Positions 1 to 34,787 of a stretch of 34,787 nucleotides of DNA are shown here, one piece after another. Numbering within the stretch: position 1 is the stretch's first letter; each line of letters opens with the position of its first letter. The stretch covers positions 1-34,787 of the IMG/VR virus record IMGVR_UViG_3300037882_001028; one strand, written 5' to 3'. The translations under genes were made by a program, and so were the position numbers. The notes below the pieces were generated by a model. It was not told the origin of the DNA, did no database searches, and saw nothing but the letters and a program-made list of their open reading frames with translations. Origin of the DNA: a virus.

Positions 1-495
1 ATACTTGGCGAGTTCAGTTTCAGCATAGGTTCCGGAGGACAGGAACCGGATTCCGGGGATAGAGGCTCTGAAGATCTCGGACACCAGTTCCACATCGTAC
101 ACAGTCCCAGAGAGCAGACACACTCCCTGGTTTTTCATGTCGTCGACTGCAGAACGCTCCCGAAGGAACTCGGGGTTGTGGACGAGCCTCAAAGCCTGAT
201 GCTTCGAAGCCAATTTCAGCATGGTTCCTGGCAGAATCGTGGATTTGATTACCACAACCCCGGAATAGCCGTCGGCATCGATTTCCGAAAGAACCTGCTC
301 CAGGATCTGAAGGTCCTGCTTGCCGTGGACCGTTGGGGACGGAACGCAGACGAAAACCACGGGGGCTTCGAGCGCGTGCTTCAGAGACCCCATTCCCTTG
401 TATTTGTCGTAGGCCAGAACGGTGTGGGAGTATTTGAGAACTTCGAGAAGTGACCCACCAACGAAGCCCACACCTACGATTCCGACCTTGGACAT
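1..495 (-). CDS. UDP-glucose/GDP-mannose dehydrogenase family protein, N-terminal part (runs off window)
   Basis: Reading leftward from an ATG at 495 gives 165 residues with no stop before the window edge. The start is a Rossmann nucleotide-binding motif (KVGIVGVGFVGGS, residues 3-15). Three signatures of the UDP-glucose/GDP-mannose dehydrogenase family follow in order: VPSPT, KSTILPGT and NPEFLRERSAVDD. Family enzymes oxidise an NDP-sugar to an NDP-uronic acid with two NAD+ in the cytoplasm, feeding capsule, O-antigen or other glycans. The catalytic Cys region and C-terminal domain lie outside the window, so substrate cannot be told. An AAAGGA site sits 9 bases before the ATG, and a separate sigma70-like promoter lies upstream, so expression is probably independent of the tail genes. 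The family call is firm; UDP-glucose as substrate is only the most common case. Confidence 0.88.
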   Translation of the reverse strand, partial: MSKVGIVGVGFVGGSLLEVLKYSHTVLAYDKYKGMGSLKHALEAPVVFVCVPSPTVHGKQDLQILEQVLSEIDADGYSGVVVIKSTILPGTMLKLASKHQALRLVHNPEFLRERSAVDDMKNQGVCLLSGTVYDVELVSEIFRASIPGIRFLSSGTYAETELAKY

Positions 496-521
496 TACAC
501 GGAGTCCTTTCTGATACAACG

Positions 522-560
522 ACTCCTCAACCCCGGGCTTTTCACCTAAGGCAGAGGAGT
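522..560 (-). promoter_or_regulatory. Possible leader hairpin upstream of the sugar dehydrogenase gene
   Basis: ACTCCTC (522-528) and GAGGAGT (554-560) can pair as a 7-bp stem around a 25-base loop, inside the predicted 5' leader between the promoter and the ATG at 495. No U-run follows, so it is not an obvious terminator. The structure could affect mRNA stability or translation, but no known riboswitch is recognised. Confidence 0.22.
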
Positions 561-589
561 TGTAGTTTTGATAGTTTTAGACTGGTGGA

Positions 590-619
590 ATTATACGGTG
601 GGAAAGGATATGCCGTCAA
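590..619 (-). promoter_or_regulatory. Sigma70-like promoter for the sugar dehydrogenase
   Basis: On the minus strand, TTGACG (614-619, 5/6 match to the -35 consensus) is followed after 18 bases by TATAAT (590-595, perfect -10). Transcription would start near 583 and leave a leader of about 88 bases before the ATG at 495. The boxes overlap codons at the 3' end of and just past the 102-residue gene that ends at 636. The near-consensus form suggests recognition by the host housekeeping holoenzyme. Confidence 0.7.
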
Positions 620-635
620 ATATGCCAGAAAACTG

Positions 636-944
636 TCACTTGAACAGAACGGCCAGGAAGGATAGGTCGGCTGCAGAAACTTTGAATTCCCTCAGAAACG
701 CCTTGGGTTGAGTCTGAAGGGTCGATTGTCTTGCCAACAATTCGACTTTCTTCTCTTCAAACCCTTCAGATTCTGCCCCAGCCAATTCAAGAGCTTGGGC
801 ATCTTCGTCATATTTGTTGACTTCCGGCATAAGCACGGAGGCCAACTGGTGCAGAGAATCAGCAGCCTGGAAGGACACCGGCTGAGACAACAATACGTTG
901 AAAGCGTTTTTGAAACCAGGATGGGACAGTTCACGGACCAACAT
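636..944 (-). CDS. Hypothetical protein after the tail fibres, 102 aa
   Basis: The ATG at 944 is chosen because GGAGG lies about 8 bases upstream; a longer in-frame version to 1019 would overlap the upstream fibre gene and lacks such a site. The 102-residue product starts MLVRELSHPGFKNAF, has an acidic, probably helical middle (DEDAQALELAGAESEGFEEKK), and ends in a short hydrophobic stretch (SFLAVLFK). It has no signal peptide, membrane segment or cysteine. The spacing of hydrophobic and acidic blocks vaguely recalls small DUF1617-type phage proteins, but this is an impression. It follows the last S74 fibre and has its own promoter at 984-1012, so it may be expressed apart from the virion genes. 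Function unknown. Confidence 0.7.
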   Translation of the reverse strand: MLVRELSHPGFKNAFNVLLSQPVSFQAADSLHQLASVLMPEVNKYDEDAQALELAGAESEGFEEKKVELLARQSTLQTQPKAFLREFKVSAADLSFLAVLFK

Positions 945-983
945 TATAGTGGTACCTCCAATATATGGGTAGTGGGAAAGGTT

Positions 984-1012
984 ATTATACCGATTCCAGA
1001 GCCAACAGTCTA
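984..1012 (-). promoter_or_regulatory. Sigma70-like promoter for the 102-aa gene
   Basis: TAGACT (1007-1012, 4/6 match to -35) is followed after 17 bases by a perfect TATAAT (984-989) on the minus strand. The -10 box overlaps the TAA stop of the S74 fibre gene (985-987), so the promoter sits at its very end. The expected start is near 977, about 33 bases before the ATG at 944. Confidence 0.55.
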
Positions 1013-2709
1013 GCCTCAAGGGCGTCGTTCTTGGCAGAAAGCTCCTGGATAGCCTTGACCATGTGAGCCGTAAAACCGTAGGACAGATTCAGGTTTTTGA
1101 GTTTGGAACCTTCTTCGGGGAAAAATTCGGTCAGGTGTTCTGGCACGTCGTCTTCGAGAACATACTCGGGGAAGAACTTCTCGAAGTTTTGTGCTACGAA
1201 GCCGTCTTCTTGAGTCTTCCTGTCTTCCCTGAAAAAAGAACTTGGAATCAAACCAAGGATCTTTTCGAGCGACCCTTCAAGGGGCTTAACGTTGCTCTTA
1301 AGACGGGCATCGGAAGAGTCGGCCCAAGATCCACCACCCGGCTTGTACCAAGTCCCGCCTGGGATCACATAACCAAGCAGATTGCCGGAAACCAGGGCCA
1401 CATTGCCAGCAGACCCACCAGAGGCCAACGCGTGGAATGAAAAGACCGCATTCCCAGCGGTACCTACTGCGCTTCCGTACGTTAGAACGGAAACGCTGTC
1501 CGACCCTTCACGGTAGATGGTATTCGTCGTGCCCGTATGCTGGAAATTGTAACCAGTTGCCCCGTATCCGGACCCGGAATATCCCAGCGGGATAGAACCC
1601 GAGATTGAAGTCAAAGCCGTATCGATTCCTGCGGACCTCGTTATGACTACTTGCTGCGCATTCCATCGACCAGTGTTTCCACCGGTTCCAATGTTCCATG
1701 CCCCTGCACCGGCTGTTATCCGACCTGCTGCAGATGCTATGCCGAAGTCATAAAACGTGAAGTTATTGTTGGTGGCCACTGACAACTGCCAACGGTTTCC
1801 ACCGTTACGGTTGAAATCAAGGTTCACTTCCCCTGTGGAAAGATTGACGAGAGTGAGAGGGGTGAAACCGCCGCTCGCCGAGCCGCGCAGTAAGTGAGCC
1901 GTAGACTGTGTGGCAGAGCCAAATGTCCACGCACCAGCGCCAGTGCTAAACGCCGTTTGTTGGATGCCGATTGCGTTCTCTGACCAGAACTCGAATCCGT
2001 CGTTAATCCCCGCACCATTCCCGAAAGCGGCAAAGTACAGGCGGTTGGTGTTCTGGGAATATCCCAAAGCCAGATAACCCAACTGGGACGAATTCGACCC
2101 AAAATACACCATTGGGTTGTTGACCCGGTCTGCGCCGGTATCGGTTGTCGATGCTTTGCCGTAGATAGTTTGAGTCGTGTTACCGCCGTCAACCCCAATC
2201 ACCCAAGCACCTGCAGCACTAATCAGACCAGTTCGAACTCCAGCAGAAGCAAATGCGATTTGGTCGGTTCCAGGGCTGTAAATGCCGGTGTCGGATGAGG
2301 ATCCCGTAAATCTGAGGGCTGGAGTCGTGACAGTTCCGTCTGCCAGAGAGATGGGTTGAAGCTGGGTGGCCCAATCGGTGCTCGCCACAGGAGCAGCTAC
2401 AGAAGAAAAGTAGCTAACTCCTTCCCCAGGCTGAAGAGTACCTATGGTGGAACCATTGGACGCGGTCACAGTCAGGGCCTGACCCGACCCCGCCGCATTA
2501 AGAATAGACCAGCCCTCACCCTGGAGGATACCAGATGAAGGAAGCTGGACCGCGCGGGTAGCACCAGACGGAGTCAGAAGCTGGACACGATTGGATGCCG
2601 AAGTTAAAACCTTGGTCGCGGTAATGGTTTCGACGTTGGACCGGGGGGACCCAATGAAACCGCCATCAAAGGTCGTGGGAGAGCCTGTGGCTCCGGGGAT
2701 AATAGCCAT
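985..2709 (-). CDS. Tail fibre protein with C-terminal S74 self-cleaving chaperone domain (fibre 3)
   Basis: A 574-residue fibre. The N-terminus (MAIIPGATGSPTTFDGG) resembles those of the next two fibres and may be the attachment part. The centre is built of G/S/T/N-rich beta repeats, several carrying a GAW-x-x-G motif (GAWVIG, GAWTFG, GAWNIG). The last ~110 residues form an intramolecular chaperone of the S74 type: S466-D-A-R-L-K471 with the conserved Ser and Lys, later DGFVAQ, then a C-terminal coiled coil (VKAIQELSAKNDALEARL). In this family the domain helps the fibre trimerise and then cuts itself off. Its start codon shares one base with the previous gene's stop (TAATG), so the two are translationally coupled. 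Its likely role is host surface binding. Confidence 0.88.
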   Translation of the reverse strand: MAIIPGATGSPTTFDGGFIGSPRSNVETITATKVLTSASNRVQLLTPSGATRAVQLPSSGILQGEGWSILNAAGSGQALTVTASNGSTIGTLQPGEGVSYFSSVAAPVASTDWATQLQPISLADGTVTTPALRFTGSSSDTGIYSPGTDQIAFASAGVRTGLISAAGAWVIGVDGGNTTQTIYGKASTTDTGADRVNNPMVYFGSNSSQLGYLALGYSQNTNRLYFAAFGNGAGINDGFEFWSENAIGIQQTAFSTGAGAWTFGSATQSTAHLLRGSASGGFTPLTLVNLSTGEVNLDFNRNGGNRWQLSVATNNNFTFYDFGIASAAGRITAGAGAWNIGTGGNTGRWNAQQVVITRSAGIDTALTSISGSIPLGYSGSGYGATGYNFQHTGTTNTIYREGSDSVSVLTYGSAVGTAGNAVFSFHALASGGSAGNVALVSGNLLGYVIPGGTWYKPGGGSWADSSDARLKSNVKPLEGSLEKILGLIPSSFFREDRKTQEDGFVAQNFEKFFPEYVLEDDVPEHLTEFFPEEGSKLKNLNLSYGFTAHMVKAIQELSAKNDALEARLLALESV

Positions 2710-4481
2710 TATTTAGCTCCCTTGAGGGTGTCGACTTCGGCCTTGAGTTCTTGAATAGCCTTCACGAGAACCGGAATGAGGTCGGTGGGAGTCACGTTGT
2801 ACGTGTCATCTCCATGGACACACTCCGGAATAATATTGAGAAGGTTTTGAGCGGAAAAGCCTATCCGGCTGGAACCATTTTCTTCGGCGAGATAGTCGAA
2901 TCTGATTGTTTCAATTTCCATGACCTTGGATAATCCGTGGTCAAGGGGGACTATGTTTTTCTTCTGACGAACATCAGAAATGGCAGCCCAAGAAGTTCCA
3001 TTGACTGCCAAAGACACGCCGTTGGTATTATTCTGGATGTTGTAGGAACTGCCGTTAATGTAGTGGTGAATAACTGTGCTGGCAGGTCTGTGGAGGCTTA
3101 GCAGGTTGACGTTGTTGCCTGCGTCGGAAGCCTGTAAAATACCACTCCCAATATCCGACCCAGGACCTGCCCAAATTCGACCATAAGCCCTATGGGCTAC
3201 GCCACCAGCAGTAGGTCCAAATATCCATCCGCCATCAGCAGCATATCCACCGACAAAAGTCGCGGCTGGGTTCGAGTTCGTTCCGTTATAGAAAAACATG
3301 GAACCAGCGGTACCGTTCCCGTTGACGGAGATCCCAGCTCCACCCGTGCCCGTGCCGTTACGCGTGAAATAGAGGTCTGCTGATGAACTTGTGGAGTCAA
3401 TGTACACAGATGCGAAGCCACCAGCTCGGAAACGGTGAATGGCGTTGCCTGTGGTAGGTCCAAAGGTCCATGATCCCGTTGCGGTCACTCCTCCGGCGAC
3501 AGCATTTCCGGAGCAGAATTCAATCCCGACTCCAGCTACAACGGACCCAAATCCAATATTTGAGTTCGTGAAATTATTGTAAGCGTGCTTGCCAAGGAAC
3601 CATTGAGGGGTACCCGCTTGGCTACCCTCAACGTATCCGCCCGACCCACCACCATTGCGAATACGAAGAGCCACACCGTTAAAGGCATGGAGTTGACTCG
3701 AATCGCTTGCCGGTCCGAAGGTCCATGCCCCTGCTTGCGTAGCTGCAGCTACATCAACACCGGATTGATTTCGGACTTTAAGAGCCGACACACCATCAGC
3801 GCCAATATAGGCAAATCCAGCATTAGTGGAAGTGCGTTCAAGCTTAATCTGGTATTCGGTTCCTTCGCTTTGGAAGGCCGTGTTGAAGAACGTTGTGCCA
3901 TCCGTAGCACGTCCTCTAAACACGTGGCTAATGTTGGACGAGGCAGATGGCCCAAATATCCAAGCGCCAGTTGTAGAAGCCGTGGCGTTGACCGCACCGT
4001 TTGTCTTGAAGTTCAGCGCGAAGTTGTCGTTGGTGCCAAGGGTTAACGCCGTTCCAATGGAGTTCCCTCCGACAGCTACGGACCCAGCATTGTTGATGCT
4101 CCACTGCGCGGGGAGAGTAGGAGTAGCAGCCGTGGAATAAACCGTCACGGTGGAATTAGGGCCGACGACCGTAACCGAACCACCAGCCGAAGCATTGATA
4201 TTAATGCTTTGTGTGACAGAAAGATTGATCACCGAGACCGCATATCCGGTATAAACGTTAACTGATGGAAGAGTGACCGTACGAGTAGCAGTCGGCGTCA
4301 TCGACACCAAGCCACCATGCGTAGCTACATCCATGACGAGGTTTGCATCCGAAGCCGCAAACGGTCGCTGGCTAGAGCCCGAGAAACCAGAAGGCAAAAC
4401 GAGCGGCGAACCGGCTGTAGCCCCTTCAATGCCGTCTGTGGCTTTTGCGGTGGAGCCTGAGTTCCCTGGTATGAAAGACAT
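2709..4481 (-). CDS. Tail fibre protein with C-terminal S74 self-cleaving chaperone domain (fibre 2)
   Basis: A 590-residue paralogue of the flanking fibres. The N-terminus is MSFIPGNSGSTAKATDG. The middle has four repeat units marked GAWIFGP, GAWTFGP, GSWTFGP and GGWIFGP, each followed by an H-x-x-x-x-G element. The C-terminal ~90 residues are an S74 chaperone: S502-D-V-R-Q-K507, then IGFSAQ and LIPVLVKAIQELKAEVDTLKG, a short coiled coil. It overlaps the upstream fibre's stop and the downstream fibre's start by one base each (TAATG at 4481 and 2709), so the three fibres look like one translational unit. By family knowledge the S74 domain is cut away after trimer folding. Repeat number and sequence differ from its neighbours, so receptor range may differ too, which is inference. 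Confidence 0.88.
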   Translation of the reverse strand: MSFIPGNSGSTAKATDGIEGATAGSPLVLPSGFSGSSQRPFAASDANLVMDVATHGGLVSMTPTATRTVTLPSVNVYTGYAVSVINLSVTQSININASAGGSVTVVGPNSTVTVYSTAATPTLPAQWSINNAGSVAVGGNSIGTALTLGTNDNFALNFKTNGAVNATASTTGAWIFGPSASSNISHVFRGRATDGTTFFNTAFQSEGTEYQIKLERTSTNAGFAYIGADGVSALKVRNQSGVDVAAATQAGAWTFGPASDSSQLHAFNGVALRIRNGGGSGGYVEGSQAGTPQWFLGKHAYNNFTNSNIGFGSVVAGVGIEFCSGNAVAGGVTATGSWTFGPTTGNAIHRFRAGGFASVYIDSTSSSADLYFTRNGTGTGGAGISVNGNGTAGSMFFYNGTNSNPAATFVGGYAADGGWIFGPTAGGVAHRAYGRIWAGPGSDIGSGILQASDAGNNVNLLSLHRPASTVIHHYINGSSYNIQNNTNGVSLAVNGTSWAAISDVRQKKNIVPLDHGLSKVMEIETIRFDYLAEENGSSRIGFSAQNLLNIIPECVHGDDTYNVTPTDLIPVLVKAIQELKAEVDTLKGAK

Positions 4482-5950
4482 TATTGGGCCCCTTCCAATT
4501 CTGCGATACGGCTAACAGCGGCGTCAAGCTGCGATTTGATTTCTTGAATGGCCTTGACCAGAACCGGTATCATATTTGCTGTGCCTAGGTAATGAGCATC
4601 TTCGAATCCGCCTAGGTCAATTTCGTCCCTTACCGTCACGCATTCAGGTAGAACCGTTTTAACTTCCTGAGCTAAGAAACCTTTTATGTCGGTCTCTCCA
4701 CCGTACTCTTCCTTCCAGTCGAAGAGGACTGGGTTCAAGGCCAGAATTTGCGTCAGCCCATAATTTGCTGGGCGAACATTTTCTTTCTTCCGGGAGTCGG
4801 ACGAATCTATTGCTTGAAAAGTAGTACCAGATATGCCAAGGTAACCGTCAAACCCCCCACTCGCTCCGTAGCATTCCAGATAAGTGTTGCCGTTTGTGTT
4901 GATAGATATGCTTTGCTTTCTGATATGCAGAACTGCGCTCCCAGCGCCATTACCGGGAGACTGAATCGTGTGAATTACACCTCCAGAAGTCGGACCTAGT
5001 GTCCAAGCCCCTGATAAATCTACCTGTCCATAGACGTTCGTGGCAACATTTCCAGACACGTTCCTACAGATTTTAAATGGACCATTCTGAACATCTGCTC
5101 CGTGTGCCCAAATAGCACCCGAAGTTTGATTATCATATCCGATGAACGTGCCACCGCTGGCTATATTAGACGTTATCAGACGTATTTGAGACGCATCCGA
5201 CCCAGATGTCCCAAGGTGGCGAACAATCAAGGTTCCATTTTGTATGGTGTGCGTGAGTGATGAAGTGGTGCTAGGTCCAATAGTCCACTCACCATTTTCG
5301 TTGTTCCTACCCACAACAACATTTGCGTTGTTAACGAAAACAAAATTGGCATTGCCGCCGGAGGATGTATACGACGACTTAAAAGCCATCGGAATAGACC
5401 CGCTCACCAAAGCGCTGTTATCTACATAAATGCGATGCGCTGGAGTGCTAGACGTGGGGTATCGAAAGGCTATTTCTCCACCATTGATTTTCAACGCTGT
5501 GGATGTTGAGTAGTTAACATCTGGGCCGAATGTCCAGACTCCTGCCGAAGTGGCGGTAGCCAAGACGGTGGCGTCGGACAGGAACGACAAGGAACTCGAA
5601 GCACCGCCGTCGCGACGAATATAAACGTCGTTGTTCACACCGTCCGACAGCGCGATGCGAGTGATGGAACCAGAAGCTGACTTCACGTTGAGAAGGGTGG
5701 CCCCAGCGGATTGGACCGTATGGGTCAAAGCGCTACCTGCGGCAGACCCAAAAGTCCAAGCTCCAGTCGAGCTTACCAAAGCAGTCTGCACACCGTTCGA
5801 GGCGAAGCCCCAAGAGTTGGTGCCAGCCTTGTAAAAACCCGTTTGAGTGTCGCTGAAACGGAAGGTGGGTGCAGTCACGGTCCCATCTGCCAACGCAAAT
5901 CCGTCGGGGAAGGTGGAGGCGACGCCCGTGTTTCCTGGAACGAATGACAT
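4481..5950 (-). CDS. Tail fibre protein with C-terminal S74 self-cleaving chaperone domain (fibre 1)
   Basis: A 489-residue fibre, first of three tandem paralogues. The N-terminus MSFVPGNTGVASTFPDG matches the start of fibre 2. A segment TGFYKAGTNSWGFASNG corresponds to TGIYSPGTDQIAFASAG in fibre 3. Four GAW-type units follow (GAWTFGS, GVWTFGP, GEWTIGP, GAWTLGP). The C-terminal 107 residues are the S74 chaperone: S384-D-S-R-K-K389, KGFLAQEV, LPECV and a coiled-coil end. AAGGAGAGACG precedes the ATG at 5950, the only strong ribosome site of the trio; the other two fibres start on overlapping TAATG junctions. Product: a homotrimeric receptor-binding or side fibre. Confidence 0.88.
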   Translation of the reverse strand: MSFVPGNTGVASTFPDGFALADGTVTAPTFRFSDTQTGFYKAGTNSWGFASNGVQTALVSSTGAWTFGSAAGSALTHTVQSAGATLLNVKSASGSITRIALSDGVNNDVYIRRDGGASSSLSFLSDATVLATATSAGVWTFGPDVNYSTSTALKINGGEIAFRYPTSSTPAHRIYVDNSALVSGSIPMAFKSSYTSSGGNANFVFVNNANVVVGRNNENGEWTIGPSTTSSLTHTIQNGTLIVRHLGTSGSDASQIRLITSNIASGGTFIGYDNQTSGAIWAHGADVQNGPFKICRNVSGNVATNVYGQVDLSGAWTLGPTSGGVIHTIQSPGNGAGSAVLHIRKQSISINTNGNTYLECYGASGGFDGYLGISGTTFQAIDSSDSRKKENVRPANYGLTQILALNPVLFDWKEEYGGETDIKGFLAQEVKTVLPECVTVRDEIDLGGFEDAHYLGTANMIPVLVKAIQEIKSQLDAAVSRIAELEGAQ

Positions 5951-5959
5951 CGTCTCTCC

Positions 5960-8050
5960 TTAGATGCTTGTGATTGTTCCGGAGCCCGTTAAGGTCCCAG
6001 ACCCGGTGATGGCGCCGACGACCGTAAGATCTCCGTCAACCTGAATGGTTCTGGAGACTGGAACTACCAGACGACCGGCCAAACGAGTTTCACCGGAAGG
6101 GATCACGTCCGTGACCTCGTTAGCGGTAACGACTTCAGCGTTCAGAGTGTGGACGCCTTTGTTGAATATTTTCTGCCCCATCACCGACTGGCGACCGTTG
6201 GTGAGAATCTGGTCTGGAGTGTATCCGAACCGGTCCCAAGCCAACTGCTGGACACCAGCGGACCTGCGGATGCGTAGCGCCAAGAAGTCGGTGGAGTTCA
6301 CGGCAGCAAGGGCTGCGGCAAAGGCATAGGGCCGCTGAAAGACCGCGCTCGTAACACCACCGATGGACCCATATACCAACACGTCTTGGAACACGTTGGA
6401 CGAGTTGTATCGGACGATGGAAAATTCGAATGCCACCGTTCCGTCATAGAACAGAGACGAGTCGAAAAGCATTGTCAAAAACCTAGAAGCACCCCCGGAA
6501 GCAGACTCAATGTCCGCTGCTCTTAGACTGAACAGAGGAGATTCTACAAAAGCAGCAGCACCGTTGGCACTACCCGTGGTCACATAGGAATAAGTACCAG
6601 AGAGAGACCCTGTGGTTCTCTGGAACGAGAAGTTCGACGTGTTAGGGGAAGCCCAAGACGTAGCTGGAGCAGTTCGGTTACCTGTGGCTGAGACTCCACC
6701 GTTGTTGACCGTAACTTCAACGTCCGAGTTGAAGAAGGTCTCCAAGTAGTTGTAGAAATAGCCACCACCAGCACCAAGCGGCTTCCAAGACCCATTCGAG
6801 TATCCTTCGAAGTCGTTGATATCGGTATTATAGCGAACGACACCGGACGCAGGAGCGGTTGGTCTTTGGGCCGTCGTCCCTGCTGGAAGGAGCCACCCCT
6901 TGGTGGAGTTTTGAGCTTGGAGTTCGCCGCCCGTTCCAGCGTCTGTAGCGTTGGAAACTTTAAGACGATTCGTGTTCCCCGTCACAAGGACAGTGGCAAA
7001 AGCATCCTTGGTTCCGAGCAGTATGTCCCGGCCTTGGGTATTGCCGCCAAGGATAGGCAGGTCAGTCCAGGGCTGAAGCTGAAGGAAATAGGATGTGGTC
7101 GAAACTGCGAAGCCTAATGGGCGCGAGAACGTGCCACCGGACGGGGCTGTAGCAGTTGCAAGACCAGCCCCACCGTTAACAGACAAATAAACTGGGGCAC
7201 CGGCAGTCAGGGACGACCCTGTGACCAGACCAGATGTTCTCAAGATGAACGTGTTGGCGTTCACCACGTTCTGGACGACACCAACGGCCCTAGCGTTAGC
7301 TTCGGTGGAAGCGTCCGCCTTGGCGTAGTTCGTGCCGTTGTGGCGAAGAACGTCACCAACCACAAACCCGTGGGAGAGCTGAGGGACGACGACGTCGGAG
7401 GAGCCCGACCTCCCAGAACCCAGACCCAGTTTCACGATCCTCGGGGTTCCACCTACGGCATTCTCGATAATGCTGGTGGCCGACCCAGCGGTCTTGAATC
7501 CACCCCCAGAGACGGCTTCCAGGTCAACATAGCCGATGGGGAATCCGAGGACAGACTGGAACAGCTCACCGGCATTGGTCAACCCGTTCACCGTGGCGGA
7601 GGTGGCCGAGAAATAGGTGACGATGTATCCCTGAGACGAGAAAGCCAAGACCAGACGGCGGAACAGTCCAGCCGTGGTCGACGGCAAAGCGAAGGCCCCA
7701 CCGGCTTCGTTCTGAACCGTTCCGCCCGTGGTGGCCGCAGTTAGCAGGTTGATGGTCGTCGCTGGGGATGACGATAGGGTTCCGTTCTGGGGAGGGACAA
7801 CCTTGCCAGTCCCGTCCCGGGTGGGGACGAGCGATGGTTTGATGTTCAGGATGGCGTCGGCTGGAGACGACGCAAAAAGTCTAAGGGGGACTTCACCGTC
7901 CCCCAAGTCTCCAGCCACCAGAGCTTCCGCTAGGGTTTTGGCCAGGGATGTGAGATAAATCTTGGTGTCGTTCGGCAGATCCGAAGCCAAGCCACCAGCG
8001 GCTATCACCTCGGATTTCGACTTGATGTCTTGGTTTTGAATCTTGCTCAT
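5960..8050 (-). CDS. Large tail fibre/baseplate-attached structural protein, 696 aa
   Basis: A 696-residue protein starting at an ATG with AGGGG about 11 bases upstream. After a polar N-terminus (MSKIQNQDIKSKSEVIAAGG) it is rich in G, S, T, A and N with beta-type patterning. Around residues 240-330 is a module (VYLSVNGGAGLATATAPS, then GFAVSTTSYFLQLQPW) also seen in three other tail proteins here. The segment QNSTKGWLLPAGTTAQRP..GVVRYNTDINDFEGYSNGSW, about two thirds along, is a common motif in phage fibres near the shaft or collar. The C-terminus is a regular repeat (VDGDLTVVGAITGSGTLTGSGTITSI), typical of a beta-helical or shaft end. No S74 domain is present. It directly precedes the three S74 fibres and could be the stalk to which they attach; that role is inferred. 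Confidence 0.75.
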   Translation of the reverse strand: MSKIQNQDIKSKSEVIAAGGLASDLPNDTKIYLTSLAKTLAEALVAGDLGDGEVPLRLFASSPADAILNIKPSLVPTRDGTGKVVPPQNGTLSSSPATTINLLTAATTGGTVQNEAGGAFALPSTTAGLFRRLVLAFSSQGYIVTYFSATSATVNGLTNAGELFQSVLGFPIGYVDLEAVSGGGFKTAGSATSIIENAVGGTPRIVKLGLGSGRSGSSDVVVPQLSHGFVVGDVLRHNGTNYAKADASTEANARAVGVVQNVVNANTFILRTSGLVTGSSLTAGAPVYLSVNGGAGLATATAPSGGTFSRPLGFAVSTTSYFLQLQPWTDLPILGGNTQGRDILLGTKDAFATVLVTGNTNRLKVSNATDAGTGGELQAQNSTKGWLLPAGTTAQRPTAPASGVVRYNTDINDFEGYSNGSWKPLGAGGGYFYNYLETFFNSDVEVTVNNGGVSATGNRTAPATSWASPNTSNFSFQRTTGSLSGTYSYVTTGSANGAAAFVESPLFSLRAADIESASGGASRFLTMLFDSSLFYDGTVAFEFSIVRYNSSNVFQDVLVYGSIGGVTSAVFQRPYAFAAALAAVNSTDFLALRIRRSAGVQQLAWDRFGYTPDQILTNGRQSVMGQKIFNKGVHTLNAEVVTANEVTDVIPSGETRLAGRLVVPVSRTIQVDGDLTVVGAITGSGTLTGSGTITSI

Positions 8051-8102
8051 CTAAGATATACCCCTGTTTGCCGACCTTACGGGCCCGCGTTCACGTGGAA
8101 GA

Positions 8103-8393
8103 TCAGCTAGGATAGTATGCGTACACCCTTTGCCCCGAGGAGGGTGCAGTGACAAAGGTGACGGTGGTCCCAGAGACCGAGTATCCGATGGAGGTCGCAT
8201 CCTGTGGGCAGATGAGTCCGTTTAAGAAAATCTGCACCGAAGAATCTGACAGAGGCGTGTTGGACAGAGTGAAGACCAAGTTGGACCCATTCACTGTCCC
8301 TGTAGGGGTTTCCTGCCTGTATGTTGGGGCTGGAACCCCTCTGTATTCCCTCTTTCCTGTAGAGGTGTCCAGAGTTTGATATTTAATCGCCAT
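8103..8393 (-). CDS. Small tail-associated beta module protein, 96 aa
   Basis: A 96-residue protein dominated by one module: QETPTGTVNGSNLVFTLSN, VQIFLNGL, a Tyr/Val-rich strand region, and a final APSSGQRVYAYYPS. The same module occurs near the C-terminus of the 1080-residue protein encoded at 10336-13578 (QEQPTGVVNGINNLFTLS ... PGQDVYVYYPV). Modules of this type are widespread in phage fibre and tail proteins, often as a folded beta unit. The ribosome-binding site is weak. It follows a terminator at 8427-8470, so it relies on read-through or an unseen promoter. It may be a fibre adaptor or decoration; the exact role is unknown. Confidence 0.7.
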   Translation of the reverse strand: MAIKYQTLDTSTGKREYRGVPAPTYRQETPTGTVNGSNLVFTLSNTPLSDSSVQIFLNGLICPQDATSIGYSVSGTTVTFVTAPSSGQRVYAYYPS

Positions 8394-8426
8394 CTTTTAA
8401 GGTCCCTACCCGTTAGAATTGGAGCG

Positions 8427-8470
8427 GAAAAGGGGGGAGAGGTCCCAGGTCGAGGGATTTACTCTCCCCC
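8427..8470 (-). terminator. Rho-independent terminator after the 410-aa fibre gene
   Basis: A 9-bp perfect stem (GGGGGAGAG at 8433-8441 with CTCTCCCCC at 8462-8470) with a 20-base loop. On the minus strand the stem is followed by C then UUUU. It lies 24 bases after the stop of the gene ending at 8494, so it would limit transcription into the 96-aa gene and the fibres. Confidence 0.75.
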
Positions 8471-8493
8471 AAATCCACTTGGAGGTTGGGGAC

Positions 8494-9726
8494 TTAGATG
8501 ACCTCGACCGGGAGCTGAGGATTGAACAGGAGTTCAGTGGCAGACAAAGCGCGACCGACCGAGACGTAGAACTGTCCGGCGGACGAGGGGGCAGAGGTCA
8601 CGATGTTTCCAGCCGTGAGGGCCGACAGGAAGTATTCAGCACCAACAGTCAAACCAGAGAACCCAGGGACAACCGAACCGGGAGCGAAGTAGAACTGACC
8701 GGAAGCCGCGTCTGCCACCGATGCCGCAGAGAACAGCAGGAGCGAGGTGGCCGTAGCAGCCGCGTCCGCTTGGGCTGCAGCGACCGTGCCGTCCGTCTTG
8801 AGATAGGCTGCTTTAGCAGCGGCGATCGTGGCTCCAGACGAGTTCGTGAAGGAGCGGAGACCACCGCCCACATCCTGCTTGAGGGCCAAGGCGTCGAACA
8901 CTGCGTCGTGGGTCGGGGCCTTCGTCACGCCATTGGTGATGGCACCAGACTGGACAGCAGCGGAGAGAGCAGCAGCGTCGAAGTCCGTGACGTCGGCTGC
9001 AACGTGAGTGTGGCCAGTGTCGGACTTGAGCGCGAGAGCGTCAAAGACGGCATTCTGGGAGGGGGCAACGTCGGTCACGCCGTCCGTGATGGAGTCGGCA
9101 ACGGCTGCAGCCTTGGCGCGGGCCACCGTGAAATAGAGGTTGGTCGAACCTTCGCCGATGTCGTCCGAGTCGAGGACCACGTTGCCAGTCTGGCCGTTCA
9201 CCGATGGGACCGAGTCGGTAGTGTCCGACTTCTCCCATGTGGTGCCGTTGTAGATCACATAGTCGCCGACATCGAGGACGATATTGCCGGAGCCGAAGTC
9301 ACGAGTACCAGCCACGGTCACGCGGTAGACGTCACCCGTGTTGCCCGTCCCATCAACCAGGACCGGGGAGTTGGTCGTGGCGTTGTAGACTCCCTGGTAC
9401 TCCATGATGGAGTTTGGAAGCTGGGCGACTGGGACCTTGCCGCCGCCGTCGAGAGTGGCAACGCCATTGGCCGCGCCCTTCTCGGAGTTGTTAACCTTGG
9501 CGGCAAGGGCCGTGGTGTACTGGCCGAATTCAACCGCGTCACCGTTGGCCGTGGCCGCTGCAACGTTGGTAAGCTTTTTGGCAGAGAAGTCGAAATTGCC
9601 AGCGGTTTCCAGGATTTCGAGTTCAGACGCACCAATCTTTACAGACAGGAACGAGAAAGACGAAGTGCCGGAGATGCGGAACACACGGCTCGAACCTTCA
9701 AGGACGTGAATTTTGCGTGAAGTCAT
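8494..9726 (-). CDS. Tail fibre-type structural protein, 410 aa
   Basis: A 410-residue protein with an AAGGA site 10 bases before the ATG at 9726. It has the hallmarks of phage fibre shafts: KKLTNVAAATANGDAVEFGQY near residue 50, GVATLDGGGKVPVAQLPNS near 90, SVNGQTGNVVLDSDDIGEG and NLYFT near 180-205. Two near-repeats contain NAVFDALALK and DAVFDALALK (around 230 and 275). The last ~70 residues (YFLSALTAGNIV, FYVSVGRALSATELLFNP) match a module in neighbouring tail proteins. No S74 domain or enzyme motif is visible. Probably a fibre or fibre connector; its attachment partner is unknown. Confidence 0.78.
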   Translation of the reverse strand: MTSRKIHVLEGSSRVFRISGTSSFSFLSVKIGASELEILETAGNFDFSAKKLTNVAAATANGDAVEFGQYTTALAAKVNNSEKGAANGVATLDGGGKVPVAQLPNSIMEYQGVYNATTNSPVLVDGTGNTGDVYRVTVAGTRDFGSGNIVLDVGDYVIYNGTTWEKSDTTDSVPSVNGQTGNVVLDSDDIGEGSTNLYFTVARAKAAAVADSITDGVTDVAPSQNAVFDALALKSDTGHTHVAADVTDFDAAALSAAVQSGAITNGVTKAPTHDAVFDALALKQDVGGGLRSFTNSSGATIAAAKAAYLKTDGTVAAAQADAAATATSLLLFSAASVADAASGQFYFAPGSVVPGFSGLTVGAEYFLSALTAGNIVTSAPSSAGQFYVSVGRALSATELLFNPQLPVEVI

Positions 9727-9750
9727 GGTGTTGAATCCTTAGCGTTGAGT

Positions 9751-10320
9751 TTAAACGACGGGCCTGGAGATGATGTTTGGGGACATTATGAGGTCTGTAG
9801 CAGTGGCAGATGCCACCCCGGCCCCACAATCAGCGATACCTACCTGAATGATGGAATCGTCATCTCCAGTCAGAGACGACAGGTCCGAAATGTAACCGCC
9901 GGTCGTTTGCCCGACGAAAATCTCCTGTCCTGGGGTGAAGCCCAGGGACGTCAAAGCTCCTGCGGCATTAGGTCCTATCAGGAGAACCAACCCTAAAGAC
10001 CCAATGGCTGGAAAAGACTCCAAGGCGATTCCGATGTATTGTTGGGCTCCAGCCAAGTCGGAGTCTGTCGGGATGATACGGCCATCTGGTCTCTTGGACA
10101 GGGGGGTTCCGGACGCGATGGCTCCAGAGTGACCCGACTGCATTTGCTTCTTGAACAGGGTGGCCGTGGACTCGGTAACCGGGGATGGGGCCCCGACCCC
10201 GTTGATGGAAGTCAGGGTTCCAGAGGTCAGGTCCACGTACAGGGAGTTTGTGGGGACGGTGTTCTGGTCCACCGGATTCAAAATCAAAGCGTCGGTGCGA
10301 ACACGAGCGTAGTTGGCCAT
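9751..10320 (-). CDS. Small tail/fibre adaptor protein, 189 aa
   Basis: A 189-residue protein starting at an ATG with AAGGAG about 11 bases upstream. It opens MANYARVRTDALILNP..NTVPTNSLYVD, a pattern common in phage proteins that sit between baseplate and fibre. The second half has KRPDGRIIPTD, then YIGIALESF and a module GQEIFVGQTTGGYISD ... IIQVGIAD ... TDLIMSP similar to the C-terminus of the next fibre protein. There is no signal peptide or membrane segment. It lies between the 1080-aa protein and the 410-aa fibre and was probably co-transcribed with both. I read it as a structural adaptor or capping protein with a small beta domain; nothing enzymatic is seen. Confidence 0.68.
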   Translation of the reverse strand: MANYARVRTDALILNPVDQNTVPTNSLYVDLTSGTLTSINGVGAPSPVTESTATLFKKQMQSGHSGAIASGTPLSKRPDGRIIPTDSDLAGAQQYIGIALESFPAIGSLGLVLLIGPNAAGALTSLGFTPGQEIFVGQTTGGYISDLSSLTGDDDSIIQVGIADCGAGVASATATDLIMSPNIISRPVV

Positions 10321-10335
10321 TAGAGTAGGGTCTCC

Positions 10336-13300
10336 TTAAGGTACTAGAACGGCCTGGAGGACCCCATTGTCCACTTCGAGCCTATAAGTATCGCCCGTAG
10401 TTTTGTCTCTCAAGAAAAGGTCCTTCCACCGCTTCACGGAGGTACCAAGCGAGTGGTTTGCATCCGTGTCGGGTGTCGGGTCCACAGAAATGTTTTGGAG
10501 GTCTCCCCCGGGACCACCTCCAGTCGAATCTATCTTGACCACACCTGGAGACAGTTGGGTCGCCACCAGATTCGAGCCGAACTCCAGACGATTGACCGAG
10601 GACTCTATTAAGATGTTCTCGTCAGTTACATCAAGAGGGGTAGCCCTACCGTTAGCAGACGGTGCGTAGAGCGAAGTTACAGGGTAGTATACGTATACAT
10701 CCTGACCGGGCTGGGGGATGAAAGACGGATAGAAGGATATTTGGTTCGGAGACAAGAATTGCCAGTGGGCACCCCTCACACGGGAAATACCATCGACGAA
10801 CACCACAATAGCCGAAGCCGATTGGGGGGATGTGGACAGGGTGAAGAGGTTGTTTATCCCGTTCACCACACCAGTAGGTTGTTCCTGGACAGGTGCTCCA
10901 CGATTGAGCAGGTCCAAATAGGTGCCGTTGTCCTTGTCCCGAATCTGGAAATTGTGGGACACCACCCCGGAATTGTTCACGATGTAGTTGGTGAGTGTGG
11001 CCGTGCCGATGAGCAGAGCACCCTCACAATAAATCTGGGAGGCCCCGGACTCCACGACGAACGCGTTGGTGACGAAAACCCCGGAACCCGAAAGCTCAAG
11101 CTGAAGGTTCGAATGGTGACCCCGGTTCCCCTGGAAGGAGAAAGCCGTGGTCCAGGTTCCAGATACCAGCAACGACAGCCATAGATTTCGAGTCCGAATC
11201 TTGTTCCCGAGAGTCACTACGGGGGAAGCCAACAGAATGCCGGGAATAAGTTTGGCATTGTTGAGAAACTCGATTTCGATCTCTTTGGTCCAGACCTTTG
11301 GCGTAGATATAGACTGGTCTTCGAGAACCTGAATCAAGTCTCCTGGGTTCGCCGCGCTATAGGCGTCGTCAATGGTCAAATATTGTCCGTACTGACCCAC
11401 AGTCCTGATGACCTGAACTGGCATCCCGAAAGACTTCTGAGTGTGGAAGTCCTTGTTGGGCGACAAACCGGTGGCCAGAACCGGAAGGGTGGTCTGGAAG
11501 AAGTTGAGTTCAATGTCGACGTCGACACTGGAGTTAAGGTCGATACCGACGTCGAAGCCTTCCACGGTTCCGTTGCCAAGAAAGCGCGTCCCGTCTTTGG
11601 TGACCTGAACGCAGGTTCCGGGACCAACGGGGGCCCCGGCTTGGGTCGTAGTGGCCGTGATAACGACGGGAACCAGACCGGCCTTGAGGTTGGACGCCGG
11701 GAATTTGCCAGTTTGGATGACCACGGACGAGAAGGTTACGGGAACCCCGAGCCTTTCCAGAGTGTTGGAAGTGGTCGTGATGTCGTTCTGGGGTTGGCGA
11801 CCGTCCGCGTTGACGAATTCGATTTGGAAATACGAGGAGCCAAATCCACCCGTGAGATCGATGTCCTGGATGGCTGAGAGGGCTTCCAGGTAGTTCTCAA
11901 CCTGAATGTTATCATCGTTATAGGCGACGAACGCGGTTTCCTGAGCGTTGAACTGGAATTTGAACGTGCCGTTGTCCGGGACAGCCGACAGGTTAAGACG
12001 CTGGATTTTGTTCCGACCGGCGAAGGTGAACGTAGGGAGGGGATAGTTGTTGTTGTCCTGGAAGTTTATCAGGATACCAGTGGTATAGTTCCCAGACACG
12101 ACCACACCAGTGAACCCAGGGATCACAGGTGCTATCAGAGAGTTGAAGAAAGCCTCAATGCTTGAATTTGGAGCATTGTAGGGCAGGTCCGAGGACTCGT
12201 AGCCGTTCCACTCGATGCGAAAGGTTCCGGAAGTCGGGACCTGAGAGAAAGTCAGCTTATGCTCAGCCGTGGCCCCACTATCCCGACGCCAGCCCCTCTG
12301 GGGGCCGTTAAAGACGAAGGTCAGCTCCTTAGACTGGGTGGCAATCGTGGTAGCCACATCCTCGAATTTGTCCACGAGGATCTTGCCGCCGTCCGGCGTG
12401 GCAGTGACAGCCTGTTGAGTCGTCGGGAAGAACCTGAACCCAGGGGAATCCGAAACGACCGCGTCGAACTGTTGGGAGAGTCCACCGGAACCACCACCGA
12501 ACGAGGCGAGGTAGATGGATGTGGTAGACATGACCACACCGACCTTGACCGCTGTCGGTGAACTTTTGAAAGCTCCAGCGATAGTGTCGTGAAGGTAGAG
12601 TTCGGTACCAATAGGGAAGCCGGTGGAGATGCCTTGGAAGCCCCCGCCCCTGACCACCCTCGCGGTGATGTCGGCAGTGCCCACGACTCTCTGTTTGATA
12701 GAACCGTCCGCCAAGCCCTTCTTGTAGAAACCGTCCACGTCCCTATAAACCAAGTCGCCTTGAGAGACCAGCAGGGTTCCGCCAGCCAGGGTCAGGTTTC
12801 CGGCTGCTGGGACGTTGTTTCCAGCCGCTCCGGGGGCAAAGGAAATCGTGTTGGATGGGTTGGCATTGTTCCAGGTCGTGACGGTCTGGTTGACGGTCTT
12901 GATACCGTCGAACACGAGCCCGATGCCGTTCCCAGCGGGGCCGTTGAAATCTGCCAGATAGGTCACTGAAGCGCAGGTGCCCTGAGCGGCAGTCCCAGCA
13001 AAGTTCGCCTTTTCGTCGAAATTCTGACCGGCGTAAGCGAACGGAACGGCCCCAGCTTTGAGAAATATCCCGGCTTTGTTGATGGCTTGGAGGATGTCGG
13101 GGTGGGCCCCCGGATCTGTGTTGTGGTCAAGAAGTTCGGTGGCTTGGGTGTAAGCGAAGACGATCTGGGATGACAGGTCCGCATTCGTGAGCGAGATTTC
13201 GAGTTCCAGGGTGACCGTGCCGGACGGGTCGTAAAGGACGTCCGTCGAGGTCTGACCAACGCAGAACAGGAATGGCACGGAGTTCGTATCGATGCCATTG

Positions 13301-13578
13301 ATGTAGATTTCGCGTACAACCCTGGTGTTGTTGGCCGGGATGACCCCAGGTGGAATCGTACACACAAACTTGATGGTGTGGTCGTTAACGACCACTCGCG
13401 AGGCGATAGGGCCCGCGTACCACGTTCCAGAGTTCTGAGTCGTCTGGGAAGGCAACAGGGGGGTGGTCTTCAAGTCCGAGACAGCGAAGGACGTGGGGAG
13501 AATCTTGAAACCCTGGTTATTTTGGGCCTCAATGCTCTTGGCTACCCCCACATTGGTAAATATACCCAAAATAGTCAC
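10336..13578 (-). CDS. Large multimodular tail fibre/collar protein, 1080 aa
   Basis: A 1080-residue protein starting at GTG 13578 (GAGGAG 8 bases upstream). The N-terminus (MTILGIFTNVGVAKSIEA) resembles phage fibre proteins that attach through the tail-fibre N-terminal domain. It is a chain of modules: one FDGIKTVNQ...WNNANPSN unit near residues 200-270, shared with the gp6-like protein; a YLHDTIAGAFKS..VGVV unit near 330; two tandem ~95-residue units, each starting with a VP-x-x-GTF element (about 445-620); a beta-helix-like region after QYGQYLTIDDAYSAANPGD (about 730-900); and a C-terminal VNGINNLFTLS..VYVYYPV module also forming the 96-aa protein. It is placed just after the gpI-like protein, where the first fibre usually is. 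Probably the main baseplate-bound fibre or collar; the exact receptor role is inferred. Confidence 0.8.
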   Translation of the reverse strand: MTILGIFTNVGVAKSIEAQNNQGFKILPTSFAVSDLKTTPLLPSQTTQNSGTWYAGPIASRVVVNDHTIKFVCTIPPGVIPANNTRVVREIYINGIDTNSVPFLFCVGQTSTDVLYDPSGTVTLELEISLTNADLSSQIVFAYTQATELLDHNTDPGAHPDILQAINKAGIFLKAGAVPFAYAGQNFDEKANFAGTAAQGTCASVTYLADFNGPAGNGIGLVFDGIKTVNQTVTTWNNANPSNTISFAPGAAGNNVPAAGNLTLAGGTLLVSQGDLVYRDVDGFYKKGLADGSIKQRVVGTADITARVVRGGGFQGISTGFPIGTELYLHDTIAGAFKSSPTAVKVGVVMSTTSIYLASFGGGSGGLSQQFDAVVSDSPGFRFFPTTQQAVTATPDGGKILVDKFEDVATTIATQSKELTFVFNGPQRGWRRDSGATAEHKLTFSQVPTSGTFRIEWNGYESSDLPYNAPNSSIEAFFNSLIAPVIPGFTGVVVSGNYTTGILINFQDNNNYPLPTFTFAGRNKIQRLNLSAVPDNGTFKFQFNAQETAFVAYNDDNIQVENYLEALSAIQDIDLTGGFGSSYFQIEFVNADGRQPQNDITTTSNTLERLGVPVTFSSVVIQTGKFPASNLKAGLVPVVITATTTQAGAPVGPGTCVQVTKDGTRFLGNGTVEGFDVGIDLNSSVDVDIELNFFQTTLPVLATGLSPNKDFHTQKSFGMPVQVIRTVGQYGQYLTIDDAYSAANPGDLIQVLEDQSISTPKVWTKEIEIEFLNNAKLIPGILLASPVVTLGNKIRTRNLWLSLLVSGTWTTAFSFQGNRGHHSNLQLELSGSGVFVTNAFVVESGASQIYCEGALLIGTATLTNYIVNNSGVVSHNFQIRDKDNGTYLDLLNRGAPVQEQPTGVVNGINNLFTLSTSPQSASAIVVFVDGISRVRGAHWQFLSPNQISFYPSFIPQPGQDVYVYYPVTSLYAPSANGRATPLDVTDENILIESSVNRLEFGSNLVATQLSPGVVKIDSTGGGPGGDLQNISVDPTPDTDANHSLGTSVKRWKDLFLRDKTTGDTYRLEVDNGVLQAVLVP
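11710..12258 (-). repeat. Two tandem ~95-residue beta modules in the 1080-aa protein
   Basis: Copy one begins KLTFSQVPTSGTFRIEWNG and copy two RLNLSAVPDNGTFKFQFNA. Each continues with a Leu/Ala helix-like stretch (SSIEAFFNSL; VENYLEALSAI) and a strand pair ending in an N-x-L or FAG element. They look like diverged copies of one fold. Boundaries are approximate. Confidence 0.6.
12774..12986 (-). repeat. FDGxKT/WN module, copy in the 1080-aa protein
   Basis: This ~65-residue unit contains GIGLVFDGIKTVNQ, WNNANPSN and PAAGNLTLAGGT. It is plainly related to the three tandem units in the gp6-like protein at 15070-16011, although the two host proteins are otherwise unlike each other. Confidence 0.7.
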
Positions 13579-13610
13579 AAGTACGCTCCTCGAAATCGAA
13601 TGTGGGGATT

Positions 13611-14198
13611 TTAGATGGCAGTCATAATCCGACCAGTATACCGGGCCTTAGTGAACCCGGCAACAGTCAGATTTTTGGACGCAAAAGCGAAGGTGAACTT
13701 GAAGTCGATGTTGGAGATCGTGGGAAACACGTACTCACGAATGAATTGCTTGACTCGGTCCAGGGTGACGAACGGGTCGGTCACGATGGAGTTGTCGAGC
13801 AAAATCACGATTTGAAAGGTGTAGGGTTCGCCCTGAGGGGCCGACTGCCACCATTCCTGGATGACAGCGTCGAACCCAAGGAGTCTAAGCACCAACACGA
13901 GCCCGTCTCTGGAACCCTTGAGCTGGTTTATAAGGGCCAAAAACGAGAGCAGAGTATTGAACTCGTAGTTGGTGATGGTCTGCATCACCGACGAGATGTA
14001 GGAGAATCCAAGCTCGTTGATAATTTCCTGGATAGCTTCACCAGAGACTACGTCCGGGCCCCTGTATTTGAAACGGACATCCTTGAAGTCGACGAGTGCT
14101 CCATCCAGGACGTAATTCATCATGGCCTGGAGCTTCGGATAAAGCTCCAGAGACCTGAGTTTTTCCGGGACGTAGTTTAGGGATTCTATTTCGCTCAC
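13611..14198 (-). CDS. P2 gpI-like baseplate protein
   Basis: A 195-residue protein starting at GTG 14198, which overlaps the previous stop as GTGA. The centre carries KGSRDGLVLVLRLLGFDAVIQEWW (residues 94-117), followed by PQGEPYTFQI. This matches the tail protein I family, where a glycine, a leucine-rich helix and a Glu-Trp-Trp precede a P-G-x-P-x-T-F element. In P2-like phages gpI sits at the baseplate edge with gpJ and gpW, linking the wedge to the fibre gpH. Here the gp6-like and gp25-like genes lie just upstream and the largest fibre protein just downstream, which fits. The product is cytoplasmic and assembles into the virion. Confidence in the family is good from the motif and position. 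Confidence 0.8.
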   Translation of the reverse strand: MSEIESLNYVPEKLRSLELYPKLQAMMNYVLDGALVDFKDVRFKYRGPDVVSGEAIQEIINELGFSYISSVMQTITNYEFNTLLSFLALINQLKGSRDGLVLVLRLLGFDAVIQEWWQSAPQGEPYTFQIVILLDNSIVTDPFVTLDRVKQFIREYVFPTISNIDFKFTFAFASKNLTVAGFTKARYTGRIMTAI

Positions 14199-14674
14199 GT
14201 GGCCCCCTTAGCGGCATATTCTGCCAACCTACGGATGGTATCCGGGTTATCTTCGAATAAGCCCAAGGTTAAGTTGCACCTGGAACATAGTATGCCACGA
14301 ACACGTCCACTGGTGTGACAATGGTCTATAGCCAGTCTCCGGGTACGGCCACTTTTGGGGTCTACGAAGGATTCTGGTCTACTACAAACTGCGCACCCAT
14401 TACCTTGAGACGCCAGCATTTCCCAGTATTGCTCTTGGGTCAGCCCAAATCGACGACATTTGGATTTCAGCCAACCCTCTTTGTTGTGATACCGGTCACT
14501 ACTTTCGAGTTTGCGCTTTTCTCGGTGCTTAGCCCTAGACCTAGCTTGAATTTCTTTAGACTTCTCCGGATTCTTGGCTCTAAAGTTGTATACGTTGTTC
14601 TTGTGAATCTCAGCGAATTTCTCCGGAGACTTTTCTCTGTACTTTTGGCGACGCTCAGCGTTTGTTTGTGGCAT
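14195..14674 (-). CDS. HNH endonuclease of the recombination endonuclease VII type
   Basis: A 159-residue protein with a very basic N-terminus (RRQKYREKSPEKFAE..RSRAKHREKRK) and a C-terminal endonuclease VII domain: FGLTQEQYWEMLASQGNGC, zinc cysteines C94-x2-C97 and C130-x2-C133, and the HNH core I-D117-H118-C-H120-T-S-G-R-V-R-G-I-L-C-x-x-C-N. Such proteins nick DNA and often move as free-standing homing endonucleases in phages. It sits inside the baseplate operon between a 110-aa module protein and the gpI-like gene. Its start overlaps the upstream stop (TAATG) and its stop overlaps the downstream GTG (GTGA), so it is neatly coupled. By eye its DNA is more AT-rich than its neighbours, consistent with capture from elsewhere. 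Holliday-junction resolvase activity is a less likely alternative. Confidence 0.85.
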   Translation of the reverse strand: MPQTNAERRQKYREKSPEKFAEIHKNNVYNFRAKNPEKSKEIQARSRAKHREKRKLESSDRYHNKEGWLKSKCRRFGLTQEQYWEMLASQGNGCAVCSRPESFVDPKSGRTRRLAIDHCHTSGRVRGILCSRCNLTLGLFEDNPDTIRRLAEYAAKGAT

Positions 14675-15006
14675 TAAGTCACGACCGTGGTTTCCGATAG
14701 GATGTAATACTCGTTAACGGGAAGCTGGGGTGGGTCTCTGTCCTTGCGGAGAGCCCTCCAGACAATCCCCCCGTCTTCAACCCTGGCAAACTCGGTGGAC
14801 GGAAAGACAGGTTCCGAGGACCCCGAGGTCCCAGCGAAACCGACGACCTGAAACATGAAATCTTCTTGGCCGACGACAGGGAACCTAGGGACGACGACGT
14901 CGCCTATTTTGTAGTCTCTTCCGGATTCCCAAGGGTCTGGGTTTCCGACCTTAACGACCGGAATCCATAGAATGTTCCCATCTTGGAGAAGCGTAGTTGT
15001 AGTCAA
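14674..15006 (-). CDS. Small baseplate-associated module protein, 110 aa
   Basis: A 110-residue protein read from TTG 15006, with AAGGAG 8 bases upstream. No good ATG exists nearby. Its core is DPWESGRDYKIGDVVVPRFP, then FMFQVVGFAGTSGSSEP.FP and VEDGGIVWRAL. This W-x-x-x-x-x-Y-x-x-G-D-x-V...SG...EP...W pattern recalls small carbohydrate-binding-like modules of phage tail proteins. Related pieces occur in the C-terminal half of the gp6-like protein just upstream (PWAPSTLFRRGNIVVP; SWQPNTTYLLGDEVGP), so the 110-aa gene may be a detached copy of that module. No enzyme motif is present. Probably a baseplate surface protein; sugar binding is a guess from the fold type. Confidence 0.68.
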   Translation of the reverse strand: MTTTTLLQDGNILWIPVVKVGNPDPWESGRDYKIGDVVVPRFPVVGQEDFMFQVVGFAGTSGSSEPVFPSTEFARVEDGGIVWRALRKDRDPPQLPVNEYYILSETTVVT

Positions 15007-15018
15007 ACCTGGGACTCC

Positions 15019-17439
15019 TTAACAGATGACTGGGTTCACAGGCCAATTGGGTTCGGAAGTCAGGGCAGAAGTCCCGCCGAGAAGGCTTACGGTTCCGGCT
15101 GGTGGCACCGTAAGATCGAGGGAAATCGGATGCCTGATAACCTTCTTCCTGGACGAGTTGTTGTGAGCCGTCACGACCTGTTCAACGGTGCTGGAACCGT
15201 CGAAAGAAAGCGTGATCGTGTTGCCCTCAACCCCAAGGTCTGCAGCCCTGAAAGTGACGCCGGAATAGAACCCGGTGGCCTGAGTCCCAGACCCACCCGA
15301 AAGCTGAAGCGAACCTGATGGCAGAACGGAGCTTAGGAACGCGATGGAGCAGGACGCCACCCGGTTGTTGGGGTGGAGAGTGTTCCAATCCTGCATGACT
15401 TGAGCTACCGTTTTGACCCCGTCGAAAGCCAGGGTGATGGAGTTGCCAATGACTCCTGGGTTCTCAGCCTGGAAACAAGCCCCGCTGTAAGTCCCACCAG
15501 CGTTGACGGAGTCTATATCTTGACCCGACCTGTTCTCGAAGCCGGAAACCGTAAAGCAACGGGTGGCCAGAGCGGGGTTCGCCAGGAGAGCCGCCGACGA
15601 AGGTCCGACCTCATCCCCAAGCAGGTAGGTCGTGTTCGGCTGCCACGAGATGGGGGAACCGAGGCAGGCTTGAGTCGTCCACAGGATGCCGGTCCCGATG
15701 CCGTTCGTGCCGGACGGAGAACCCGAGGGCCCCGCGCCCTGGACAGCGCCAGAACCCACCGTTCCACCAGCGGGATAGGGGTCCGCTGCAGCAGCGCCAG
15801 CGTTAACCCCGACCCTGAGAGTCCCTGCGGGTGAAACCGCAAAGGGGTCTCCCTCGCAAAGTATGACTGGGTTCTCTGGATGAGCGTCGTTCCACTCGTC
15901 CACAACCTTTTGATTCGTCTTGGTTCCGTCGAACACAAGCAGGATGAAAGCCCCAGAGGTTCCTGGGTTTGCGGCGCAGTATCTGGCACCATTGTAGAAA
16001 ATCGAGGCGTGAACGCCACCGGATTTTATGGTCTTTTGGTCCAGGTTCGATGCCCCGAGCGCGTCGTCCCAGATAGGTTCAACCGTTCCGGACTTGTAGA
16101 GCTTGGACAGGGATTCGTACACGAAATCATTCTGGGCCACCGTGGGTGAGGTGGGTACCACTATATTTCCGCGTCTGAACAGAGTAGACGGAGCCCAGGG
16201 GACGAAATCCCAGAAATACCTAGCCACCTTCACGTAGGATAAAGCTTCGGTGGTCTCCTCCATCGTGGCGAAACTCATCTGATGTTGAAGTTTGCGTTCC
16301 TGGTCGTCGATAATGTTGCCGACATCCGTGGCTATGGGACCTGAGCCTTTCAGGGCGACCGTGACCTTGATAGGCACGAACACTGGGGAAGGGTCCGATA
16401 TCACGGGAGGAAGCATGCCAAAGGGACGATAGACCGAAAGCCTTTGGACGAAATCGGCCTTTTCCGTAGGCGAAAAGAGTCGGAGCCCGTCGAGGACGTA
16501 ATAAAGACGGACCACGGCTGGAGACACGTCTTCACCAGAGGTAGACAGGATGTCCGTATCCAGGAGGCTGAAGATCTTCTTGTAGTCGTCCCTTCCACGG
16601 ATGACGAACTGGGTTTCGTTCGACAAAGGCGCGTTTATCTGGATGGCTTCCTGGGCTTCGGGTGAAATGTACGTGTTGGATATCACGGCAGTCTGAAGGA
16701 CAGAGTCCGTAAGCTTGACGTCGGCAACGGCGAAGGTCAAGTCTCTAAGCTCTATCCATTGGAGCTTGATTTGGGCACCAGTGGAGAACCTGATGTCAAA
16801 GTCGGGAAGGTTCAGATACAGAACGTCGGCTGATCCAAAGACGTTGGACTGGATGGCGACCTTTTCCGAGAGCATGTCAATGAGCTTCTCGGAGGGAGTC
16901 ATTTCGACGGCCCCGAAATACACCCTTACGTCCTGGGACACCAGTGGGTCCCGGAACCGGAACGAGGATGGAGCGTCGGAACTCGCAGTCTGGGTTGATT
17001 CCTTAACCTGACCAATTATGGCTTCGAAGGTGACCGGGATTCCGGCGTTCAAGGTCACAGGTCCAAGAGTCAGAATGTCTAGGTCTTTGACCAAACCGAT
17101 GGAAGTCCACCTTGGCCAAACCGTGGTGACCGAAGGGATGACGGTCAGGGTCAGGGTGGCGTTTCTGCCCCGATATGCAGAATAGCCCTGAGACTGAGCC
17201 GCTCCGATAATGGAGGAGCGGTTCTCGGCATATCTGATGAAGGCTTCCCTTCTGGCTACGATGTTGTTGTAGCTAAAGAGTGCAGCGGTTCCGGCCACGA
17301 ATTGCTTGACGATGGAACCCGTCGACGAGGCGAAAAAGTCTTTCCATTTGGCCGCGTCCGGAGCCGCGTCCAAGAAGTCCTCAAGGTCCTTGAGGATAGA
17401 GGCGAAACTCACTGAGGTTGGATCTACAATAAACGTCAC
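15019..17439 (-). CDS. Baseplate wedge protein, T4 gp6/gpJ-like, with repeat-containing C-terminal extension
   Basis: An 806-residue protein starting at GTG 17439 with AAGGTGA just upstream. The first ~450 residues look like the gp6 wedge protein of T4-like phages: an early helical part with IIGAAQSQGYSAYRGRNATLTLTV around 80-100, a middle wedge region, and a conserved-looking end segment (VSPAVVRLYYVLDG). T4 gp6 is about 660 residues; this protein is longer because the last ~350 residues hold extra modules: W-x-P-x-x-x-Y/F-x-x-G-[ND] units and three ~65-residue units marked FDGTKTNQ, FDGVKTVAQ and FDGSSTVEQ, each followed by a W/H-N motif. gp6 forms the inner baseplate ring with gp25 and gp53, both encoded nearby. 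The extension may decorate the baseplate surface. Confidence 0.8.
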   Translation of the reverse strand: MTFIVDPTSVSFASILKDLEDFLDAAPDAAKWKDFFASSTGSIVKQFVAGTAALFSYNNIVARREAFIRYAENRSSIIGAAQSQGYSAYRGRNATLTLTVIPSVTTVWPRWTSIGLVKDLDILTLGPVTLNAGIPVTFEAIIGQVKESTQTASSDAPSSFRFRDPLVSQDVRVYFGAVEMTPSEKLIDMLSEKVAIQSNVFGSADVLYLNLPDFDIRFSTGAQIKLQWIELRDLTFAVADVKLTDSVLQTAVISNTYISPEAQEAIQINAPLSNETQFVIRGRDDYKKIFSLLDTDILSTSGEDVSPAVVRLYYVLDGLRLFSPTEKADFVQRLSVYRPFGMLPPVISDPSPVFVPIKVTVALKGSGPIATDVGNIIDDQERKLQHQMSFATMEETTEALSYVKVARYFWDFVPWAPSTLFRRGNIVVPTSPTVAQNDFVYESLSKLYKSGTVEPIWDDALGASNLDQKTIKSGGVHASIFYNGARYCAANPGTSGAFILLVFDGTKTNQKVVDEWNDAHPENPVILCEGDPFAVSPAGTLRVGVNAGAAAADPYPAGGTVGSGAVQGAGPSGSPSGTNGIGTGILWTTQACLGSPISWQPNTTYLLGDEVGPSSAALLANPALATRCFTVSGFENRSGQDIDSVNAGGTYSGACFQAENPGVIGNSITLAFDGVKTVAQVMQDWNTLHPNNRVASCSIAFLSSVLPSGSLQLSGGSGTQATGFYSGVTFRAADLGVEGNTITLSFDGSSTVEQVVTAHNNSSRKKVIRHPISLDLTVPPAGTVSLLGGTSALTSEPNWPVNPVIC
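15070..16011 (-). repeat. Three FDGxKT modules at the C-terminus of the gp6-like protein
   Basis: Approximate copies at 15802-16011, 15293-15495 and 15070-15275. Shared features are an aromatic-x-A-x-N-P-G or A-A-D-L-G entry, [IL]-x-L-x-F-D-G-x-x-[ST], a QVV/VV-x-x-[WH]-N helix, and P-[AS]-G-[TS]-L/V. Divergence at protein level is high, so the duplications look old. Confidence 0.72.
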
Positions 17440-17451
17440 GACGTCACCTTT

Positions 17452-17819
17452 TCATCGAGTGAAGGACCCACGGAACTCGAAAGATTGGCCTTCCACACCC
17501 CGGATTTCGAAGTAGAGGTTGACGTCGTAGCGGTTCTCGTCGGGAAATGGGATGATAGTGGTCCGTCTTTGTCCACCAGTACCCTGCCCTCCCATCTGTC
17601 CACCGCTTCGACGATGCGGCGAAAGATTTCGGCAGAGGTCAGGTCGTCGATGACTTCGAAGAGGATGTCTTCAATGTCCACACCGAATTCTGGAAGAAAT
17701 AGCCTCTCCCCTGGAGTCGTGTTGAACAGATTGAAGAGACCCTGATAGACGGACTCGACGTCCTTTAGGAGCGATGTCGAGGTGGGATTTATTGAGTTTA
17801 AGTCCGTGTAGACTGCCAT
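17452..17819 (-). CDS. gp25-like baseplate wedge protein with an apparent -1 frame break
   Basis: The ATG at 17819 follows AGGTGAA. Residues 1-84 are typical of the gp25/GpW family: TTPGERLFLPEFGVDIEDILFE and a helix ending in DRWEGRVLVDK. After the Lys codon at 17568-17570 the open frame continues as a low-complexity T/S stretch unlike the family. In the -1 frame the expected C-terminus appears at once: RRTTIIPFPDENRYDV, NLYFEIRGVEGQSFEF, RGSFTR, stop at 17452. Together this gives 122 residues, a normal gp25 length. Without a shift, frame 0 would run to a TGA at 17436. A missing base in the AAA run, or recoding, explains it. gp25 joins the inner baseplate ring with gp6 and gp53. Family call strong; cause of the break open. 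Confidence 0.82.
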
Positions 17820-17889
17820 GAGTTCACCTGGAAGATGGTAGGGTTGAAGCCTAGGATATCACTCCCGATCCGACCCCAGTATTCCTAGG

Positions 17890-18480
17890 TTAAAGCCCAG
17901 TATAGGGGACACCGGCAGGGGGCTTTATGTTGGTAGGTCGGTTCGACTTCTTCGGACTTCCGACTCGATATTCCTCAACCGCGAGGGCAAGGTCGATACA
18001 CTCATAATTGGACCGGTCGAAATTAGTATAGGCGTGGGGACCCCAAAGAAACAAAGCACACATATCGTAAGCCCTGGCTGCTTCCTCCTCAGTCGCAAAC
18101 CCTTTGTAAAAAAGTCGATGGCGAGCTGTGGGATGACCCACAACACGAGGAGTTATCCGGATACACCATGGCTTGGATTTGCCGGAATGGGGGTCTAAAA
18201 CGACTCCCTTGAAACGACTCTTCTTTTTAGTCCAGGTGCTCGGACGCGAGTTGACAGCGTTGCCCAGGCGGCATGTCGGGCGTAGATTCTCTCGCCTATT
18301 GTCCGTTTTGTCTCTGTTGACATGGTCGATTACGTGACCCTTCGGATGGAACATTTGGTGGAGACGAACTATTGCATACCCATCGGGGGTTTCGTCAACC
18401 CGCTTGTCCTTGAAGAATTCGTAAACGTCATCGTCCACAAGAATTCGGGAACCCTTGGTCGTAATTAAATATTTTGCCAT
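17890..18480 (-). CDS. HNH homing endonuclease with AP2 DNA-binding domain
   Basis: The ATG at 18480 gives 196 residues beginning MAKYLITTKGSRILVDDD, a usual opening for this family; a TTG at 18516 is possible but less likely. An HNH_3 nuclease core lies at about 39-80 (HVIDH, N55, then DNRRENLRP), and an AP2 domain at about 88-155 (RFKGVV, then YKGFATEEEAARAYD and NFD). The combination is the classic free-standing homing endonuclease of phages, which cuts a homing site and spreads by recombination. It lies between a 197-aa unknown gene and gp25. Two CCTAGG palindromes (17850-17855 and 17884-17889) flank the gap after its stop, with extended imperfect symmetry. It is probably a mobile passenger with no virion role. 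Confidence 0.88.
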   Translation of the reverse strand: MAKYLITTKGSRILVDDDVYEFFKDKRVDETPDGYAIVRLHQMFHPKGHVIDHVNRDKTDNRRENLRPTCRLGNAVNSRPSTWTKKKSRFKGVVLDPHSGKSKPWCIRITPRVVGHPTARHRLFYKGFATEEEAARAYDMCALFLWGPHAYTNFDRSNYECIDLALAVEEYRVGSPKKSNRPTNIKPPAGVPYTGL

Positions 18481-18512
18481 AGCCACCAAACTACCACCTA
18501 CTCCAAGAATGG

Positions 18513-19106
18513 TCAAGTTATGGTGCCGGTGCCTTGACCTACAGCCGGGGCCGGTGTCGGAGGTGGGGGGCCCGAAATGACAACAGTTCCAGTAGCAGTC
18601 AACATGGCCTGGGAAGAAGCCTCACCAAAGACAGAACAGAGCACCGGCCAATTGGTTCCGACGAAGGTCGGAGCTTGAGACTGAATGGCTGAAGCCCAAG
18701 CGGGGGCCGGAACTGTGATACCACCGACTATGGTTCCGGAACCTACAAACACTGGAGTATGGGCAGACGTCAGGGTGGCCAGAGCGAGCTGAGCCACCAA
18801 AGCATCCGCATAGGCCCCAAAGAGGTCTTGAAGCTGAGGGGTGGGGACTAGGCCCTTCGAAGTGGCCGACGTCAAGAGGAGGGTCTTGAGAGCCCCTGCG
18901 GATACACCTTGAAGACCGACCCCTACTCCAACACCTGCGGAGGGTCCAGAACCCGTGTCCGTGGTCGAGAAAGGCTTGCCAACCAGGGACAGAACGGACC
19001 CTAAACCCAAAGCCTGAGCCAGAAGTGGGGTGTTGACCCCTATGAATCCCTTGGAAACAAGAGCCGCTGCTATCTGGGTCACCATTAAAGGAGCTACCAA
19101 CGGCAT
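18513..19106 (-). CDS. Ala/Gly-rich tail or baseplate protein of unknown function, 197 aa
   Basis: I do not recognise this 197-residue protein. The first ~45 residues are apolar (MVTQIAAALVSKGFIGV, LLAQALGLGSVLSLVG) and could be membrane-active or a packed helix pair. Then comes a glycine/valine run (SAGVGVGVGLQGVSAG), a second apolar helix region (YADALVAQLALATL), a beta-like part with VFVGSGTIVGGI and WASAIQSQAPTF, and a Pro-rich tail (GPPPPTPAPAV). It has one Cys and few charged residues. It sits between a zinc-motif protein and the AP2-HNH gene, inside the baseplate cluster, so a virion role is likely. A membrane-interacting tail component is one possibility; the sequence does not prove it. 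Confidence 0.62.
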   Translation of the reverse strand: MPLVAPLMVTQIAAALVSKGFIGVNTPLLAQALGLGSVLSLVGKPFSTTDTGSGPSAGVGVGVGLQGVSAGALKTLLLTSATSKGLVPTPQLQDLFGAYADALVAQLALATLTSAHTPVFVGSGTIVGGITVPAPAWASAIQSQAPTFVGTNWPVLCSVFGEASSQAMLTATGTVVISGPPPPTPAPAVGQGTGTIT

Positions 19107-19113
19107 TAGGGTC

Positions 19114-19521
19114 TCACTCCTTGGGCTTCACATTCGACAGAGCTTGGAACAAGGACTTGATTTTGGGCATATACTCTTCGAGGCAGTCCTTACAGAAGTC
19201 TCTACAAACGTCCTCTTGTCCGACCGACACCCTGACCAAATAGGTTCTGGGAGCAAGATCCTCAAGCTTAGCGACTTCGAAGTCTTCCATTTCCCCAGTC
19301 AACGGGTGTTGGCGTTTAACCTTCACAGTGTCCGGGACTTGGGTTACGACTTCTTTGTCCTCAAGGTCTATCGAGGTGACAAAACCACCTTTGCCGTCCG
19401 GCATTTTGGCCTTTTGTACCGGAACCTTCTGGATGGTCCGAACTTCCCTCATTACGGTTCTAGTAGGAGGGTGGAGTTGGGTCTCTTTGCCGCAAACGTC
19501 ACAATGGTACCGCATACTCAT
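19114..19521 (-). CDS. Zinc-site protein of unknown function in the baseplate cluster, 135 aa
   Basis: An ATG at 19521 with GGAG 7-8 bases upstream. The N-terminus has C7-x2-C10 (YHCDVCGKE) and the C-terminus C106-x3-C110-x2-C113 (CRDFCKDCLEEY), an arrangement expected to bind zinc, perhaps by bringing the two ends together. The middle is charged and polar (VMREVRTIQKVPVQKAK; MEDFEVAKLEDL). There is no membrane segment. It could be an assembly factor or a non-structural protein. It lies between the 379-aa and 197-aa unknown proteins and is probably co-transcribed with them. The zinc motif is seen; function is not assigned. Confidence 0.65.
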   Translation of the reverse strand: MSMRYHCDVCGKETQLHPPTRTVMREVRTIQKVPVQKAKMPDGKGGFVTSIDLEDKEVVTQVPDTVKVKRQHPLTGEMEDFEVAKLEDLAPRTYLVRVSVGQEDVCRDFCKDCLEEYMPKIKSLFQALSNVKPKE

Positions 19522-19540
19522 CAGATTTCTCCAGTCGTAG

Positions 19541-20680
19541 TCATTTGAAGAGCGAACCTATCGTATGAATAGGCTGAGCGGAGGGACCCCCTCCAGCAAA
19601 CAGAGCCAGAGCGGTGAAGTTGGACTTGAAGCAGGAATCTTCGAGAATCGGGTCTCTCAAAGCTCTTTTAAGCCTTTCATTTCCGCCGACACCAACAGGG
19701 ACCTGGAGGAAGTAGACCCCAGAGACTTTGGTCAGAGCGTTTATAAAATTCTGAATGGTGTCGAGAATCTCAAGCAGAGTCGTGACCTTCTCGGCTATGA
19801 TATTGGCAAGCTCCACCAGCGAATCCTTGGGAGACAGCAAATATCCACGGAGCGTCTCGATGAGGTCAAGGAGTTCCGACTGGATGGAAGCCAAGGTCGA
19901 AATGGAGTTCAGACGAAAGGATCTCCAATCCGGAACCACAGAGGGGTCGGTCGCCACTTCCCGAAACCGCTTGGTCTTCTTGAGAAGAAGCCTCCATTCG
20001 GGAATGTCGAATACAGACAGGAGCTTTTCGAGAAGGTCACCAAATCCGGCCAAGGTCGGAGACGTCACCAAGATCCCGAACATGGACACATTGGCCGCGT
20101 TCGAAAATTGGGGACGTTGGCTGTCTCCAGGGTCATCAAACGACAGGAACGACGCCAAGATGGCATCCGCTGGGGACAAAAGCGGAAACCCAGACAGCGG
20201 GTCCGTCTTCCGGCCCAGATTCTTCTTTCTGTTGGCGAAGGACAGAGCCGAGTTGTAAGCGAACTTGGCGTTGGACAGCCTACGGGTTCTTTCGATGGAT
20301 GTCAGCCGGAAATCCGAGTTGATTTCACGAAGCGTCTTCTCGTAAGCTGTTCTGGCCGTGAGAACATCTCTGTCGTAAGCCGTGGCGATAGCTGCAGCCT
20401 GCTCGTCCGAAAGTTCGAACGTAAACGGAGTGACCACCAGGGTGAAGGCCCCTGTTCCGAAGAGGTCGTTGACCACATTCTCAAGTTCTGTAATCCCAGC
20501 ATCAACCAGACCTTCAAAGATATTACCAAAATCCGTCAAAAATATCTTGGCCACCTGCAAGAACGCCTTGATAGTGGACAACAAAGGTGATATGGCCCCA
20601 AGAAGTGACGTAACTGGTTGGAGAGCGTCTGCAATGGCGTCTGGTATCGGGCTAGTGATCTCTGTCTTTTGCCACGCCAT
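19541..20680 (-). CDS. Unrecognised tail/baseplate protein, 379 aa
   Basis: Starts at ATG 20680 with GAGGAG upstream, inside the end of the 61-aa gene (29-base overlap). The 379 residues begin with amphipathic and apolar helices (LLGAISPLLSTIKAFLQVAKIFL, then FGNIFEGLVDAGI). A charged helical region follows (RDVLTARTAYEKTLREINSD), then a central segment (ANVSMFGILVTSPTLAGFGDLLEKLL), several long helices with WRLLLKKTKRF and SELLDLIETLRGYLL, and a final SNFTALALFAGGG. No enzyme or zinc motif is visible. The position after the spike and before gp25 suggests a baseplate or tail-tip part. I cannot tie it to a named family. Confidence 0.65.
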   Translation of the reverse strand: MAWQKTEITSPIPDAIADALQPVTSLLGAISPLLSTIKAFLQVAKIFLTDFGNIFEGLVDAGITELENVVNDLFGTGAFTLVVTPFTFELSDEQAAAIATAYDRDVLTARTAYEKTLREINSDFRLTSIERTRRLSNAKFAYNSALSFANRKKNLGRKTDPLSGFPLLSPADAILASFLSFDDPGDSQRPQFSNAANVSMFGILVTSPTLAGFGDLLEKLLSVFDIPEWRLLLKKTKRFREVATDPSVVPDWRSFRLNSISTLASIQSELLDLIETLRGYLLSPKDSLVELANIIAEKVTTLLEILDTIQNFINALTKVSGVYFLQVPVGVGGNERLKRALRDPILEDSCFKSNFTALALFAGGGPSAQPIHTIGSLFK

Positions 20681-20837
20681 TCTGGGACTCCTCGATCTTT
20701 TGAATTACCAGTTTCAGATTCTCCATCCTCTCAAGGTCTCTCTTGACTATCTCCGCCACGAGCCTTTCGATGGAATTTCTAAGAGTCACTAGCTTCTCAC
20801 ACTTGGGAGCCGTGACGTGGGCGCTGTCATCCATCAT
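20652..20837 (-). CDS. Short coiled-coil protein, 61 aa
   Basis: A 61-residue ORF whose ATG (20837) overlaps the spike gene's TGA as ATGA, and whose end overlaps the next gene by 29 bases. Its body is one long charged helix (LVTLRNSIERLVAEIVKRDLERMENLKLVIQKIEES), with the heptad-like spacing of a coiled coil. Coupled overlaps on both sides support it as a real gene. It may be a small scaffold or chaperone for the spike or the 379-aa protein; this is inferred from position only. Confidence 0.6.
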   Translation of the reverse strand: MMDDSAHVTAPKCEKLVTLRNSIERLVAEIVKRDLERMENLKLVIQKIEESQNGVAKDRDH

Positions 20838-22120
20838 GGCCCCGCAAACACGGTGACGGACGGAATATGGGGGGCACCCGAAATCGTGTCGATGATAGGG
20901 TTCTTGTCGAAAGTCAAAACCCCGCCCGCCGGGGTAGCCCCGGTCCCAAGAAACACCGTGGCTCCCTGGATTTGAGCGATGGCCCCAGCCACGATCTGAA
21001 TTGCAGCAGCAGAAGTTATCTGAACGGCCCCGGTGGCAGTCACAGAGTAGACCCCTCCGACGACCGAGGTCAGGGCCCCTGCTATAGTCTGGAGCAGCGT
21101 GGTAGCGGTCTCAGAGATCGCTGTACCAGAAGTCAAAGAAATGGGGCCTGCTGAAGTCTGGGTGATGCCAGCCGACCCAGTCAGAGAAATCGTTCCCGCT
21201 GCAGCCAGAAAGGAGATAGCTCCAAGGAGGACATTCAGAGAGTAGGCACCAGCCGCGATGTTTTCAGTATGGCCCCCGAGGAGCAAAGTCTGGTCTATGC
21301 CCCCCGCTACGATCTTTTGAGAGAGTCCAAGACCATAGGTCTGTTCGGCCTTTTGAGCAATAAGCTCGGTCAGGTTCCCGGCCACCGACACGTTCTTGTC
21401 AGACAGGATGGATTCCGTGGACACGCCACCGGAAACCAGCTTGTGAGAACCCACGGTTCGAACTTCGTAAGTGCCTTTGACCTGCTGGCGAAAGGAACCC
21501 GTTTCCACCCTAAGTTTCTTGGGGTTCAGGAGAAGCGTGTCACCACCGAAGGCGTTCGTCCCCTTAGAGTTCAGGGTGAACTTGCCATCTGCCATGTCGA
21601 GTTCGAGGAAGGTCGAATCGTCTTCAGACACGACCCGAAACTTCCCAGGAGTCCTGAACTCTAAGACGCCAGCCCTGTCCACGGAGAGTCCAGCCCCTGA
21701 TGTGTGGGTGAACTCCAGGGTCTTCTTGAAAGTGTTGACTTTGAGGGAAGTTCCGGTCGGGTCAGAGAATCCATAGGTGTTCGGGTAGTTCTCGTCAAAG
21801 GAACCGTCTCTGGTGGACTCGGAGTTCCAGGACGAAGTGTACATGCCAGAATAGATGTCACCGTACGGAAATTCAACGACGACCTCAGAACCCATCTTCG
21901 GGACGGCCATCTGAGAGGTGTCGTTTCTGGAGCCAAGGAACGATGGACGGGATGGGGAGAACCAGGGCAGGAGCGTGATATCGTCCGCAAACAGCAGATT
22001 TTCTATCCGGACCTTCACACGACCCAAACGCAGGGGGTCATCCACCGCTATCACGATGCCCTTGTAGGGTTTGGATAGAGCGTTCGTCTTCTGGAAGAAA
22101 TCCGCTGGTTTGAACATCAT
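20834..22120 (-). CDS. Baseplate central spike, gp5/VgrG-like, without lysozyme domain
   Basis: A 428-residue protein with AGGAGG upstream of paired ATGs at 22120 and 22117. Residues ~15-110 are the OB-fold of phage spikes: YKGIVIAVDDPLRLGRVKVRIENL, then PKMGSEVVVEFPYGDIYSGMYT. After GTSLKVNTFKKTLEFTHTSG the chain becomes repetitive: hydrophobic strands alternate with S/T/A/G (SLTGSAGITQ, ISLTSGTAIS, AVQITSAAAIQIVAGAIAQIQGATVFLG), a triple-stranded beta-helix typical of the membrane-piercing needle. T4 gp5 has a lysozyme domain between OB-fold and needle; here there is none, and the lysozyme lies in the tape-measure-like protein. It is directly downstream of the hub, as expected. No separate PAAR tip protein is seen. 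Confidence 0.85.
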   Translation of the reverse strand: MMFKPADFFQKTNALSKPYKGIVIAVDDPLRLGRVKVRIENLLFADDITLLPWFSPSRPSFLGSRNDTSQMAVPKMGSEVVVEFPYGDIYSGMYTSSWNSESTRDGSFDENYPNTYGFSDPTGTSLKVNTFKKTLEFTHTSGAGLSVDRAGVLEFRTPGKFRVVSEDDSTFLELDMADGKFTLNSKGTNAFGGDTLLLNPKKLRVETGSFRQQVKGTYEVRTVGSHKLVSGGVSTESILSDKNVSVAGNLTELIAQKAEQTYGLGLSQKIVAGGIDQTLLLGGHTENIAAGAYSLNVLLGAISFLAAAGTISLTGSAGITQTSAGPISLTSGTAISETATTLLQTIAGALTSVVGGVYSVTATGAVQITSAAAIQIVAGAIAQIQGATVFLGTGATPAGGVLTFDKNPIIDTISGAPHIPSVTVFAGP

Positions 22121-22137
22121 GGAGAGCGGATACCTCC

Positions 22138-23292
22138 TCAGGCCCGGTTCTGAATCTGGTTAAACGACTCTCTAGACAACACCACGGTTGTGGTGAAAGC
22201 TCTGCCCGATAAAGCCCTGGTCAGTTTAGATATGTAGTATACCCCAGCCGTGAACTCAGAAGAAGAGCTTTTCGACAGAAGAGCCTCATCCTTGAATATC
22301 ACTTGGTCGAGGACACGTAGGGGATAAAATCTGTTCTGGAACGACAGGATGACTTGAGTCTTCGACAGGGCCACAAGCTGAGAAAGGTTGTGGTTGTAGG
22401 AGTCGTGATAGTTGGCGTGCATGTTCGAAGTGCGAACGGCAGGGCCACCGAACCTTCTGGAAACTGCCGACCTTGGAATGTCTGGGGTCAGCGACAGATT
22501 GGACTCTCCGTAGAATAAGGACGAAGTGGTTTCGCCAGAGTCCATGTCGTAGACGACCTTTTCACGACCGTGACCCACCCAATGGTTCAGATAGGAGGCG
22601 TCCATCTTCATGTGGACATCGCCGTTATACTGGATGTCCTGAGCCTCACTGGTAGGCCCGGAGGTAAACCGCCAATGGTAGGGTTTGCCAAAAGGCGTCT
22701 TTCTCGAAGTCAGGTCCTTCTTGAAATCGTTGAGAACGAATTCGCCGGACGCGGTCACGCCACACACTGGGAAGGACGTGCCGAGGTCCATATGCATCCA
22801 AAGGTCGTTCACAAACTTCTTCGGGGAACAGTTCGGTTGAATCCAGACCTGAGAGTCCAAAGACTTGGTGATGTTGGACCGGAACTTGAATCCGAACTTT
22901 GTCACGAACTCTTTGAGAACTTCCAGGGCTGACTTCTGAGTAGACACAAAGACTTCAGAGCCAGATATATACGGGGTGGCTGAGTATATACCTACACAGT
23001 TCACTGTTCTTTGACCGTCGCCAGACCGCATGGTGTGAAATCTAGTCACAGACAGAGGAACTGAGATTAAGTCTCGTCTATCTTTACCGAACGATACCTT
23101 AAGGTCGTTGCCCTCGTGGAGATACCTAAGGACGGACTCGTCCGAAATCATCATGGACATTTCGAACGTCGGCAGTGCGTTCCCGGCTTCCTCATACAAG
23201 ACGAACCCAAGAAGGTCAGACTCTTCTATGAAGTCGTTGAGGGGCCCAAGGGAGAACTGGAACACATACTGGCCATCAACCGATATCGACAT
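22138..23292 (-). CDS. Baseplate hub protein, gp27/gpD-like
   Basis: A 384-residue protein beginning MSISVDGQYVFQFSLGPLND. It has the layout of the hub that joins tube and spike: an N-terminal domain with ALPTFEMSMMISDESVLRYL, a middle repeat with GIYSATPYISGSEV, SALEVLKEFVTKFGF and WIQPNCSPKKFVNDLWMHMDL, and a C-terminal pair of domains with NRFYPLRVLDQVIF. The short TPYISG..V...SALEVL..V..KFGF sequence is characteristic of gpD/gp27-type hubs. It lies just before the gp5-like spike and just after gp53. Trimeric assembly in the baseplate centre is known for the family. No enzymatic function is expected. Confidence 0.8.
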   Translation of the reverse strand: MSISVDGQYVFQFSLGPLNDFIEESDLLGFVLYEEAGNALPTFEMSMMISDESVLRYLHEGNDLKVSFGKDRRDLISVPLSVTRFHTMRSGDGQRTVNCVGIYSATPYISGSEVFVSTQKSALEVLKEFVTKFGFKFRSNITKSLDSQVWIQPNCSPKKFVNDLWMHMDLGTSFPVCGVTASGEFVLNDFKKDLTSRKTPFGKPYHWRFTSGPTSEAQDIQYNGDVHMKMDASYLNHWVGHGREKVVYDMDSGETTSSLFYGESNLSLTPDIPRSAVSRRFGGPAVRTSNMHANYHDSYNHNLSQLVALSKTQVILSFQNRFYPLRVLDQVIFKDEALLSKSSSSEFTAGVYYISKLTRALSGRAFTTTVVLSRESFNQIQNRA

Positions 23293-23296
23293 TGTG

Positions 23297-23647
23297 TCAG
23301 GCCCCTACCGCTGAAGCTTTAGACTTAAGTGAGAACACCAAGTCTTCGAGCGAATCCAGGGACGGATAGGCTATAGGGTCGCCAGTTTTGAAGTCTGCAA
23401 ACTCGAACTTGCGGTTGAAAATCAAAAGGACCCACCAATATTGGGGGTCGTTGTAGATTCGGTAGGACAACAAATCCGGACGTGAGTCTTCACCCTGAAC
23501 CGTGTAAACCCCGGACTCTGGCAGAGTTTTAATGTCGGTCAGCAGAGACGAGGTCAGGGGGTCGAAGTTGTCGGTGAAGTTCATGAATCTGGCCATGTCG
23601 ACTCGGTCTGCAGATTCGTATGAAAGATTCACGAAATATTCGGACAC
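23297..23647 (-). CDS. Baseplate wedge protein, gp53-like
   Basis: GTG 23647 is chosen as the start because GGAGG lies 5 bases upstream and it removes a 68-base overlap with the previous gene that an upstream start at 23731 would create. The product is 116 residues. RPDLLSYRIYNDPQYWWVLLIFN (residues 56-78) is the typical signature of the gp53 baseplate family, followed by an F-K-T-G-D-P-I-x-Y-P element. In T4, gp53 forms part of the wedge core with gp6 and gp25. It lies between the 221-aa tail protein and the hub, separate from gp25 and gp6, unlike T4. Confidence 0.85.
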   Translation of the reverse strand: MSEYFVNLSYESADRVDMARFMNFTDNFDPLTSSLLTDIKTLPESGVYTVQGEDSRPDLLSYRIYNDPQYWWVLLIFNRKFEFADFKTGDPIAYPSLDSLEDLVFSLKSKASAVGA

Positions 23648-23663
23648 AGACACCTCCAGCCCT

Positions 23664-24329
23664 TCAAATGAACCACCCAGAAACGTCTTCGTACGACAAG
23701 ACCCTGTAAGCCTGAAACTGGACGGTGCCATCCGCGTAAATCGGTTTGCCGGAAGCCAAAACGGACTTGGAAAATTTGAAATTCACGGACTTGATGATGA
23801 GGCCCGTGGCCCGGAACCACTTGCCAATTTCCACCAAAACAGTTCCACGAGCCGTGATGCCTTGGGGTAGGTAATTCAAAGGCGGCAGAACCACCGAAGC
23901 CACACCGACCGACTTGAAACTCGGAAACACGGAACGGTAGAGTCCGTTGACTTGGGTGGTGACGTCGTCGGTCTCCCGGGTCGCGACGAACAAAACCCTG
24001 AGCGAAAAGGAAGGCCGTTCGGCCCCCTTCCAAGTAGACACCGACTGTTCCAGGGTCTTAAGGGTGAAGGAGGGCACGGAGTCATAGCCGAACTGAGAGG
24101 CTACACCACCCACAACCGCTTGGAGTTTCTGGAGGGTGTCGTTTAAGGACTCCTGCTGCCCTTGTTGAAGAGCCGCGTCCGAAAAGTCATTCGACCCCGA
24201 TAGGTTAAGCTCGTCTGCCAAAAAAGCAGTCACGCCGAATTGGGTTTTGTCTCCGAGCCCAACGATTCTAACACGCGCGTGCTGATTCGCCGTGACGAAG
24301 CTGTCGTAGAAGAGGGAGTTGTTAGCCAT
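23664..24329 (-). CDS. Baseplate/tube-junction structural protein, 221 aa
   Basis: A 221-residue protein starting MANNSLFYDSFVTANQHARV. It is mostly beta-like with an early polar helix (DFSDAALQQGQQESLNDTLQKLQAVVGG). The end has VNFKFSKSVLASGKPIYADGTVQFQAYRVLSYED, a pattern in which a loop P-x-Y-A-D precedes a strand. Similar ends occur in phage proteins of the tube-initiation or tail-tube-distal group, such as T4 gp48/gp54 relatives, but the similarity is weak. Its place right after the tape-measure-like gene and before gp53 fits a tail-to-baseplate junction protein. No catalytic or membrane motif is seen. Confidence 0.62.
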   Translation of the reverse strand: MANNSLFYDSFVTANQHARVRIVGLGDKTQFGVTAFLADELNLSGSNDFSDAALQQGQQESLNDTLQKLQAVVGGVASQFGYDSVPSFTLKTLEQSVSTWKGAERPSFSLRVLFVATRETDDVTTQVNGLYRSVFPSFKSVGVASVVLPPLNYLPQGITARGTVLVEIGKWFRATGLIIKSVNFKFSKSVLASGKPIYADGTVQFQAYRVLSYEDVSGWFI

Positions 24330-24342
24330 GGGAATTTCCCTT

Positions 24343-26733
24343 TCAGTCTACGAGCGAAGTGTTCATGACAGCCAGAGTCAGGTCGTCGGTCCCTGTGGAC
24401 CTGAAATACGACTTAGCCGGATTGGGCTGGTAGACTGGTGTCTGAGTTTTGGAAGACGAGATGGAAGCTTGGTTTGAGGCCCTGGACTCTCTTCTGTCTC
24501 TAACAGCCGAGTTCATCCCGCTGTTGTTCAATGTCGAGAGTGCCGGAGACACCCTTCCCTTGTCCTTTTGAGACATTGAAGCTACATCAGGCTTCATGGA
24601 GTCCGGAGCCAGCATGAGAGCCCGTTCTTCGGCCCTTCTGCTGACCAACCCTGGCAAAGTCTTGTATTTGCCGGTGGTCTTGTCCTTGGCTTTATCGTAC
24701 TTGAGAAGCTTGTCCGCTGCGCCCTTGGAATCGCCCTCGTTTAGAGAATTGATGATCTTGTTGAGGCCCGGGTGGTCCGGACCCACATTGAAGGCGAACG
24801 AGGTCAGGGCCGCTTTCTGGTTCTCAGTGATGGGAACCTTGATGCGAGACAGGAAGGATTGGTGTTTTTCAATGTCCTTCTGAAGGAGAGCATCGTCCTC
24901 CTCTTTTGTAAGAGTCCTGTTAGGGTCCTCCCCTGGCAGGACTTTGTGACCGGTCCCAATGGTCAGGTGTCCAACGTCGTCCACGTAAGCCTTGGACCTA
25001 GACCCCTCCTTGTCCCGAATGAGCTGCTTGGTTTTCTCTTCCCCGGAGAGCCCAAGATACTTCGACACGGAAGCTGGAAGGATGTTGGCCGCACCCCTGG
25101 ACAAAGACGACACGGCGGAAGAAGCCACGGACTTTGCTTTAGGGAGAAGCTCCATCGGGTCCATGACCCTGAGGACCAAAGCTTTGAGCTTGCCGAGAAT
25201 TCCATCTGAACCAAACAGAGAGTCGAAGAAACCGGTGAAGGTGTCAGATATATTCCTGAACGAGAACTTTTCCATCGTGTCCGAGAACACGCCGGTTATC
25301 TTAGACACCATGCCCTTTGGTCCGAAGACAGAGTCAAAGGCTTTAGAGAATCCGGCATAAACAGTCTTCGAGCTGACAAGTCCGAACGTGAGACCGGAAA
25401 TGGCAGACGAGACCCCGGCCCCAAGCTTCTGACTCGTGGTAGCCTTCTTCCCGGGAGCTAGACCGGCGATGTTCTCAGCGTCATTAAAACCCTTGAACCC
25501 GTCGTAAGCCGCCATGCCTCCAGCAGCGATGAGACCGAGACCTGGGACAAATTTCAGGCCCCTTGCCGCGAGCTTACCGCCTTTGGCCAGGAGCCCACCG
25601 GCTGCAGACAAACCAGCCCCACCCATGCCCGCTGCAACGGACCCGGCTGTAGTCAGGGCTGGAACGACCTTTGTGGCCAGTGAAGCCGTGGCCCTACCAC
25701 CTTTGGCGATGATGCCGCCACCCTTCTTGAGAAGGTCACCAGCTTTGGAAAAGGCCCCATCTTTGCCGAACAGAGATTTAAGGTCGGCGAGTTCCTCGAC
25801 GATGTCATCGAGACCACCAAGTCCCAGGAACGCGAGACCTGTCCCGAGGGCTCCTCTCTTGACTGTACCCTGTACAGCGCCAAGCCCCTCCTTCTTGAAT
25901 TTCTCATAGAAGGATTCGCCGTCTTTGGCCTGCTTCTCGTTGACTTTCTTGATGCCCTTGAGGGTCAAGAGTTGTCCTTGGGACAATTCGGCAAGCTTCT
26001 GGTAGGAACCCTGGACCTTGGCCCCTTCTTTTGCCTGGACTTGGCGCAGGGCCACGAGGAACTCATTGCGCTCGGACTCGGTGGCGTTGAAGGTTTCCGC
26101 GTTGAAGGCCCTAATCAGTGCCTTGTCATCGCGAGAGGCGTTGGACTCCGCCACGAGATTCTGGATAGTCTGGAGGGCTTCCCTTTGGGATTCCAAGGTG
26201 GCTTCAGAATTGTGGAGTGTCTTTACAGCCGGGGCCGTCAAAGCGGGAAGGGAAGCCTGCAGGGAGTAGGACATCGAATCCAGGGAAGACGCCGTGTCAG
26301 ACAGAATGTTGACTATGTTTGCGGCGTACTCTGGAAATATCTCCCTGCCCTCTTTGAGCATGGATTCGAGTTCGACCCTGTCCTTGGAGTTGATGAGGTC
26401 GACGACCTTTTTGGCGTTCTCGTCAGTCATGGCCTTCTCTTGGAGAAGTTCCAGATTGTCGATGAGAACTTTAACGGTCAGGTTTTTTTGATTGATGAGA
26501 CCCTGGTAGGCTTTGCGGATCTCGTCCTGCTCAGCCGTGGACTTCTTCTCTCCGACCAAAAACCTGCGAACCTTACGAGAGGCCACCTTCAGGTTAGAGA
26601 GAACAGGGCGACCCTTAACAGGTGCTGAAGCTCCGTTGGCAATGAGGCCCTCGGTGGCAGACAGAACTTCTTCGCTCGCTTCTGCAGCAAGAGATGGGTC
26701 TTGTGGGATATTTTGGGTTTCTGGACCTGCCAT
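24343..26733 (-). CDS. Tape-measure-like tail protein with embedded T4-type lysozyme (GH24) domain
   Basis: A 796-residue protein from ATG 26733 (a GTG at 26745 would add four residues). The first ~250 residues are long charged helices. A Gly/Ala-rich, partly hydrophobic region spans about 290-480, with repeated GGGII.KGGRA and AAGGL-type pieces, like the membrane-associated stretches of tape measures. At about 566-716 is a complete lysozyme: E-G-S-R-S-K-A-Y-V-D-D-V-G-H-L-T-I-G-T-G-H reproduces the E11/D20/T26/H31 spacing of T4 lysozyme, followed by NQKAALTSFAFNVG and GLVSRRAEER. The last ~80 residues are low-complexity and polar. Role: sets tail length and cleaves peptidoglycan during injection. 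The 5' end is uncertain, because a strong ribosome site at 26796-26802 points to a GTG in another frame. A virion lysin with no measuring role is the alternative. Confidence 0.8.
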   Translation of the reverse strand: MAGPETQNIPQDPSLAAEASEEVLSATEGLIANGASAPVKGRPVLSNLKVASRKVRRFLVGEKKSTAEQDEIRKAYQGLINQKNLTVKVLIDNLELLQEKAMTDENAKKVVDLINSKDRVELESMLKEGREIFPEYAANIVNILSDTASSLDSMSYSLQASLPALTAPAVKTLHNSEATLESQREALQTIQNLVAESNASRDDKALIRAFNAETFNATESERNEFLVALRQVQAKEGAKVQGSYQKLAELSQGQLLTLKGIKKVNEKQAKDGESFYEKFKKEGLGAVQGTVKRGALGTGLAFLGLGGLDDIVEELADLKSLFGKDGAFSKAGDLLKKGGGIIAKGGRATASLATKVVPALTTAGSVAAGMGGAGLSAAGGLLAKGGKLAARGLKFVPGLGLIAAGGMAAYDGFKGFNDAENIAGLAPGKKATTSQKLGAGVSSAISGLTFGLVSSKTVYAGFSKAFDSVFGPKGMVSKITGVFSDTMEKFSFRNISDTFTGFFDSLFGSDGILGKLKALVLRVMDPMELLPKAKSVASSAVSSLSRGAANILPASVSKYLGLSGEEKTKQLIRDKEGSRSKAYVDDVGHLTIGTGHKVLPGEDPNRTLTKEEDDALLQKDIEKHQSFLSRIKVPITENQKAALTSFAFNVGPDHPGLNKIINSLNEGDSKGAADKLLKYDKAKDKTTGKYKTLPGLVSRRAEERALMLAPDSMKPDVASMSQKDKGRVSPALSTLNNSGMNSAVRDRRESRASNQASISSSKTQTPVYQPNPAKSYFRSTGTDDLTLAVMNTSLVD

Positions 26734-26812
26734 ATGCCTGGGCACCTCAAAGATCGTCTCGGAGTCAAGGACTCTTTCACGCTAGTCACTTTCAGCCCCT
26801 CCAGAATCATTG

Positions 26813-26953
26813 TCACTGGGACAAGTATACTTGGAGCTGTTCGTTCAAGAAAGAGACTTCAGAGTAGTCCAGGAATTGGATAGAGTAGGGGTCGATGTGG
26901 AGCTTAAGGGCCAAAAGAAATTCGGCTTTTAGAAGGCTCTGCGTCTCCGCGAA
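26813..26953 (-). CDS. Out-of-frame extension of the gp26-like gene (probable +1 or -2 recoding product)
   Basis: In the frame one base ahead of the gp26-like gene, reading is open from 26959, just after TAATAA (26965-26960), to a TGA at 26813. The 46 codons from 26953 encode a plausible folded, helical sequence (FAETQSLLKAEFLLALKL, then HIDPYSIQFLDYSEVSFLNE, QLQVYLSQ). There is no ATG or GTG; only a weak TTG. Frame 0 reads AUG CCC UUU just after those stops: CCC-U is a classic +1 slip site, and a shift there would give a 290-residue fusion. A second candidate is the CCU-UAA at the frame-0 stop. Short/long protein pairs made by ribosome shifting between tube and tape-measure genes are known in many tailed phages. 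A sequencing indel is the alternative. Confidence 0.6.
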   Translation of the reverse strand, partial: FAETQSLLKAEFLLALKLHIDPYSIQFLDYSEVSFLNEQLQVYLSQ

Positions 26954-27686
26954 AGGGCATTATTAGAGCCTGACCGCCATCAAGCTCGATTGAGTTCTTA
27001 TGTTCGCAATGGGAACATTTGAAGGTTGATGGTTTGAGGCCATGGAACAGGAGCGAATCCAACTGCTCAAGCGTGGCAGAGTCTTCACCCATGCATGAAT
27101 CGATGATAGGAACCATCTCTTCGATGGAATGCGACACGCACGCGGAAGCCAGAATGTGAACAGGGTCTTCGGATTTGCCCAAGGACTCTAAGTGGATGAG
27201 GGCTCCGACCGTTGGGAATCCGAACAGGAACTCTCCAGCCTGGAGCGAAACCTTGGCCGGAACGGACGGGATAGCCACGTCCTCAAACTCCATCTGGGAA
27301 GAGTTCAGAAAAGCCGAGTTCTCTTTGAAACAGCCTGCGCACCGATAAATCACCGTGGCCTTGGACGAACCTAGGGTGGATATCTTTCTGAGCAGACCGA
27401 TGAAGAGAAAATCCGACATGGTCAGATTCTCTGGTCCGAACGAGCAGGAAATCCCGGACAGGACCTCCTGGTATGCAGCCTTCGCCGTCATTTTCGACTG
27501 GGAGACCTTTTTGACCTCGCCGAACGAATATGGACGATAGGAGATCTCGCACCCGGCTGGATACGAAAGCCCCTTCGAAGGCAGTTTTTCTGCAGATAGG
27601 TGGATTTCCGGCAGGTTCGCCAGGGCAGGAGTCTTGGGCTCAGCCTTTACAGGCGAAAAGCCCTGACCGGGGGCAGGAGTGAACAT
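26904..27686 (-). CDS. gp26-like baseplate hub assembly / tail chaperone protein
   Basis: ATG 27686 follows GAAGGTG. The 260 residues include IHLSAEKLPSKGLSYPAGCEISYRPYSFGEVKKVSQ and a helical part (MSDFLFIGLLRKISTLG). Two Cys pairs, C116-x2-C119 and C224-x2-C227 (YRCAGC, KCSHCEHK), suggest a zinc site. This layout resembles the T4 gp26 base-plate family (PF12322), found in T4-like phages as a hub assembly protein. It lies between the tube genes and the tape-measure-like gene, the standard position of tail assembly chaperones. From Pro244 on, frame 0 is a short polar tail (FRGDAEPSKSRISFGP), while the +1 frame carries a helical continuation, so both a 260- and a 290-residue product may exist. 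The family is likely; the assembly role is inferred. Confidence 0.75.
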   Translation of the reverse strand: MFTPAPGQGFSPVKAEPKTPALANLPEIHLSAEKLPSKGLSYPAGCEISYRPYSFGEVKKVSQSKMTAKAAYQEVLSGISCSFGPENLTMSDFLFIGLLRKISTLGSSKATVIYRCAGCFKENSAFLNSSQMEFEDVAIPSVPAKVSLQAGEFLFGFPTVGALIHLESLGKSEDPVHILASACVSHSIEEMVPIIDSCMGEDSATLEQLDSLLFHGLKPSTFKCSHCEHKNSIELDGGQALIMPFRGDAEPSKSRISFGP

Positions 27687-27713
27687 TAAGCACCTTCGGG
27701 TTTGTCTTCACTA

Positions 27714-28196
27714 TCATACCTGTCCGGCCACATGAAAAGGCATCTGATAGGACACGAGTCCAGTTTCAGAAGTCCCAGTGTAGGTCAGGGGTCCGATGGG
27801 GAAGACAGAATAAGTAGTGGAAGAAATTTGAACTCTAGCGGAAGTGTGCTTAATTATTTGAAGCTTGCGAACAGCGGTATCAAGAGCAGCTACGGTTTGA
27901 CCCCGACCCAGAATGACAGTGTCAATCCAAGTCTTGAGCCAACGAGAGAGAGCGTGGGACTCGGAATCCAGGAAGGTGAGACGGATCTCTTTGGCCCCTC
28001 CAGATTCCGGGATCTTGAAATTGGACAAACCACCCTCGAAGTTGAAGGTGGACAAAACGGCAAGCTCTTCTGTGACCTCGGTAGCAGGGAACCAGTTCGA
28101 AAACGGGTCCGGGGCTCCCTCGAATCTGCAATCCCACAGATAGGAGGAACCCCATTGGACCTGTCGAAGTTGTTCAATCGAGGTCAGAAAAGTCAA
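27714..28196 (-). CDS. Second tail tube-family protein, 160 aa
   Basis: TTG 28196 is taken as the start: it overlaps the tube gene's TGA (TTGA) with AAGGA 8-9 bases upstream; a longer reading to 28298 would lie inside the tube gene. The 160 residues (MTFLTSIEQLRQVQWGSSYLWDCRF, then PDPFSNWFPATEVTEE) have tube-like beta patterning: two sheets joined by a helix (SESHALSRWLKTWIDTVIL) and an end pair (VFPIGPLTYTGTSETGLVSYQMPFHV). The arrangement recalls gp19-fold proteins, but sequence similarity to the major tube is slight. Possible roles: a minor tube protein, the tube initiator on the baseplate, or a tail terminator. The neighbours suggest the tube end. Confidence 0.68.
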   Translation of the reverse strand: MTFLTSIEQLRQVQWGSSYLWDCRFEGAPDPFSNWFPATEVTEELAVLSTFNFEGGLSNFKIPESGGAKEIRLTFLDSESHALSRWLKTWIDTVILGRGQTVAALDTAVRKLQIIKHTSARVQISSTTYSVFPIGPLTYTGTSETGLVSYQMPFHVAGQV

Positions 28197-28717
28197 ATCT
28201 TGCCATCCTTGAAGTAGTCGTAGTTGAAGGTAATCGAGGGCTTCATGAAGTCCGAGGTCGAACCGTCGAGAGTTCCCTTGGTGTCCGTCCCTGGCCACGC
28301 GCCGATGAGTTCGTACTTCCAGATCTGGGCGTCCAGGTTGTTCAGACGATAAAGCGTGAGAGTGGATTTCAAGGTGGACATCACGCCAGCCTGGACGCCA
28401 GTCTGGGTAGCCCAGAGAGCCTCACGCCACGATTTGATGAAAGCCGAGATCTTGGAATCCACGGTTTCGACGAAGCTGAGCGAGATGGACCCGTTGTAGT
28501 CCATGATGCCAGCTTGCTGAATCTTGTGGCCACGAATCTGGACGTTCGAAACGTTGACTGTGGTCGTTGGGAGTTCAGCAGTCTCGCATCGGAAGTTGAG
28601 TTCGTCGGTGGTGGCGAGTCCGGAAACCCCGGTGGGGGGAGTGAGGGCGACTTCCCAGCGGAACAGAGAAGCGAAGTCTCCGAGTCCACGGATGTTTTCA
28701 ATAGTGGGCCTTGGCAT
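28193..28717 (-). CDS. Major tail tube protein, gp19-like
   Basis: A 174-residue protein with AAAGGA 8-9 bases before ATG 28717. MPRPTIENIRGLGDFASLFRWEV is the usual opening of the T4 gp19 tube family, followed by CETAELPTTTVNVSNVQIRGHKI, GSISLSFVETVDSKISAFIKSWREA and the closing F-x-x-D-Y strand (ITFNYDYFKDGKI). Length and position after the sheath gene match. Hexameric rings stack inside the sheath and form the DNA channel. The gene follows a terminator at 28741-28777, and its stop overlaps the second tube-like gene. Confidence 0.9.
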   Translation of the reverse strand: MPRPTIENIRGLGDFASLFRWEVALTPPTGVSGLATTDELNFRCETAELPTTTVNVSNVQIRGHKIQQAGIMDYNGSISLSFVETVDSKISAFIKSWREALWATQTGVQAGVMSTLKSTLTLYRLNNLDAQIWKYELIGAWPGTDTKGTLDGSTSDFMKPSITFNYDYFKDGKI

Positions 28718-28740
28718 GAACGCGTCCTTTCAAAATCGGA

Positions 28741-28777
28741 ATAATAAACCCTCCCCCACTTTAGGGGAGGGAGGGTT
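28741..28777 (-). terminator. Terminator between sheath and tube genes
   Basis: A 9-bp stem (AACCCTCCC at 28747-28755 with GGGAGGGTT at 28769-28777; an inner alternative CCCTCCCC/GGGGAGGG pairing exists). On the minus strand it is followed by UUUAUUAUU. It begins 3 bases after the sheath stop and leaves 23 bases before the tube ATG. Partial read-through is likely, because no promoter for the tube is obvious. Confidence 0.78.
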
Positions 28778-28780
28778 GTA

Positions 28781-30760
28781 TCAGACGAGGGTCGCGGCCT
28801 GAGCGAAGGAGAGACCCGAAGAGGTGATGATAGTCCGGAGAGGGATGAATTCCACGGACTTCTTGGGCTTGACGTAAACGTCCACGTTCATCTTGTTGTT
28901 GTCAACATCGGATGGCGTGTTGTTCGAGTCGTCCGAGACCACCAGGAAGTCATCGATACCGCGACGAGCCTTGATGCCGTCCAGGTAGGAAGTGATGACC
29001 GAAACTGCGAAGTTCCGGGTCGCCTGATCGTTGAGTTCGAACAGGAAGTCTTCCAGGGCTGCAGCAATGGCAGGCTCGATGACGATGAGGAGCAGACGGA
29101 CGTTGAGCCGGTCGAGAGCCGAAGGACGCGACAAGAGAGTCTTCTGTCCCCAGATGGCGATACCCTTGCCCGGAGCGAACCGGAGAGGGTTGATGCCAGC
29201 GTCGTACAGGGCATCGAGTTCGCCACGGGTGAAGCGGCGACGGAGGTCGAGGACCTGGACCAGACCACGGCGGAAGCCAGCGGGTGGGAACCAGATTTCG
29301 AAGTTCGAAGCCGAGAACGAGATAGCCGCTCCTGCGTAGCCGTCTGGGGCCACGTAGACGCGCCGGTCATTGAACCGGTCGTAGACCAGAGCGTGAGGCG
29401 AAAACAGAGCCGAGTAGGACGTGTTGAGGTTAAGCTCGGTCCTACGGTAGTCGACAATGTCAGTCAGGTAGCTCGACGCGATCTCCTTGGCGATTGGCAC
29501 CGACAAGAGAGCCACGCAGTCCATACGGGTGGACGCGATGGCGTTGAGCGTCGACTGATAGGCGGGGGAGGCGAATCCACCGTCCATGAGCAGGGTCACA
29601 GGCACGTCGTCGGGAGATGCCATGGTGTTCGCAGCCGCGATCATTTCCGAGTCGGTGACCGCGAGGCCGTCCGTACCACCAGCCATGAGCAGGATGGTGC
29701 TCTGGGCCTTGGGATAGACGGTCGAAGCCACTGCCGGGTTGGAAATGGCCCGGATGAAACTCGAACCCTGGAGGACGTTGTCCACGAAGATGTTGCGGCC
29801 AAATCCATCGCGAGCGGCGATGTCCCTGGAGCAGATGAAAGATTCCACGGGAACCTGGAGATTCGAAGTCTTGTAGACCTCAATCAGGAAGGCACCGGGT
29901 TCTTTGACGACTTCAGGGGCGAGGTCGTAGGTGAAGATCTTCACGCCAACCGAGCTGCCCCAAAGGCCAGGGGACGAAGCGTAGATGAGGATGCATTCAT
30001 CAACGACCGCAACGGCATCTGCACCCTGGACGGTCACGTTGAGCGTGAATCCAGACGTTGCAGCCGTAGGGGCTCCGACGTTGCCAGCCACCGCGTTCGT
30101 CACAGTGACCGTGGCGGATGCCGCAGTCGCCAAGAAGGCGGGGAGAGCGTCAAGAGCAGCGGCAGTGGCCGTAGCTACCTGAGCAGCCGTGGCGTTCGTG
30201 GAAACGGCCACTTCGACGCCAACGAGACCACCGCCGGGAGCCGGGTCAGTTCCCGCACCGTTGACGTTGTACCACACGTAGAATCCAGTCCCAGGGGAGG
30301 GCTGGAGGAGCGTGAAATACACATTGTTGAGCGAGCCTGCAACGTCGGCGAGAACCGTAACCGTCGTGACTTCAGCCACGGCGGGGGTATCTGGAGCCGC
30401 GTCGAACACGTAGGCCGTTGGGTCCGAAAGACCAGCCGAGATATTGAAGTTGGTCAGAGACGAAGCCGCCGTCCTGAGAGACAGACCGGAGAACTTTGCC
30501 TGCTTAGCGGCGCGGACAACCCACAACTTGTTGGACTGCTGCAGGAAGGCGAGGGCCGAGAAATATGACAAGTCGTAGCCAACTTCAATCCGGGAGTCCG
30601 GCGTGAAGGTGTCGAGGAATTGCGCGTCCGAGGTCACCAGAAATGGTGTGTTGACAGGTCCCTTACGAGCAGGGACCACGATTCCACCATAAACGCCAGG
30701 GAAAGATGGCACCCTGGTGGAAAGGTCGATTTCTTTAGGAAATACTCCAGGTGCAACCAT
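28781..30760 (-). CDS. Tail sheath protein, gp18-like, with inserted beta domain
   Basis: A 659-residue protein; AAGGAG lies 7 bases before ATG 30760. MVAPGVFPKEIDLSTRVPSFPGVYGGIVVPARKGPVNTPFLV is a typical sheath start, and the C-terminal half (RRGLVQVLDLRRRFTRGELDALYDAGINPLRFAPGKGIAIWGQKTLL, then LNVRLLLIVIE) is the conserved contractile core. Between them, at about residues 125-257, is an extra Thr/Val/Ala-rich module (GFYVWYNVNGAGTDPAPGGG, VEVAVSTNATAAQVATATAAAL, SATVTVTNAV), which is not part of the sheath core and probably faces outward. Contraction of the sheath drives the tube into the cell envelope. Terminator follows. Confidence 0.92.
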   Translation of the reverse strand: MVAPGVFPKEIDLSTRVPSFPGVYGGIVVPARKGPVNTPFLVTSDAQFLDTFTPDSRIEVGYDLSYFSALAFLQQSNKLWVVRAAKQAKFSGLSLRTAASSLTNFNISAGLSDPTAYVFDAAPDTPAVAEVTTVTVLADVAGSLNNVYFTLLQPSPGTGFYVWYNVNGAGTDPAPGGGLVGVEVAVSTNATAAQVATATAAALDALPAFLATAASATVTVTNAVAGNVGAPTAATSGFTLNVTVQGADAVAVVDECILIYASSPGLWGSSVGVKIFTYDLAPEVVKEPGAFLIEVYKTSNLQVPVESFICSRDIAARDGFGRNIFVDNVLQGSSFIRAISNPAVASTVYPKAQSTILLMAGGTDGLAVTDSEMIAAANTMASPDDVPVTLLMDGGFASPAYQSTLNAIASTRMDCVALLSVPIAKEIASSYLTDIVDYRRTELNLNTSYSALFSPHALVYDRFNDRRVYVAPDGYAGAAISFSASNFEIWFPPAGFRRGLVQVLDLRRRFTRGELDALYDAGINPLRFAPGKGIAIWGQKTLLSRPSALDRLNVRLLLIVIEPAIAAALEDFLFELNDQATRNFAVSVITSYLDGIKARRGIDDFLVVSDDSNNTPSDVDNNKMNVDVYVKPKKSVEFIPLRTIITSSGLSFAQAATLV

Positions 30761-30812
30761 CTTATGGCTCCTTGCGTGAATTAGATTCTGGGGAAGCTTC
30801 GGTCAGTTTTGG

Positions 30813-31094
30813 TCAGGGTTTGGCTGGAACGATGGTCAGGTGGCGGGGCAGAGCCCCGACGAGGTCCGAATTGGCAACGAGCAAGCGAGCCCTTGGCGGA
30901 ACCATCATAGTCCTACCGTCGTAGGATGCCGTAATGGGGTGGTCAGCCGTGGAACAGACGTAAGCTGGTTTCGTGAGTTTCTCTTCACCTGGAAAAACCA
31001 GCCATTCGGGGGTGGGCTGAATTTCCACCTTCTTGAAGCTCTCGGGTTCGTCCTTGAGACCGGTTTCGATTTTGACTTTGGACTTTTCTTTCAT
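30813..31094 (-). CDS. Small protein before the sheath, 93 aa
   Basis: ATG 31094 is preferred because GGGG lies 9 bases upstream; a TTG at 31109 would add five residues. The 93 residues start with a charged part (MKEKSKVKIETGLKDEPESFKKVEIQ) followed by a compact hydrophobic-polar domain (EWLVFPGEEKLTKPAYVC, then ITASYDGRTMMVPPRARLLV, ALPRHLTIVPAKP). One Cys, no membrane segment. It is encoded between a neck-type gene and the sheath. Function is not recognised; a tail completion or neck accessory role is possible. Confidence 0.6.
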   Translation of the reverse strand: MKEKSKVKIETGLKDEPESFKKVEIQPTPEWLVFPGEEKLTKPAYVCSTADHPITASYDGRTMMVPPRARLLVANSDLVGALPRHLTIVPAKP

Positions 31095-31130
31095 GATGCC
31101 ATACCCCAATGTGTATACTGGTTTCGAATT

Positions 31131-31802
31131 TCACGTCAGGGTTCGTTGATGAAGAATGTCTCCGCCAAAGGACCTAAGGGTTTCACCGATTTCTAGGATA
31201 ACCTTAGCGTCAGCCCTAAACGTCAAAAAATACCCACGAATGGTCACTTTCCCAGAGACAGTCTGGAAGTGGTTCCCCTGATGTTCGATTACCTTATCCG
31301 TCAGAATATCATACTTAGGATAGTATTTCAATTTGAAGTCCGGAACGAACAAAGGCGAGAAACCAATATCGAGTTCCTTGATAGAGGAGATACCCTCCTC
31401 TGACAGATAGGATATCTCGAATCTTTCCTGGTCCTCAACGCTTCGGCACAGGTAGAGAAAGTCAATGTCGAACTCTCCGTGGAGAATCCGATGAACTTCC
31501 ACCCCGGCGACAGTCTGGACCGACTCCCTGACAGCTCTATCCGAAGAGACCGAACGACGTTGGTGTCCGTCAGAAGCGTATCTGAGGACGGAGCGGCGAA
31601 AGGCGAAGAGTGGGAAGAGGTCCGTACACTCTTTGTCCAGGGAATTCTTGGACCTGAAGCTCTCGACAGCCGTCCGATAAGATAAGGCTTCGTCGTAGAT
31701 GAATTTGGACTCTGGAATTTCCCTGGTCAGCCCCACCAAAAATTCCTTGATGATGGGCGCGATGAGAGATTCCACTCTGAGCTTAGAAGGAAGGTCCGAC
31801 AT
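31131..31802 (-). CDS. Neck/tail completion protein, 223 aa
   Basis: A 223-residue protein with its ATG three bases after the previous stop. Early helices (MSDLPSKLRVESLIAPIIKEFLVGL) lead to LFPLFAFRRSVLRY and a conserved-looking stretch GEFDIDFLYLCRSVEDQERFE, then beta-like parts (VPDFKLKYYPKYDILTDKVIEHQG; VTIRGYFLTFRADAKVIL). The G-x-F-x-[IV]-x-F-x-Y-x-x-x-[SM]-x-x-x-E-x-F-E pattern recurs in phage proteins placed next to the sheath and assigned to tail completion or termination. Its position directly before the sheath region agrees. The exact role, terminator or neck, cannot be separated by sequence. Confidence 0.62.
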   Translation of the reverse strand: MSDLPSKLRVESLIAPIIKEFLVGLTREIPESKFIYDEALSYRTAVESFRSKNSLDKECTDLFPLFAFRRSVLRYASDGHQRRSVSSDRAVRESVQTVAGVEVHRILHGEFDIDFLYLCRSVEDQERFEISYLSEEGISSIKELDIGFSPLFVPDFKLKYYPKYDILTDKVIEHQGNHFQTVSGKVTIRGYFLTFRADAKVILEIGETLRSFGGDILHQRTLT

Positions 31803-31805
31803 TTA

Positions 31806-32216
31806 TCAGTCCGCCACAGACGAGATGTAGAATCGATAAAAGACAGCCCTGGTCTGGCCAATGGCTTGACGGTTGATGACTTTGTACCTTCTGGACCTGG
31901 AGTCCCCCCTGACTATTGCTATCAGGTCTCCCACTTCGACCTTCGGGGAAGTGGTGTACATCCAAGCCTCATCGAACGAACCTGCGGATTTCGGGTCCAC
32001 AGGGAGGAAGTCGTCCACGATGACGACCGCCTGGATTCTACATTTGGACTTGTCGTCCTCGGTGGAACCCGTGGTGCCATAGACATGGGAAAAGTCGTCA
32101 CGAATGGGCTTGAACAGATCGACGTCCACGGCGTACATGGACAGAAGAATGTCGAGCTGGCACAGCGAGGCGCAAGCTTTGATTCTTTCAATCTCTTTTA
32201 TCAAGCATCCAGCCAT
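31806..32216 (-). CDS. Putative head-closure/neck protein, 136 aa
   Basis: ATG 32216 follows AAGGA about 10 bases upstream. The 136 residues have an N-terminal helix with three Cys (MAGCLIKEIERIKACASLCQL), then beta strands (CRIQAVVIVDDFLP; WMYTTSPKVEVGDLIAIVRGDSRSRRYKVINRQAIG). The VEVGDLIAIVRGDSRSRRYKV block is like the strand-turn-strand region of small head-completion or adaptor proteins, where a G-D-x-[IV] precedes a short charged loop. Placement among neck genes supports this. No stronger similarity is seen. Confidence 0.55.
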   Translation of the reverse strand: MAGCLIKEIERIKACASLCQLDILLSMYAVDVDLFKPIRDDFSHVYGTTGSTEDDKSKCRIQAVVIVDDFLPVDPKSAGSFDEAWMYTTSPKVEVGDLIAIVRGDSRSRRYKVINRQAIGQTRAVFYRFYISSVAD

Positions 32217-32244
32217 GTTTTGTTCGCTTCCTTAGCTAATACGA

Positions 32245-32296
32245 CAAGATCCGCTGGTTGATAGGCTAGTCTTGATAGAGCCCCCAGCGGATCTTG
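32245..32296. other. Large perfect hairpin between two neck genes
   Basis: CAAGATCCGCTGG (32245-32257) pairs perfectly with CCAGCGGATCTTG (32284-32296), a 13-bp stem with a 26-base loop. The loop holds two related copies of a TTGATAG sequence. It is in the gap between the 113-aa and 136-aa genes. On the minus strand only a weak U-content follows (UCGUAUU), so it is either a poor terminator or an RNA structure or protein-binding site. Confidence 0.6.
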
Positions 32297-32320
32297 CGTT
32301 ATCAATCAAAGCCCAAGGAA

Positions 32321-32662
32321 TTAGCGAACTTTGCGGAGAACCTTAGCGGCTTCACGCATCCAGCCGGTAGCTTCCTTGACCTGAGGAACCATCTCGGGGT
32401 CAGCCGTGAAGGAGGCGACGTCGCCTTCGTCACAGTAGCGTTCACCGAGGTCGGCCATTTGGTCGCAAGCCTGACCCATAAGGTTCGGGTCCTGCTCCAT
32501 GGCTTCCAGAAGGTCCTGGAGAGCAGGAACTTCCGTGTCGTTGCTCGAAGGCTGAGTAGCCGCAGGGTCGACTTCACCAGGGACGGCGGCAAGGGCTGCT
32601 GGATCTTCCATGCCGTCGAGTTCTTCGAGAACCTTCGATGCGCGGGATTTCTGAACGGTCAT
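32321..32662 (-). CDS. Small acidic virion-region protein, 113 aa
   Basis: ATG 32662 follows AAGGAG 7 bases upstream. The 113 residues are strongly acidic, with a flexible Pro/Ala-rich first half (PAALAAVPGEVDPAATQPSS) and a helical second half (VPALQDLLEAMEQDPNLMGQACDQMADLGERYCDEGD; VKEATGWMREAAKVLRKV). Two Cys. No known motif. It lies among neck genes and could be a scaffold-like or accessory head protein; this is only suggested by charge and place. Confidence 0.6.
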   Translation of the reverse strand: MTVQKSRASKVLEELDGMEDPAALAAVPGEVDPAATQPSSNDTEVPALQDLLEAMEQDPNLMGQACDQMADLGERYCDEGDVASFTADPEMVPQVKEATGWMREAAKVLRKVR

Positions 32663-32718
32663 GAGGGGACTCCTTTAGGGGAATTGGGGGACTTTTGAAT
32701 TCAGGCCCGGAGGCCCTC

Positions 32719-33036
32719 TCACATGGACGAGAGTTTGTACTTGTCTTGGATCTTCTTGTAACCGACGTCAAAGCTTTTGAGAAGGTCGGTTATGTCTTTG
32801 GTCATGGCCTCGGTCAGTTTAGATGGGTCCTTGACGTTCGGAGTCTCAGGGACCGTGAAATAGGCCCGGGAGTCTGCAAAACATTTGACCGAAACCGTGG
32901 TTCCAGAGCCAGCCGATGAAGTGGACACGACGGAGAGGGACAGAGGGGCATGCTCACATGACATCTCGGTTTCCAGTCCCCGGTGGTCAACGTGGACTTC
33001 CGGAATCTTCAGAACACGGTCGGCAAGGGTAGTCAT
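32719..33036 (-). CDS. Small neck-region protein, 105 aa
   Basis: ATG 33036 overlaps the previous TGA as ATGA. The 105 residues have a beta-like first part (PEVHVDHRGLETEM, APLSLSVVSTSSAGSGTTVSVKCFADSRAYFTV) and a helical end (SKLTEAMTKDITDLLKSFDVGYKKIQDKYKL). Function not recognised. Tight coupling with the SWIM-like protein suggests they act in the same step or complex. Confidence 0.58.
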   Translation of the reverse strand: MTTLADRVLKIPEVHVDHRGLETEMSCEHAPLSLSVVSTSSAGSGTTVSVKCFADSRAYFTVPETPNVKDPSKLTEAMTKDITDLLKSFDVGYKKIQDKYKLSSM

Positions 33037-33551
33037 CCAGCGATTCTCCCGGAGTCTCTGAGAGCCATGAAAAGATTATGAATGTGCTTGCAGTAGCCAA
33101 GCAGATCGTCCGGGTTCACGTAAGGGAGACCGACCGGGGGTGGAGGGGTCTTTCTCGTGTACCGTCTCCAGTTACCAATCATCGAACCCGCGTCATGGTT
33201 CTGCTTCTCCCACCGGAACCTGAAGTCATCGCATTGGCATTTGATAGCGATCGGATTGTAGCGGGTGTTCGGAATCCGATGATACCAAATGGTCTGATTG
33301 TCTCCGACCGGGACTGGTTGGTCCATGCGGGTCGTCCTGGTCTTGGACCACTCAACGTCGAAGAACCTAATCTGAGTCTTGTAGGCGTTGGACGGGGTGG
33401 TTTCGGACCTGACCATACCGACAAAAGAGAGAACGTTGATACCAGGGGCAGGCTGAATCTCCAGGGAGCGAACCTGAAGCCTCGAATAGTCAGATATCTT
33501 TCGAGGGAACTTCTTCATGTCCGTTTTAAGGACTTTGGCTAGGATAGGCAT
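33033..33551 (-). CDS. SWIM-like zinc-motif structural protein, 172 aa
   Basis: ATG 33551 has GGAGG 10 bases upstream, right at the previous stop (GGAGGTAA). The N-terminal half is beta-like (SRLQVRSLEIQPAPGINVLSFVGMV; QIRFFDVEWS). The second half shows C105-Q-C107-D-D-F-R-F-R...C154-K-H156, a CxC...CxH arrangement as in SWIM zinc fingers, with YTRKTPPPPVGLPYVNPDD between them. Proteins with this CxCxDFxxR..R-P-x-x-NP..CKH layout are encoded near capsid/neck genes in several myophages, usually annotated only as structural. Probable zinc-stabilised virion or assembly protein. Confidence 0.68.
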   Translation of the reverse strand: MPILAKVLKTDMKKFPRKISDYSRLQVRSLEIQPAPGINVLSFVGMVRSETTPSNAYKTQIRFFDVEWSKTRTTRMDQPVPVGDNQTIWYHRIPNTRYNPIAIKCQCDDFRFRWEKQNHDAGSMIGNWRRYTRKTPPPPVGLPYVNPDDLLGYCKHIHNLFMALRDSGRIAG

Positions 33552-33558
33552 CTAAAGA

Positions 33559-34242
33559 TTACCTCCAGGCCAGATAGAAGCGTTGGGAGTTCTGGAGAAG
33601 TTCATAAGCTTGGTCGTTCAGCTCTTTGGCTTCCGAGACAAGTTCGGCCCCGTCGTGAGTGATGGGGAGGTCTTGAAGGGTGAAAGCCCTACGGGACCGA
33701 CCGATGCCGAACAGGAACTTGGCCAGAAGGAGCTTGAAGAAGGCTTCGTCGAGGTCGGTTATGGTGACGACCTCAAAGATGCCGTCCGTCGTTTGCGTGA
33801 CCCTGTGGAAGTAGACGGCCTTGATGTCATATTCGCCCTGGACCGGAACCGTTAGAACAGGCTTCCGATATTCCCAAGGGTACTCAACCTTAATGTCCAG
33901 GTTGGACTTGGGACGGTCGAACTCGCGCAAGAAGTAGGGGTAGGTCCCTGCTATGCGAACGGGCAAGGCATCGAGAATCCACTCTGGAGCACCACCGAAG
34001 GGAAGGACTAGACCGTTCGAGTCCCTCACTTGGGTCGTGTTCTCGTCGGTGAATGTGTACTGCCTGTTGAGGTTGATGTCCTTTTGGACATGCCCCATGA
34101 TCGGCGAATACTTGTTGTAAATCCCGAGAACAGACTTAACCAAAATGAGAAACCGGTCCGCGTCAAGCTCGACACAGTCCTTCGCAATCTGGAACTGGCC
34201 AGATTCTATCAGGACCTTGTCAAAGATTTCATCGAGCTTCAT
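33559..34242 (-). CDS. Neck-type structural protein, 227 aa
   Basis: A 227-residue protein from ATG 34242 (ribosome site weak). N-terminal helices with VLIESGQFQIAKDCVEL and DRFLILVKSVLGIYNKYSPIMGH precede a beta-rich centre (NRQYTFTDENTTQV; PEWILDALPVRIAGTYPYFLREFD; VEYPWEYRKPVLTVPVQGEYDIKAVYFHRV). The C-terminal region is helical (DEAFFKLLLAKFLFGIGRSRRAFTLQDLPITHDGAELVSEAKELNDQAYELL). The layout, a helix-strand-helix protein just after a capsid-type gene, fits neck or head-completion proteins such as the T4 gp13 group, but I see no decisive motif. It is the first larger gene of the neck block. Confidence 0.6.
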   Translation of the reverse strand: MKLDEIFDKVLIESGQFQIAKDCVELDADRFLILVKSVLGIYNKYSPIMGHVQKDINLNRQYTFTDENTTQVRDSNGLVLPFGGAPEWILDALPVRIAGTYPYFLREFDRPKSNLDIKVEYPWEYRKPVLTVPVQGEYDIKAVYFHRVTQTTDGIFEVVTITDLDEAFFKLLLAKFLFGIGRSRRAFTLQDLPITHDGAELVSEAKELNDQAYELLQNSQRFYLAWR

Positions 34243-34254
34243 GGGTGGGCATTC

Positions 34255-34545
34255 TCACTTACGGTTTTTGCGATAATCCCTAGAAGAAGCTTCTTCGTTC
34301 GAGCTGGCCTTGGGCTCCAGGTTCTCGACAGGCTTTTCCGGAACAACTGGAGCGGGGCTTTCAGCTTCGTTGCTGAGAACGACCTTGCCAGCGGCCACGA
34401 GACCCTTAACGCCGAACTCGTAGGGTGCATATTCGGCGGAAGATTTGAAAACGTGTTCCGAGCCCTTGGAGGACAGAGCCAGGGGCAGTCCAACCAACGG
34501 GACAATCGAAAGGCAGTCGGACGACACGTTAGTTATCTTAATCAT
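34255..34545 (-). CDS. Small protein after the capsid-type gene, 96 aa
   Basis: ATG 34545 with GGAGG about 11 bases upstream. The first ~60 residues form a compact beta-like unit (MIKITNVSSDCLSIVPLVGLPLALS; AYEFG-like AEYAPYEFGVKGLVAAGKVVLS). The remaining ~35 are Pro/Glu-rich and disordered with a basic end (ASSRDYRKNRK). It resembles small phage proteins that follow the major capsid gene, but has no named motif. It may be a head decoration or other accessory protein; not shown by sequence. Confidence 0.58.
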   Translation of the reverse strand: MIKITNVSSDCLSIVPLVGLPLALSSKGSEHVFKSSAEYAPYEFGVKGLVAAGKVVLSNEAESPAPVVPEKPVENLEPKASSNEEASSRDYRKNRK

Positions 34546-34580
34546 GAAATTAGATGCCTCCTAGAAGGGGGTGCTTGAGA

Positions 34581-34637
34581 AGGAAAAGGGGGTCTCACAC
34601 TGGAATCTCTTTGGAGACACCTTAGCATGAGACCCCC
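34581..34637 (-). terminator. Strong terminator after the upstream virion gene
   Basis: A 10-bp perfect stem (GGGGGTCTCA 34588-34597 with TGAGACCCCC 34628-34637) around a 30-base loop that holds a smaller TCTC/GAGA pairing. On the minus strand it ends in UUUUCCUU. It begins 23 bases after the stop at 34661. The next gene starts at 34545, so this cleanly divides the upstream gene from the neck block. Confidence 0.82.
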
Positions 34638-34660
34638 ATTTATCTCAATAGATAGGAGGG

Positions 34661-34787
34661 TTACGCGATCACGTTGATACGCGTAGCGAACTGAGGAACG
34701 AGCGTGTCGACGCCAGCCCAGACGGCTGCAGCGCGCATGCTCTGGAGCGGGTTGGGGCTCTGGGGGAGCGAAGGCGTGACGGCGAGG
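34661..34787 (-). CDS. C-terminal 41 residues of an upstream virion gene (possibly major capsid)
   Basis: An open minus-strand frame enters from the window edge and ends in TAA at 34661. The visible end contains SPNPLQSMRAAAVWAGVD and PQFATRINVIA. By position, directly before a strong terminator and a run of neck genes, a major capsid or other abundant head protein is plausible, but the fragment carries no diagnostic motif. It is read as real because its frame is open, ends cleanly and is followed by the terminator. Confidence 0.6.
   Translation of the reverse strand, partial: LAVTPSLPQSPNPLQSMRAAAVWAGVDTLVPQFATRINVIA

Follow-up and report, generated by a model that had tools for sequence, protein, structure and literature searches.

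The question raised by this locus is whether a single gp26-like gene, located between the tail tube and tape-measure genes of a phage, encodes one protein or two. The window, i.e., the whole 34,787-nucleotide stretch of viral DNA that was analysed, carries this gene and its neighbours on the minus strand (Table 1). The 260-aa product of the gene passes the gathering cut-off of the Pfam family T4_baseplate (PF12322), with 27.5 bits against a cut-off of 24.5, and also matches phrog_150 (baseplate hub). It contains two CxxC pairs (residues 116-119 and 224-227), the cysteines of which are invariant in alignment A6. The tape-measure gene was called from its position and size, and the order from the gp26-like gene to this large open reading frame matches that in the relatives. 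The location of the PF12322 gene between tube and tape-measure genes is shared by the window and nearly all annotated relatives; the order differs in Thermus phage phiLo. A search for related loci with either the window protein or the Rhizobium protein as query returned no matches.

On the minus strand, frame 0 reads AUG CCC UUU CGC at 26960-26949 and ends in MPFRGDAEPSKSRISFGP at CCU_UAA. The sequence-only reading of this DNA had drawn attention to a TAATAA followed by AUG CCC UUU, and to a +1 frame that then stays open for 47 codons without ATG or GTG; these coordinates were confirmed base by base. As both stops of the TAATAA lie in the +1 frame, the 5' limit of any shift is fixed. The +1 frame is open from 26959 to a TGA at 26815-26813, corresponding to 48 codons, or 47 when counted from CCT, and a scan of this frame for start codons found no ATG and no GTG, only TTG. 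Fusion of both frames would result in a long form of 290 aa. The CCU-UAA at the end of frame 0 had been proposed as a further +1-prone context. It is indeed present, but it is private to the window phage and was rejected as the main shift site on that ground.

Table 1. Coordinates of the features of the gp26-like locus in the window.
Feature	Position	Strand	Support
Large ORF, 800 aa, lysozyme domain, tape-measure position, downstream	24343..26745	-	Phage_lysozyme E 2e-26; phrog_7
+1-frame extension, 47 codons + TGA	26813..26956	-	homologous tails and dN/dS in relatives
CCU_UAA, frame-0 end, possible second +1 site, not conserved	26904..26909	-	comparison with relatives
0-frame gene, short form, 260 aa, gp26-like T4_baseplate (PF12322)	27686-26904	-	Pfam and PHROG match
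Putative shift site CCC_UUU_CGC (Pro244-Phe245-Arg246, frame 0)	26949..26957	-	same position in relatives
TAATAA, two +1-frame stops	26965-26960	-	base-by-base coordinate check
Weak Shine-Dalgarno-like GGCGGU, 15 nt 5' of CCC	26973..26978	-	dG -5.4; p 0.18
Tail-tube-like gene, next upstream	27714..28298	-	weak phrog_1842 match, E 0.04
Tail tube gene (gp19-like)	28193..28717	-	phrog_45, E 4e-20
Tail sheath gene	28781..30760	-	phrog_23, E 1e-82

At the base composition of the window, the +1 frame has a probability of about 0.32 of extending beyond the 0-frame stop without interruption; runs of similar or greater length are present in other genes of the window. The open frame is compatible with chance alone, and its significance therefore comes only from conservation in relatives. 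Among named phages, 28 homologues were found with tblastn, at 24-32% identity, and the +1 frame runs past the 0-frame stop in all distinct homologues inspected. Counting metagenomic contigs as well, and defining a lineage by less than 70% identity to the others, the two-frame arrangement was identified in 23 lineages, which include phages of Vibrio, Escherichia, Rhizobium, Acinetobacter, Pseudomonas, Thermus, Cobetia and Yersinia together with metagenomic phages. A check of whether homologues keep the two frames and the site, as suggested along with the initial reading, is thus positive. The motif CCN_UUU_CG is found at the identical position in 20 of the 23 lineages, 19 of them with CGU, while CGC occurs in the window only. 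The exceptions are Vibrio phage Va2 (UUU_CCC_UAU) and the Cobetia (CCU_UGA) and Yersinia (CCC_UAG) phages. In most UUU_CG sequences, the spacing between the site and a conserved TTTGGC, read as FG in frame 0 and as LA in the +1 frame, is constant.

The substitution pattern indicates that the +1 frame beyond the 0-frame stop is under purifying selection and evolves as protein. In a pair of Vibrio phages, 16 of 36.5 synonymous sites are changed in this region versus 6 of 140.5 nonsynonymous sites; for the pair L027/L028, these values are 10 of 15.8 and 1 of 74.2. The tail of the window phage aligns readily with those of its nearer relatives (L075, L059, L062 and L019). The +1 frame could also be expressed as a separate small protein, by internal initiation or by reinitiation after the 0-frame stop, without any frameshift. 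A second small coding sequence from an internal start is annotated in some records, and a Shine-Dalgarno (SD)-like element is located upstream in many lineages. This explanation is nonetheless very improbable, because the start codon is not conserved and four lineages (AbTPeters, phiLo, Carin-5 and YerA41) lack any start before the 0-frame stop. The TTG of the window has no SD nearby, many lineages carry +1-frame stops just 5' of the site, and initiation would not require the nucleotide-level conservation that the site shows. The chance that the gene is truly a single frame, broken by one wrong base through a sequencing error or in a pseudogene, is negligible, the homologues having refuted it: L029 is the only relative with the long form in a single frame, whereas the frame is broken at the identical place in 23 lineages, among them phage isolates that were sequenced independently. 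Single-frame homologues had been named beforehand as a finding that would refute the shift. L029 is the sole case, and even there both the site and the stop of frame 0 are retained. Its single frame (3340-3536) is due to a difference of one base, which lies about 35 nt upstream and close to the end of the contig, and is most simply explained as an error or a recent mutation.

As to the nature of the shift, a programmed +1 or -2 event at CCC-U had been put forward. The homologues support the +1 direction; -2 was rejected as unlikely, because re-pairing after a move of two bases backwards would be possible neither for tRNA-Phe nor for tRNA-Pro. CCC-U as slip site is less well supported, as CCC gives way to CCG, CCA or CCU in lineages that retain UUU_CG, so that the conserved CCC expected of a PSA/SPP1-type CCC_U shift is missing. 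UUU_CGN lies on a 0-frame codon boundary within the overlap in the window and 20 of the 23 lineages. Since UUU_CG is constant while the proline codon (CCN) varies, a slip of tRNA-Phe from UUU to UUC is favoured over CCC_U. In a blind scan of IMG/VR, the pattern CCCTTTCGNNGA-N30-TTTGGC matched 15 contigs, 13 of which carry a PF12322 gene at the match (these include several near-identical copies and represent about seven lineages). Its synonymous UUC version matched four contigs, none with the gene, and a scan with CC[AGT]-UUU-CGU matched 19, four of them with the gene. No UUC was seen at the site in any copy of the gp26-like gene examined. It remains conceivable, although improbable, that tRNA-Pro slips from CCC to CCU one codon earlier, in the manner of Listeria phage PSA and SPP1, with UUU as a bystander. 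CCC is the commonest proline codon at the site, though rare in many of these phages, CCY_U is present in Va2 (CCC_UAU), Carin-5 (CCU_UGA) and the Yersinia phages (CCC_UAG), and the literature offers precedent. Such a slip is difficult to reconcile with the six lineages that have CCG, CCA or CCU and retain UUU_CG, with the poor re-pairing of CCG on CGU, and with a UUC never found in the gene. A slip by the P-site tRNA-Phe on UUU_C, inferred from these alignments, fits better than one on CCC_U. Elsewhere in the genes of the window, UUU_CGN occurs nine times versus 3.6 expected; it is not avoided, and by itself the motif probably causes little shifting in this phage. A second tail gene of the window (19541-20680) contains the exact influenza PA-X cassette, UCC_UUU_CGU, in frame at codon 255.

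A possible stimulator is the SD-like element upstream of the site. The copy in the window is not significant alone (Table 1), and many relatives have GGAGG. In 15 of the 20 UUU_CG lineages, the element is located 13-19 nt 5' of the site, and the combined probability over 22 lineages is about 3e-14, a value that treats the lineages as independent and is somewhat overstated. The element occurs in all three codon phases and is thus not the by-product of one amino-acid motif. Its role as a stimulator is inferred; the window copy is weak, and stimulators of +1 shifts do not usually lie at such a distance. No consistent conserved 3' stem or pseudoknot was found, with z-scores scattering around zero. 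A signal of the type known from prfB (release factor 2), with an SD 2-4 nt 5' of the slip codon and a stop codon in the A site, is absent from the window and the main group, which lack an A-site stop and have their SD-like element at a distance of 13-19 nt. Only the Cobetia and Yersinia relatives meet this description, with an SD-like element 2-3 nt from the slip codon, followed by a stop. The sequences are AGGGGG-UAC-CCU-UGA in Cobetia phage Carin-5 (L015 2180-2205) and AGGAGU-UAU-CCC-UAG in Yersinia phages GN1 and YerA41 (L022 and L023, 2235-2260).

It is very likely that a programmed +1 frameshift yields forms of 260 and 290 aa, which are most likely a pair of tail assembly chaperones, although no product has been detected experimentally. 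At the level of sequence, the conserved site, the conserved +1 coding and the presence of one gene here versus two in T4-like phages are firmly supported; the slip on UUU, the role of the SD-like element, the product ratio and the chaperone function are inferred. The majority of ribosomes would continue through AUG-CCC-UUU-CGC in frame 0 and terminate after 260 aa. In a minority, the tRNA-Phe in the P site would move by +1 and re-pair from UUU to UUC, with CGC waiting in the A site, after which GCG-GAG.. would be read in the +1 frame to give the 290-aa form. Both forms would share their first 245 residues, the long one ending in a 45-residue tail.

A similar P-site slip of tRNA-Phe from UUU to UUC has been proposed for influenza PA-X (PMC3498833), and amalgaviruses share a UUU_CGN +1 motif (PMC5052127). 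The codon-boundary position of UUU_CG, the +1 direction and the tRNA-Phe model are common to PA-X, the plant amalgaviruses and the present gene; the first two come from eukaryotic RNA viruses, the last from dsDNA phages of bacteria in which an SD-like element lies upstream. Listeria phage PSA and B. subtilis phage SPP1 also use +1 shifts involving a proline codon in virion genes. Their CCC, however, precedes a stop or a pseudoknot in major tail or capsid proteins, and in the present gene it is UUU_CG, not CCC, that cannot be exchanged.

The short and long products would act as a chaperone pair on the tape-measure protein, like gpG and gpGT of lambda. In both cases, the gene lies between the tube and tape-measure genes and a short form is accompanied by a frameshifted, C-terminally extended one, but lambda uses a -1 shift, other slippery sites and a different protein family. 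Shifts in other directions are known from chaperone genes (-2 in Mu, likely +1 in haloarchaeal HSTV-2), and the G/GT frameshift is conserved among long-tailed phages, T4 excepted (PMC5009743). Judged from sequence alone, the defining trait of G/GT, a frameshift giving a C-terminally extended minor form, is met in the 23 lineages. In T4-like phages, two paralogues would provide the equivalent pair, gp26 as the short and gp51 as the long form. Both T4 proteins belong to PF12322 and are encoded near tail genes; gp26 stops shortly past the second CxxC region, at about the end of the 0-frame product, and gp51 is about 45 residues longer. T4 and the other Straboviridae have two PF12322 genes and no frameshift, whereas the frameshift phages, including that of the window, have one gene with a +1 shift. 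The +1-clade tail and the gp51 tail can be aligned in register. Equally high scores are, however, reached by 5 of 199 column shuffles, and a further comparison of the two was not significant, so that their homology is only suggestive. An hhalign comparison of whole long forms paired different protein halves and was not used, and aligning short forms together with tail pieces gave a poor result.

A structure model of the short form (pLDDT 78.6; the long form was not included) matches hub and hub-assembly proteins of T4-like phages in Foldseek (E 1e-10 to 1e-7, TM ~0.6), the matched baseplate hub and hub-assembly structures being predictions themselves. The HK97 gp13/gpG-like chaperone fold (PDB 2ob9) gave no significant match to this model (E 4.3, TM 0.37 by target). 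Rather than chaperones, the two forms might be structural components of the baseplate hub, the long form being a minor hub part. This possibility, which we consider rather unlikely, is consistent with the Pfam and PHROG names, which say baseplate hub, and with some T4 genetics placing gp26 in the hub (PMC3004832). It is weakened by the location of the gene between the tube and tape-measure genes, by the short/long pair and by gp51, which is reported to be missing from the T4 particle although it is essential, its function being unknown (PMC3004832). The same review classes gp26 and gp51 as hub assembly chaperones (PMC3004832). The simplest reading, inferred from these analyses, is that PF12322 proteins are the tail assembly chaperones of these phages, with either a frameshift or a pair of genes as the source of the short and the long form. 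With a G/GT-type pair inferred, T4, the reported exception to G/GT frameshifting, may instead use two genes for the same purpose. Two gp26-like genes look misannotated, those of Thermus phage phiLo (L014 1453-2199, DNA methylase) and Rhizobium phage RHph_TM39 (L006 1450-2235, peptidase domain-containing protein).

Further PF12322 phages were sampled, not surveyed. A single PF12322 gene with a conserved -1-frame tail that extends past the stop and resembles the gp51 tail is present in Vi01 (L081 2184-2450), phiEa2809 (L087 1306-1540) and Vibrio phage K448 (L088 1243-1500), and a -1 frameshift at a UUC beside the stop is likely, on this basis, in the Ackermannviridae (Vi01, phiEa2809), where the candidate site is AUU_UUC_AUU_UAA, and in K448. 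With an HMM of the gp51 tail, the phiEa2809 tail scores above all 2000 shuffled decoys, and the profile comparison of gp51 tails with -1 tails gives P 2e-4. Bacillus phage SP-15 (L082 2200-2440) and Listeria phage LIS04 (L089 1290-1540) have a PF12322 gene with a conserved +1-frame tail, where a UUUUUU run is the candidate slip. PaBG (L084) and CP220 (L083, L085) each have two PF12322-like genes, of which one is short and the other has a longer tail at the C-terminus, as with gp26/gp51. Whether PF12322 contractile-tail phages generally need a short and a long chaperone is, in our judgement, evenly balanced. The means would be a +1 shift (present clade, SP-15, LIS04), a -1 shift (Ackermannviridae, K448) or two genes (T4, PaBG, CP220).

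A search of the literature, limited to open-licence papers, found no report of recoding in the PF12322 family. A frameshifted tail chaperone is a known kind of protein; the family, the direction, the motif and the link with gp26/gp51 appear new. For dsDNA phages, this would add a widely conserved +1 programmed frameshift with a UUU_CG motif and an unusually distant SD-like element. Many phage records omit the long product or list a separate small gene instead. If the general need for two forms holds true, the G/GT rule would not truly be broken by T4, whose GT equivalent would be gp51, an essential protein without known function, which may explain how the gp26/gp51 pair of T4 works.
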